From Zhengitettix transpicula (lineage: Eukaryota > Arthropoda > Insecta > Orthoptera > Tetrigidae), in the NCBI GenBank assembly GCA_037074705.1, contig CM073590.1, positions 116,208,100-116,272,099 of the forward strand: 64,000 nt of DNA, read 5' to 3'. Positions 1 through 64,000 of the stretch are shown here, one piece after another. The number at the start of each line of letters is the position of its first letter. The stretch's first letter is position 1. Made by a program: the position numbers and the translations under genes. The notes under the pieces were generated by a model. The model had not been told where the DNA came from, made no database searches, and worked only from the letters and a program-made list of their open reading frames with translations.

Positions 1-382
1 AGCAGCAGGTGCAGCTCCTAATATACAAGATAATAAGGGAAAACGCCATTATACCTTGCTGCTGCCATGGGTCATTATGATAATGCAAACCCTCTTCTCT
101 ACAATGTAGCTAACTCTAATATACTATATAGAAAGTGAAAAACTGCATAACGAATAGAAAATGATAAATTCTACTATGATCTTGAATAGTTATTTTTATT
201 CATTCCATTAAACTGTTTGGTTTCTAAAAACCGGAATTTTTTTCCTACTACGCTTAGTGCCAGTGAAGTTTACAATATAATCTGACAATTATCTATTAAT
301 AAATAAAGATGAATTTAGAGTCTTTGGCTGCCGAAACACATTACGGCTACAACCGTCATAGAACATAGTTTGTAGCTCTTTC

Positions 383-387
<5 letters not shown>

Positions 388-425
<38 letters not shown>
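388..425. repeat. (TA)n microsatellite
   Basis: An uninterrupted run of alternating T and A, about 38 bases long. It lies just upstream of the Penelope-type tail at 430-540. A similar but interrupted AT run lies near the related minus-strand fragment at 36 kb. Confidence 0.95.
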
Positions 426-428
<3 letters not shown>

Positions 429-429
429 T

Positions 430-540
430 ACATTCAAAATTGTGTTTCAACTGATTACCTGAAGAAGTCCCCAAATTGTGGACGAAACGTAGTATTCAAA
501 CGAATTTTTGGTTTAATTCATTAATAACTTTTTCTGGAAT
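430..540 (+). mobile_element. Penelope-type terminal repeat fragment with hammerhead-like core
   Basis: Positions 459-491 read CTGAAGA, then a GTCC/GGAC stem around a loop, then GAAACGTA. This is the order of the catalytic core of a minimal type I hammerhead ribozyme, with a short stem III (palindrome ACGT) and a possible GUA cleavage triplet. Minimal hammerheads of this kind are known in the terminal repeats of Penelope-like elements. One extra A between CTGAAGA and the stem makes the fit imperfect. Three base pairs (TAC/GTA) flank the core as a short stem I, and the flanks contain more imperfect complementarity. No coding sequence is attached. Identity as a Penelope remnant is inferred from the core and from resemblance to the minus-strand fragment at 36 kb. 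Confidence 0.45.
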
Positions 541-1654
541 ATTGTCCGTAATGCTTATTTATTTGGAGAATATTGCCTGATTGCTATAAGATGAGGTTAT
601 TAGTCTTATACTTGAAATTACATATGTATGTGGGTGTCTATTATATATATGTGTGTGTGTGACTGTATCCATAATGTTTAATTACTTTTGACATAAGCAT
701 CTCCACTGAAAATTCTTTTGATAAATTCTTACCCTGTATCAGAACCTTGTACTGTAATTTAATGTAAAATTTCATATAATTAACTTTCTCAAGTAAATTA
801 ATACTAATGGCATTGCTGACATAAGGCTTTTATATAGTATTATTACTCTCCTTTCCTTCGGCTTAAAATATTTTTTGAGGTTCAACAAGCTCCCGATTAT
901 CTACGTTAAACAACAATTATTTTATGTATGTACGATAACTAGCAAAATACATAACATTTAATTAGACATTTGCGCTTGAATCGTGCATAAACGAATTACG
1001 GTAAGTATGCAAATAGGTGCTATATTTTGCTCGAATTCGCTTTATCATATTAGTGTAAAATTAATTACGACAAACACAGACACCAATTAGCTTATGATAT
1101 GGCACAGTAAATATTATTTGATCTCTTATTGGAGTTTTGCAGTGAAAAACAGCAACTGCAATTCTGGCCGTTCCAGTCCCTTGCACAAATTATTGCCCCC
1201 AATTACCAAAGCGATAATTATCCCGACAATGTGTCGCGTAAGTTGTTTACCTTTACACGACCGCTGCTCGTTACAGAGCAGTATTATCTCCAGAAGATAC
1301 AATTAAGATACATAAATTTTCCCGTTTTACATTGTATACGTCTATAGGGGTTGCGGGGTTTCCATTATACTTCCATTCTTGTAAGAGAAAATAGTTCTGT
1401 TAGATATGAGCCTTTCCTTTTGAGCATCTAAATTCTTCGAATCGTCTTATACGTTACCCAACTATATTATAATTAGAACTCGTTTAATTCTCTTACAGTA
1501 TACCGTGGACACTGAAGTTTTCTCGTGTTGATAAGTTACCAGGATCTAATACGAGTCTAGTATTATTATTATTTTTATCTATAGTCGCATCAATAGCGAA
1601 TATGTACTCTGTTGCATTTATCTTTGACGGGGAACTAACGAGTGGGATTTTCTA
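541..1654. other. AT-rich sequence, nothing recognised
   Basis: I see a short TG-rich run near 649-661 and otherwise AT-rich DNA. Two overlapping open frames of about 70 codons near 1094-1347 have no recognisable motif and read like chance frames. Confidence 0.5.
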
Positions 1655-1762
1655 AGTATGGAAACAGACACACACAACATCCATGCCCTCGTCGGGATTC
1701 GAACCCGTGACCTCTGTGATGCGAGACACTCACGCTGACGCCTACACCACAGGAGGTCGACG
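1655..1762 (-). mobile_element. tRNA-derived SINE head (degraded)
   Basis: Read on the minus strand, positions 1749-1737 give TGGTGTAGGCGTC, a good RNA polymerase III A box. Positions 1705-1695 give GGTTCGAATCC, a perfect B box. About 31 bases lie between them, as in tRNA genes. The stretch does not close into a clean cloverleaf with a CCA-ready acceptor stem. It continues into a non-tRNA body (GGGCATGGATG...) that is shared with related copies near 34.45 kb and 38.1 kb, so I call it a SINE and not a tRNA gene. The A and B boxes would have been its internal promoter. Confidence 0.7.
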
Positions 1763-2439
1763 AGTCTAAAATTGAATCGCATATTCTTTCTGTATTTCTC
1801 TTCTCCCCAATGCAGCAGCATATTGATTAATGTGACTGATAGGATCCAGGTTTGGTTAAAGCTGACAACGGAACTTATTGTTTTAGGATCCATGGTTAAG
1901 TCTACAGAAAATAGAATTGAGTCTCTTTTATTATATCGCATGCTTAATCGCAAGGATTTAAATAAATAATTTTTTATATTTACACTCCGTGTAACAATTA
2001 CAAGGGATATTGTTTCATATAAAAAAACTGTTATACTGTAGCGTACGAGTCCTCTTTTGAAGAATCTTGGATATATACGTTTACAATTATCTATATTTAT
2101 GGTAAGAGTAGACATTGGACAGCGAAAAAACGTTTTCACTCATATTATAAATTTTTTTATGTAAATATGAGGTTTTTGCAGAGTTAAAACTTCTTCTTCT
2201 ATGTCTGAGAATTAGTTTTGTTCGACGTCTCACGACGTGTCTAGTCTTGCATTGATTTATTCATACTTTCGTCTACTGATAAAAATAATTTTCTCAAGGT
2301 ATTTGGGTTTAAGCGGTTGTGAGGGAGGAGGACAAGAGTAGAGCAGCGGTAGTGTTTTTTTTTCAGACATTTCTTGGTAGTTTCCACCTTTTTCGAACGT
2401 TTGCAGAAAGTAGAACTGCAAATTTCCAAAATGGTGTGC
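1763..2439. other. AT-rich sequence, nothing recognised
   Basis: No repeat shared with the rest of the window and no convincing coding potential. A 173-codon minus-strand frame at 1618-2139 runs through the SINE and is not credible as a gene. Confidence 0.45.
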
Positions 2440-2925
2440 CCTGTGACGGTCGGCGAGGTGTCATGGCTGAGGATGCTGGGAGGAAGAGCGCCACGACGTC
2501 CACCTCGAAGCCCGGACCGTGGCCAGCGGAGGAGTGAGGGCCTTGTCTTGTGCGAGGGCCGGCTTTGGTGGGGGTGCGCGGTCGAAGATCATTATGTGTG
2601 GTTCCCATAGCAACCAGGGGGGGTTTGCTGATTGAAGCGCGCCTGTAATTTGGTCCACGGGTAGCGGGGTGGGGGCGGGGAGCTGGGGGCGAAGAGGGGT
2701 AAGCCGAGTGACCGGCCCCGTGTTCTTGCGTCCGACACGTCCAGTGCCGCCAACACAAATCAATAAATTACAATTGCCCGCGCGCATTCCCGGTCTCTCG
2801 GCCGGCAACCTTTTAACTCCCGCGGCGCAGACGCCGTTTCCCTGTTCCCGGCTTCCCTTCCCTTCCAAACGAATAACACCCTTTTTCGCCCCGAAGCTGT
2901 ACCGAAAGATATTCGAGTAGCTACA
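2440..2925. promoter_or_regulatory. GC- and CpG-rich island, possible promoter or enhancer
   Basis: A sharp jump in G+C and CpG content against AT-rich flanks. It holds G runs (for example GGGTAGCGGGGTGGGGGCGG), followed by an AT-core segment near 2755-2780 (AATCAATAAATTACAATTG) embedded in CpG-rich sequence. Such mixed texture is typical of cis-regulatory DNA near developmental genes. Several overlapping open frames on both strands (up to 135 codons) are expected from low stop-codon density in GC-rich sequence and carry no recognisable domain. An untranslated first exon cannot be excluded. Confidence 0.35.
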
Positions 2926-3514
2926 CCATTCTCTTTCAGTGAGTCGTAATTCTGCGAAGAATTCCCGAGGCGATCGTAATGTAAGAGATGCACTACCTTG
3001 TCTATAACCATCTTACAAAAAAAAAAAAAAAATCTCACGCGCGGAAACTCTGACATATATAATATCTGTTTCACGCCATTTTTTTCTTCTTAGGTAACAA
3101 ATCCTTAGTGCGAAATCAGAACTTCTTTTACTATTTGGAAAGCAAATTTTTGTTGAGTTTGCTACATTGCGCCTTGAATCGCAAATGACTCCGTATCGTT
3201 CGTGGTTGATCGTAAAAAATTTAGAAAATGTTAGTAGTGTTCTTATGGCAAAAGCTTTCGTCGACAGTATTTAAGGAATGGTTACTTATAGTTTTGTAGT
3301 TTCCTGTTTCTCCCTCTCTCACTTCCAAAATTCATAACATCCCCGCTGTGTAACCGAAGAATCGTTTCCTGAAATCGCATTCCATTTAAGAATTAGGGTG
3401 GTCAACGTAACTTTGCGAAATCCCAGTATTAAATTTTCTCCCAAAATTTTTACGAAACGAATGGATTTACGGACACTTTTTTTTTCATAATATCTCATAA
3501 ATCTATGTTAGAAT
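2926..3514. other. AT-rich sequence with poly-A run
   Basis: An A homopolymer of about 15 bases lies at 3017-3031. No coding or repeat family was recognised. Confidence 0.5.
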
Positions 3515-3790
3515 TAATAATAAGATAAATAGCCAAATACAGACGAAAGAAGTGATAATAAAAATACCACTGGAAACTGTTTGCTAACCGTATTGTGCGG
3601 TTGTGTCCCTCTAGGCTCTTGTATTTTTAGTGTTCGTTACGAACAAAGGTTTCCAGGAACGTTGTGTGGTATTTATATTATCACTTCTTTCGTCTGTATT
3701 TGGCTATTTTATCTTATTATTCATTTTCAAAACAGACGTATATTTTTCATTTTAATCTGTGTAGACACTGAATTAATTGTTCTTAGAAAT
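3515..3790 (+). mobile_element. Penelope tail fragment with inverted left arm
   Basis: The right part (3598-3790) matches the tail shared by the Penelope-like elements at 17-20 kb: TTGTGTCCCTCTAGGCTCTT, then ACGTTGTGTGGTATTTATAT, then a TTGGCTAT motif and an AT-rich end. The left part (about 3517-3572) is an almost perfect reverse complement of 3668-3722, so the fragment can fold into a stem of about 55 bp with a loop of about 95 bases. The hammerhead core is degraded (GTTACGA in place of CTGATGA, GGAACGTT in place of GAAACGTT). Partial inverted terminal copies are typical of Penelope-like insertions. Confidence 0.6.
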
Positions 3791-3899
3791 AATATGACAC
3801 AGTATTGATTGAATATTTTTGTCACTCATTTTATTTATTAATCCGGTAAAGTTTTTCACAGAAAATGGTATATATTTCCAAAAATTCGATTCCTCGCGT

Positions 3900-3960
3900 A
3901 TTACTTTTTTTTTCAGTTAATGGTAACGTTAACAACTTGGTCATTGGCGACCCATAAATA
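3900..3960 (-). mobile_element. Short LINE 3'-UTR remnant
   Basis: The stretch around CTTGGTCATTGGCGACCC resembles CTGTTGGTTATTGGCGACCC at about 13605-13626, which is the 3' untranslated end of the I-like LINE. Both are preceded by a T-rich run, as expected for a poly-A tail read on the opposite strand. The match is short and this call is tentative. Confidence 0.35.
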
Positions 3961-5479
3961 AATTGCAAATAGTGCTTATTTACATAAGTATATAGCGATT
4001 CACATTCATTCCAATAATATATATACAATTGAACAGAAATTACAATTTGAATGCAATTCCGAGCCGAGTAGTGAGACTTAGATTCGTTTCAAGAATTGAA
4101 TGATTGAAGCCCGGCCAGTACCTCTATTACATAGAGCAGAAACGAAATATATCGATACTGGTACGGTTAACTTCTTTGTACTTCTTGCTGTGAGTCGTAA
4201 ATGGTCAAATAACTCGCCGGGTAACAAAAGTACTCCAATTGCTTTCACGTAATCATTTTTAGAAAATAAAACCCTTTACCCGTCGCTGTTGTCAAAAGTA
4301 AACGTAACGTGAGGAATGTAGTGTCCTCGAAATTTCTGGAATCGAATTCGGCGAATTTACTGCTTCCCACCATTTATCATTCCCCAAATGTGTCTCCGCC
4401 CGTATCGATCGATGTCGCAAAGAGATAATTGTGTTACAAGTGCGGAATACGAGCCACCTAGACGTGGTCATTTACAGTATTGAAAACACAAGGAAAAACC
4501 CTGCTCGAATAAGTGTGAGTTACGACTCGGATTCGTTTACAAATCGTCTGACGTTTGTTGACATATCAATAACAATGACAATGAAAATTGTTATTAAATC
4601 GGTATCGCTACCTTGCCGGGCATTTCGGATAAGAACAAAGCGTCGAGCATTGAAGTTCTGGAACACGTGTTTTCTTAAGCGCCGATAGAAGTTCTTAGTT
4701 CTTGCTTTAACAATTTTTAGGGCATTTCCAACACAGAATTCCTTGCAATTTGTGTCTGTATGACTATGAATAAATGGGATCTCCGTCACGCTCACTAAAT
4801 AATATTCATGCGCGAAATAGATTTTATCAGCTATTTCAAACCATTTTCACAAAGAAATATTCTGCATTACCGAGAATCAGATCCAACCACTCGGATTTAA
4901 CTCACTCGTACCTTTTCTCTAACTACAATCCCCCCCCCCCCCTCCCCAATGTGAATGTGGTGAAGCACAACTTTCAATTATGCATTTAGTAACCTAAAGC
5001 AAGATATTTGACTCTCAACGGCTCTCCGTCGTCGAGAACGCAAACATAGAAGAATTAAACAATTCATGCGATGTGGAAAAAAACCTAATACGTTATTTCA
5101 AAGTCATTAATTTATTTCTTAAACTATGAGCAGCTATTATATATATCAACTTAACCAGGTACTAGTTTGTAAGGAAAAAACATTGTATAAGTAACCTTCA
5201 CTTAACCAGGTAGTCGTTAATTAACACTGTAGTAGATGCGACTTAAAATAAAGATAATATATTAAAAAATAAAGACCGCTTGTCTTACTTATGTATGATC
5301 CTGTTCGTTCCTTTTAAAAATCTCGTCCTCCGACAGCAGTTTTTATTCTTTCTCACTGTCATACCCGATTTACTATATTATGCACATTACGCCCGCAATT
5401 CAAGCAGTTCAGGATGGGATGACTTCTTGTTCTGGATTTTCCTCATCCGGGCTTTAAACCAGGGATTGAAAATGAGGTT
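3961..5479. other. Unrecognised sequence
   Basis: Mostly unique-looking. It contains a C-rich run at 4930-4941 and two direct copies of CTTAACCAGGTA near 5152 and 5202. Open frames at 4431-4688 and 4520-4795 overlap each other on opposite strands and show no domain. Confidence 0.4.
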
Positions 5480-5885
5480 CCCATAAGCCGTGACACCTAC
5501 TGCGGATTTGAGCAGTGAATGTCGCACACGTTGGGCATACGGTAGAGTTGTTCCTTGATGTTATTGGGCCTGTCGGCCAGCTGCCCTCCAAATCCCGTCG
5601 ATGCATGGAGTTTGGCATGCTGCGTCTCCACAGTGGACCCAGGATCCGACAAGGGTCAAGCACCAAGAGCCTGACCTACGTGATTCAGATTTCTCTAGGG
5701 TTTCTTCTACATCATTTTAGGATAATTCTGTGTAGGATCCTTAAAATGCAGTCCTGAGGCCCCAGTCACCCCTTCGCTACCTTTTATACCTTCCGATCCC
5801 AGTTTCTCCGCTCCTCTCTATGTAATTAAAGGGGACAATCATCAAAGCGGATAACCCTCATGTAGTCCGTCGCTCCTTCTTCAAT
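5480..5885 (+). repeat. HR1 repeat, diverged copy
   Basis: HR1 is my name for a unit of about 350 bp found eight times in this window. Landmarks seen here in order are TCGGCCAGCTGCC, a diverged GACCTACGTGATTCAG, TTTCTCTAGGG, TAGGATCCTTAAAATG, GGCCCCAGTCACCCCTTCGCTACCTT, AAAGGGGACAATC and GGATAACCCTCATGTAGTC. This copy is the most diverged of the plus-strand set. HR1 has no open frame, and I do not recognise the family. Confidence 0.75.
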
Positions 5886-8800
5886 GAGCGTTATTACTCG
5901 CTATTAAAGCCAACTTAATTTTCAGTGTCTATGGAGTATCACTTTATCTATTTTTTTACTTATTTCTACTTTGATTTATGCTGCTTTTCGTTCAGAATAT
6001 ATTTCATTTTCACACCAAGGAACGGTCCAAAATATTTTTGAATAGCACATATAATGAAGAACCTGCCACAAATATTATATCCCTGCGTAAGACATTGATC
6101 GAAGCTAATTTCGTAAATGTACTTCTTTCAACTGAACTACTTTAAGTTTGCTCTAGATATTGGTTGACAATCAACTCTGTCGTCACAAAGTTTCTTACCG
6201 AATTCCTATAGGGTAATCGTATACTGTATAGATTTTCTGTGGAATTCTAAATGATAATTTCTACAGTGATAATTTTTATCATTATATTACCTCCTTCGAT
6301 TTTAATATCTTAGATCCTAGGAACATGTCGGATGTTTTTCAGTCACATTCCATACAATTCTGACCCATGCATATACGATAAATATGCCTATTTGTTTATA
6401 ATTGTATGTACAAATAGATAAGAGCGTTTGTGTTTCGTCGTTACAAACGTAATACGTTACCGCAATCTGTTCCTATCTCGAATTGTTCGTAAACCTAAAT
6501 CTATTTTTCTCCTTCAATGAGATATAACCACAACTAATCTGTTTCAGTCCCACAAACACGGAAAATGTTTTGGTCGTTCAGTGTATTTTATTGAATAACA
6601 TATGTACAATGAAATATTAATTTTTTTATCATTTTCCACTGATATTTTTAGCTGGGTCTTACCGGACCAAAAAAGCAATACGAGGATAATTATCTCTGTT
6701 AATTTGCAAAATTTTCTTGAAATGTGGATAACACTGTAATTCAAAGTGTTATCGCTCTATTTAATACAAATTTGTTAGGGTGGTGTTTCCAAAACTGTCC
6801 TGTACCTCACTCTAACTACATATCCTGCACCACATATTCATCCTCTGATAAATGCTCTACTTTTAGGTCCTTTATTTCCTCATTCTGAAACTAAATACGT
6901 TCTTCAGTGGTGAGTTCATCAATGGATGACAGATCCAGACCGTAACCCGATCATAACAAGTTATAAAAAAGCTTTGTCTGTGAGAGGCGGAGGAGGAAGA
7001 AGCGGGGCTAAAAGTTGGCAGTAATTTAAGAACAGAGTTAGCAGCTTGCGTTCATACGTTGAATTTGCGTTCGTAACACGAGGGAGGATTTGTTTCCAAA
7101 AATTGTTCGTAGCTTGAGGGTCCACTATCTATATAATGATCCAGAGAATAGAAACAACAATGGCGAAAGATTCTGAGTATCAATTATGATAGTATAATGG
7201 ACCACGAAATATATTATTAATTGGGTACGATGACTGTATAACATGCGATTAACCTTGAAAAACGACAATCTTATACTGTCCGAACGTTACAAACGATGAG
7301 AGAACTGGCTCAAATTTATGAACGTGGAAAATCGGACCGAGCTTCTTGTTGTTAAAAACGACTCGAGTCTTACTGGCTCTGTATAATAAAAACAGGATGA
7401 CATTAAAATTTATCTTGGCGAACACGGTTCCACGTACGTGGGAAGGAATAAAAATCCCCCGCTTTCACAAACGGAAGTCAGTTGTTGGCTGAGAGGGGAA
7501 TATGATAGTCAACAGATAGTTGTAGAGACAGAAGTAATGATTTAGTCATATAGAGAAGAGGGCAGATCATGGTAGAGAGAAAAAGACGGGAAAGCTTTTT
7601 TACAGTAAATATAAGAGAGTAAATAAATGGTGAGGAGAATCAAGTTGAAAGTGCGGAAGGTGATCCAAGCGTGTCCAGAATTGTGGGACCATCTAAGTGT
7701 GGAGTATGGCCGCCCAACCCGACACGACAATAACAGACAATAACAGTATTCTCAGGAATACTGTCTACAAATAGCTACAAATAAATTAAACGAATCTACA
7801 AGAATTGCTGATGTTCATATTGTACAGGGTCACAATCAATTAGTGATTAGATTAATATTAAACTCAGAGTCAAACTAAAGCAATGAGTATTAGCAACTCA
7901 AGGACCCACACAATACGGAAATAGTTGTGATGATGTGCAAGCAGTGACATAATTAGATACTCAGAATTACCAAGGATTGAGGAACCAAGAAAATAATAAA
8001 AGAAGGATATTACAGGATAAATGAGCATTTTCCAATGATAAAACTCTATTAGTCTCCAACATTGAAATTGGATTTCAGCTCCAGATTCTCAAATCGTGAA
8101 GTAGACGATGGTATCGATTGGAAAAGGGACAATTGTAAAACTTTAAAGAGGCATATTGGAATATTTTGAATTATGGCTGTACAAATACTCTTTGTTAAGC
8201 AAAGTAACTAGAAATTTTGAGAAAAAGAGAAACCTTTACATCGCATTAACAATTGGTGGAGTGGAAAAATATTAGGTGAATGCCGAGATCACAGAGTATA
8301 GATAAAATAATTTCAAGAATCAGATGATGGAAAATGCTAATATCTGAAGAGACAGGCCTAGGAATAGACAACAGACCAGTCACTAAACTGATTAAAATTC
8401 AATTACAAAGACACACCAATAGGATACAACGAAATTTAAACGAAAATAAATTAACGATACACATTTAAGATCTAAAAAAATTGTTATGAAACCTGCCTAT
8501 AAGGACATTAATTAGCCATTTGTGTTCTTTTAAATCAAGTTAAGCCATTAGCATAATTTGTAAATGTATTAGGAAGCATTAAAAATAATTCCGACACCTA
8601 AAATTTATTTAGGTGTGTATATTTCATTTTAATTTTTCGCGGGTATTCAAAACACTGCTGTTTAGGTGGTTCACGAGAAAAGAACTCCAATAACTGGATT
8701 TGCAGAGTTCAATTTATGATTAGACTTTAATACATTTTTTGATGATTTTTTTACTGGTCTAAAAACACCAAAATTCGAGAGAAAGTGAACATGTTTGTAC

Positions 8801-9689
8801 GATTTTTTGTACATGTAAATCACATAAGCAGAGAGCTACGCCTGCTTCCAGAAGACTAATTTCTGTTTTTGTAACACTTTTTTTTCAGGTGGGATGATAC
8901 TGCTATTGTATATAAATATTGCACCTTAACCTTGGAGGAACCGCGTGCTGTTATGTCTCATAAAGCAGTTGCTGTAAATTTTTTGAGGATATGCAACCAA
9001 TCAGACACTACGACCAGTTCAGTTTTGACGATTGACTTGGAAAAATTCATAGGATCCATAAATTAAACATTTGGCGACATTCCTGATCGACATAAGCTGT
9101 GACGACATTTACAACGTAGGACCACTGGACGACGTCCCAAAATGTAGAAATACTTCTATCACAACAGTTTAACTAAATTCAGTATTGTCAATAAAATTCT
9201 TTATAACTTTTTAATAATCCAAACCACAAGTTTTATTATTTAATAACTGTTAGACAATGATTTACCAATATCACATTCAGGATGAAGCACTTCAGAAAAT
9301 TAAATATCACGTTATTGAAGAAAATGTAAGAACGGTATTTGAGTAACCTGTGTGGCCGCAATTAGAGACAGAACATTTAAAAGAAATGATGTATGTGTCA
9401 TACAAGTATAAATCAGGAACCAATTTGTCTGTAAAACAGAGGATCCCGAATTTAATAAGGATGTGTGTCAATCTTGTAACGGTGATTGAAGGCTTCCGGG
9501 ATGTAACCCGTATTTTAAGTTTTCTTTTTTGCCCAGTCAGATTGTTGGCAGCGTGAACATACTAAGTGGTGAGGTCGAAGCTGAAAATTACAGGTAAAGA
9601 AAATCAACCCGTAAGTTTAAATGAGACGAGTCCTGTGGTTAGCCTTCAGCTACGATGTAATTGCTGCGGAATCTGAATGCTCGTTGTAG
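5886..9689. other. Long AT-rich stretch, nothing recognised
   Basis: No motif-bearing open frame and no repeat shared with other parts of the window was found. A purine-rich patch lies near 6980-7010. The stretch 7540-8500 is rich in short A/G-rich words and may be an ancient transposon, but I could not tie it to a family. Confidence 0.4.
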
Positions 9690-10340
9690 GTTAACCGCAG
9701 GCCGCATTTTTAGCGATTGTTTCACACAAAATCATGCAGGTAACATCTTAAACGTAAGTTATGAACAACTGTTTTCGTGACTTGTGAGTAGAGTGTCCTT
9801 CTGCAGGTAGAATCTTTCAGCTATTATTTAACGGGCGCGATTAATGCAGGTGACTGTAATATCGCAGCCACATTACGAAGCACAATGCAGCGCTGCGGGA
9901 CAATGTGATACAATATGCTGGCTATGCAATTGCCCCCTCCCCCGCCTCTCCCACAGCCATCATTAGCCGCCGCGTTGTCCCGCTATTTATTTGATTAGTA
10001 TTTTGTTTGACATTCATTTGTCAACTCTTTTCACACGGCGCATCCCCACGTTCGTACAGCTATTGCCAGCCAACGATTTCCCCTTCATCCCGACTGCTGC
10101 CTATCTAGAAGCTGCGATTTATTCCCCACGGTGTTGACAAATTAAGTTGGTTTGTTAGCTTCCATAAATAACGTAAAGAAAGAGCTGAGTTTGCTTAACC
10201 CCTCCCTTTCACTTCTTTCCCGCTTCTGCGGAACCCTTTGCCTCGGCTTCCCCCAACTTCCCTCTCATCGCCGCAACGCCATCTTCCCCGTGATTCTAAA
10301 GCTCACACTCCAACTTTACGCGAAGGAGCAAATAAAATAA
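9690..10340. promoter_or_regulatory. Enhancer-like GC-rich block
   Basis: From about 9830 the sequence becomes GC- and CpG-rich while keeping homeodomain-type cores: GCGATTAATGCAGG near 9838, TTTGATTAGTATTTTG near 9988 and TTGACAAATTAAGT near 10134. It also holds C-rich tracts (CCCCCTCCCCCGCC near 9933). A 62-codon frame at 10152-10340 has no domain. The combination suggests a conserved non-coding regulatory module. This is inference from texture, not from alignment. Confidence 0.3.
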
Positions 10341-10900
10341 AAGACAGGCGCTGCTCTTACTTTTAAATTGGCCGTTATCTTGTTAACAGAGATGTCTCAA
10401 GTTGTCGGCGTTCTACTGCTCTGCCTGAAAACATCTATTCCGTGCGGATCGTATTGCGTTCGGGGGATACTCCAAAAATGTAACTATCACTTAACTGTGT
10501 GCAAAGAAATATAATACCATAATAAGCAAAATTATGATGTATTTTTTATAATAAAGTGAACAACACTTCAACTGATTTATAAACGTTACAGTCAATAAAA
10601 TAAATAATAATTTACACTAGGATGTAAAATATTTTCTTCTATTTCCCAATTTAAGTGTTAGTTCTATAACGTTGTATTAGACGCTTTAAACGTTCAATTA
10701 ATGAATAGTAATTTCATATAGTTATATCTCAAAACCCCTCTTCGTAGTGTCTCAAAAATTTAAAATTTATTGTAATTAAGATCATACTATTTGTCGACAA
10801 ATAATTGTGGTAAACTATAAATATACGTCCCGTTTGAAAATTAATAATAATAAAAATAGGCAAATACAGGCAAAAGGCGGTAGGTGGTAAAGCTTGTTCC
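10341..10900. other. AT-rich sequence, nothing recognised
   Basis: No coding signal or shared repeat seen, apart from a weak resemblance of 10840-10880 to the AGGCAAATACAG end of Penelope tails. Confidence 0.35.
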
Positions 10901-10902
10901 TC

Positions 10903-10939
10903 TCTCTCTCTCTCTCTTTTTTTTTTTGGGGGGGGGGGG
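10903..10939. repeat. (TC)n then T and G homopolymer runs
   Basis: A (CT)n run is followed directly by about 11 T and about 13 G. It abuts the start of a minus-strand HR1 copy. Confidence 0.9.
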
Positions 10940-11192
10940 TAACAGGCTACATGAGGGTAATCCACATAGTGGCAACTCCCCTTTAATAGCATAGGAAGGG
11001 ATTTGAAAGGTGGGATGCGGAAGGGTAGTGGAAGGTAGCCAAGGGTTAACTAGGGCCCCCAGGCTATATTTTAAGGATCCTACCCGGCATTCGCCTAAAG
11101 AAATGCAGGGAAAGCCCTAGAAAAACCTGCATCAGGTAGGTTGGGCATTGGGTACTTGTCCCACGCCCTTCCGATAGCGGGAGAAGATTTCT
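10940..11192 (-). repeat. HR1 repeat copy
   Basis: On the minus strand the HR1 landmarks appear in order: the GGAAGGGCGTGGGACAAGTA region, CCTACCTGATGCAGG, CCCTGCATTTC, AGGATCCTTAAAATATAGCC, CTTGGCTACCTTCC, CTATTAAAGGGGAGTTGCC and CATGTAGCCTGTTACC. ATGCAGG at 11103-11109 pairs with CCTGCAT at 11126-11132, giving the central hairpin typical of the family. The left half of the unit is missing. Confidence 0.85.
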
Positions 11193-11204
11193 TCACGTGC
11201 TAAT

Positions 11205-11330
11205 AAAACTAAAAACACAAAAGCCGAGAGCGCGACAACCGCACAATATTGTTGATTCAGGGCTTCCAAAACGTTGTGAAGTATTTATATCATCACTTCG
11301 TTTGTCTGTCTGTGGCAAATTATCAGTTAT
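11205..11330 (+). mobile_element. Possible degraded Penelope tail
   Basis: GCTTCCAAAACGTTGTGAAGTATTTATATCATCACTT near 11264-11300 (read in pieces) resembles the conserved AACGTTGTGTGGTATTTATATTATCACTT tail of the Penelope copies, followed by a TTTGTCTGTCTGTGGC stretch. The CTGATGA half of the core is not recognisable. It lies directly beside an HR1 copy. Confidence 0.4.
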
Positions 11331-13139
11331 GGTAAAAACCGTTAATAGGCTAAAGTTTTTATTTTCAATCGTCGATTTAAATAAAATATTTAATTTTATT
11401 ATACAATTGTACCAATGTTTGAACCATTAACTACTTCGGACTACTATCCAATAGTATCAGTTTATTATAATAATAATAATTATTAATCGGTCCGCATGGC
11501 TTTTCACTTAATTCTTTAGTTATTTGCTACAGATTCTGAGATTTTTGAAGCACTCTTCTAAACGTGAATCGTAGAACATGTTATTCGGTGATTTCGCTTT
11601 TGTTGCGAGTGATATATTCTTCTATGATTCGTGTAACCTCCCTTATCTTTTAAGTCCTCGCAGTTGTATCTATGTCCCCATTTTCACTTCATTTCGAATG
11701 GAATTGATTATGAAAAGATAGTTGACTAAAGCAGTAGCCGCGAACGATGGCAGTTGACGCAGATTGAGGAGGGGAGGCAGCGCTGAATAAACACATAAAC
11801 CACAAAGATCTAATGCGGTCAACTTCTTTCATCTTAGTGAATCTGATTGTCTGCGCACGGGAAGCGGTTAAAGCCTGTACTGAGTCGCCATCATTTCTGC
11901 CGCGAGCTATAGTAGTAATTATTTCTGGAATACTACACACATACATTATCTGAATGCTGAGAGCCAGAGGAGTGGGGGGGGGCAACGAAAGGACTTCTTT
12001 TGAGAATGATATGTCGGGGGAAGTGTAGTTTAAAAGAAAGAAATTATCACCCTTTATAGGTATCTGGAACACATATTGTAGCACTGCTGAAAGCGTTATT
12101 TACGTGATTCAAACGAGGTTCATTAGTATTCCTTAGTTGTCAATAATGGAGGAACAATGCGTCTTCCTCCATCTTTTCCTGAATTACTTAGACATTTATA
12201 GATGCTGTACAACTCTTGTAGCACTGAAGTATAGTTCTTGAGTCGTCTACACCCTCCGCTTCGAATTTTCATACTTTTCTGCTAAGGAACGTTTTATTGC
12301 AAGTATTTAATAATTTTCTTCTATGCAACTATATTACACGTATGTTCAAGAATATGATATTATTCAAAGTTTTCTCTATAGGTTTGTAGGAACGAAAATA
12401 TTCATTTCTTTCTGGCAAATTGCATATTATCGTGAAAACATCTATTACACTTATCGATTCGCAGTTACGTTTTTTAAATTTTTTTTCATTACTAATCTAG
12501 TAAAGTCATTGTACGTATTTTTTAATATTAATTGCTCTAATACGATGAACATTAAAAGTTAATGTATTTTTTATTCTTCCAGCATTATAAGGAATTTTTC
12601 ATCTAGGAAATATGAGGAGTCTACCGTGTATCTTTTTGAGGAGACAACGTTCCCATCACAATAAGATTTAGATACGTAGTAGGAGGACATTTCCCCCCCC
12701 CCACAAAAAAAGTTCACAAGACGCCGGTTCAAGAAAAAAACGCACCAAAAAAGGCTACAAACAGAAGTGGTACATGTAGTGAATCATTATCTGGAACGAT
12801 TTGAACCTTTCCACGTTGAATTTTTTTATAAAAAGCACATTTTAAATTAATTCTATTTTATTAGTCAAGAAAATTTATATGTAAAATAAGTATTTTACAT
12901 ATCAGTAATGGTTAAGGCATACTTTAGTAAGGAATGTAAAGGTAGTTCATATTTTAGTATTATTGAAACCCTATTGTGAAAGATTTTCATATATAATATT
13001 TGTGCCAGTGATATTTACAGATAATTATCTTTATACGATTCTAAATGAGCACTGTTACATAAGATTTTTTTATTTTTTATTTAATAGCAATTAGAATCAC
13101 ATTCTACGGACTATTTTTGTTGGCTTAGAATTCATTTGC
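11331..13139. other. Unrecognised sequence
   Basis: Mainly AT-rich. A moderately GC-richer patch at about 11700-11960 underlies a 131-codon minus-strand frame without recognisable domain. A C run lies at 12692-12701. Confidence 0.4.
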
Positions 13140-13480
13140 ATAATTGAATTCATTACTGTCCTGATGGGGTCCTCTCCAATGATTGGTACCCGGTTACCAC
13201 GTTTTCAGAACAATTCGCCAGCAATTCTACAGTCTTATATTGATTCTGTGTAATGGGTGTATAAGTGGGTTCGTATGTGTTTCTAGTCTTTGATGGTGTT
13301 TAATTTCTCTGTCTTGATGTATGGTATTCGTAGATCATGATATAGAGTTAGGTGAGTTAGGTTACTATCATACCAAGGAGTATCAATTATGGCCCTGGGG
13401 ATTCTTGACTGCGATTTTTTGTATCTTCATCGTATTATTTTTGCTCGCATGTCCTATAGTTCAGTGCCGAAGGTCCAAAT
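13140..13480 (-). pseudogene. Jockey-type LINE ORF2 C-terminal remnant
   Basis: Translated on the minus strand with frame changes, this gives pieces typical of the last part of Jockey-type ORF2 proteins. One piece is a segment ending IIDTPWY (family pattern: ...LR.I..APWYV.N). It is followed by LYHDLRIPYIKTE (HDL.IP.V..EI) and a THTNPLI/RRLK-like end. This part of the protein follows the reverse transcriptase and often carries a zinc-knuckle-like or basic end. Several stops and frameshifts make it inactive. It is separate from the RNase H LINE just upstream on the same strand, whose poly-A end lies at about 13.58 kb, so that LINE may have inserted beside or into this remnant. Confidence 0.6.
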
Positions 13481-13690
13481 CGGTTGGTAATGGTTATTTT
13501 ATTTTCCAGAGGTAGATTTGACCTTCTCCCAATCAGGTTGTCTGTACAACGTGTGTCTATTTGTTTCTTCTTATTTTTAAAAAAAATTTATTTATGGTCG
13601 CGTAAACCTGTTGGTTATTGGCGACCCTCTAAAAGTATTTACATAATTAAGTTACTGCAGGTTAGAAAATTTCCAATTGTGAACAACGTT

Positions 13691-14450
13691 TCAAGTAGCG
13701 GAAGTCAGTTTTGCGTCGGAGACGAACTCCAGAAGGCTCTTGATCGCCGTGGTGTGTATGTAGAAGTCTTCTCCAGAGAACTCGGCTAAAGTCCTCCTGC
13801 ATATATCCTCATATTTTGTGCATTCAAATAGAATATGCTGGATGGTGATGGCTTGATCACACACATCACAGGTGGGCTGATCTGTTCTGGAAAAAAGATA
13901 TTCGTGAGTGAGTTTGGAGTGCAAAGTTCTAATTCTGGAGATTATTATTTGTTGTTTTCTTGATATGTTGTTGAGGTGGCACAGATTTTCTGATGTTTGC
14001 TGGTTCTGGTGGAAGAAGCCCTTATTCCCTCCTCTCCTCGTGTCCTGCCAGCTACTCTCCACTTTTCCTGTACATTCGTTTAGTATGTCCGAGGCAGTAC
14101 AGGTTGGGGCTTCGTACAATCGTATAGTGACCGCCAGTGCGTCCACCCCTTCGTTTACCTGCGATGCCCGCATGAGCCGGGATCCAGACAAGCTGCACGG
14201 ATTTCCCTCGTGAACTGCTGAGATGTAGGTTAGCTCTGATGGCGTTGATTGTGCCATTCCTTATTTTAGGGTCTCGTAAGTACTTTATTGATTGCAAAGA
14301 GTCTGTTAGGATCATAATTCTGTTGATTGAAGATTCCTGGCAGTATTCAAATGCCATTGCTATGGCGAATGTTTCAGCGGTGGTGCTAGAAGCAGAATTA
14401 TGGATGGCTACTTTCCTGCTGAAGTTGGGAAGAATCACCGCACAGGTAGT
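13691..14450 (-). pseudogene. LINE RNase H domain and ORF2 C-terminus
   Basis: Two overlapping minus-strand frames together cover an RNase H domain: TTAETFAIAMAFEYC (the conserved acidic residue of the E...A helix), ILTDSLQSIKYL (the TDS strand with the catalytic Asp) and WIPAHAGIAG (the histidine-containing W.P.H.GI.GNE motif, broken just after AG). A frameshift near 14160 leads into the C-terminal region with LTHEYLFSR, CDVCD and IQHILFEC, which fits the C..C...H...C type zinc-binding end of I/Jockey-like ORF2 proteins. RNase H would have removed the RNA strand during target-primed reverse transcription. The frameshift makes this copy dead. Confidence 0.75.
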
Positions 14451-15470
14451 GCCTACTTCCGTTTTTGAGGCATCTGTTTAAACCAATGTAGGGTTTCCAT
14501 GCTTCTTTATAAGCGCATCGAGGTGAGGTGTAGCACTTGCCCTAAGGATGTCCTTGGGAATCAAGGTCAATGAGGTATCTATTTGTAGGTCGATAAACTT
14601 CCATGGAGGGAGATTAGATGTAGTATTGTGATCTATGTTGGGGATGGTGAACTGGAGACTGCGAAATATTTTGGCTGATGCATTATGAAAAGGAAGGGGA
14701 CGTTTGAGGTTGAACACGTAATTTTCTATATGTACCTTCCAACTTAGTTTCGAATCGAGATATTTCACATGTGCCGATACTGGTAATTGTTGGTTGTTCA
14801 TGGTTTCTGGAGAGCATTGTTGTTTACGAAGAGTAAATGTTACCTGTACTGATTTTAAGTGGTTAACTTTAATTCTCCATGTATCCATCCATTCCTTGAG
14901 TAGATTAATGTGGTTTGTAAATTCCTGCTTGCTGGTATGTGATATTCATTTATGGCCATGATAACTGTATCATCAGCAAATGTTCCTGTAATTGTAGTTC
15001 TAGGTAGATCGCAAGTATATATCAAGTACAGGAGAGGTCCAAGGATACTTGTGGAACGCCTGCTTTGATTTGGTGGAAGCTGGAAATTTCACCGTTTACT
15101 CTTGTCGATTATCGAGGCATGATTGTATTAGCTTAAAGTGAGGCTCCGACAATAGCTGTTTGATCTTGTATAAGAGTCCTGCGTGCGAGACACTGTCGAA
15201 TGCCTGACTGACATCAAAGAATGCCGCTGTACAGTACTTTTTGTAATCTAGAGATACTTGTGTAGCATTAACTATGCGATGACGCTGTTGGGTTGTAGAG
15301 TGCTGCCCGAAGCGATGTGATACGATGGAGAACTAACCGTTCTAATAATTTTGCTATCGTTGAAAGAAGACTTATTGGTCTATACGACGTTACATTCTTT
15401 ATGTCTTTTCCAGGCTTGACAATTTCAGTTCTTCTCGCCAGTGTGTAAATCTGATTTCGGCGTTAAAAAT
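14451..15470 (-). pseudogene. LINE reverse transcriptase, C-terminal two thirds
   Basis: On the minus strand I read VKPGKD followed by SYRPISLL (near 15415-15350, RT domain 2), DVSQAFDSVSHAGLLY (near 15215-15170, the domain with the first catalytic Asp), a degraded VPQ.S.LGPLLY stretch near 15050, and TFADDTVIMA (14984-14955, the YADD-equivalent catalytic box). These are followed by a W...WRIKVNHLKS segment (about 14890-14860) and VKYLDSKLSWK-type sequence. Stops and frameshifts separate the motifs. This is the reverse-transcriptase portion of the I-like LINE, and it runs to the left edge of the mariner insertion. Confidence 0.8.
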
Positions 15471-15473
15471 ATA

Positions 15474-16746
15474 CCACATAAAATAAAAAAATGAATTTAT
15501 TTATAAAATATAAATTCTTTATTTATTCTTTAAAATCAATTTCATCCCCTTGAAAGTAATACCCGTCCGATAAAACTCACTTTTTCCAACGCTTTTTCCA
15601 GTCCCCGAAACAGTCGGAATAGTCTTTTCCGGTATAGCCTTCAATACCTTCTTCGATTCGGTTTTTATCTCCTCAATCGCGTCAAAACAGCGTCCCCGCA
15701 TTGGCCTTTTGAGTTTTCTGATTAGCCAGAATTCGCTCGGAGCCAAATCAGGCGTATACGGTGGTTGCGGAACGATATGAGTCGAGTTTTTGGCAAAAAC
15801 GTCGCGAAGAACCAATACAGTATGACATGGTGCATTATCGTGATGGAGGAACCAAGAGTTGTTCGCCCATAATTCCGGCCGTTTCAGACGAATAACTTCA
15901 CGCAAACGACGCATAACGCTCAAATAATATTCTTTGTTAACAGTTTGACCCGGCGGAAGGAATTCATAGTGCACCACACCACGATAATCAAAGAAAACTG
16001 TCAACATGACCTTGATTTTCGATCGACTTTTTCGTGGTCTTTTCGGTCTTGCGTCACCATTTGCACGATATTCGCTGGATTGGTCGGTGGTTTCAGGGTC
16101 ATATGCGTAAATCCAAGTCTCGTCTCCAGTAATGATGCATTTCAAGTGGTCCTGATAGTCAGACAGCAAAGTTTCACACACATCAACGCGACGCTTTTTT
16201 TCCAAAAAATTGAGCGATTTTGGCACCAATCGAGACTTTATGCGTTTCAGACACAAAACATTCTTCAAAATGGTTTGGGCTGAGCCAAATGATATTCCAA
16301 CACTATCAGCATCAAATCTTTGATTTTTTGGACGTGGCCCTCGTCGGTAGACGTTGATGGTCGTCCAGAGCGCGGTTCGTCTTCAACGCGTTCTCGGCCC
16401 TCTTTGAACTCGTTGTATCACTTATAAACGTTTTTTTCTGCCATAGTTTGATCACCAAAGGCCTTCCGCAACATTTTCTACGTATCCACACAAGAATATT
16501 TGTTCCGCAAACAAAATTTGATGCAAGTTCTTTGCTCAACAAAATGACCCATTGCAAAAATCGAAAAACTCACCTTTGGTTGTTTACAAAAACACGTGTA
16601 ACTCGGAAATAATTAAACCTTTTAACAAACAGATGCTTGGCAAATATTATAAACAGTCCTACCAACCTAGGGAAAAAAATGTACCTGCCTTCCTAATACC
16701 CGGGAGTTTTAAATGACAATTTCACCTTACTTTTTGATCACAGTGG
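15474..16746 (-). mobile_element. mariner-family DNA transposon inserted in the LINE
   Basis: The 1273-bp length is right for a mariner. Both ends have TA (15472-15473 and 16747-16748), the obligatory mariner target duplication. The termini start CCAC on both sides: minus-strand CCACTGTGATCAAAAAGTAA at the transposase 5' end, and a decayed CCACATAAAATAAAAAAATG at the other. LINE reverse-transcriptase sequence runs up to both edges, which supports these boundaries. Only the transposase 5' side has a well preserved terminal inverted repeat. Confidence 0.85.
15519..16557 (-). pseudogene. mariner transposase (frameshifted, DD34E)
   Basis: The transposase cuts and pastes the element at TA sites through a D,D34D catalytic triad. 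The N-terminal part (16557-16270) carries FVEQRTCIKF and FKEGRERVEDEPRSGRPST-like words in a frame with stops. The C-terminal part (16268-15519) is a 249-codon frame. Within that frame I see GDETWIYAYDPET (D49), MLTVFFDYRGVVHYEFLP, HHDNAPCHT (D144) and PQPPYTPDLAPSEFW. The third catalytic position (179 of this frame, codon at 15732-15734, GAA) is Glu where the family has Asp. The last 35 or so codons are shifted by an indel, since the expected DWKKRW-type end appears in another frame. Wording such as WIYAYDPE fits the mellifera-like mariners. The copy is inactive in cis. Confidence 0.9.
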
Positions 16747-16749
16747 TAT

Positions 16750-17095
16750 GTTAGCATAAACAATTCTTTCTTGGGAAGCTCTTTGAGCATTTTTGGAGTA
16801 ATTTAGTCTATTCCTGGAGCTTTCTTGTTGTTTAGGAGAGGTATTTCTTTACGTATTTCATTGGTGGTGAAGTATTGTATAGTATTCTCAGGTGTATTCG
16901 CGGTGTTCCCATTTAAGAAGTCAAAAATGGCTGCGTCTGGTATATCATTATTTGGAGTAAATACAGTTGTCAGATGTTCTGCAAAGAGAACTTCTTTTTG
17001 TTTGTTACATTTAGCCTATATGAGTGATAGCATTGATTTTTATTGTGTTGTTGGCCATGCGTTATGTAGAATATTGTTCATCGTCTACTACATCC
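16750..17095 (-). pseudogene. LINE RT N-terminal region, upstream of the mariner
   Basis: Minus-strand translation gives LFAEHLTTVFTPNND (near 16992-16950) and EIRKEIPLLNNKKAPGID (near 16860-16808). These are the pre-RT and RT domain 1 signatures of Jockey/I-type LINEs (F...L..VF.P, then I..L...KAPG.D.I). LKELP follows before the mariner boundary. The continuation of the RT is found on the far side of the mariner. Stops occur before and after KAPGID. Confidence 0.8.
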
Positions 17096-17101
17096 CGTTG
17101 T

Positions 17102-17282
17102 TTAACATTCCTGGAAAATTAGCAACTCCATATATAAGTATGGACGGAGGTTTGGGGATTTTTTCGCCGTATATTCATTATTGGCGCCCATGGCCTCATT
17201 TTCGTTATCGTTATTCAGGACGTTGTATCTATTGTACAGTTTGGTTTCTACTGCTGAATTTATTTTAGTAAAAACATTTATT
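17102..17282 (-). pseudogene. LINE gag-like ORF1 fragment (middle part)
   Basis: The minus strand encodes LYNRYNVLNNDNENEA, then a Pro/Lys-rich linker. In a shifted frame it then gives ILIYGVANFPGML, which fits the NRF..L..(acidic)...KPPPI.V.GV.N pattern of ORF1 proteins of Jockey/I-type LINEs. ORF1 binds element RNA. The fragment ends at about 17.1 kb, where it joins RT sequence directly, so the rest of ORF1 and the endonuclease have been deleted. Its N-terminal continuation is on the other side of the Penelope insertion (18489-18747). Confidence 0.6.
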
Positions 17283-17627
17283 AAAAAGAATGATAGCCAA
17301 TTCAGACAAAAAAGAGAAAATTTAAATACCACACACCGTTTCTGGGATCCTTGTCCCTTTCGTCAGCTGCTGCGAAGAGCATAGAGCGACACAACTGCAC
17401 TTGTCAGTTGGCAAAACTTAAAAGCGACGAGAACTGCGACGTCAATGGGAGAGCCGAAGGGTTAGCGTAACAATACGGGAGTAACGATAATGGGAAAGCA
17501 GAAGGTTTAGCTTAATAATAATTATATCAAAATGAAAAAAATTACGTCTTATTGAAAACAATAAATAAGAAAAATAGCCCATTTAGACAAAAAAGGGTAA
17601 TATAAATACCACACAACGTTTCTAAAT

Positions 17628-17860
17628 TCCTCATGACTATCTCAGCAAAAAATGGACTAAGGGGGTTTCCCATGGAAGAACCTTTGATTTGATGATAGTG
17701 AACCTGATTAAACTTGAAATAAGCGGAATTGAGGATTCGATTTATAATGCACTAAATTTCAAGAAGTGGAATCTTAGTATATTGACTAATCTGTTTTTTA
17801 ACTGCTAATGACTAAATCATGGGTAAGAGAGAATAAGACTGGTCATGAAGGACGACGATG
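17628..17860 (-). pseudogene. Penelope-like RT fragment (minus strand)
   Basis: The minus strand reads FKFNQVHYHQIKGSSMGNP followed by LSPFFAEIVM, the MG.PLSP...A...M motif of Penelope-type reverse transcriptase. The same segment occurs in a more broken form on the plus strand at 19352-19445. The 3' side of the RT is missing: the reading passes straight from the motif into tail sequence (AGAAACGTTGTGTGG) near 17628. Penelope RTs are related to telomerase reverse transcriptase. Confidence 0.8.
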
Positions 17861-17865
17861 TATTC

Positions 17866-18180
17866 AAAGAATATCAAATATCCATGATTTACAGATCCAC
17901 TAATTTTTACATATCATCAATTCAAAGCATATATTTGATTGGCAAAATGCTAAAATTTTAGACATTGACAACAGGTACAATTCCAGACTCATTTCAGATA
18001 TGCTTCCCATTAAATCAAACATTGTACTAATGTACAAACAGACACTGAAACTCAATAATTGCTATGATCCCTTATTGTTACGCTAACCCTTGGGCTCTCC
18101 CATTGTCGTTGCGTTCTCGTCGCTTTTGAGTTTTGTCAACTGATGAGTGCAGTTGTGTTGCTCCAGGCTCTTCTTCGAAC
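17866..18180 (+). pseudogene. Penelope-like 3' ORF end and UTR, GIY-YIG core deleted
   Basis: 17866-17912 matches 19973-20019 of the neighbouring Penelope-like element. The sequence then skips to the equivalent of about 20205, so the GIY-YIG catalytic segment is deleted. The C-terminal end (FDWQNAKILDIDNRYNSRLI) is followed by a 3' UTR with CTTATTGTTACGCTAACCCT and the conserved GTTGTGTTGCTCCAGGCTCTT. Here the FDWQ tryptophan is intact, whereas the 20.2-kb copy has a stop. Confidence 0.75.
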
Positions 18181-18200
18181 CGAATACTAATTAGTATATT

Positions 18201-18485
18201 TTAAATGAAAAATGTACGTCTGATTTAAAATAATTAATAAGAAAGATAACCAATTCAGACAAAAGAAGTGATAATTCCACACAACGTTCCGTGATCCTTG
18301 TCGCTTTCATCAGGTGCGAAGAAGAGCCTAGAGTGACACAACTGCACTCGTCTTGTCAACTTCGCACCTGATGAAAGGGACAAGGATCCCAGAAACGTTG
18401 TGTGGTATTTATATTATCACTTGTTTGTCTGAATTGCCTATCTTTCTTGTTAATTATTTTCAATCCGACGTAATTTTTTTCATTT
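18201..18485. repeat. Large inverted repeat of Penelope tails
   Basis: 18201-18320 and 18359-18485 are imperfect reverse complements with a loop of only about 40 bases. The right arm carries the best hammerhead-like core in the window. CTGATGA is at 18368-18374, a GGGA/TCCC stem follows, GAAACGTT is at 18392-18399, and a flanking stem I forms from CGCAC before and GTGTG after. The left arm holds the same core in reverse, with GGAACGTT replacing GAAACGTT. Confidence 0.85.
18368..18399 (+). ncRNA. Candidate minimal hammerhead ribozyme core
   Basis: The invariant box CUGAUGA is followed by a 4-bp stem (GGGA/UCCC) and GAAAC, with GUU as the putative cleavage triplet. The ACGU palindrome would give a two-base stem III in cis or a four-base one in a dimer. 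The extra AA before the stem and the A after it make stem II non-canonical, so activity is uncertain. Minimal hammerheads that probably act as dimers are described in Penelope-like elements. Confidence 0.45.
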
Positions 18486-18488
18486 TAA

Positions 18489-18747
18489 AAACTTTTCTTC
18501 TTTCAACAGTCTTAAACATTTGCCACGGACTATTTTCTATTTGTATTTCTTCATCACTTGTTAAATTCATTCCTGAGAATTGGCCAGAGGTATGTGCTTG
18601 TTTCATTAATTGTCCAAGTTGTTCTGGATTTGGTGGAAATGGTAGTGTGAATTGATTATTTATTGACTTACCTGGATACTGCTGCGATTGGTGCAACACG
18701 GATTGGTGAAACTGCATTCGTTGAGATGAAACAGTGGCTATTTCCAT
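18489..18747 (-). pseudogene. LINE gag-like ORF1, N-terminal part
   Basis: An open minus-strand frame starts at an ATG at 18747. It begins MEIATVSSQRMQFHQSVLH, is rich in Gln, Ser and Pro, and ends IQIENSPWQMFKTVERRK just before the Penelope insertion. W..V/...KRRK is a common feature of ORF1 proteins of I/Jockey-type LINEs. The next coding piece (NRYNVLNN) lies at 17282 on the far side of the insertion. The CpG-rich DNA upstream (18750-18985) would be the LINE 5' UTR and internal promoter. I infer the family from position and composition, and no catalytic motif is expected here. Confidence 0.5.
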
Positions 18748-18985
18748 CTGTGAAATTGGTTGTTGATTGTTTAACTTTTGTCAATTTGTTGGTTGTACGT
18801 TGTTTGCGTGTCCTATAATGTTCCCGGAAGGGAATTAAATCTCTAGTTTGCTTCTTCGATGCACTAAAACACTTGGTTTCCTTCGCGGCAGCCACTTAGG
18901 TGCAGCGTGGTTGCAATTTAACGGATACTCCGAAGCAGGAAAACAAAGTCTAACTCACGAAAACACGACCGTACTCGACGGAGGT
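18748..18985 (-). promoter_or_regulatory. Probable LINE 5' UTR / internal promoter
   Basis: This is CpG-rich minus-strand sequence directly upstream of the gag-like ATG, ending near TACGAGCTC (18982 and beyond). LINEs of this type carry an internal RNA polymerase II promoter in the first bases of the element. The exact 5' end is uncertain. Confidence 0.35.
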
Positions 18986-19204
18986 ACGAGCTCAACTACA
19001 TAAGATTTAACACATAATTTCATAGAAATTTTTTTCAACTAAAAAAAACACATCGAAAAAAGTAATAGTTTTAATTATCTATAATTATATTAACAAGATT
19101 TTTCAAACCATAAATAATTTGGCATAATTGCCTACATGGTAACCAGAGTGAGAGAGCAAGGAGAGTGAAATAAGCAAGTTATTATTTGTGCCAAAGCATA
19201 AGCA
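18986..19204. other. AT-rich spacer
   Basis: Unrecognised DNA between the LINE 5' end and the second Penelope-like element. Confidence 0.4.
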
Positions 19205-20355
19205 CGCATAGTAGATGCTCCCTTATTGTTACGCTATTCAACTCTATTCCCAATGATTTAGTCTTCAACAGTTTCAAAAACAGATGGCCCATTTTCAGTC
19301 AATTTAATAAAATTCCACTTTATGAAATTTTATGCATTATAAATCTAATCCTCAACTCCACTTATTTCAAGTTTAATCAGGTTCACTATCATCAAATCAA
19401 AGATTCTCCCATGGTCTTAGTCCATTTTTTGCTGAGATAGTCATGAGACATTTAGAAAATTCTTGTCTTTCTCTACTTCCTGTCCAACCTCTTTGCTACA
19501 TCAGATATGTAGATGACATTTTTTGTAGTGTTAATACCTCTCAAATCAACCTTATAGTCAATACTTTCAATAATTATCATCCGAACTTACAATTCTATTA
19601 ATTTTTGATGTCACTGTATCCATTCACAATACTTCCATTCTCACCACTTGGTTCAGAAAACCTCAATTATTTTTCTGATCATCCACTAAACCAAAATCGA
19701 TCTATGATATACAATCTTATAGACAGAGCTATGGCATACAATCTTATAGACAGAGTTATATTACTTTCTAACTCCTAGTTCCATCAACACAACTTAAATA
19801 TTGTCCGGAACATTTTAATCTCAAATGAGTACCCATTAAATTTTATTATTAATCACATAAATAGCAGACTGAACAAAATCCAATATCCTACTGCCAATCG
19901 TCCTCAAACACCTCAAACCATTTTTTTCTCGTTACTCCCTTATTACAAATTTCTACATCACAAATTTATCCAAATATTCAAAGAATATCAAATATCCATC
20001 ATTTACAGATCCACTAATACACTTTTCCACATGATTAAAAACCACAATGACCCACTTGACACCTACAGGAAACATTGTGTTGTTTACAAAATCTCTTACT
20101 ATAAATATAATTCCTGCTACATAAGACAAACAAAACGTTCCCTTAATACACGTATCAAAGAACATACGTTTGGATTCTACAGATTGTTTATCAATAGGAA
20201 GTTTGATATAAGACATATCATAAATTCTAAACATGCATTTGATTGACAAAAAGCTAAGATTTTAGACATTGACACCAGGTACAATTCCAGACTCATTTCA
20301 GAGATGCTTCACATTAAATCAAACATCACAGCTATTAATGTACAGACACTATAAA
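19205..20355 (+). pseudogene. Penelope-like reverse transcriptase / GIY-YIG endonuclease
   Basis: RT signatures in order are FKNRWPIFSQFN and YFKFNQVHYHQIK, a broken SPMVLVHFLLR in place of SMG.PLSP...AEI (frameshift near 19410), then in another frame LENSCLSLLPVQPL and CYIRYVDDIFC (19490-19525), the catalytic YVDD box. A stop-rich thumb region follows. The endonuclease starts at CVVYKIS (20076 onward, the GIY equivalent) and continues CYIRQTKRSLNTRIKEH (20115-20166), where the family has YIGQT..S...R..EH. The Gly of YIG is Arg here (GGA to AGA type change). The C-terminal FD.QKAKILDIDTRYNSRLI piece carries a stop in place of Trp. The enzyme pair would cut target DNA and copy element RNA, but this copy is dead. 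Confidence 0.85.
19709..19761 (+). repeat. Short tandem duplication in the Penelope-like element
   Basis: ATACAATCTTATAGACAGAG is repeated with a spacing of 27 bp inside the RT thumb region, adding to the damage of the reading frame. Confidence 0.85.
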
Positions 20356-20640
20356 ACACAATAATTGCTATGATCGCTTATTATTACACTAAACCTTCTG
20401 CTTTCCCATTATCGTTGCTCCCTTATTGTTACACTAACCCTTCGGCTCTCCCATTGACGTTGCGTTTTCGTCGCTTTTGAGTTTTGTCAACTGACAAGTG
20501 ACGTTGTGTCTCTCTAGGTTCTTCTTAGTACCTGACGAAAGGAACAAGGATCACCGAAACGTTATGTGGTATTTATATTACCTTTTTTTTGTCTTAATTG
20601 GCTATCTTTCTTATTCAAAAGCACATCATCTTATGGAAAC

Positions 20641-20819
20641 TATGAAGTAACATTACTGGAGTCACACAAGAACTCAAAACTCTTACAGCTAATTTTTTTT
20701 TAATGGGTATGCACACAATGAATTTAGAACTATTTAAGTCTCTTAAATATTTTTTTATTTTATGACTCTCCCCTCCTAACACACTCGCTCTACCGGTTGC
20801 CAAAGTAAGTTTCTATATT
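20641..20819. other. Unrecognised AT-rich sequence
   Basis: Flank of the Penelope-like element, with no feature seen. Confidence 0.4.
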
Positions 20820-21480
20820 ATGAAGGTTCCCACTATTCGGTTATCGTAAGTATGTGGACTGCATTTAGATATAGTAAACTGAATCCGCTTCCCATCTCTG
20901 TGATTTTTGGGAACGGAGAGTTTCCCCGCGGCAAACTGTCTGTTGAGAATGTTTGTTTAAATATTTAGGCATAGTAAATTCGGGTTTTGGACGAGAGTTT
21001 TGATGGCGTGGCCATGTGGAATGGGTGGGTGCAGATCGGGCAGCTGATAGGCAACCCATTAGCGCACACAATACATCAGCGGCGCCGTAAAAATGAGCAA
21101 CGATTTAATGAGATTTTTCTTACTAATGAATAAAGTTTTAGTGTCATTTTTACAAAATACTAATTGTGATTAATGGTAATCAAACTGTCATTATCATCGA
21201 TTATTAACTTTAATTACAGCCTTAAGTTAATTACGACTGCGTGGCCGCTCGCTTCGCACAACACAAACGTAGATAGCGCAACCAAACACACAAAAAAAAA
21301 TATACTTAATCTCGTTTATAATTAGGCGAGTGGCGCAAAAATAAAAATAAGAGAGATGGGTGGCGCTTGCTGGGTAATTAGGTACATTCTGCAGGAAGTG
21401 TGAATGCTCGCTTAAACTAGAACCTTGAGATCTAGGTCGTGGCAAGGTTCATTCCTAAGCAGAAGCTCGTTGCTCATATT
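20820..21480. promoter_or_regulatory. Possible regulatory block with homeodomain-type cores
   Basis: A GC-richer part (about 20890-21090) is followed by a dense cluster of TAAT/ATTA cores: 21160-21235 reads AATTGTGATTAATGGTAATC, then ATCGATTATTAACTTTAATTA and TTAATTACGAC, taken in pieces. A CpG-rich GTGGCCGCTCGCTTCGC segment follows. No coding domain is visible. Assignment is by texture only. Confidence 0.3.
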
Positions 21481-21930
21481 CCGCTCTAAAAGTGGGGAAA
21501 ATTGTGGATACACTTAGCATGTCATTTGCATCACATGGAACAATTTAACTCCATGAGTGTTAGGAGCAAGTTCTCTAACGGAAAGAAAATTTAGAATCAA
21601 AATGAAATCTGTCTAGTCAACACTAGTTAGTGAATTGTAGTGAAGTGAGGTTTTTTTGTCTGAAGAAACGGAACAAATCATTTAAACAACACTAGAAATA
21701 TTTCTCAACTCCGCATTGAAAAACATCGCCTAAGTATTTACAATAGACTTCCAGACGAAATAAAAACTTTAACTATACAAAAAAATTTACAAAGAGATGT
21801 AAATATTTGTTAATTAATGAAGGTGAAAGAGTTCGTAGATAGGAAGGTCAGATTAAATACTCTTTAATAAAATAGTTTGCTGGTATCGAATCAAGTTATG
21901 CTATTATTTTACAATTATAATCTTGTAGAA

Positions 21931-22088
21931 GATAAAATTCTCGGGTCTCAACCCGTGCCAATTGTTCGTTAACCTGATGACGATGGCGGAGATTGCAGTC
22001 GAAACGTCGTTATTCAACGAAAAATTGGCCCGGGTTGAGACCCGAGAATTTTATCTAGAACAGATTCACAGGGAAAGCCGTCGCTCTC
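21931..22088 (+). mobile_element. 158-bp fold-back retroelement with hammerhead-like core and 13-bp TSD
   Basis: TAATCTTGTAGAA occurs at 21918-21930 and 22089-22101, a perfect 13-bp target-site duplication. The insert starts with a 38-base arm (21931-21968) that pairs with 22018-22055 with only two mismatches. Between the arms lies CTGATGA (21974-21980) and GAAACGTC (22001-22008). After the right arm, 33 bases (ending GCCGTCGCTCTC) complete the insert. There is no coding capacity. Short hammerhead-bearing elements mobilised by Penelope-type machinery (animal retrozymes) are the closest known parallel. A second, diverged copy lies at 48.8 kb. Confidence 0.8.
21974..22008 (+). ncRNA. Candidate hammerhead ribozyme core in the fold-back element
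   Basis: The order is CUGAUGA, a 20-base stem-II region, then GAAAC and GUC, the preferred cleavage triplet. Stem I would run GUU/AAC next to the core, then an AUUC bulge, then on into the long terminal arms. The bulge is where natural type I hammerheads make tertiary contacts. Stem III is only the ACGU palindrome, suggesting action as a dimer. Pairing in stem II is weak (CGAU/AUUG or GAC/GUC). Confidence 0.45.
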
Positions 22089-22376
22089 TAATCTTGTAGA
22101 ATTTAACTGCCGACTTATTTTTTTTTTCACGTTCGACGGGATTTAAAGTAAGACTGCGTCGAATGAAAATTGAAGATTAATATACTCATACTCTTCACTG
22201 TTTAATCACTGTTATATTAACTAATATTTAATGTCCCTTTATTTTATACGATCTTTTGTAAAGTACAATGATTGCTTTTTGAACTTTGTAATTGTAATTA
22301 TTTTTGTAATCTTATATTATGACGTATCGTATATCTTCAACCGAGGTCTAATGGACTGAATAATAAATCTAAATCT

Positions 22377-23990
22377 AAATAGTTCTTAGTAAAATAAATA
22401 ATATTCAAAATACATAAACAATCAAATAAGTGAGAATATAGTTTGTCCCACATAGTTAATCAACGTATATTTTCAGATATAATTCGATAGTTTCCGTTTC
22501 TTGGCCATATCAATATTAATATTTTAAATTTATAAATATTTTAAAATTAATAATCTATTACAACTATTTATTATATACATTTTTATAACTGAAATACTGT
22601 CCTACAATTTAGTTTATTTATATAAAATATTAATACTTATTTATTATAATTTCAGTTATTATAATATCGTGTATCTGCTACCGGGAAAACTGATTATTTG
22701 TAGATTAAATAAATAAAACAAACATTGCATTATATCCTATTTCTGATTTTAGTACATGACGGATCTCTTTTAAGAGACAATGACTTCAAGCGGCCCAATA
22801 ATAATGTGTAAATCATATGAGGTGCTGACCCGGCGTTCTACATCGATCTCACTAGATACCTACTTTATAAAAACTCCAATTATCAATAGAAGCGAGTATT
22901 TCAAGCCATCTGCATTGATGAAATCTATTTTTAAATTCTCGTTCAGTAGAATAAAGATAAAACTGCAGGAATGTTATCCTTTTCCACTAGACTGCTTTCG
23001 TTATCAATATGCAGCTGAGTATTTTTCAACATATTTTCACTCTTTGTTATTTAATGTTTACGCTACGTATAGCAAAGTTACAAGTTGTATAACTGCCTCT
23101 GTTAATTTTATAATTCAGTTATTACAGTGACAGATTGTGTATTGTGAAAATTTTCGATTTATACGATGCAATGTCTGAGCCTAAAAGAATAATGAGGTGA
23201 TATGCATAAGAAAATTATTAAAAGGCAAAGGTTTGCTGGAAGAGGACAAACAGACTGGTACAGACTATAGTTGTCATGAGAAATGTATGGTTGGCTTCAG
23301 TCTAACAGATAAATTAAGTATTAATAATACTTTATACTATGGATGCAAAGAAATTAAATAGAAAAAATAATGGACTGACGAAAACACACACGTTGCTAAA
23401 CTTCGTCCAAAACTTCTAAATATTTTGTAATGAAAGGCTTTGTCACGTTGTAGTTGGTCCATAAAATACAGTTCCATATTTAATAAATCTTCGCGAAGGT
23501 AATCCCGTCTCATATTAACTTAAGAAAAAATCACTAAAGCCGTGGAATTACTCTTGAAGCAAAAGAAAATATATGAAAAATAGATAACCACCATATCTTA
23601 TTTACCATGAAAGAATACCACTATTTTTGCTTCCTGTTACTTCCTTAGACTCAAACATTAAAAATTCGTAAAATGCTCGAACATTTCATTTACAAACATA
23701 TGGAACCGAAGGATATTCTGAAATAAACGAGTAATTTAAAATATTTCTGTAATATATTATTCAAGATGAAGAGAGTCATCTAAAAGAGAGATTCACAACG
23801 GCGTCTTGGTGTTCCAGGGGTCTCTAATAACTTCTACTATTTTAAAATTATATATAATTGTTGAAATACACACATTTGTGTAACCTCAAATGATAATTGG
23901 GAATCATTTTAATACCCGTTATAATTTATTATATATTTTATAGTATTTGAACATACATTTTGTTTAATTTAATACTATCTGGCAAACGGT
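22377..23990. other. AT-rich sequence, nothing recognised
   Basis: A 116-codon open frame at 22780-23130 shows no domain and an AT-driven composition. I found no repeats shared with other parts of the window. Confidence 0.4.
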
Positions 23991-24330
23991 TTTGCCCGGG
24001 TATTTATTAATATAATCTCTAAAAAGTATTTAATTCCACATTAATCTATTCATTGGGTGAAACATTTTCTATCTTATTGACAACAAGAAATATTTATTCG
24101 AGGCAAATATCGGCCGTTTTAGGATGTTTCAAATATTCCACCCCCGCTACTGGTGGCAGTAGTCGTATTTTACTCTCACAGAGTTTGTTTCCAAAATTTG
24201 GAAAAGTTTGCTCCACGGATTTTCATGCGGAACGTACACACACACACACACACACACACAAACAAACAAACAAACAAACGAACAGTGAATTTTATTTATT
24301 AGATGAATGTAGTGGAGGAATATTTAATGA
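23991..24330 (+). mobile_element. RTE/SINE-like retroposon 3' region
   Basis: It starts near TTTTGCCCGGG and contains GGCAAATATCGGCCGTTTTA (24101-24120). It ends in an AC run (24236-24261), an AAAC run (24260-24280) and TTTTATTTATTAGATGA. CCCAAATATCGGCGATTTTA with the same surroundings recurs at 63962-63981. A GCCCGG-type start and a microsatellite plus ATATAGAT-like 3' end are common in insect RTE-derived retroposons. No open frame supports an autonomous element. Confidence 0.5.
24236..24280. repeat. (AC)n(AAAC)n compound microsatellite
   Basis: About 13 AC units are followed by about 5 AAAC units. It appears to be the 3' tail of the surrounding retroposon. Confidence 0.95.
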
Positions 24331-24537
24331 CCAATCAACCTCATTTTATCACCAGATTAAGACTCGTGGAATTTTCCTATTATTCATTGGAGACTTAAAT
24401 AATATGCTAACATGGAGAAGGAATATTTCGTCCATTTCGGCAGTCACTATGAAAACTTAGAAGAATTATGAAGGAGAGCTAAAACCGCACCAAATTTTTA
24501 TGGAACGTAATTTTGGTATAATAAGACCAGTATTTAA

Positions 24538-24955
24538 TAAGTATAAATGTAATTTAATTACCATAGGTCGGTGTGATCCACGCATCTAAAGCGGAATGTC
24601 ATATATCTTTTGTATACGCGCCGAATGTCAACGTGTTATGCCAAATTTTTAAATTGTAAGGATATTCCATTGTAAGAATATCCCATTATATTAACCAATA
24701 TTTCTTGGTTAAGTCAGGAGATATTAACGTTAACAATTTATTAAGAGAAACTAGAATTAGCACATTCGGTGATTTACGAATACTATTAATTAATTTTAAC
24801 ATAATCTAAAACGTGTTATGGAAAAGTATCGAATTTGGCGTTAAATGTTTTAGAAGTATATTATAATTACATGTCAGTAGATTGAATAATTGTTTAATAA
24901 AATATATTGTTATTTGTTATGTCAGTTACTGGATTGTTCCTTCAACTGAAACTTG
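24538..24955 (+). repeat. Dispersed repeat R24/51, copy 1
   Basis: It shares with 51.12-51.64 kb a diverged but colinear series: TGTGATCC.CGCATCTAAAGC, GAATG.CAT, CGCCGAATGTC, TTAACCAATAT, AATTTATTAAGA, CGGTGATT, TTGTTTAATAAAA and TTACTGGATT. There is no open frame. I do not recognise the family. The common right end (GTTACTGGATT) suggests a defined terminus. Confidence 0.7.
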
Positions 24956-27528
24956 ATATTTGGTGCTATTTATTCGTTATAATAAAAAAAAATTAAAACA
25001 TATGTAAGTAATATAAGAAGAAATAATGTTAGGAATCGTCGGTCTAAAATAAATTGTTATTACTTAAATTCTTGTTGCAAGTATTAGTAAAACCTACTTT
25101 TTCACTATTTTACTAATTTATAAAGTTATGAGGTGAAAAGGGATAATATTTCAACATAGTAATAATTAAATGCGAGGTAATGAAGCACATTTTTACTTAT
25201 ATATTAATGGTCTTAACAACTTACTATTAGAAATTTAATTGTGTAATATTATCTTCCCAATTATAATTTGGGCAGTAATAATTATGCTTATTTAAAAAAT
25301 AATATAGTTATTCCTATATTGAATGTTAACGTCCTACCACTTATTCAGTTTTATTGTGTTCAATTAGAAACTACATAATTAAAAAATCTGGAACTTGTCT
25401 ATTTAAAAATACTAAATTCCTGTTTATGTAAAATTACAATTTTGGTAGTCTTTTTTGTAATTTGAAATGTCAATAGAAGTTAGAAAAACGTAATGGGGTA
25501 GGAGTAATGTGAATAAAGTGAACAATTGCTAGATCGTAGTTTCTTGTGCTACAAATTCAAATTATTTATTATAATAATGACGCTAAAGTAATTAATTTAA
25601 AAAACTAATTCAACGAGCCAAAACTTTATCAGCATTAGTGTCAACAAATGTTCATTTAAAATGTTATATTAAACGAGTGTTCAGTATACTTAGTCTAATT
25701 CATGAACATCGGCGAAATGTATAATAATAAATATTTGAAATTATGTTCCAAAAAGAATTGTTAACAGTTTAGCTACGATATGTCAAAAAGGGGAATAATT
25801 ATAAAATGTTTGGAGCAACATGTCGGTTAGTTTGTTTTTTTTAAAAAAAATTATTACGTGCAGAATTTACTTTACGTCATTAATAACTGCGAGAAACTGC
25901 GTAATTATGACATATAATTCACTATGATTTACTTTTCCAATATATTACAAAATGTTTAGGCTCCTTTGACATATTCTATAAGTCTATAATATAATATAAG
26001 GATATAATAAAACGAATATTTAAAATCAAGATGCTACGAAATGTACAATTATTTCATAAAAATTCTTGCTTATACCTATGCATCATGTTATTGTAGATGC
26101 ATTGATTTTACGATGACGAGCTACCGACAGATCTCAATTCAAATTAAATAGTAATTATTAACACTTAGGCCCTGAAAAAACAGGTATATGTACTAAATCT
26201 GTGATATGAGCTCCAGTACAGAATGTAATTATAATATTTACTTCAACGAATTTAGTAGAAAATTTATTAGTTCAAGCACAATAAATCGAGTCAGTTGAAC
26301 AAATGAGACGCCATCCTTATTTGAATCAGTTTTGAGTTATAAACGCAATGCAAATATTATTTTCCTATTTTTAAATCCGTAGTAATTTTATTCAGATGAT
26401 TAGTATTGAATACCACATTTAAAAGTAAATAATAATGCAAATAGTACAAATATTGTTGCTGCGTCTTCCTTGATTGAGAAAATGAAAAGGGGAGCCTAAT
26501 ATGTAGAGGGATTAAAAAAAATATTACTCAAATATTATAACTACGAATTTTTATATTTAAGATAGATATGCCCTATAATATGCGTTTATTTATATAACTG
26601 GTATTGTCAGGAAAGAGAGACAGACTAAATGTATTTCCTGTGTCTCCAGGCTGGACAGTAAACATTTCATGCGTTTTCCTCCTCTTTCACGATAGATTCG
26701 CCCTTCGTGATGGTCGCTCACACCCATATATAAATTATATTTCATCAATTCACTTTTAAGTCAACAATTTAAATTCTAGGAGAAAGATAACGATAAATAA
26801 CTCAACACCAAATGTTCGTTATTAGGACAATTAAGAAACTGTGTTAAGCTCTTAACAACTTTAACTCAGCACTCAATTACAATATTCTTCTTGAAGAATG
26901 GTCATCAGGAACGGATCTCCTAATCAACACACGAGTCGATTAATTCATTGAATTCCGTACACGGATAATAAAACAATCAAAATTACTGGAGTAAAAGTTG
27001 TGCTGATATGCGAATACACTCGTTCTGATCTATTGTATGTAATTACGTCTAATTACTTTCAGAGTGTTTAATAAATTCTCCATCAGAGCAAAAACCTGGT
27101 TTTTATCGTACTTGACTAGATTGGCCGGTAGGTATTTATTTATATTAGTTAAAAAATGAATTAATTCTACAGCTATCTCTTGGTCATTCCGAATATTTTA
27201 TAATGAATTCCTTTTCACGTCGATGCATATCGATTGGGTCGGAACCATTAACTTAACGAGGATCCAGGCGGTCACAATTCATCTCAACGGTACCAAAAAA
27301 CTATGAATTTTACAGTAATACGGGCTATTTTGAGCACTTTTTCCCATTCTCATCTTCAAATCCACAAATTTTCCGTACGTAACTGCAACTTAATCGACAA
27401 AGTGAATCTCATAATTGAACAGAGCGATCTGCACAATGGAGGATTCGACACCAAACTCAGCATTATTTTTACTCCAACCAACCTCTACGGTTCTCCCCTC
27501 TCATCGCGTTAGAGATTGAATTTATACT
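24956..27528. other. Very AT-rich sequence, nothing recognised
   Basis: About 2.6 kb dominated by TAAT/ATTA words and poly-A/T tracts. No credible frame was found. A 69-codon frame at 27303-27512 has no domain. Confidence 0.45.
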
Positions 27529-27996
27529 TTAACCCTTTAGTGCATAGTGTAGCATATATGCAACACAACTTTTAGTATCGACCCAGACGTGTCTGTTGGT
27601 TTCTAAGAGAGCTAATTCGTTATGCAGATATGAAACAATATGCACATTAAGGAATCTGAAATTTGTGTTAAAACATGCCTGTCCTAGCTTTCTGTGAGTT
27701 ATCCCTTGAGCCAAATTTTTCTACCGGTCAACTTCAGTATATTTATTTTCTGTGGTTTTTTATGTTTCTTTCAAGGAAGAAAATTTAAGCGTCATTATCA
27801 GGTTATTCTAATTGTGCTAAAATAATAATTACCCAATTAAAGTAAATTATTGATAAATCAGATCTTATTATTTTTATGTTGAATATGTAAAACATTAAAA
27901 CCCAAATTGACTTCGTTAACGTTTTATATTTTGTGGGTTTTTTTCCGTATTGTATTTACAAAAATAGATCTTAAAAATAATGCGCTAAAGGGTTAA
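27529..27996. mobile_element. piggyBac-type MITE
   Basis: TTAA at 27529-27532 is followed by CCCTTTAGTGCAT. The right end, read inward on the other strand, is TTAA (27993-27996) followed by CCCTTTAGCGCAT, so the inverted termini match at 12 of 13 positions. TTAA duplication and termini starting CCC are hallmarks of the piggyBac superfamily. A sub-terminal palindrome-like TAGCATATATGC lies at 27551-27562. At 460 bp between the TTAA sites, with no transposase frame, it is a non-autonomous derivative. Confidence 0.8.
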
Positions 27997-28679
27997 CTAC
28001 ATAGAGAGTGACACTGTTAATCTCAGCGATCCCAAAAACTATTTATTCGACACTAATATATGTCTTAACGCATTATTTTAAATGCCACACTCTTTCACCC
28101 CCACTCCTTCTTACTCCCTAGTTTTGAAGTGATATGTGTAGCAAAATTGGTTTAAATTCCTCCATGCGTTTAAGATTTAAGTGGAGCATAGACAACCATT
28201 TTTATTTATTACATGAGACGTTATACAAGTTTACTTTCGATCAATGGATACTATTTGCGTAATGATAAACTCGTAGATCAAAGTAGAAAGCGGTTTATAA
28301 TGTCATATTAGTCATAGTCAGATGCTAAAAAATACATCAGAAATTAATTTAAAAGTAATAATATATACACTAATGTTACGTCAAAATGCGAAGACTTTTG
28401 AAAAGAGGTTTACAAGCTTCAATACAGTCTTCCCCGTGCAATTTCTTAGAGAATATTTCAGCACTAAGATCTCATTTCCCATAAATAGTTACTGGATTAT
28501 AGAAATTTCCGTGACAGAAAACAGAAGAAGTTGTATTTTATGTGAATATAAATGTTTATGGAGTAGGAAGCGGAATAAATAGAAGATGTATAATATAAAT
28601 TGGACAACCTGATAAGGATTTTGATAATTAAAACCCCAAAACTCGATACTGTAAAAGATTGAAAACAAGGAAAATTATT
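27997..28679. other. Unrecognised sequence
   Basis: CTCAGCGATCCCAAAAACTATTTATTCGAC near 28022-28052 (read in pieces) weakly resembles the RTE/SINE-like element at 63.8-64.0 kb. Otherwise nothing is seen. An 86-codon frame at 28322-28582 lacks motifs. Confidence 0.35.
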
Positions 28680-28890
28680 GTTCTACTAACACTTATGCTT
28701 TCCCATTGTCGTTGCGTTTTCTTCACTTTAGAGTTTTGTCAACTGAACCGTGCAGTTGTGTCGCTCTAAGCTCTTGTGTTTTTTATTTTTCTTAGCACAT
28801 GAAGAATGGAACAAGGTTTCCAGAAACTTCATGTGGTATTTCTATCATCACGTCTTGTCTCTTTATTCGGCTATCTTTATTATTATGAAA
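28680..28890 (+). mobile_element. Penelope tail fragment
   Basis: It has GCTTTCCCATTGTCGTTGCG, AGAGTTTTGTCAACTGA, GCAGTTGTGTCGCTCTAAGC, a decayed core (CATGAAGA ... GAAACTTC), ATGTGGTATTTCTATCATCA and CGGCTATCTTTATTATT in the same order as the tail of the 19-20 kb element. Coding sequence is absent (5' truncation). Confidence 0.75.
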
Positions 28891-29279
28891 ACTTAAGAAA
28901 GTTAAATTCTTTGGTATAAACATTCAATAATTTATTTTTTCTTCCGTAATATTAACATTAATAACAGGTGGTATAAATCAATATTTAAAGTTTATTGTTC
29001 TCGTTTTTGAGACATTAAGAAGTTATGTAAAGAGAATTGAAAGAAGAGAATTGTAAAGAGAATTATAATAATGGAGAACATCGTCTCATTTAAATATTAA
29101 TATTGACAACATTGAGCTGAAAAATCAGACGCGTTTGGTCGCATATTTAAATATTTTAATATTTGAAAGGAGGTTAGCTTCTGATTTTCTCTTTGAATAC
29201 TTTCACCGTAGAAGACAAGAACTGTTCTGAGAAAAATATAAGTCTATCACCTTTCCCGAGTTCCCGTCGCAAAGTACAG
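28891..29279. other. AT-rich spacer
   Basis: Contains a near-tandem AAGAGAATTGAAAGAAGAGAATTG patch at 29030-29055, read in pieces. Nothing else is seen. Confidence 0.4.
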
Positions 29280-29680
29280 TTCGCGTGACAAATAGCTCAA
29301 TTCGCTACGTCGAATCGGAACCCATTTCTAAACTCTCGCCTCCCAACTCTTGTCCCTTTTTCTCTAATTTTTTTTCCCCCACTTCGCGTGGCCGTAGCGA
29401 AAAGCGTTTGACGAAGGGAGAGGATAATAAAAAAAACAGTCGAAGGAGGCATCGTGGGAGAGAAGTAACACGGGTGATAATACTTTCAAAACGTGTAGTA
29501 ACATCTCGGCTCATTTCAATTACAAATGCGGCAGCTCCCTCTCCTTGTTCTTCGCGGCGGGGGCGGGGGCGTGGGGCGGAGGCAGTGGGGGCGGAGGGGA
29601 GCAGATTTTAATCTCATAAGCGGATCGAGACATTGACACTGCAGGTGCGAGGGCGAAGAGTTCTCGTGCGTCCTGCACCA
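29280..29680. promoter_or_regulatory. GC-rich island with G-box runs
   Basis: GGCGGGGGCGGGGGCGTGGG (29555-29574) and neighbouring G-rich blocks stand out sharply from AT-rich flanks. These resemble binding sites of Sp1/KLF-type zinc-finger factors. A 108-codon plus-strand frame (29285-29611) ends in low-complexity Arg/Gly and is probably a by-product of GC content. It could be a promoter, an enhancer or an unannotated first exon. Confidence 0.3.
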
Positions 29681-31015
29681 TTAATTCCTTCAATTATTCC
29701 GCTGTTTACCAACTCAATCATTCATCTTTTCCTCAGTTATTTATCCGCATCTGCTTATTTATGTATTTTCCCACTTATTTATACATCGAGTGTACATTTA
29801 TTTATTTACAGTATTGTCGTGCGGTGTACGTTGTTGGCTTTGTCACCTTTCATCTGTTGTTCATTAGTTACGGACGGAACTACTCAATTATTCTCGTCAT
29901 AGGCGAATAAATTATTTTTAACTTTACTTAACACGTACTGAAAACATGCACGCTGTAATAAGTAAATAAAAAACAAGGTAAAAATCTTCAATTCGTATTT
30001 TTTTACGACTATGACGTAATAAATGTTGTAATTTATTTAATATGAGTTCAGCATATTATCTGTATAAATAATATTGACCAGTAAAATATTCCGTATGTTA
30101 GAAAATAAATCATAAGCACATTTTTGAAATTCTAATTTCAAGTATTCCAACAATTATCGTTAAGGGAATTAATTACTATAGGTAATGAATATATAAATAG
30201 TCTGTAAACGAATATTTTTTTGTAGATTTAGAAATCTGCTGACCGTAGTATTAACAGAGGTCACAGACGTTACATAGATATTACAGACAGATTTTTAATG
30301 TCATTCCTTTCGTGTCGTATGCAGAACCACGTACGGTTAATACGCTTTCATAAAGTTTTTACGTATATGGTTTTAAAAAGAAATTTAATTTAAATAAAAA
30401 ATGCAAACCGATTTTTTCATTAAGTAGAGTTGGAACTTTTTGTTCTGTCAATAATATTCTCAGCAGTTAAAGCCAGGAGTTCATTAGTTTCGCCTGACAG
30501 TTATACTACTCTACTCTCGATAAAGTCGTACAAGTAGACTACATTCTCCTGCCAAACTAGTCACCACAAAGCTTATACCATGAAATACCTATAATACGTG
30601 TGACTTTTATTTTTACTATTTCAAGAACATGAGTCACTGATATAATTTTGCACTTTTATTCACAGATTTTGCAAGGTACACTTTGACAGCCATGTCGACT
30701 ACTCGTTGCCTTTGAGACGGTTCAAAATCTTTGGAGTGACTTTTCAAAGGGCAGCTGATATCATCATAATTTCTCGTAAACACATTGAAAATCATATTTT
30801 AAAACTAGTGTAAGTTGAATGAAAAATATAATTTTATCTTGCTTGATTATATGAATATGGATTGACCTTAGGAAAAATATGACATAGGTTCGTTGTAAAT
30901 ATGCCCGAAAGAAAAAACTGTCTCCACAAGCTGCAAGAAGGAAAAGATAGCGTCCCATAGTTTAATTTTGTCATTAAAATGAGTCGTCTGCACAATTTCC
31001 AACATTTTTTGGAGT
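29681..31015. other. Unrecognised sequence
   Basis: AT-rich. Short frames at 29633-29902 and 30764-31040 lack motifs. Confidence 0.4.
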
Positions 31016-31192
31016 AACAGGCTATGTGAGGGTAATCCACATTGTAGAAATTCCCCTTGATACGATTGGATTTAAAAGGGGGGATGCGGAAGGATTGAGG
31101 AAGGTAGTCAAGGGTTAACTAGGGCCCCCGGGCTATAGTTTAAGGATCCTACTCGGCATTCGCCTTAAAGTGATGCAGGGAAAAACCTGCAC
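31016..31192 (-). repeat. HR1 repeat copy (truncated)
   Basis: Minus-strand HR1 landmarks are GATGCAGG.., TGCAGGTTTTTCCCTGCATC (hairpin with a shortened loop), GGATCCTTAAACTATAGCCC, GGGGCCCTAGTTAACCCTTG and GATTACCCTCACATAGCCTG. The half carrying TCGGCCAGCTGCC is absent. Confidence 0.8.
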
Positions 31193-33689
31193 TTAAATAT
31201 AATTTTACGTTTGAAGCATTAAGAGATTAAAATCTGAATCATCTAAATTAAAATAAATTAATTCAGTCAAGATGGTTTTGTTCAGTCACAAGAATCTTGG
31301 TCGAACAGATTTCAATTATACTCTTCGTCATTGTTAGTATTTAGCAATATCAAACTTCCACCACAATTTTTAGCCTAAATGGCAGGCTTCCATCGTATTT
31401 AACAACAAAACGGTTGATTTTGTTCTTTGCTATACACCATCGCGAAAAATATTTTAGTGATATTATTCTACCATCAGACATTTAACAGTTTGGACAGTTT
31501 CCTGTGCTGGAAACGGCTGAACTGGTTCTGTCTGAAGCGATCAATAACTGTAAAGATATTTTGAATTGTCATGCAATATGTGAATAAATTAAAACTTAAA
31601 ATTCAGAATTTCAAGTTACTTTCCATTTTTTAAGTGACTCATTGGAGGGAAAACAAAATATTTTATGTCAAGAAAAAGCCAGAATATAGTCTTAAGAATA
31701 TTCAACAATTAACACGAACTATTTAATCAAAAACTCTCCGTCTAATAACACGTTAAAGAAAAACATTGGTCAAATTCCTATACGATAATAGTTTACCTCA
31801 GGGCGCTTTACCGGGCCTCTAAAAATCAATTGAATTAAATCAGGTTTTTAGTATATTACCAATTCAATACAATAAATATGGAAATACAAAGAAGATTTCA
31901 AACTCAATTTGAGAATATTGTGAACTTTATATAATATCTCCAATTAATAGAATAAAATATGAAATTTGACGGCAAAATAATACGTAATAATTTACAATTG
32001 GCTTCTTATCAATTTTTTACAGAAACTTTGCATATCATTCCGCGATTAATATTTTTTTTACTTAAATTTTATGCCTTCCTTTACTCACGTCACTCGATTC
32101 CCACATTTTTTTCTGTATAACCAATGCAATATTTAAAAACCCTTGTTTTTAAAAATACCATAATGTACACGTAGTTGCACAATTCTCACGCCATTTCTGC
32201 CAGCACAACCAACGAAATCTTTTACGTCCTCCATACAACTACGCTTTTTCAGGATCCAGCCTACTGGCCCCAAGATGCTTCGCCCGTGCGCTCCAGTTCC
32301 AAAACTGAAGCAACCAATCGTGTTGGCGTTTTCTAACTTCTATGAAGTTTTCTAACTTCTATGAAGACAAAAACCCTAGTATGCTGTCTTGTCGCCATAT
32401 ATACTACACTGTGGTTTATAATACTGGTTACGAGGCTCTCAGCCTGGACACGTCATTCCGATCCCGAATCCGCCGCTGAACCGAATTTTTACTTGTAATT
32501 GTATTTTCCGTATCTATCTCTCAGCGTCAGTCAAGGTTGCCTATCCGGATGTGAATTTTATAGAATTGACTTTTCCACGAAAACGCTTATGTCCTAATTG
32601 GACACGTGCATATTTATATTATCTTATCATCCCTTCAAGCTGCAAAGTTATGTCTGGGAAGCCGGAAATATAAATTTTCTCACTCTATATGCAGGCATTA
32701 CCAGCATCCTTCAAATCACTTGGCATTAATTTTAGGAAATATTTTTTATAATTACGTACTTTTCAAATAGTTCAACATTGGTGCATACTACAATAGATAT
32801 ACATCTGATATTGCGGTACATTCTAATGTCAGTGACAATATGAACATTACATAAAGAAGTATAAAGTAATCACGTGATATTTCTATATTAACTGAAGTAT
32901 CTCTGTTAAGTTTTATAAATTAATCATGTACCCTAAATACGGAAACAGAGTTAATGGAGTTTTGTACGATGTATTTAAATAATGTGGAATAATTGATTCT
33001 CTTTAAAGATATACAAAGTTGAAAGAAATATTATTTTCTTCCATTTGCACGATTCTCTTCCTCCATGCAGAGTTCACGTATTGTTCGAAACTGTTCTTCA
33101 ACAAACATGAATTTTAGAAGGAAATTTAAGGCGATGATCAAAGAGAATTTTAATCGGCTTCGATAATCTGCTCTTCGAAAGTTCAGTCGGTTGTTTCACA
33201 TACGTACTGCTCGTGTACTTTTTACAAGTATGTCTCGCTCTTGGAATGAGTGTCAATGATACCTCCTTTGGTTTGTAAATTACGCTCTAATAATTTTGTC
33301 GGGATAAGCGGTACGCAGCTGCGGCTACAAGACCACAGCCCCGAAACCACTGCATTTAGTGCACACCATGTCAGACTAAATAGACCCCGCCGCTCTCCGG
33401 CGTTTATCCTTTCATTTCGACCGCTTCGACTTTCACGGAATTGCGGTTTTATTTCTCATTTATTAAAAAAATTTCATTTCTATCTATGTACAATTATTTT
33501 GCAGCCAGTCTTATTTTATTCTGTTTACCTTTATTTCGCCTTGATTAAATATCATTCCTGCGTTACTGAAAGTTGATTGCATTCGTAAAAAAAAGTAATC
33601 AACTGGACACTCGAAGAGAATTTTTACTAATTATTAATTTAAAAACCCATTAAGAGAGGTTAGTATTGATGCGAGCAGATAATGCCCTG
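31193..33689. other. Mostly unrecognised sequence
   Basis: AT-rich. A CpG-richer stretch at 33290-33430 underlies a 108-codon frame with no domain. I see no shared repeats except the local duplication at 32.33 kb. Confidence 0.4.
32328..32365 (+). repeat. 19-bp tandem duplication
   Basis: GTTTTCTAACTTCTATGAA is repeated twice without spacer. Confidence 0.95.
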
Positions 33690-33890
33690 GAATACAAAAG
33701 TGATATTTGCTGATTTATTTCCTGTGCGGAATATTAATCCAGCCGTGCGTTGTTTAAGGAGCGAAGCGTAATGCGCGCGCGGTTGGCTGTGGAGCCAATA
33801 ACCGCGGGCCCGCAGGGGGAGGGGGCAGGGGGGGGGACAGGGGGAGCGGGGGCACAGCCCACAACTCGGTCTTAGGAACACAGGCCACGA
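33690..33890. promoter_or_regulatory. GC-rich island, enhancer-like
   Basis: AATGCGCGCGCGGTTGGC and AGCCAATAACCGCGGGCCCG (33794-33813) are followed by long G tracts to about 33855. The inverted CCAAT-type element (AGCCAATA) is a common promoter motif. No coding signal beyond short GC-driven frames was seen. Confidence 0.3.
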
Positions 33891-34424
33891 ATAATAAAAA
33901 AAATTTCAATTAAATATTTCTTTGTAAAATGTAAAGTTCTTTTTTTTTGCGTAAAATATAATTTTGACTTTTTTGTTGCGGAGTCCCGTATCAAAGCTTT
34001 ACACTTCATCCTAACAACAATTTGGTATCTACCAGGCCGAATTGGATTTTATTACTCTTTCATGTGGTTTTACTGGCTTTAATGAACTCACACGTGACGA
34101 AGTCGTAACGGTTCAGGACAATGTTCGTTAGTTCTCAATTGAGGGAAAGGGGTCACTGCTAAAGTCGTAGTTAAAATTTTTATAATGTGGCTTGAATATA
34201 ACTATGCAGTGCTGACCTAATGCGTGGAAAATATCTCGAATCTTTGTAATAAGTACAAAATATCTGCCTCTCGCTGAGACTTGGTCGCGTCTGAAACATA
34301 AGATTTCATGGATCATTTCTGCGTAACTACTCAGTAAAATTGGCGTGATTCCACTTAAGTGCACTTGAGGTGCATTGTACTTTGAGAAATACTGGATCTT
34401 GATTTTAATGTATTCTAATGCACA
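33891..34424. other. Unrecognised sequence
   Basis: No feature seen. The 141-codon minus frame at 34128-34553 crosses a SINE remnant and lacks motifs. Confidence 0.4.
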
Positions 34425-34510
34425 CTTGTGCCGACCTTCTGTAGTGTAGTGATCATTCTCATTGCTGTTCGAATCCCGACACGAGCATGGATGCTCGTGG
34501 TCATGCAGAC
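34425..34510 (+). mobile_element. tRNA-derived SINE remnant with deleted middle
   Basis: TAGTGTAGTGATCA (A-box-like, 34442-34455) is followed after only about 13 bases by GTTCGAATCCCG (B box). The GAGCATGGATGCTCGTGG body matches that of the SINE near 1.7 kb. The spacing is too short for a working polymerase III promoter, so the tRNA-like middle has been deleted. Confidence 0.6.
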
Positions 34511-35084
34511 TGGGGTAATACTTAAGGATAACCGAAACGCAAGCCACGTGCAACTACAGAATGTGTCATAGACGATAACAGTCTGACAGTTGTCTCGGTT
34601 TGGTTAATCCTGTATTGAGAAGGTTGTCGAGTTAAAAAAGAACTTAAAAAAAATTACACATAATTACTACTACATAGCGACTGTTACCCGGTGTCAGTTT
34701 CATAAATTAAGTAATAGACGCGTTATTTAAGCCATTTACAGTTTCTTCATGTCAGAGAATGATTTAGATGCCCCTAGAGCTTTTTCAGTTCCATTTTGTA
34801 CCACTTTAAGTATACCTAGTCCCTTTCATGAATAGTTTCTACGATCAATCTAATATTTTAATTAAACACCTTTGACTTGTTCGTTAATGTCTCTAATACC
34901 TATTTAGGCAAATAATTCTAATCTCTTATTGACCTATTCATGACGAAATATTTCACCTTATACGTTCTTTAATCCAATTAGTTTATTCTGTGAGCATGAT
35001 GAGTTTTAGATAAAAATTAGTTTCCTTTATATGATCTTTTATCTCTCTCCGACTCGGTTCCGTTACGTATATTTTATAAAGTGC
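34511..35084. other. Unrecognised sequence
   Basis: No feature seen. Confidence 0.4.
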
Positions 35085-35400
35085 AGAAACGATAGTATTT
35101 TCCGCTATTCCAATTGAAATAGTCGGCCAATTGCCTCCTAAACTGGTCGAGACATGGAGAAGGGAATACTGCGACCCCTCTCTCGATATCGGAAGGGCGT
35201 GGGCAGTGTTTCAGGTTTTCTAGGCTTTTACCTGCATCACTTTTAGGCGAATTGCCGGGCAAGATCCTTAAAACTGCAGCCAGGGGTTCCTTGTTAATCC
35301 TGGGGTACCTTCCTCTACCTTTTCGCATCGACCCTTTCAGTCCCTTTAGGGTGCTATAAGAGGGGAGTGGCCAGATCGTGGATTATCCTATCAAAAGGAC
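35085..35400 (+). repeat. HR1 repeat copy
   Basis: Contains CTATTCCAATTGAAATAGTC (first hairpin, decayed), CGGCCAATTGCCTCCTAAAC, GGAAGGGCGTGGGCAG, CAGGTTTTCTAGGCTTTTAC then CTGCATCACTTTTAGGCGAA, AGATCCTTAAAACTGC, and AGAGGGGAGTGGCCAGATCG. It is nearly full length. Confidence 0.85.
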
Positions 35401-35574
35401 AAGTAAGCCTGTCGGAGCTGTTCTCAAGTCTCACAAGTGGAACGTTCTAGAACAGTCGGACTGGGGTACCTTCGCAGATGTATTATATTCTATTCTTGTT
35501 TTGAACTAAGATTCCCACAAACCGAGGTACCTCAATAAGTTTTGAGTGGTGTATGTTCTGGGGTCACAGAATAA

Positions 35575-35895
35575 GGGCATACGGTAAGAACTATCAGTTG
35601 TTCCTATTGGAACAGTCGGCCAGCTGCCTCATTAACTGGTCAGGACATGGAGAAGGGAAAGCTGCGTCCCCTCAGCAAATCCCACTCCAATCATCGGAAG
35701 GATGTGTTCCCAGGGCTCGACCTACCTAGTGCAGATTTTTTAGAGTTTTCCCTGCATCACTTTTAAGAAAATTCCATGTAGGATCCTTAGAGTACTGCCC
35801 AGGGTCCCTAGGTAATCATTGAGTATCCCTCCTTTTAAATCCCTTCCTATGCTATTAGAGGGGATTTTCCATCACGAGAATTACCCAATTGTAGC
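35575..35895 (+). repeat. HR1 repeat copy, direct to the previous one
   Basis: It begins GGGCATACGGTAAGAACTAT and carries TTCCTATTGGAA (hairpin 1), TCGGCCAGCTGCCTCATTAA, CTCGACCTACCTAGTGCAG, CCCTGCATCACTTTTAAG, TAGGATCCTTAGAGTACTGC and TTAGAGGGGATTTTCC. It has the same orientation as the copy starting at 35085, with about 175 bp of unrelated sequence between them. Confidence 0.85.
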
Positions 35896-35917
35896 GTGTT
35901 TCCGTATAAAAAAAATC

Positions 35918-35952
35918 TTTATATATATATATATATATGTAAATATATATAT
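35918..35952. repeat. Interrupted (TA)n microsatellite
   Basis: An alternating AT run with a GTAAA interruption. Confidence 0.9.
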
Positions 35953-35999
35953 TCTGACTATTTAAATTATAAATAAAACAAAATAAATTATAAATAAAA

Positions 36000-36110
36000 C
36001 GACAGCCGATTGAAGACAGAAAAAATATTTAATAGAAATTACGCTACGTTTCGTCGCTAATTTTTGACCTCTTCAGGTATGACATTTTACAAAATTTTGA
36101 TATATTTCGG
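36000..36110 (-). mobile_element. Penelope-type terminal fragment with hammerhead-like core
   Basis: On the minus strand CTGAAGA (36076-36070) is followed by GGTC/GAC pairing around a 10-base loop and GAAACGTA (36052-36045). The layout is the same as at 459-491, with GUA as the putative cleavage triplet. No coding sequence is attached. Confidence 0.45.
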
Positions 36111-37371
36111 CCATAGCAGTCATCGGATATGAAATTAACTCAACGCTAATGCGACCTTAAATAAAGTCATCAAAAATAATTCGTCTGTGTATTTACTGAG
36201 AAAGGTCTGTTAAACTATTGTAAAATAATATTAGTCGGATTTATTTAGTAGTAGCCTGGTGGATGGAGTTGAAGTTTTCCTTCAGGATTTTGAAAATTCA
36301 GAAAAATATTACATGACTTCTCCGGTTTAGGATAAGTAAATTTTCAAGAATGCACTAACTCATCATAATGTTACTTTAGAATGAAATTGACGTTGTTCAT
36401 CTGGTTGTGCAGTATTAATAAATTAACTTTTGCAGTGATTTGCTATAAACTTTTGTTAAAATAAATGTTTCTTAGTCATAAAAATTTATTAACGTGTGAT
36501 ATTAATTTTGTAAAATAATCTTGATTGCGGTTAATTGATAATTAACCAATCAATGTACAAATCACTGTCAGGTGAAACATTGCAACGTAAATTCTCAAGT
36601 TCCGAAATTTATATCCTCTTTCAGATATATATTTTAGCAGATCTACCGATATTCGTCCTTTTTGTGTCTTTTTAAATACGGATGCGGGAATAAATCCGAT
36701 TTTTGTTAACAAAGGAATAAATAATCAGAATACAGACGCAACATTTGAATAAAATTCTCTATGGTGAAACATCCATATTTATATATGTTGGTAAACAAAA
36801 AAAGAAATAAACGTACTTTACATAGATACACACGGAAACATATTTTTATATTGTTCAACATGTTTCATTAGGAAAAAAAATATCTGGCGTAATAGAATCT
36901 ATCCGAGGGCGTTTAAAGGTAACGATGATTAGTTAGATATATTTCCTGAAGAAATTAGTACATCTCAAACATATGTTAATCGTAAACTGAAATAAATATC
37001 CAATTAATTGCATTGAGCCTTTAAACTAAACCACGAACTTCTGTCGCAGAATCTTGTCTTAAATAGTGAACTATTCAACACGAAGGATGAAATAAAATTA
37101 TATTTATAAAAAAAATTGTGCAGTGTGTTTTTAAATAGTATTTAACATGAAGGATATATTGTGTAACAAAATTTACATTATGTACTATCTTATTTAAGGC
37201 ATCACCAATTTAATGAAATAAGTTATGAAGATGCTTCTCATTTCAGCGTAAATTAAAGATAAATAATAATTCTTCAGATTACTTCATTTTTTTCTTTAAT
37301 TAATTATTTATAAATGTTTTTGTGACAAAACGAACTATTTAATCAGATTATATACGAATATATACGTAGGA
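36111..37371. other. AT-rich sequence, nothing recognised
   Basis: No credible frames or shared repeats. Confidence 0.45.
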
Positions 37372-37600
37372 CTAGTACCCAATGCCCGACCTACCTGATG
37401 CAGGTTTTTCTAGGACTTTCCCTGCGTTACTTTTAGGCAAATGCCGGTTAGGATCCTTAACATATAGCCCGGGGGCCCTAGTTACCCCTGGCTATCTTCC
37501 TCTACCCTTCCGCATCCCCACTTTCAAATCCCTTCCAATACTATTAAAGGAGAGTTGCCCAACATGGATTACCCTCATGTAGCCTGTTGCCCTAAAAAAA
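37372..37600 (+). repeat. HR1 repeat, right half
   Basis: Starts AGTACCCAATGCCCGACC and continues CTACCTGATGCAGGTTTTTC, GGATCCTTAACATATAGCCC, CCCTGGCTATCTTCCTCTAC and ATTACCCTCATGTAGCCTGT. It is followed almost directly by a full unit. Confidence 0.9.
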
Positions 37601-37960
37601 GGCATACGGTAAGAGTTGTCCGCTATTCCTATCGGAATAGTCGGCCAGCTGCCTCCTAAATTGGTCAAGACACGACGAGGGGAAAGCTGCGACCCCACAG
37701 CAAACCCTTTCCCGCCATCAGAAGGGCGAGGGACATATACCAAATGCCCGACCTACCTGATGCAGGTTTTTCTAGGGTTTTCCCTAGATTACTTTTTCCG
37801 AATTGCCAGGTAGGATCCCTAAACCATATCCCTGGGGCCCTAGTTAACGCTTGGCTACCTTACTCTACCTTTCCGTTTCAATCCCTTTCACTCCCTTTCC
37901 TATTCTATAAGAGGGGAGTTGTCACTAGGTGGATTACCCTATACATAGCCTGTCTACGAC
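37601..37960 (+). repeat. HR1 repeat, full unit in tandem
   Basis: This is the most complete HR1 unit in the window. It starts GGCATACGGTAAGAGTTGTC and holds a perfect hairpin CTATTCC-TATC-GGAATAG (37623-37640). Then follow TCGGCCAGCTGCCTCCTAAA, AGAAGGGCGAGGGAC, the GATGCAGG hairpin, TAGGATCCCTAAACCATATC and the GGATTACCCTATACATAGCC end. It has no open reading frame of note. Confidence 0.9.
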
Positions 37961-38077
37961 TTCTTCTTCCTGGTTAGTTTTATTTTTATTGACACATATA
38001 TAGATTTTATTATTTCCACAAGTCCTCAGTACGATATGTCATGAATTACAAATAGTTCCTACAATCTATATTTTGTG

Positions 38078-38165
38078 CGCCGACCTCCCGTGGTGTACGG
38101 GTCAGGGAGACTGTCTTACATCACGGAGGTCCCGCCGTAGAGTCCCGGCGAGGACATGAATGCGT
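38078..38165 (+). mobile_element. tRNA-derived SINE remnant
   Basis: GACCTCCCGTGGTGTACGGG (A box region) and a decayed B box (GCCGTAGAGTCCCGGCGAGG) stand in the same arrangement as the minus-strand copy near 1.7 kb, followed by the GACATGAATGCGTG body. The B box has lost the TTCGA core. Confidence 0.65.
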
Positions 38166-38189
38166 GATAAAAACCTTCGGAAAATCAAT

Positions 38190-38316
38190 CCATACCGAGT
38201 CGTTAATAACCAGAGCTGTTGATGCGACTGTCAAAAAATCAATATAATATATTTTCCATACCGAGTCGTTAATAACCAGAGCTGTTGATGCGACTGTCAA
38301 AAAATCAACATAATAT
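38190..38316 (+). repeat. Tandem duplication, period 66 bp
   Basis: CCATACCGAGTCGTTAATAA and the following 40 bases recur exactly 66 bp later with a single difference (AATATAATAT against AACATAATAT). The near identity implies a recent local duplication. It adjoins the SINE remnant. Confidence 0.95.
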
Positions 38317-38379
38317 CTTGTAATGCCAATTAATTAGGACATTAATTGTTTGAACATAAAATTTTAAATTGTTTGAGAA

Positions 38380-38960
38380 ATCTATTATTGCGGCAGGAGC
38401 TTCTATAGCGACAATGTAGTCCAGCTCTGTTCCTTTGTCGGAAGGTCCGAAAATGGCGTATGAGCGCTAAAACGCAAGACTAGAGTTCAGTTCGCGGAAA
38501 GACTTCGTCGAGGTATAACTGTTAGTTGGTGACGAGAATTCAACAGAGTTGTTGATCACAATTTAACAGAGTTGGTTGGTGCTTGGACATTTCTGAGGAC
38601 GGGGCAAGTGATACCCGTCGTTTATTGTATTACTATTAAACAAAGTTGTGAGTTGAGGACGAAGTAAAGCATTCACGAAAGCATCGAGGCTTGCTAAGTA
38701 GAAGCAGTTTTGCGTCCATAGCCGGCCAGAAATAGTAAAATTGCAGTTTGAGTCCAAAGCAGTAAAGACAAGAAAATCTACAAACCGCCGAATTCACCTA
38801 AGGCAAGCAGAATTCACCTAAGGCAAGCAGTCAAAAGATAACTGGCAAAAAGGGAAGGATCATCCGAGTTCCTGACATCCTATAAATTTTGACAAGAATC
38901 AGTGTAAAATCTGTGAATTTTAGAATCAGTGTAAAATCTTGCAATAGAGTTTTTTATATA
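38380..38960 (+). other. Possible LTR-retrotransposon leader fragment
   Basis: The stretch has a base composition unlike its neighbours, and TTGGTGACGAGAATTC (38526-38541) resembles the TTGG.GACGAG words found near the primer-binding site of some insect Ty3/gypsy elements. No gag or pol sequence follows and I found no second LTR, so this is only a pointer. Two small duplications lie inside: AATTCACCTAAGGCAAGCAG twice at 38791-38830, and AATCAGTGTAAAATCT near 38897 and 38923. Confidence 0.2.
38791..38830 (+). repeat. 20-bp tandem duplication
   Basis: AATTCACCTAAGGCAAGCAG occurs twice in a row. Confidence 0.95.
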
Positions 38961-41900
38961 TAACGAAAGGTATGCTGTAACCAACTGGACAGATGTAACA
39001 AATTACAAAATAATTAATTATGTAAACGTAATTAAAATATAGAAGTCAGATTTCCTTCTCCTCTTAAATTGTTAATCAGAGTAAATCTTTTTACTTTTTA
39101 ATTTATTTCTATTTTAATTGTCAAGTCATTTTCTTTTCTTTTAGTCGACGTATTGTTTAGGTAAATGTGATTTGTTGTTAATAAGATTTTAAATATAATT
39201 GATGTGTCCATTATCAAACCCAGTGAAGACCCTGAGATTTAATATTTTAAATTTGTAATTGTTTTTAAATTATTGCCACTAAATAAATAAATATTGTTTG
39301 TAAATTTTATTAATTATTTTATTTAAATAACGCCTTCCATTTAATTATTACATTAATAGCTTCAACGAGAGGCAAATTCTTCAAATTTCATTTAATTAAG
39401 GTAATAATTGTGTATATTACAATAAATATATATATATATATAGTGAATCTAATCTAGTAATGTTTCTAATTACAAAATAATATTAGTCTTAAATAAAATT
39501 AAATAATAATGAAACAGAAAATTGAATTAATATCAGTAAGAGTACAGTTTAATATTTATAGAAAATGCTTTCAGATAATATTCTTTGTTAATATTGTAAG
39601 CATTTATATAGTACGCAATACTTCAACACTTAAAATAAATATTAATAAATCGAATCCTCTCGTTATTTGTAAAGTTTGCTTCGTCCAATATTGCTAATCT
39701 GTATGTGAAGCATATTTCTTGCGTACGTTTTGTTTCCCCTACAGCACACCCGCATAAAAATTCCTATTAACTTATTTTATTAACAGATGGGAACGCCCGC
39801 ACCCAAATCACACATCTCTGAGGGACGGAACAAGGGTTTTTGTACTCAGCCAATATGCTTGTAGGGACAATGAATATTTAAATGTTTTAATTCAATTTTT
39901 CGCGTCCGGATGACTTTGTTTCTCGACTGAGATGCCCCGGGTGTGATGCCGTTGTTTCTGCTATTTGCTTGGTAGGAGCGGTCCTAACATTGACTTGTGT
40001 CGTGCGCGTATTAACTCAGTGAATCGACAGCTGCTCTCGCACGGAACACAGAGCAGAATTTACTCATATGAAGGTACACGACTGTATCCGGTCGGCGTAG
40101 GGGTCCTGTCCTGCGGAAAACGGGGGGGCGAGTCTGCCCAGGAACCAAATAGATGCTTTATTGCAGCTCCACGGAAGTACTGTTTTTAAATACCGTGCTG
40201 GGGTAGAATTTGTCTTTCAGCAACGGTGAATCGCATTTCCATTTTTCGGTAAATATTAATTCTCGGACCTTTACTATGAATTACAACTACGTTTCTCCGT
40301 TAGTGGATTGGTGCAAACAGCCGTTGATATTCAAACATTCGTAAATAAGATACATGATTTCTGTTGCCAGTAAATATTCAGAGCAATCGTGAAAGTCTGC
40401 TTAAAAAATATATTTCAATGTGAAGAATTCAAATTTCTCACTAAATAAATATTTGAACCAACTATCATGTCCATTTATGAATATTTCTCCCATTTCTACT
40501 TCTCCTTTAGTGTTCTGCCCCTCAGGAAGTCCTCCAAGTCACACTCTCCTGTTCTCATCTTCATTCCGACATAGACTTCAACCTGTGGCTTCAGTTCATT
40601 TAGGTGGTCCAAAATATAGGGATGAAAAAGTTGTGTATTTTATTATTAAAAAAACGTTGTAAGTTTTATATTGATAAAAGTAACATTCAACCCATTATTT
40701 AACAAAAAAATTTCTTACAGAATTAAAGTATCAGGAAGGAAAAATGTCTAACAGTAATCGAACTCGTCATCTCGCGAATACTGAGCGAAAGCTGTACCAT
40801 TCGATCTATCCCTGTCAACTCCAATTCCGTGCGAAATTCCTCCATCCATTAGACCTACTACTTTTTACTAAATCACAATTCTTACGTGGCCTAAATTTTA
40901 GGACCTCAATTGAAGAATGGGTTTCCATGAGTAAATTGATAAAGGGTTTTAGAATTTTCAATTCAAGGCGTATAGCTTGAGCTTGTGTAAGATTTTCTCT
41001 GCACCCTTCAATTGATTTCTACTGGATTAGCCACGCGTAATCTTATTAATCTTTAGTCTTCTTCAAACCTCGTTGAATCTTCCATCCATCGTTATTTCAA
41101 TTGTTGTTTTCACTTTTCATTCACGCCTAACGAAATGGCTAGCACAGTTCTTTTTTCAGTTTTAAATTATACTTATAATCCTTCTCTCCCGCTATAATAA
41201 ATACTTTCGTTCCAAAGGAATTGCCTGGAATCATAAATGGAATAAATTACATTGTACTATAACAATGGCAGAATCATTAATAAAATGTAGCAAATAAATT
41301 TTTTTTTTTAAAATATAATAAATGGAATACATTACATTGTGCTATGACAATGGCAGAATCATTAATAATATGTAGCAAATAAATTAAATTTTTTTAAATA
41401 TAATAAAGCTGATTGGAAACAGTTTTAAGAAGAAGTCAAACATTACTACGTCCTAATTATAATAGGAAATATATTTTTTTGCTATATTCACATAATTATG
41501 ATGCTATGTACCAAAACTCGAAGCTTTAGTATAAATTCCCTCTCCAAAGGATGGTGGTATCAGACGGATGCAAAACATCTTAAAATAATAAATAATAAAT
41601 TCATCAGTAATAATAGGAACCAGTCTCGATATCAATTTCAAGAAATATATTATTATCATCGAACTTGGCACTCGCTATAAATACCTGGACTATGATTTCC
41701 CAGTCACTAGAATATAGGATTTGATATTAAAAAAAACGACTGACGATGCTCATTTTGATGTGATTAATTTCTTATGTTTTCATGGGTAAGTTCGGCGGAA
41801 TTTCGTGGCCCAAAAAATTCTCAATATCGCTATGATTATTAGCCACCAATGCGCACAGTAATATTACAAATAAATGTAGAATTGAGTCATTTCAATATGA

Positions 41901-43535
41901 ATATTGTTTTCAGAAATTGGAAAAATTCGTCATGTTACTAAAAAGAGTTACACTCATACAAGAATTTGGACTTGGAAAAGAAGGCACCAACAACTTTTAT
42001 AAATAAAAGGAAAGCATATTTGGATTGAAAATGCCGACTAAAATCTAAATTAACTATTTATTTATTTCCTAACTACACAACGTCTATTTCTTAGAAATAT
42101 TAAGAAATTTTAATATAGAAAAAAATATATTCATTATTTCAAGTTAGCTACACTGTGATTTAATTTATGAGTGGTCTAAAAGAATAACAATTGTTTAATA
42201 GGAGTTTAATTATTTAATCTATAAATTATAATTTAGGGCTGTTTGAAAGTTCTCACGAGAATTATTTCAGTAAATATTTTCGAACCTTTTATTATTGTTA
42301 TTGTCCATTATGTTGAAATAACGATAATATTTATTAATATTTACTTGTACACGATACACTGGGATCCATGAATCTTCCCAAAATAAAAGCAATTCAATTA
42401 TCTAGCCAGGTTGAATGCACACACATATTACTATACTGGAAATATTTCCTATCAAATTTAAAATATATTTTTTAATTTTAATGTAATTTAGAATGTTTGA
42501 CACGATAGTGGGTTCATTAAAGATATACAAGAAACCCGGAGCCATCATCTCGTAGAGGGTGGACCCAGGACATGACGGCCACAATACACTTAGCCTTGGC
42601 AAAATGTCAGAATGGGGCCAAATTTTGAGCTTTTTTTTTCGTAAATAAAGTTAACCGACACCGGTAGAAAATTCTATAATCCCAGAGAAAGGTCCGTCCA
42701 AGCGCCAATTACGGCATCAATGAGGTGAAACCTGAATTAAAATGATTGGAGATCGTAAGCCCCTTAACGCTCCTTGACGCTCCAGAAGGCGGGGTGAAAG
42801 CTGTGATCGGGGCAAGGATTTCTGGGAAGAGCAGAGCCTAAAATTTCAGGAGAGTGGAGGATTAGAATTGAGGAATAATTGAAACAGAAATAGAGTAACG
42901 AGAAAGCATAATTTTAGTTTGAGGACGAGACGAATTGAGGTGAAATTCTTTGAACCCCTAGCGTCAACCACACGTCACGACTCCTCCAATCAGCCACCAG
43001 CATGTTCCCGAACTAAGCTCTCCGGAAAATACCAATTAATTGTGATGAAAATATGTACCAACCGGAAGTAAATTACTGTGCTTCATGGACAAACACTGAG
43101 AAATTTTCCCCTTTCCTTTTTTGTCCCATAATGTTCAATTAATGTATTTACCTACAGAAAAGACACTTAATCAAGCTTTCAATAAAATAATATTTCCTAC
43201 AACGTCTCGTCAACAATTACTAGAACACTCTATCATAAAGGTATCTCATACTTCACGGTCCAGTGAGAATAATTGTCCAAAGTCAGTCAAGCTTGGAAAA
43301 TACATTTAAATCTAAATTAGAGTCCCGTCCATTTATTTCTTTTAATTCATAAAAAAATGACACTAATTGAATAAAACTTTATTTAATTTATAAAATTAAA
43401 TTAAATCCTCACTAATATCCTTTCAAACTATACACACTTATTTGCTTCAATTTGGGAGCTGTGCAGTACAGACGTAAACTCTTCATAAAGTGGAAAATGG
43501 TCAAGGAAGTACATTCACCAACTACTTCTCATTTA
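38961..43535. other. Mostly unrecognised sequence
   Basis: AT-rich, with an AT run at about 39428-39442. A CpG-richer patch at 39940-40190 holds a motif-free 74-codon frame, and a GC-richer patch lies at 42700-42860. The local duplication at 41.2-41.4 kb is listed separately. No transposon protein was recognised. Confidence 0.4.
41235..41406 (+). repeat. Tandem duplication, period about 85 bp
   Basis: AAATGGAATAAATTACATTG through ATGTAGCAAATAAATT recurs from 41320 with a few substitutions and a changed T tract. Both units share CAATGGCAGAATCATTAATA. Confidence 0.95.
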
Positions 43536-43690
43536 GTTAATAAGAAAGATAGCCAATTCAGACAAAATAAGTGATAATATAAATATAAATACCACACAAC
43601 GTTTCTGGGATTTTTGACCCTTTCGTCAAGTGAGAAGAAGAGCCTAAACGACTCAACTGCACTCTTCAGTTGACAAAACTCAAAAGTATT
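43536..43690 (-). mobile_element. Penelope tail fragment
   Basis: On the minus strand it reads TTTTGAGTTTTGTCAACTGA, AGTGCAGTTGAGTCGTTTAG, CTTGACGA (core with one extra T), GGGTCAAAAATCCCAGAAAC, GTTGTGTGGTATTTATATTT and TTGGCTATCTTTCTTATTAA. Stem II would be GGG/CCC. The ATAAAT word before the tail is duplicated compared with the other copies. Confidence 0.8.
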
Positions 43691-46600
43691 TTTTACTTCT
43701 CATTTAGGTCTAGAACTCTGCGTGGTCTGCGAAACAGGTAACTTTTTTCATGCCACCCGCCAAGAAGGATTATAGGATTAACCTTTAATGAGAACCGCCC
43801 GATCGGTCAAAAATTCAGCTCGATGCAGGATAAAAAAAAACAAGAACAATGAAAAAAATGAATGAAAGAGATGAAGAGTTCGATTTGATTAGCTTTGGAG
43901 TTTTAACTGAATTCATTATTATTCACTATATGCTACTTTTAAAGGGAAGAGAAATGAAACAATATTGATTTCGAAGTTACATTTACATAGATTTGGTAGA
44001 ATCTCAGACCTGTTGCTTTCTCTATTTTCAGATCTATGAACCTGGGTAACTTTAACCACTAATTTAGTTAGTAAAGTAACAATTTTTCTGTAATATATTT
44101 TAACGTTTCTTTGTGCTGTTTTATTTGTACTAATCCTTAAGCATAACTATTCATGTTATCTGGGCAAATAACTCCATAGAAAATTATTTAATAAATGTAA
44201 ATTAACTGTATATGTCTGTTGTTCGTTTAGACCATTTTAGTTATAAGGAACGTTGCCTAATAGCATGTAAACAAACAATGTATTATGAAATAATTCAGAT
44301 CGCACCATCCTCAGATACCATTTTTTTTAAATAAGCTTTTCTGTTGAATATTTGTGGGAAATTACTGGGATTCTGAAAACTTGATTCTTGCTTGTCTATG
44401 TTTTCACTGAAACAGAGTTTTAAAATATTAAATACTATGCACTACGATGAAGTTAAACAGAGGTCATTTCTTCGAATGATCGAATAATTTCGAATAACTC
44501 GCTTTGAATTTGTTTATCATTTACTTATAAAAAACATTTATTTTAAATATACTATTCATAAGAAACAACTTTCAGTGTCGACTTCTCAACTATATTATTG
44601 CATTTTAAATCTGCGGATTGAATTGTAATTTAAATTAATAATTATGATACTTAGCCGATTTATTGAATAATTTCAGAATTTCTGGATTTAACTATTTATC
44701 TTTCTAGTATGATTAATAAATGTAACATTGAATGATCTAATTTAAAATTTTGTGAAGAAATGTAGTAAAAGATTAGAATTTAAAATCCGAGTTATGTCCT
44801 ATATTTTTATTATGTTTCCTATGATACATTATATTTCTTCTAATATATATTTATATGTAGGTATGTATTAACGACAAATTTGAATGTCTCGCTTTCCGGT
44901 TATGAATTACCTCATAGGTTCTCACTAAAACCGGCTTTCCGTAATTTTGAAATGGAGTGGATAAGGTTAATTAATAACAGGTTAAATTAAATTAAATGTT
45001 AAAGAATAGTTTTTGATAGTGTTTTTTATAATGACCAATTGGTGCTTAATTCTAAGTAATATTAAGTTTTGTCTGTAACTTGGACATTATTTAATCAAAA
45101 AATAACAAATTATCGAAAACAACCAAGAATGGCTTTGATCCCATAACTGATTAGTTAAACGGAAGTTTAGTCAACCATACCTCTGTAGAACCTTCTGGAA
45201 GACTATGTGCTAATAAGATGCGGGGTAGTGAAATAGAAGTATGTTTCTTATGAGCAAACAGAGAGGTTAAGACATTTTTTTTTTCTCTATTCGCACGAAT
45301 CTCCCTTTTAACTTCAACGGATTGCAATTTCCAGTGAAAGTGGCATTATTGGTTTCCACCAATCCAAAGAGACATTCTGTTAACTATAGTCTAGTAGGTT
45401 TCAAAACGCCACGTTCGTCCCATAAACAACTGTATGTTCTTTTCTCAATGCTGTCTTAACCAAAAAAAATATTTGTTCTGACTCTTGGAGTAGAAACTAA
45501 AAAATAGTATTTACAATCAAGTATGGAGGTTAATTAACATTATAGTGAAAATACTTCATAATTTTTGTAAACAGTACTTAAACCTCCAAATATTTGTAAA
45601 TAAGTTTACTTCTATTTTACACTAGCAATAGAAATTATTCAAGTTGTGTATTAGTATGCCGTCTAATAGAAGATTGGGGTAAATAAATGCTAGCGCCGGG
45701 CCACCATCTAATTTTTTTATTGACATTTATTTTCAATTTGTTGTGATGATAACTAAAAGGAAATAAGATTCAAGGTAATAACAATTACAGTGGAAATTTA
45801 CATGTGGAGTAAACGCCAATTGTATTTTATTCTTATGAGTTTTCTTATAGTTAATGCATAAATTTGGCATTGATGACGTTAAAATCGGTGAGGAAGGTGC
45901 AGTGATTTAAAGCATTTCTGTCCAGGCACTTGGTCAGCGTTGCCAAGCAGAGTCAATGCTAGAGGGTTGGGATGCTAAAGATATGTGTGTGTGCAGTTCA
46001 CTATTTTCTTTAAGCATTTTTACATTTAAATCAAGGGAGTTTTTTATGAGCATTCATCTATACTTCTGACCTGCCAACTACAAACAATACAACTATTGCA
46101 ACATTCGCGGATTATACTGCCTTGATATCAGTAGATTCTGACATAGCTGTGGTGTAGTCGTGTCCCTTGTTTTTAATTTTTGAAGGATAAAGGTTCCACA
46201 TTGGCATTAACACCAGATACAAAGTGCGCACATGGAACAAGAATTTACTTCTGTAAAAAACAGAACGCCGGGAAAGTGGATTTGGAGGGACAGTTTATTG
46301 TCTCGACCACGCAGCGGGTGGTCAGAGGAGCTGAAAAGGGTCAACGCATAAGGGGCAGTTTTGCATGGGAACATCAAGGAAGCTGTTGTTAAAACGGACC
46401 TGACGGTCGGGGAGAGAGGATCGATCTTGAGGAATGTGCGTCTGGATGCAGACAAAATATGTAGTAACGTTCATCCAAATGATTGAGGATTGCAGAGCTT
46501 CAGATCAAATACCTTCCGAATACAACTAATTACAACGAGACTGAACGTCATGAAATTGTGTGGCTAAAACTGACTGCGGATTTTCTGAAGAGACAAAAGG

Positions 46601-47164
46601 AGAAGGGACACGTATAACAACGGCTGAACTTTACGTATGAAAATTCCGCGGTTGTCTTTTATTACATTTCTAAAGTAATTTCCATTCTATTTTGTTTCGC
46701 ATTCCACCCTGGGATATTTCTTACATTACAGTGCGCACTTTGTATATGTGGATGAATTGTATATTTTGGTATCAATAATTAGTCGATCAAGTAATTTTTG
46801 TGTTATTATATTGACGTTAATTATGTCAACCATAATTAACAAGAAATTAGAGTATTTAATTACCACACAGCAATTACATGAAAAAATCTTCGAAATAACC
46901 TTATTCTGTTGTTTAACTTAATCGATAAATTGAAAATCAAGATAAACGAGATTAAATCAGTGCAAGTTACGTTCGCCACAAGAAGAGTTGTGTGCCCTGC
47001 AGTTTTTTTGAACAATATTCAAATTCAAATAAAAAATACGTTAACTACTTAAAATTACACCAGGACCAGAAAATTAGCAGTAAAAAACATGTAAAAATGA
47101 AATTCCAATAAAGTAACTTAAAATTCAGTGAGATGACTTGTTTAATGTGAAGGAGATCACTGGA
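43691..47164. other. Mostly unrecognised sequence
   Basis: AT-rich. The GC-richer stretch 46180-46620 holds motif-free frames of 70-80 codons on both strands and may be an old mobile element, but I could not place it. Confidence 0.4.
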
Positions 47165-47600
47165 CAATAAATTACTGTTATTTAAATGTATTACGAAACC
47201 AATACGAAGTGACGACATACAATTATGTGGTTGCACAAAACCCTCAAATCAATAAATTATTCAAAGATTGCAATCTAAAATACTACGCTTACAACACTGA
47301 CGCACCATGGTTTGTGTCGAAGTTCATCCTGCACAATGATTTCAACATACCATTCATTACCGAGGAAATGAAGAGAATTTCAGAACTCTACTTCAAACGT
47401 ATCGAAGGGCTCGATGATGTATTAGGAGGAGAAGTAATCCTCCAGAGGTAGAGAGAAGACTCAGAACAATGTGGCACAACACGAACTAAACAAACTAAAC
47501 CTAACAGTGCTGTACTGGGGAATGTTCAATGAACGATTACCCGCTTCATGCTGAGACTGTATATAAAAATTACTTATTATAATGAAACTTGTAGATTGTA
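47165..47600 (+). pseudogene. Jockey-type LINE ORF2 C-terminus and 3' UTR
   Basis: Across frame changes I read IQLCGCTKPSNQ (family: YGIQLWG.....N...), a decayed Q..QSK.LR stretch, then YNTDAPWFVSKFILHNDFNI and PFITEEMKRISELYFKRIEG in an open frame up to the stop at 47449-47451. This fits the conserved C-terminal region of Jockey-type ORF2 (LR.I..APW.V.N..LH.D..IP....EI....Y..R...H.N). An untranslated stretch follows, ending in AAAAATAAATAAATTG (47608-47624), a plausible polyadenylation end. The copy is 5'-truncated and inactive. Confidence 0.7.
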
Positions 47601-48419
47601 AATTAGTGGAAAAATAAATAAATTGTCTCCTCCAATTCAGTTTGCGTCTCGGGCATAGGCTTGGCCGTACCATACCTCAGATGTCCCTTCGGGAGCATAT
47701 CGCAATTTTCTATTTGAAAGGAGGACTGAAATCATATTCATTGTAGAATCCAACGTTAAAATAGCCGTGGAAATTTTTTAGTCCTGTTAAAATAGTATGC
47801 AAATTATTTGTTATATGTCACGTGTTTGACCAAAAAAGAATATAATATATTTTGTGTTGCACGTGTTACAAAATTAACTTCTCTCACAAATATTCAAAGG
47901 TTAAAATTAGTTAACGTGTCCTCAATCGTGTTCAGAATGTCAAGAAGGATTCCAAATACAGTCACTCGGAAGATACACACACTATTACAATATTTAATGG
48001 ATTAATTAAAAAACTCATAAATTACATCGAGTCTCCTGCTTCATATTGCAGACATAAGTTTAAGTTTATTGATGGTTCTAATTTAAAGATACGCAGATTC
48101 ATCAATTATTCTTCAGAGAGTGAATGGAATATTCATTAGAAACACTCCGTACTTCCCTAAGTGTTTCGGTTGCTGGGAGCGAATTCCATTTGAGATTAAT
48201 TGTAAGCCAGCCGGACGCGAGATCTTCATAGCCGTCTCACTCACTTTATTTCAGTGACATACTCGTTCACATTGCCATGCACTTCAAGAGCCTTCATTTA
48301 CCACGAACAAAATTTACATTTTAAAACATTATAAGGGGGAGGAATTTTGTTGAATAATGTCATTTTATTATTTATAACGTATCCCGTGAGGAAATTTTTA
48401 TGCATTTTATTTATATGCT
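47601..48419. other. Unrecognised sequence
   Basis: No feature seen beyond the probable LINE poly-A end at its left margin. Confidence 0.4.
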
Positions 48420-48720
48420 AATTCGACCATTCATTAATCATTTCCCCCATTATTAGATACTTGTAGGCAAAGCGTTAATTATTATGCGCGCTTCGTGGGG
48501 GCATTTTCTCATCGCGCAAGATTTAAATGCAAAGTTTTCGGCCACGACAGAGCACTGACAGCCATTAGCGGCCTCCGCTCATTTACTGTGTAATGACAGA
48601 GCCTGTGTTAATTGCGACGGCTCTCTCCTGGCCACGCCCGCCTCCGTCCCGGCGCTGGGCGTCCTGCCTCAGACAAATACCAAAACGCCCGCTTTAAATA
48701 TAATATGAATAACAGATAAA
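48420..48720. promoter_or_regulatory. Enhancer-like island
   Basis: It contains CATTCATTAATCATTTCCCC, GCGTTAATTATTATGCGCGC and ATTTAAATGCAAAG (near 48520, octamer/POU-like), plus CCATTAGCGGCC, GTTAATTGCGACGG and GGCCACGCCCGCC (Sp1/KLF-like). Homeodomain and POU cores mixed with CpG-rich words, with no reading frame, fit a developmental cis-regulatory module. Conservation has not been tested. Confidence 0.35.
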
Positions 48721-48789
48721 CCTAATACGTTACTCACATCGTTCCGACAACAAGGATTAACGATATATTGAAGAGACCTTTTCCACTTG

Positions 48790-48960
48790 GATGTTTTCCT
48801 TCTACTTGGATGTATATTTCTCGGGTTATTTCTGACCTGAAAAACAGCGACCCCTGACGACGGTGGCGGAGATAACTGTCGAAACGCTGTGTTTCACTCA
48901 AGATATAACCCGGATAGAAAGCCGAGAAATCTTCAATCATCAAATACGCCGGGAAAATCT
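48790..48960 (+). mobile_element. Hammerhead-like fold-back element, second copy
   Basis: TATTTCTCGGGTTATTTCTG on the left pairs in part with ATAACCCGGATAGAAAGCCG plus AGAAAT on the right. Between them stand CTGACGA (48854-48860) and GAAACGCTG (48881-48889), with GGTGGCGGAGATAACTGTC closely matching GATGGCGGAGATTGCAGTC of the 21.9-kb element. AACAGCG before the core pairs with CGCTGT after it. The trailing GCCGGGAAAATC echoes CACAGGGAAAGCC. The ACGU palindrome is ACGC here. I see no clear target-site duplication. Confidence 0.6.
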
Positions 48961-49678
48961 ACATTCAATCAACTTTTACTTTAAGCAAACGACATCTTAG
49001 ACTTTTCATACGTAACCTCGCTGTCTTAAGGTGTTGTTTTACCGAAAATCAGGATTCTTATTTCTCTCGGATACAGTAATATGTGATATAGGGTTGTCTA
49101 TTACAGACATTTCTCCAAGATTCTGCAATTTAGTGCGCTTCCGGTTTCCTAATAGTTAAATTTCACGGTCATACATCCCCATTATCTCTAATTATTTTCA
49201 ACAACAAACCTTTACCATTTACCATAAATTTCCATTGTAATTATTATTCATACATTTCGTCATTTCACACGAGCTATTTTTTTTAAAAAATTAACATTTA
49301 ACGGAATTTGTCACTCCGAACGATGATTTCCTTATTTTTTGGACAACAAAATTTTTTCTCTAACTCCGCATGCAATTGTAGATGCAGTGTTGTTAAACAC
49401 AATTTTTTTCCTCTTCAACAATAATCCTCGATTCTACGTAAATACTTCTCATTACAGATGTGTTCCTCCCACTTAAATGTAGACATTTCTTTGAAGCCGC
49501 AATTCAAATATTTCCTCTCTTCGAACTTTTCATTAGTCTATTCATCTGGAGCATAATACTTGGTCGAGTCGTAATGAATCTTAATCTGGCACTTAGAAAC
49601 GTCTAAGAGCCACGCTTCTGTAGAATTCCGTTTCAAATGCTTCTCGTATTTCCAAGGTCCTGATCGTAACAAAGTTTT
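48961..49678. other. AT-rich sequence, nothing recognised
   Basis: No feature seen. Confidence 0.45.
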
Positions 49679-49800
49679 GTTTAAAATAAAAAAATTACGT
49701 CGATTGAAAATTAATAATGAGAAATATAGCCAAATACAGACAAAAGAAGTGATAATATAAATACCACACAATCCTTGTTCCTATCTTCAGGCGGAGAAAA
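49679..49800 (-). mobile_element. Penelope tail fragment (short)
   Basis: On the minus strand it reads CTGAAGATAGGAACAAGGAT, GTGTGGTATTTATATTATCA, CTTCTTTTGTCTGTATTTGG, CTATATTTCTCATTATTAAT and a CGACGTAATTTTTTTATTTT end. The GAAACGTT half of the core is deleted. The wording is closest to the fragment at 3.6 kb. Confidence 0.75.
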
Positions 49801-50264
49801 AAAAACCGAAAGAGTCTACAGAGATTACGTTTTATTTAGTTTCTACAAGTCAAATAACACAGAGAAATAAAAAAATAAATTTTACTTATGATTTTCTATG
49901 CCCCTATCGACACACTCCTTAAAGACCTGAAATTTGGAATTGAAAATTTTTAGCAACGTTATGGAATCATTAGTAGATTTTGTCGGGTATTCCATTGCCT
50001 AGATTGGTTTCGAGAAAATGTATGCAATTTCATGCCTATGCAGTGTGCAGTGAATGCATTATGTCGTGAAGAACAGAGTTTGATTACTGCTCGAGACGTT
50101 GGTTCCCTAATACTATACCCTTTTTGTTTTATTGTTACATTTATTTTGTTTCGTAATTATTATTCTTATATATTCGCCCTAGACCTGTCTCGTCCGTTTT
50201 ATCTATTCATAACCTGCATTTTTCAAAACCGAATTAGGTCATGGAAAACTTCACAATATCTACT
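49801..50264. other. Unrecognised sequence
   Basis: An 80-codon frame at 50032-50274 has no domain. Confidence 0.4.
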
Positions 50265-50400
50265 AAAGACCTGAAAGTGCCATACGTTACCCAAAGGTAG
50301 CATAACTGGAAAAAGAACACACACTCGAACCTTCTTCTGTAAATACAAAATATAGGAGGTTTAAAAGAAATTGGCCAAGCGATATAAAGAATATCTCAGG
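50265..50400 (+). pseudogene. Jockey-type LINE C-terminal scrap
   Basis: DLKVPYVTQR and, in another frame, RRFKRNWPSDIKNI resemble the end of the Jockey-type ORF2 seen at 53.3-54.1 kb (LEIPYVTNE ... RRLKRNWPQ). Only about 45 codons are left and the frame is broken. Confidence 0.5.
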
Positions 50401-51123
50401 ACTCGTCACTGGAGATAACCTCATCATGCCAAAGAAGAAGTTCTTAGGCCAACTCGTCAGCTTATAGAAAATTTCTATTGTAATATTCTGATTGCTAACA
50501 CAAGAATATAATTTTAAAAGAATTAGATACTTGGAATGTATGACGTCGATTTAACGTGGCTTAATCAATTGCTCATGTAGTTATGACTCGTAAGATCATG
50601 TTGTCGTGATTATCTGTGTTATTACATCCCAACTTCTTCAAGTACTTATAAAATCTAACATCTTTCATAGTTAGCCCGTCATCTGCTTCTGAAGCATCTA
50701 TCATCTTTTTAACCAATCTTCAGTGATGTAATGTACACCACAATGGCCTGTGTCCTTCGGTCAGATTCATCCAAAGTCTCCATACACCGCATTTTTTTAA
50801 AAAAAAAAACTCCACCCAGTGTCATTATAACAAGGAAAAAACCAATTCCAGTATGCAGTAGTGTGTTCATTTCTGTTACAAACCATTACATATAGTAATA
50901 ATGAATATTAAAGGGACGAGGGGTTAATATCAATAAAGAGTGAAATAGAAGTATAGATTCCGCGTCTACAGCGCTCCGCAGACGTGAGAGGAATTGATTA
51001 ACGTCCTGGAAGGCTACATTCCAATGATATAAGTTTAAAATACTGTCTGAAAATATGACTAATGATTCATTTTGAAACGGAGAAAGGGGACGTGTGGGAG
51101 TTTTACTGTTACATAATAATACT
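50401..51123. other. Unrecognised sequence
   Basis: No feature seen. There is a poly-A tract near 50800. Confidence 0.4.
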
Positions 51124-51640
51124 CGTTTTCACATGTATAAATATAATAGATTTCCATAGGGTGATGTGATCCTCGCATCTAAAGCCGAATGGCATGTAGC
51201 TTTCGTATATGGGCCGAATGTCGTCGTAGGGAGAGTTCGGAAATTAAAATCAATGTTCAAACAATTGTTTTTGCCTTATTTGTATTCGTAAATATATTCG
51301 TAAAAATTTGTAAAATTAACCAATATCACCGAACCACTATTTTTAGCTTTTGTTAGGTTTTACTTGTCAGAGGCAAGATTTTGTAACGTAAAAAATTTAT
51401 TAAGAAAAATTAGAAATCATTAAATATTATACAAGGCGGTGATTCACAACTACCATTAACTAATTTAACATCTAATTTAGAAAGCATTGTGCAAAACCAC
51501 AACGGATGCATTAATTTTTAAATGTTACGTTCAAAGTGCATGTCAGCTATAAGAAAAAAAATTGTTTAATAAAAATATATCTTTCTATTTGTTATGTTAG
51601 TTACTGGATTATCCTTACAGCACCTAGTCGATGCGGTTTT
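51124..51640 (+). repeat. Dispersed repeat R24/51, copy 2
   Basis: Colinear with 24.54-24.96 kb: TGTGATCCTCGCATCTAAAG, GCCGAATGTCGTCG, TTAACCAATATCACCG, AATTTATTAAGAAAAATTAG, GGCGGTGATTCAC and TTGTTATGTTAGTTACTGGA. This copy has about 90 extra bases after the GCCGAATGTC block. Confidence 0.7.
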
Positions 51641-52559
51641 TAAAAAATTATGAGTTTTAGAAATAATTTAGGGGATTTATATTGGTATAGAAAAAAGGAT
51701 GGGAATCCCTCCTCTATACCGACCATTTGTCGATTTACCGATTTCATCATTTATTCTCAATGAAGATTATTCTAAAAAAAGATTATTCAAATAAGGGAAA
51801 TATGGTGGAATATCCAATTAATAACTTTCATTCGTTCATTATTCGAGAATATCTATCGCCACAAAACCTCAATTTTACTGCCTTAAAACCGAGTGAATAG
51901 CCTGTATGAATCTTAATCTGGAACGACAGTGAAAATACAAACTGGGCACATATCCCCTCCGTCAAATCATTAGGGGTAGTTGCCCTTGTGACAAGAGCTT
52001 TGACATTTCCTTAGCTTCACATTATCGGGGAGGAGTCACTTGTTGCGAGGGTTTCGCAGAGGGTAACTCCCTTTCTGGTTGTTACGGGGTTCTAGGAAGT
52101 GAGAAATTAAAGAGCTGGGACTTTTCCGAGAAGATTTACCCCTATTAACTTATGCAGTATAATCGTTGCAAATTTGAAAAGAAATTGTAAGTTGTTCTTA
52201 TCTCAAATATGACATACTTTTTCCTAGTATTCCATTTGCTTGTTCAAGTGTGTAGGCCTATATGATATTAAATAATGACGTCTTACACCCGCCGATAGAT
52301 TTCAAATAACTCTTCTTTTGAAAAGTGACACATCCGTGATCAAATTCTTGTAAATGTCTATCTTTGTCTGACAGTCATATTTTTTTCAATTTTTGTGCAG
52401 ACCATCCACTAAAATGCAGAATGCCAGAATACTCGATTCAATAGAGTATAATTTTGAAATATTTTAACTATAAACATGTCCCAGTTGGTGGAAGTTGACA
52501 TTGCGCATTGAATTTGTTTGACTACTGTAAATATTAAGTAACGTCAAAAATATTATTTT
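51641..52559. other. Unrecognised sequence
   Basis: No feature seen. Confidence 0.4.
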
Positions 52560-52735
52560 TATTATTATTACTATTTATTACTTTTAGTTGTGTTGGAAAG
52601 GGAAATTTTTGTTCCCGATTTTTATTTATGTTCATGTTAACCTCTAATTGTTATTAATTGTAGCAGCCAATCTTATGTAATGACGCATCCTAGTTCCTCA
52701 TACGAGGACTAATGGAATAAATAAATCTTATCAAG
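52560..52735 (+). mobile_element. LINE 3' tail, 5'-truncated
   Basis: CTTATGTAATGACGCATCCT, CATACGAGGACTAATGGAAT and AAATAAATCTTATC reproduce the 3' end of the LINE at 21.7-22.4 kb. No coding part remains. Confidence 0.6.
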
Positions 52736-53339
52736 CAATCTTCACTACAAAATGAAGGTTAATTTTAAACAGGACTGTTCAGATTGAATCATAGAGAACG
52801 CTTTCAATTTTCTGAACACGTTATATTATTATTTTCTTACTTGATCCTGGTTATCTGCTGATAACAGTCATGATAATAAAATACCAGCAGATTTGCGTTA
52901 AAACATAAGTACAAATTTTATTCAATAATTATATTAAAGATCATATAAATGAGTAGAAAATGGCTAAGAATCAAGAATTTAAAACATTAAAAGTTAAATA
53001 TTATTTGAAATTCCCCGTAACGTTTCTTTCCTTTGTGAAGGAATCTCTTCAAGAGATATATTATTAAACAGACCATTTGTATGTCTTAAATGTTTAAATT
53101 TGATTGGACTATTTGAGAGAAAAATTTAGACATGGGCGGATACATTTCGGTGTAATTGGAAAGACACGAAGGTCAACTCCACTATTTTGTGTGATGCAAT
53201 ACTTTTTTAGATTTATTTTGCATATGTACAATGTCTACTCTTATTTGAAATTGAGTAATAAGTAAATTTTATATCTTTGGATACATGAAATGATAGGATC
53301 TACCCATCGCTATTCTCACGAATAATACATCAGCTTTGA
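52736..53339. other. Unrecognised sequence
   Basis: No feature seen. Confidence 0.4.
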
Positions 53340-54060
53340 TTAGATTGTCAAACGAGGCCCTGTGGCCAATTTCGCTTGAGTCTTCTTGGGACTAGTTTGG
53401 CAGTTGATTTACAATATCGTTTTCGTAATCTTCTAACTTCGTTGGTTACGTATGGAATTTCTAGTTTTCTGTGCAGAGTATCGTTCCTGACGTACCATGA
53501 TTCATCCGCTAGCAAGCGCAAGGTCTTCGATTGAAATCTCTGCAGTATCTTGGTGTGACATGCCTTTGTACATCCCCACAGTTGGATCCCGTAAATATTG
53601 GCTTCAATATTATTTTGTATAACAGTATCTGATTTGATAATAATAGTTTGAATGTTTTTCCCGATTAGCTAATACAATTGTTTGAGTTTTAAGTCAAGTT
53701 GTTTCATCTTGGCTTTAGGTAAGTTTTTCATCAAGATTCTTTCCGAGTTGTTTAGTTTCTGACTTCATTGATATGAAGGTATTATTGAATCTAGTTTCTG
53801 GGAACACAGATCGTTTGTTTATGAATGTAGTTTGAGTAGATATTTGAATGTTGACTGTTATTCTCCATTTGTTTGGCCATTCTTGGACTATCGCAGGGTG
53901 TTTTTGAAGATGCTCTGCTTCCATCGGTGGTGTTTCACTGATTGCCAAAAAGGTCGTATCGTCCGCGAAGGTAGCAATTATAGTATTTTCTGTAGTTGGT
54001 CAGTCAGAGGTATATAGTAGTGATCCCAATACACTGCCTTGCGGTACCGTGAGAAAGTTC
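53340..54060 (-). pseudogene. Jockey-type LINE reverse transcriptase, 3' part
   Basis: The minus strand reads VPQGSVLGSLLYTSD (54048 leftward, RT domain 4), then IIATFADDTTFLAIS (near 53976-53935, the catalytic FADD box), EHLQKHPAIVQEWPNKWRI, and KQLGKNLDEKLT (family: KYLG..LD..L). After a break come ANIYGIQLWGCTKACHTKIL, QRFQSKTLRLLADESWYVRN and LHRKLEIPYVTNEVRRLRKR, the Jockey-type C-terminus, ending RRLKRNWPQ. Stops occur in several places. No RNase H domain follows, which separates it from the I-like LINE at 13-19 kb. The upstream RT part is missing. Confidence 0.8.
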
Positions 54061-57000
54061 TAGATCCAGCAACGACGGTATAATAAAGGTAAAAATTTCC
54101 CCATAATTTATTTAAGTTAGTAGTTGTTTGAGGTCTATAAAGGGGCAGATGAGAGAACTGGTGAGCGTTAGATGTGCAAAGTGGCACCATTATATTTGGT
54201 CGATAGTAAGATTAGTAACTGTGGTTAGTCGAGACAAGGCTTATTGCATGTGTGAGGTTATCGTGTGTTGGTATATGTGCATCCCAGGTGAGAATGACTC
54301 AAAGTGCGTTCAGCCTGAGACAGGTAAATCTTTGGAGTTGTTGATATCCTGCTCCTAATGTGTTGCCCAGCCCTCATGGTATCTGGTCATACTATGAACA
54401 TCCTGGTTGATGGTTCTGGACATTGTAGCAGCCAAGCCGACAAAATGAGAATTATTAATTTTTGTACAATTATTGCATCATATTCACTATTACTGCCAGA
54501 TATAGTTTTTCTCTCAGGCAATTCAAAATTGTCTACTAACATAAATTTAATTTTCGTGTTTATCGGTGGCACACAATGTACTAAGAGAAAGTATCATGTT
54601 CTATGTTAATTCGTAAAAATTCATTTTGTTCGCATAAAATAAGCTGATCATTTCATGAATGTGTATTGCATCATGTTGTAAATTCCCTGAATGTTAATAG
54701 TGTATTAATCTTAAACGTCACTTGTTTAGCTGAACCCCAACCATAATCAAAGAATAATAAACAAGTTTAAATAAATTCTCGGCACTACGTGAGACTGTCA
54801 AATAATATAGCAAAATTTTTAAAACATTTAAAAAGTGTTCTTTACACCTGATGTGTGAATTCTCTTTCATTGCCTTTCGAGCTGAGAATTTCTTCTGTTC
54901 TTGAACAACACTAAACCTAATACCAAAACTAATGCTGCATTTCACGACACCAATTATAACATAAAAACTCGCAATTATTTATGCCAATGTAAAAATCCTA
55001 CAAAAGCAACCACATGACCTTAAAAAATCTTAGTGGAAAAATGTTTATTTTAAAATAAAAAAAGGAACGAATTTGAAGGAGAAAGTGCTTAAATAGCAAA
55101 ACACTACGCAAAAATATTGGAACGGGAATTTCTTTAAATGGTCAATAGTTCATGGCTAATTTAGTCAGAAAATATAAAATAATTAATAAAAAATTATATC
55201 CAATAATATTTTAGTTATTCAACAATTTAATCGAAAAAATTCATCGTTTCGTCTCTCGACAGGTGTATAAAAAAGGAGACAATATTTTTTCAGAACACTG
55301 AAGCCGTTCAGATATATTCTAAAATACAATAGGTCCAAAACTACTGCCAACTTTCATAGTTAACCACAGATAAGTAAATGAAAATATAATGTACATTAAT
55401 TAGGTGCTTCTTATAAAACGTACATTGCTGAAAAAAACTCACCTTCCTTCTTTTACATTTATTCAGCTTAGTTCCACATTGTCGTAGAAACTTTCCAGAC
55501 TTCATTGTTGTAAGCAGTTGCAGCATAAATCAAAACACGCAGTATTTGTTCAACCAACAGATCTAGTTATAATTAGTCTATAATTATAAGAGAAAACAAA
55601 TTATAATACGAATGCTGTACATCACATTAAGTTTCCATATTGATTCTAAAAACCCTCAAATCGTCTAAAATGAACCGGTATAATCATTATTTAGATACAA
55701 TAAGCTAGAGCTATTACTCTTGTGAAGAAACAGTTGATATGCAGACTATACAAAGAATATTACCTACAGACTCATTACGTCACTTTCGATAGAAGGACAG
55801 GAAAGTAATAAATAAATAATTCTTCATGAAACACTGACGTTACAGTTTACATAGATTGTTGTCCCATGCTATTATTACAGACAGGTTTAGGAATATACAA
55901 AAGTGGGATGGAAACCACGTGTAACCTAGGTTTATTTTATACCTGAATTGCCAAAATTGATTAATTGGCTTAAAAAATCGGTAGAAAAATTTTCTAAAAG
56001 CTCTCTTTCGGATAAATTGACTTATCTTAAAGCAGGATGCAATACAATTACCTTGTAAGTGGTATTTCACCACCCCTTTCGAACAGTCTGGACAACATTG
56101 AACCCTTCACTTATTTCCGCCTCACAGTAGTTTCATCAGGGCAGAAATAATTTCGCTCGGTCCCAGAAGTCAGTTTGTTTTTCTTTACTACTTTACTGAA
56201 ATGTTATATCTAATTAAATAATTATATAAAGGGACAAGTAAGTAAAAAAGTTTTTATTTTAATACAATTTTACATAAACGCTAGACGTGAACACAAAAAT
56301 TACAACTGTCCCTGTACGAGCAAGAAAATGATACCTCGGCATTTGTTTGCAACTCCCCACTGAAACGAGAAAACTACTATCCACGTGGAGTCAAGGTAGC
56401 GCGCAGAAATAGTTGGTAACGACCACAAAGCTAACTCAGAGTCTAGTCTGGCCGTCTGAAACTAAGCCTGCTGAATGTCTAAATCGTTCAATCACTAAAA
56501 TCAGGACAAATAGCTGAGATTTTCGATTTAGTGTTTCTCTTTCTGCAAGCCAATTAAATCTATTTAAGTACATATTCGACTCCCACAGTCAAAATCACGT
56601 TTCTTCGCGCCCTAAAAACGGCATTTGAAACTCCAATCTCCATTGAAGTTAGGCAACAACATAGCCAAACTAATATTCAAACTGAATCGAAGAATATTTA
56701 AACGAATCCCTCAGCCTACTCCTGTATCGTGCTAACTCTCCAACCGAAAAATAATATAAATCTTGGCATCGGCTGACGAGCTAAACCAAAGATAACAATG
56801 CGTCGACTCGGAAGAATTATCTCTATCAAGGAGATATTGAAATGGAGACAATTTATAATTGTTTTAAAGGTCCCGAGTTTGAGTGGTTGTTGGGGCAGGT
56901 TCGGTTATTCAACAAAGCTACAAGTGGAAGTAGAACTAGGAATTCTTGAAATTAAGAAGCATCTGCCTGTTGCTTTGTCTCCGAGAGATACCACTTCCTG

Positions 57001-58194
57001 GTAAAATAGAAGTGTGTTTGAGAGATGGACGAGGGATGCAAGGTTTCGAAAATGGAATCTCGAAATGGAGAGGGAATTGTGTTTTCACTTCGTGAGAGAG
57101 AAGTTGAGCTTGGACATTGAGAGAGAATTGTGTTTTTGCCTCGTGTGAGAGGATTTCGAGTGTGTCAGTTTTTTTAAGCTGAGGTAGAAATATGGGTGTT
57201 GAATATTGAGAGAAGCGTTGGCTATGGAGTCTGTGAGAGTATGAGAGGAGGTACCCACGTCCGACGTCGAGCAGCAGAACCATAGGGAGTCCACACATAG
57301 TAAAATCGCTTTAGAACCTCCCCACAGATGTTAGAAAAAAACCAAGTAAGAAATAGGAAGTGCAGTACCAAGCTGTAATAACAAATTTGTCAAATATGTT
57401 CATATCATTTCCCAGCCCACTAATCCATGAAGAATAGGAATCTCGCTAATATCCTAAGCATTCTTTTAATTTTATAAATCCACATTTAATTGCTGTATTC
57501 ATACATTTTTGTTTTCATTTCATTTCCTCGCTACGTCAAATAAATATTTAATAGTTTTTAATAAAACTTGAAAATGTTCATTTCCTATATAATTAGTTTT
57601 CAACGCGTTTTCTAAAATATTATACGTGTAAACCTTTCGTATATTGTCCAACTTCAAGAGAATATTTAATTTTAAGAGAAAATGAAAGTAACAGTTACTA
57701 TATATCTATGTCTCCAAATAAATAGAAACAAAATTCGTAAATTTCTTTCTTATTTATACTATATATATATATGTAGTGTTGACTGAAAACAGTGGCAGGA
57801 CTTAAAAACGTAATGAAAACGAAACGTAATAATGATTTTTATCAACCAAATTATTTCAATTAATTTAATTTATGAAACTACTTAAAATTCACTTAATCAG
57901 AAAATATTCTTCCCCAAACTATGGATGGATCTCCTACCACTCAAAAACCCAGTTCGTTAAGTCACAACGTATATTATGATCGCATCATTCATTTATTGTG
58001 TAAGTTGCATTTTATACACCAATACAAAATCCTCCACGTCGTCTTCTGGGAAAGTCCAAGTGTTTCCTACTTGGAAAAATGTAGTACTGCTTCTGAGAAC
58101 GGATCAATAGTGAACAATACTGTATACTTGTCAAGTTTTGGTGGATTGATCGCACTTAAAACATTAAAATCATCACTATTCTACACAATCAAGT
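54061..58194. other. Long unrecognised stretch
   Basis: AT-rich. Short frames at 54128-54609 and a 120-codon minus frame at 56936-57298 have no recognisable domain. The latter lies over a purine-biased stretch with near-repeats of GAGAGAATTGTGTTTT. There is an AT run near 57762-57775. Confidence 0.4.
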
Positions 58195-59050
58195 TTAGAT
58201 TTGATTTATTTTATTCCAGTAGTCCTCCAAAGAGGAATAGGATACGTCGTTACATAAAATTACAATATAATAATTGGATGCTACAATTATAAACAATTAA
58301 AAGTTAACATAAAAATACTAAAAATCTGGAAACCAAATTTCCCTGTCAAACATAAGTAAAAGAATATATAGTAATAATAAAAATAATATTTCTTTAACTA
58401 TAACTAGGGTATAATATAATATTTACAGTTAAAAAAATCAATACGCACTAGTAAAAAATTAATGATTAGAGAATTAACTATTATAAAATATACAATTACA
58501 CATCACAAAAGAATAAACACAAAACCTGGGAGGAAACACAAACACTTCACGAAACAGAGGGACGAGAAATCTGCCCTTCCGCAGAAACTCCAGGCCGTAC
58601 ATGCAACAAACAAAAGAGCAGAAAAAAGCAACACAGACAAAGAAAGTTATGAAATAAGTAGTTTTATGAGAAACATTCAACACTTTTGCAGTATAACAAA
58701 AATTAATTAATTATTATGGGAACAATCAAGAATCTCCTGTACTGAGTAAAAGAACAGCGCCTTTCAGTAGAATATTTTTACACTGAATCCCAAAACTCTT
58801 GTAGTTAATATCGTTCTTTATGTCTGGAGGAAAACTATTGTATAAAACTATCCCTGAAAGATCAATAGTTCTCTGGTAGAGAGAAAGGCGATGCTTGTCC
58901 GATCTTAGACCTGAGCGATTTCACGTGAGACTCGCCATTCGTTTGAAAAAGATTCATGTTACGCTTAACGAATTTAAAAATTTCGTGAATAAACACACTG
59001 TGAAGGGTTAATATTCGCAGACTTTTGAAAAACGGTTTACAACTAGATTT
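58195..59050 (-). mobile_element. LINE 3' region: ORF2 C-terminus and tail
   Basis: On the minus strand 59050-58735 encodes LRILTLHSVFIHEIFKFVKR, then a decayed N...H..RS segment and F...IQ*FSSRHKER in place of the YN.LP..IK motif. This is the pattern LKILTL..LYI.E...Y.K.N that opens the C-terminal region of CR1/L2/Daphne-like LINEs. About 430 bp further, 58300-58195 carries ACGACGTATCCTATTCCTCT, GAGGACTACTGGAATAAAAT and AAATCAAATCTAAA, the tail shared with 22.3 and 52.7 kb. The tail and the coding pattern together link this copy to the element at 21.7 kb. Confidence 0.6.
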
Positions 59051-59109
59051 ATTAGAATGTATTCTGCATGCTGTACTGCCACAATAGGAAGTGTAGAGAT
59101 AGGATTGTC

Positions 59110-59523
59110 TGGTAGAGAGCTACATACATACATACATACATACACACACCATGGCGTTACAGTCCTTGTAGGGCTAGAGCCTGCCTCACTAGTATGGCTT
59201 TCTGAACGAGATTCTTTTTATGGTGTACGGTTGTACATACGACTAACCCCCAACCTGGAGGAGCGGGTAATTTTTAATCAGGGTTTTCTTCCCCTAGCCT
59301 TTGTAGATCCAACTACCTATGCTACAAGGCAGCATCAGCTGGTTTTGGTCTGCCCCAAGTATTTTATTTCCCCGGTATCTGACATATCTGGTGAGCGTTC
59401 CTCTATCCGCCACCTGAGGAGGCACCTGATGTAAGACCAGCAACTTCACACAGACCAGCAACTTCACACACAGACCAGCAACTTCACACAGACCAGCAAC
59501 TCCACACAGTTGGTAGAGAGCTA
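59110..59523 (-). mobile_element. 388-bp retroposon with 13-bp target-site duplication
   Basis: TGGTAGAGAGCTA occurs at 59110-59122 and 59511-59523. Between them, the plus strand starts with a CATA run (59124-59145) that would be the microsatellite 3' tail of a minus-strand retroposon. The body has CGTTACAGTCCTTGTAGGGC, TGTACATACGACTAACCCCC, CAAGGCAGCATCAGCTGG and GCCACCTGAGGAGGCACC. The other end is a minisatellite. I see no open frame of the element itself and no clear A/B box. The perfect duplication shows retroposition or a similar staggered-cut integration. Confidence 0.75.
59431..59510. repeat. Minisatellite, about four units of 20-22 bp
   Basis: AGACCAGCAACTTCACACA is repeated about four times with 0-2 base indels and ends with a CTCC variant. 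It forms the 5' end of the minus-strand retroposon. Confidence 0.95.
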
Positions 59524-60931
59524 TCTTAGATAAATTGCTATGGCAGGGTTTTAGTCGCGAACATATATGGATTTCTGCGGCGTGTAGTAGACTTTGACTT
59601 GTTAACCATAAAGATTCGCTGAACTAAATTCGAAGATCACCTTCCCCGCAGTGGCGTTCTAGTTGGATACTTGCACACAATTGCTTAGGATCATTCGCCT
59701 TGCCCTACAGAAGCAGACAAGCGAATAAAAGCCTTACGACAGAGCGTCTAACTGAAGCACAGTAGTGAAGTGCTCAGTTCAAAGCATAACATTCAACTGA
59801 GCTGATGGAACTAGTACGACGAAGCAATGTAAACAAAACCAACAGTCATACGGACACAACATGCAGAATACGGAATAATGAATGCAGCTAAACTGTTTAC
59901 AGCGCAGCAGCGAAGGCCAATTTACTCGACTACGGTACTCAAATGCGAGGCCCGTCTCGTAGCTCGTGGAAGATCCGTGTTTACCACTCGATCCACACCA
60001 CCAGTTTGGTGCGATAGCAAACACCGAGTTTTTGGGAACGTGCGACACAGAGATAAAGATCGTTAAGTAAACTCCTGCTTACAGCATCGATGTTCTCAGC
60101 TGAACGGTCAGTGTGTAGGCTCACAGATTTCTCAACCAGCCGATGAACTGAACGTCGAACGACATGATTATGCTGACCGTAAAAAATGCGCAGCCCATGA
60201 AATGTCTGTCGAACGGATCATGCTTTCTGATAATACTGTTTTATGATTTCCATCCGTTGTTGAAAAAACTAATGAGCAAAGCGCCAAAGTTTGCAGATAT
60301 GCTTAAACGTGGCCGTTTAAATTTCTGATAATGTTATTGGTAGGATGTTAATATATAAAGTAATAGAATAGAAATATAATTTTAAACCAATACTTTCATA
60401 TAATGTATGTCATTTATTCCTATTATTATACATGTTTACAATTCAGTCTCAGCAAATTTGTCAATATTAATTTTTCGGTCGAACGTTATATTGAATTCAC
60501 CGACAATTGTCCATTCAGTCTTGAAGATTTCTGCTACTCAGCCAGGGCAAAATTGCCTTGCCTTATAATATTTCGTAGATTGCATGTATAATTCCTTTTC
60601 CAGTGAGATTAATTTGCCCAATGTATTTTTTTATTAAATGAAAATAAAAATTAAGCTCTGCAGCTTGCTCTTTTAAAATATTTTCATATTTGCTTCAAAT
60701 CGTCTGTGCGCTGAGTTTTTTTTTATTCGAGGTACTATATAATTAAAATTTCTTTGGACAATAATGTCATGTTTCAAGAAGTTCATCTCAGAAAGTTTTG
60801 TCGTTCATTTTGTTTGCCCATGTTGCAAATCTGTATTTTGCAATATTCCACATGAGGCACATGATCAATTTCAAGGACCGCAAAGATCACTTTTCTTTTC
60901 TAAAGAAAGTTATTATTAAATCAATCGGATT
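59524..60931. other. Unrecognised sequence
   Basis: 59530-60250 is less AT-rich than its surroundings and has overlapping frames of 62 codons (plus) and 89 codons (minus) without domains. It may be a further mobile element, but I cannot name it. Confidence 0.35.
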
Positions 60932-60971
60932 TTCTCGTAGTTTATAGTAAACTCTCGTAGTTTATAGTAAA
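60932..60971 (+). repeat. 20-bp tandem duplication
   Basis: TCTCGTAGTTTATAGTAAAC occurs twice in a row. Confidence 0.95.
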
Positions 60972-62033
60972 CTAGTTCACTGAGGTAAATATATACTTAA
61001 GCAGTTTTTTCGATTTCAGGGTTCTAATTATTTCACTTCGTACGAACAAATTTGACTAATAGCAGATACAGTCACTTGTTTGTTTTTTTCTCAGAAGTAT
61101 AATAGTTGTTTCTCGAACTTCCTCGATACACCTTCCTTTAATCGACAAAACTGATAGTTTACCAATTCACTTTCGATGACTCTCAGTCATTGCAACATAT
61201 GACTTTCCTATGATACAAAAATAAATTAGAGGAGAAATTTTCAAAAGTAAAGTTCTTTATGATATTTTGAAAGTGAATTTTTTACGTATGACCTATCATT
61301 AATCACATCGTCAGTCGACAGTCTTACCAAGAGTTTTTTTTTCTATGTATTCCTTGCACGAACTTCTTGGGCTTTCAGATCATAACCGAAATTTTTTCTA
61401 TTGTTTTGTAGTACTAAGAATTCTGCTGCCTGTCGTAGGTATAAATAGTGATCTCACTTTTCTAATGTAATGACTTCAATATCAGCATATCCGTTCTCTA
61501 GAAGTGTTCGTTGAACTTAATGTTTGTTTCCATTACGTCATTTCTTAGCAGCCTTGTTTATAATACTCCATTTATGTTTAATATTTCTAATTTCTTAGTA
61601 TTTTCAGACGATATTCCTATGTATTCGGTGAAATGTATTCCACTAAATGTTTAAACGACTTCGTTTTCCTCATTTAAGTTTTCAAAATACTTCCTCGATT
61701 GCTGTCGGTACGATTTTTTTTCTCTAGAGTCTTCCTCGATTCCAGTTGTAAATAAACTACAAGCAGCTTTGACATTTCAATTAATTTCAAATGTTACACT
61801 TTGTGTGCCGCCTTCGTCAATTGCTTTTCTTTTAGAATTTTCTGTTGTCCTTTCCCCTTCCGTATTTCTTTATGCATCTGAATTTTACCTCTATCTAGAA
61901 GAAATTGAATATATTATATATCTTATTAATTGAATGAGCTTATAATTATGTAAAATTATACTTTAATAACTTTACTATTGTTAATAGTTCAATTGTTGAT
62001 GTCTTGAAGTAAAACATATTTGATTGTTTTTTT
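60972..62033. other. AT-rich sequence, nothing recognised
   Basis: No feature seen. Confidence 0.45.
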
Positions 62034-62365
62034 TAGGGCAACAGGCTACATGAGGGTAATCCACTTTGGGCAACTCCCCTTTAATAGCATAGGAAGTGAT
62101 TTGAAAGGGGCGATGCGGAAGGGTAGAGGAAGGTAGCCAAGGGTTAACTAGGGCCCCCGGGCTATATTTTAAGGATCCTACCTGGCATTCGCCTAAAGAA
62201 ATGCAGGTAAAACCCTAGAAAAACCTGCATCAGGTAGGTCGGGCATTGGGTACTTGTCCCACGCCCTTCCGATAACGGGAGAGGAGTTTGCTGTGGGGAC
62301 GCATCATTCCCTTCTCCGTGCCTCGACCAGTTTAGGAGGCAGCTGGCCGACTATTCCAATGTTCT
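62034..62365 (-). repeat. HR1 repeat copy, nearly complete
   Basis: The minus strand runs from ATTGGAATAGTCGGCCAGCT through GAAGGGCGTGGGACAAGTAC, CCTACCTGATGCAGGTTTTT, AGGATCCTTAAAATATAGCC and TTAAAGGGGAGTTGCCC to ATGTAGCCTGTTGCCC. The central hairpin is intact. The copy is very similar to the one at 10.94 kb but keeps the left half. Confidence 0.9.
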
Positions 62366-63769
62366 ATTATTTCCAACTCAAGATCATGTCAGTGTCCTTT
62401 TGGTTCTACAGTTACAGGTTCCAACCAGTGCGTGGCTTATTATCGTGTATTGTCCTGGTATTCATCACGTTTTATTTTGTATGTTCCCTATCCACAAGGA
62501 ATATTTATTTCTATTAGACGAACAGGGAAGGACCATTGGACGATTTTTGCGACACAAAATGTTGACTGTCTGTCTGGTGCGGGGTCGATATTTAGAGTGA
62601 GCAAATTTTGTTGTACTATTGAAATAGAGTGAAGGGTTTTAAAATAGATATGTAATGGACTAGAGGAGGGGAAACACTTTCTTTAATTTCTTTCCTTGCA
62701 GGAACGTCGATCTTTATTTGTTAAAAAAGGCAATAATTCCACGAGGTAAGAGTGATTATGTCGTATAGATGCGAAATTGAGAAGGAGTTAAGAGGAGACA
62801 ATAAGAATGCTTCAATAAATTGTGAAGCACCTACAACAGATAACGAAGCTCTCAAATAGCGACGACATGATCGAACACTGCGTATCAGATAAGAGTTTAC
62901 AACGTAAAGTTAACAGAAATTTGTAAATATATACCATTTCGTGTATCAGTAAAACACCCTCAGAGTCGAGAATTGGAATTTTTAATATGTTTAACTTTTT
63001 TAAAAAATATTTAAAATGTAAATAAAGGAATAATCATTTTATAAATAATATACATAAGTACCCAAGGAGGTCAATAAAACCTTACAAATATTATAATTTA
63101 AGGCGTTTCTATAGGTGGTTGTACCTGACCGTTGGTCAACTACGAATTGGAAACTGGTCTCGAGTCGTCGTTAATGACTATGCGTTTTCTTAAACTCTTT
63201 GCTGGAATTGGCAGACAAAGATCAGGTCAGCGTCATGACCAGGGACAGCACGATAACACGACTCGAACTGGCTGTCTCATTTACAATTTCACTGGCAAAA
63301 GCAGATACAAAGTGCCCACCATCGTAAATCCTCCAGACATTTTAAAATAATTGTTTGCTTTCAAGATTTCAAAGATTATGCCGACTCGCCGAGAAATACT
63401 GAGTTGCGGTTCTTTCGGCAATCTGGTAAACACAGTTTGACTGTTGGTAAAGGGCATGACCGTTTTTCGCAGGTTTGGGAACGATGCAATAAACGTGAGA
63501 GAACAAGGCTGCTGGGCTTTTTATTCTTGGACATGCTGATATGAGAATATCATTATGCCTGCACGTATAGACAAAGAAGGACAAAAGTTTATGTCACCTA
63601 GCTCTTTCAGAGAGAGGCAGCAACAAGGAAACTGCGACGACATTGCGATCATGCCGTTAACTATTTTCCTGAAGGCGCCAATCACCGGTAGGAAAATAGT
63701 AAACGGATTCTTTTGGGATTCCACAGGAATTCTGTGGTTATGTAAGGAATACCCGACATTTATTTGTTC
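62366..63769. other. Unrecognised sequence
   Basis: Frames of 66-87 codons at 62254-62632 overlap and have no domain. An 84-codon frame at 63555-63809 contains KIVNGFFWDSTGILWL, faintly like the F.WD..G transposase strand of mariners, but nothing around it supports that. Confidence 0.35.
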
Positions 63770-64000
63770 ACTAGCTGGGTGCCGGCGTTGCCCGGATTGT
63801 CATAATTAATCTCAGCGATATCCGGATGCGACTCCAATCTCGGTTGTTTTTGCATTATTTCCTTGTAACGCCCCTCCACTCCAGCTTCTAAGGAGGTTCC
63901 CCTCCGATGCCGAAAGGCATCAATCAATAAATCTCATTGACCCCGAAAAATTATTTATTTGACCCAAATATCGGCGATTTTAGCGTGTTTGAAAGTTTCT
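63770..64000 (+). mobile_element. RTE/SINE-like retroposon, cut by the window end
   Basis: It starts CACTAGCTGGGTGCCGGCGT followed by TGCCCGG, a GCCCGG-type start. CCCAAATATCGGCGATTTTA at 63962-63981 and the preceding ATTGACCCCGAAAAATTATT match the element at 24.0-24.3 kb. The 3' end lies outside the window. Confidence 0.5.

What the first reader, a model, noticed from the sequence alone, without database searches (positions are those of the whole stretch)
21918..22101. 158-bp hammerhead-bearing fold-back insertion with a perfect target-site duplication
Seen: a perfect 13-bp direct repeat (TAATCTTGTAGAA) flanks a 158-bp insert. It has 38-base terminal arms with two mismatches, and the single-stranded centre carries CUGAUGA and GAAACGUC in hammerhead order. 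Known: Penelope-like elements encode minimal hammerheads, and animal retrozymes are short hammerhead-bearing elements thought to use Penelope machinery. Inference: this is a non-autonomous, ribozyme-bearing retroelement with an unusually long stem I, possibly a new retrozyme-like family. A diverged copy is at 48.8 kb and Penelope-like elements occur a few kb away.
Basis: partly seen in the sequence, partly recalled or inferred. Interest (0 to 1): 0.85.

Follow-up and report, generated by a model that had tools for sequence, protein, structure and literature searches.

The report
Penelope-type solo insertion with hammerhead motif
This looks like a short, common by-product of a Penelope-type jumping element: a copied scrap that carries a hammerhead-ribozyme-like motif, and whose hairpin shape was made during insertion rather than being a new kind of ribozyme element.

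Summary
In detail: perfect 13-bp target-site duplication, 41-nt arms (95% complementary), complete hammerhead core at 21974-22008. The interpretation changes. In the window's own genome (993.6 Mb; 1206 first-look candidates, 40 scored) the shared unit is 121 nt (21968-22088), not 158. It runs from GTTAAC, the foot of stem I, to CGTCGCTCTC. Of 38 copies read (37 loci plus the window copy), 37 end within 2 nt of that 3' end, 7 have no detectable left arm, and the 31 called arms have inner ends anywhere from unit 1 to 64. So the "unusually long stem I" is an inverted second copy made at each insertion. This matches the published Penelope-like (PLE) layout: inverted pseudo-LTR, direct pseudo-LTR, ~31-bp tail, duplication, reading frame starting inside the pseudo-LTR (PMC3846280, PMC11167929). 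A frame starting in stem II resembles, at protein level, that of diverged relatives. Best reading: a twin-primed PLE solo pseudo-LTR. Unresolved: whether the template is the 5' end of an autonomous PLE mRNA or a non-autonomous 121-nt RNA; no full-length source was found, and the searches meant to find one did not complete. Self-cleavage is untested.

The parts
21918..21930 (.). left copy of the 13-bp target-site duplication
   Evidence: perfect match to 22089-22101
21931..21967 (-). inverted partial second copy (left arm); its outer end corresponds to the proximal start site at about unit 88
   Evidence: reverse complement of the right arm; in other copies undetected or joined elsewhere
21968..22088 (+). 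complete 121-nt unit (pseudo-LTR-like), GTTAAC...CGTCGCTCTC
   Evidence: same ends in sister copies: 3' end within 2 nt in 37 of 38, 5' end at unit 1 in 24 of 38
21974..22008 (+). minimal type I hammerhead core; predicted cut after 22008. Stem II 21982-21987 / 21995-22000; stem I 21968-21973 / 22009-22011 and 22016-22018
   Evidence: sequence; model from eight other hammerheads of the window scores it 12.5 bits, E 0.14 in 64 kb; stem pairing across 38 copies
21983..22088 (+). open frame from ATG in stem II (a second in-frame ATG at 21977), read as the N-terminus of a PLE ORF
   Evidence: against: codon-position pattern within the family
22057..22088 (+). 32-bp tail beyond the arm; ends at the distal start site
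   Evidence: no inverted counterpart on the left; compare the 31-bp tail of rotifer PLEs (PMC3846280)
22089..22101 (.). right copy of the target-site duplication
48812..48968 (+). diverged relative with the same layout; altered cleavage triplet
43537..43693 (-). comparison: 157-bp solo insertion of PLE family F1 with hammerhead, no inverted arm, perfect 14-bp repeats at 43523-43536 and 43694-43707
3507..3755 (+). comparison: F1 insertion with left inverted copy without tail and right copy with tail (boundaries approximate)
   Evidence: duplication not significant by the simple test

Best explanation
The insert is a solo pseudo-LTR made by Penelope-like (PLE) retrotransposition. Proposed steps: PLE protein takes an RNA whose 5' end is at or next to GTTAACC and which carries the hammerhead and the start of the ORF; it cuts both target strands with a stagger of about 13 nt; reverse transcription starts inside the RNA. 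From one strand it starts at the distal site (unit 121, giving the tail) and runs to the RNA 5' end, giving the 121-nt direct copy. From the other strand it starts at the proximal site (about unit 90) and stops early, giving the inverted arm. The two cDNAs are joined at short overlaps or with filler. Shown: the unit and its ends, the variable junctions, the flanking repeats, the conserved core. Inferred: the protein, the order of steps and the template. The likeliest template is the 5' end of a monomeric PLE mRNA; a separate non-autonomous RNA is the main rival. The hammerhead is of the minimal PLE kind, which would need a partner RNA or protein to cleave; it does not by itself explain the hairpin.
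Against: No full-length source with this unit was found; the unit itself was not seen in the 30 GIY-YIG loci, only 61-70%-type diverged relatives in a few, and later genome searches did not complete. Within the family, variation by codon position is 104/78/56, not coding-like, and the two subfamilies differ only by three replacements. The 5' base before GTTAAC varies (A in 10 of 24, G 7, C 6, T 1), so the exact RNA 5' end is not fixed by these data. The scored copies are the best 40 of 1206 candidates, half chosen because they match the query end to end. In 18 of 37 loci the simple test gave no perfect repeat of 9 bp or more.
Confidence: 0.78

Rival explanations
1. The template is a dedicated non-autonomous 121-nt RNA, a PLE counterpart of a SINE with a hammerhead at its very 5' end, mobilised in trans by PLE proteins. 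Insertion works as in the best explanation; only the source differs.
For: None of the 37 fetched loci shares sequence beyond the unit's borders with another (flanks only about 300 bp for 19 of them); 5' end at unit 1 in 24 of 38; 1206 first-look candidates; codon-position pattern within the family is not coding-like; no full-length source found.
Against: Frame starting in stem II is similar at protein level in diverged relatives (p 0.00065, 29-53% identity, E 4e-5 to 0.14), and its place relative to the cut and the 3' end fits a PLE ORF start.
Confidence: 0.33
2. A retrozyme: a small circular RNA made by hammerhead self-cleavage and copied back into DNA.
For: Hammerhead core, small size, co-occurrence with PLEs, as described for animal retrozymes (PMC7229834, abstract, part of Results, Discussion).
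Against: Linear copies with constant ends; no full-length head-to-tail tandem in the stretches read; no direct copy starts at the cut; stem III reduced to ACGU, unlike the canonical motifs reported for invertebrate retrozymes.
Confidence: 0.05
3. A fold-back or MITE-like DNA transposon with terminal inverted repeats.
For: Long inverted arms, flanking repeats, many short copies.
Against: The right arm is followed by a 32-bp tail; 7 of 38 copies have no detectable left arm, some with perfect flanking repeats (L132 11 bp, L133 12 bp, L138 9 bp); repeat length and junctions vary.
Confidence: 0.02

Closest known systems
Penelope elements with inverted pLTRs and tail, e.g. Adineta vaga Pen2a (PMC3846280)
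   Same: inverted pLTR at the left, direct pLTR at the right, ~31-bp tail on one side, TSD, ORF start inside the pLTR, captured DNA between pLTRs, palindrome at the pLTR 5' end
   Different: no ORF body in the copies read; pLTR-like unit only 121 nt with tail (218 bp in Pen2a); junction often near the hammerhead
Anolis Poseidon element PAc (PMC11167929)
   Same: hammerhead at the ORF start with the cut 26 nt into the ORF; internal start of reverse transcription near +110; two start sites bounding a tail; extension from both target strands in vitro
   Different: PAc is a full-length element in tandem arrays; here only short copies are known; protein and activity untested
PLE-associated minimal hammerheads (Cervera and de la Pena 2014; Lunse et al. 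2017; not held, known from citing papers)
   Same: type I topology, complete core, almost no stem III, so a dimer would be needed
   Different: one extra nucleotide between A9 and stem II, also seen in the other hammerheads of the window; not compared with the published consensus
Animal non-LTR retrozymes (PMC7229834)
   Same: short hammerhead-bearing repeats with duplications, no genes, thought to depend on PLEs
   Different: those are tandem repeats of about 150-450 bp giving circular RNA; here dispersed linear copies with constant ends

Membership tests
PLE insertion (solo pLTR) | target-site duplication | tested here: met
   13 bp perfect here; perfect 9-15 bp in 19 of 37 loci
PLE insertion (solo pLTR) | inverted pLTR beside direct pLTR with optional ~31-bp tail | tested here: met
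   32-bp tail on the right only; inverted copy called in 31 of 38, one of these spurious by eye
PLE insertion (solo pLTR) | hammerhead motif at the pLTR/ORF junction | tested here: met
   core at 21974-22008; 25 of 38 copies match a strict core pattern
PLE insertion (solo pLTR) | ORF start inside the pLTR | tested here: inconclusive
   for; open in 30 of 33 copies without deletion; against: codon-position counts 104/78/56
PLE insertion (solo pLTR) | reverse transcriptase and GIY-YIG ORF in a related full-length element | tested here: inconclusive
   PLEs abound (61 GIY-YIG matches listed) but the 30 loci examined carry family F1, not this unit; further searches unanswered
Type I hammerhead ribozyme | core CUGANGA / GAAA, A15.1-U16.1, H17 | tested here: met
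   sequence
Type I hammerhead ribozyme | stems I and II pair across copies | tested here: met
   each stem II pair forms in 34-37 of 38, inner stem I pairs in 34/38, 36/38 and 33/35, outer ones in 26-28 of 38; little covariation within the family
Type I hammerhead ribozyme | match to a curated Rfam hammerhead model | tested here: not met
   none at E up to 10 for the window copy or in 8 sister loci
Type I hammerhead ribozyme | self-cleavage | not testable with these tools
   needs an RNA assay
Animal retrozyme | tandem repeats of the unit | tested here: not met
   no full-length head-to-tail copies in 18 8-kb and 20 short stretches
Animal retrozyme | circular unit-length RNA | not testable with these tools
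   no RNA data
Fold-back / MITE DNA transposon | terminal inverted repeats at both ends of copies | tested here: not met
   32-bp tail beyond the right arm; 7 of 38 copies without a detectable arm

The most novel reading that the evidence does not exclude
A PLE-dependent SINE-like family: a 121-nt RNA with a hammerhead at its very start, amplified to perhaps a thousand copies in one genome, whose insertions record, junction by junction, that PLE proteins prime on both target strands in vivo from two preferred RNA sites. In a bolder form, the hammerhead or the palindrome at its foot (ATCAGGTTAACCTGAT) helps set where the two cDNAs meet.
Probability: 0.35. Interest if true: 0.62.

Novelty: new member of a known kind. 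Interest (0 to 1): 0.42.

Why it matters
How Penelope elements insert is poorly known; the study I read reconstitutes one element in vitro and leaves later steps unvalidated (PMC11167929). This family offers many short insertions in which both ends, both start sites, the junction and the duplication can be read in one short stretch, so priming from both strands can be tested in genomic data. It also warns that a hairpin around a hammerhead core in an animal genome can be a scar of insertion and should not be read as a long ribozyme stem or a new retrozyme.

Tried and rejected
Rfam: no hammerhead; sub-threshold miRNA matches come from the fold-back. Window-only idea that the 21.9 and 48.8 kb copies form a fixed 158-nt family with covarying arms: rejected when the left arms proved unlike each other and genome copies showed moving junctions. 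Idea that F1 copies at 49.7 and 3.5 kb are truncated at the ribozyme cut: rejected on reading them; both have deletions inside the hammerhead. Idea that inverted arms stop at the cut: inner ends at unit 42 in 3 of 31, no clear excess, and the sample is biased towards that region. Long stem I at other hammerheads: 5 of 7 motifs show none beyond shuffles. Pattern scans of viral and bacterial collections gave matches that on inspection are not hammerhead elements of this kind. PDB and the protein database: nothing. A partial match between target site and tail may be chance.

Full report
What is there. The stretch 21918-22101 holds a 158-bp insert between perfect 13-bp repeats, with 41-nt arms that are 95% complementary and a hammerhead core between them. 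The core nucleotides of a hammerhead are present (motif recalled, not from a call), with stem III reduced to ACGU. Stem II starts one nucleotide later than in the canonical form (recalled), and one of its pairs is a G.A mismatch in this copy. Rfam reports no hammerhead here. The minimum-energy fold is not the hammerhead, which is 8.1 kcal/mol less stable when the core is forced open. Motifs of this kind are far commoner in the window than chance: 7 seen, mean 0.07, maximum 1 in 60 simulations.

The neighbours. Of the eight other hammerheads used for comparison, six belong to one repeat family (F1): near 17.3, 18.3 (two, in a palindrome), 20.5, 28.8 and 43.6 kb; two more, at 459 and 36.1 kb, are diverged. 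F1 copies end at two places past the predicted cut, 53-61 and 86-91 nt, the second including a tail. In the own genome F1 units occur in 25 of 30 three-kb loci around Pfam GIY-YIG matches, one by a 34-nt match only and three being near-identical neighbours, which supports F1 as a PLE. In the window itself the protein evidence is thin: one weak reverse-transcriptase match below Pfam's cut-off and no homologue in the protein database. One F1 solo copy, 43537-43693, is 157 bp long between perfect 14-bp repeats. One F1 insertion at about 3507-3755 has a left inverted copy without tail and a right copy with tail, as the target has; its duplication is not significant by the simple test (p 0.21).

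Genome copies. The own genome was answered: 993.6 Mb, 1206 first-look candidates for the 158 bp, 40 scored. I fetched 38 of the 39 scored places outside the window and dropped one whose 749 bp equal another's, leaving 37 loci plus the window copy. They share one 121-nt unit, GTTAACCTGATGA...CGTCGCTCTC. Its 3' end falls within 2 nt of the same base in 37 of 38. Its 5' end is at unit 1 in 24 of 38 by local alignment (one of these, L169, is misassigned: there the inverted copy is the complete one). No two loci share sequence that abuts the unit's borders (for 19 loci only about 300 bp of flank was held). An inverted copy was called in 31 of 38; one (L139) is spurious by my reading. Outer ends of the called arms lie at unit 89-99 in 27 of 31; inner ends lie anywhere from 1 to 64. 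By eye some junctions are direct, some share a few bases, some carry filler, up to 127 bp in L135 and 608 bp in L143. In the window copy the arm joins in register with the natural stem I, which made it look like one long stem. Perfect flanking repeats of 9-15 bp were found in 19 of 37 loci, not always abutting the unit, plus the 13-bp repeat of the window copy.

The open frame. From ATG 21983, within stem II, the unit reads MAEIAVETSLFNEKLARVETREFYLEQIHRESRRS. The predicted cut is after frame nt 26, as reported for the Anolis element, and the insert ends at nt 106 against start sites at 111-118 there. A second in-frame ATG at 21977 would shift these to 32 and 112, so the agreement is partly a matter of choice. 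The 48.8 kb copy aligns without gaps in this frame but without ATG: 16 of 35 residues identical, 23 positive, differences 12/10/18 by codon position, score reached by 0.065% of 20000 random placements. Diverged sequences in L178, L189, L190, L192, L197 and L198 match the frame at 29-53% identity with E-values from 4e-5 to 0.14, some with stops. Against coding: within the family the third codon position is the least variable (104/78/56), and the two visible subfamilies differ by three replacements and no silent change. Such copies decay without selection, so this is weak evidence, but it stands.

The hammerhead across copies. Each stem II pair forms in 34-37 of 38 copies, inner stem I pairs in 34/38, 36/38 and 33/35, outer ones in 26-28 of 38. 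A model built from the eight other hammerheads shows more covariation than shuffles (cells paired 76.1% against 62.9%, cells changed on both sides 8 against 2.8, 0 of 500 shuffles for both; I chose the structure and the sequences are related). It finds the unit in 12 of the 14 loci given (of 37) at 13.5-18.4 bits, scores the window copy 12.5 bits, E 0.14 in 64 kb, and the 48.8 kb copy 6.4 bits; it also gives a few matches elsewhere of similar score. So this is most likely a PLE-type minimal hammerhead in a slightly worn copy. Whether it cleaves is unknown; the Anolis hammerhead needed protein, and its activity was not needed for insertion in vitro.

What remains open. I could not show the source element. 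Two sources remain: the 5' end of a PLE mRNA, read off by internal initiation, or a dedicated short RNA. I favour the first because it needs nothing new and fits the frame. The base before GTTAAC is A in 10 of 24 copies, with C before it in 8 of these, which would fit an arthropod-type initiator (recalled) but is not decisive; that the host is an arthropod is also only my guess. A retrozyme with a long stem I is not supported.

Papers. PMC7229834: outline and abstract, part 1 of 3 of Results, Discussion. PMC11167929: passages and the whole main-text section. PMC3846280, PMC7761336, PMC6466107, PMC8969392, PMC6431247, PMC7936874: passages. Others appear only in search listings. Cervera 2014, Lunse 2017, Arkhipova 2017 and Craig 2021 were not held and are known only as cited.

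Noticed in passing
L143:2763-3568 and L135:3393-3666: Insertions with an inverted unit and a direct unit separated by 608 and 127 bp of other DNA, with near-perfect repeats outside; they look like host or other DNA captured between two PLE cDNAs.
   Followed up: partly
L186, L187, L188 (G000:C7:12680905, 12687258, 12693609): Three GIY-YIG matches spaced about 6.35 kb apart with the same hammerhead and F1 match positions, as in a tandem array.
   Followed up: no
18199-18490: Palindromic F1 insertion: two head-to-head copies, each with a tail-type end; no clear duplication.
   Followed up: partly
49680-49793 and 3503-3755: F1 copies with deletions inside the hammerhead core, in 3.5 kb only in the inverted half.
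   Followed up: partly
53012-53059 (minus strand): Another weak hammerhead-model match, 16.5 bits, E 0.0045.
   Followed up: no
15519-16382 (minus strand): 287-aa open frame matching Pfam Transposase_1, E 1.3e-16, of mariner type by recall.
   Followed up: no
5533-5800, 10938-11165, 31028-31188, 35108-35833, 37375-37942, 62022-62360: A non-coding-looking repeat family of some 200-340 bp, 68-89% identical between places.
   Followed up: no
21933-22053 (minus strand); L154, L161, L162: Fold-back copies give sub-threshold Rfam microRNA matches; such insertions could be mistaken for microRNA precursors.
   Followed up: no
L164 and L165 (G000:C6:74155704 and C6:28166596): Two places on one contig, about 46 Mb apart and in opposite orientation, whose 749 bp are identical: a duplication or an assembly repeat.
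   Followed up: no
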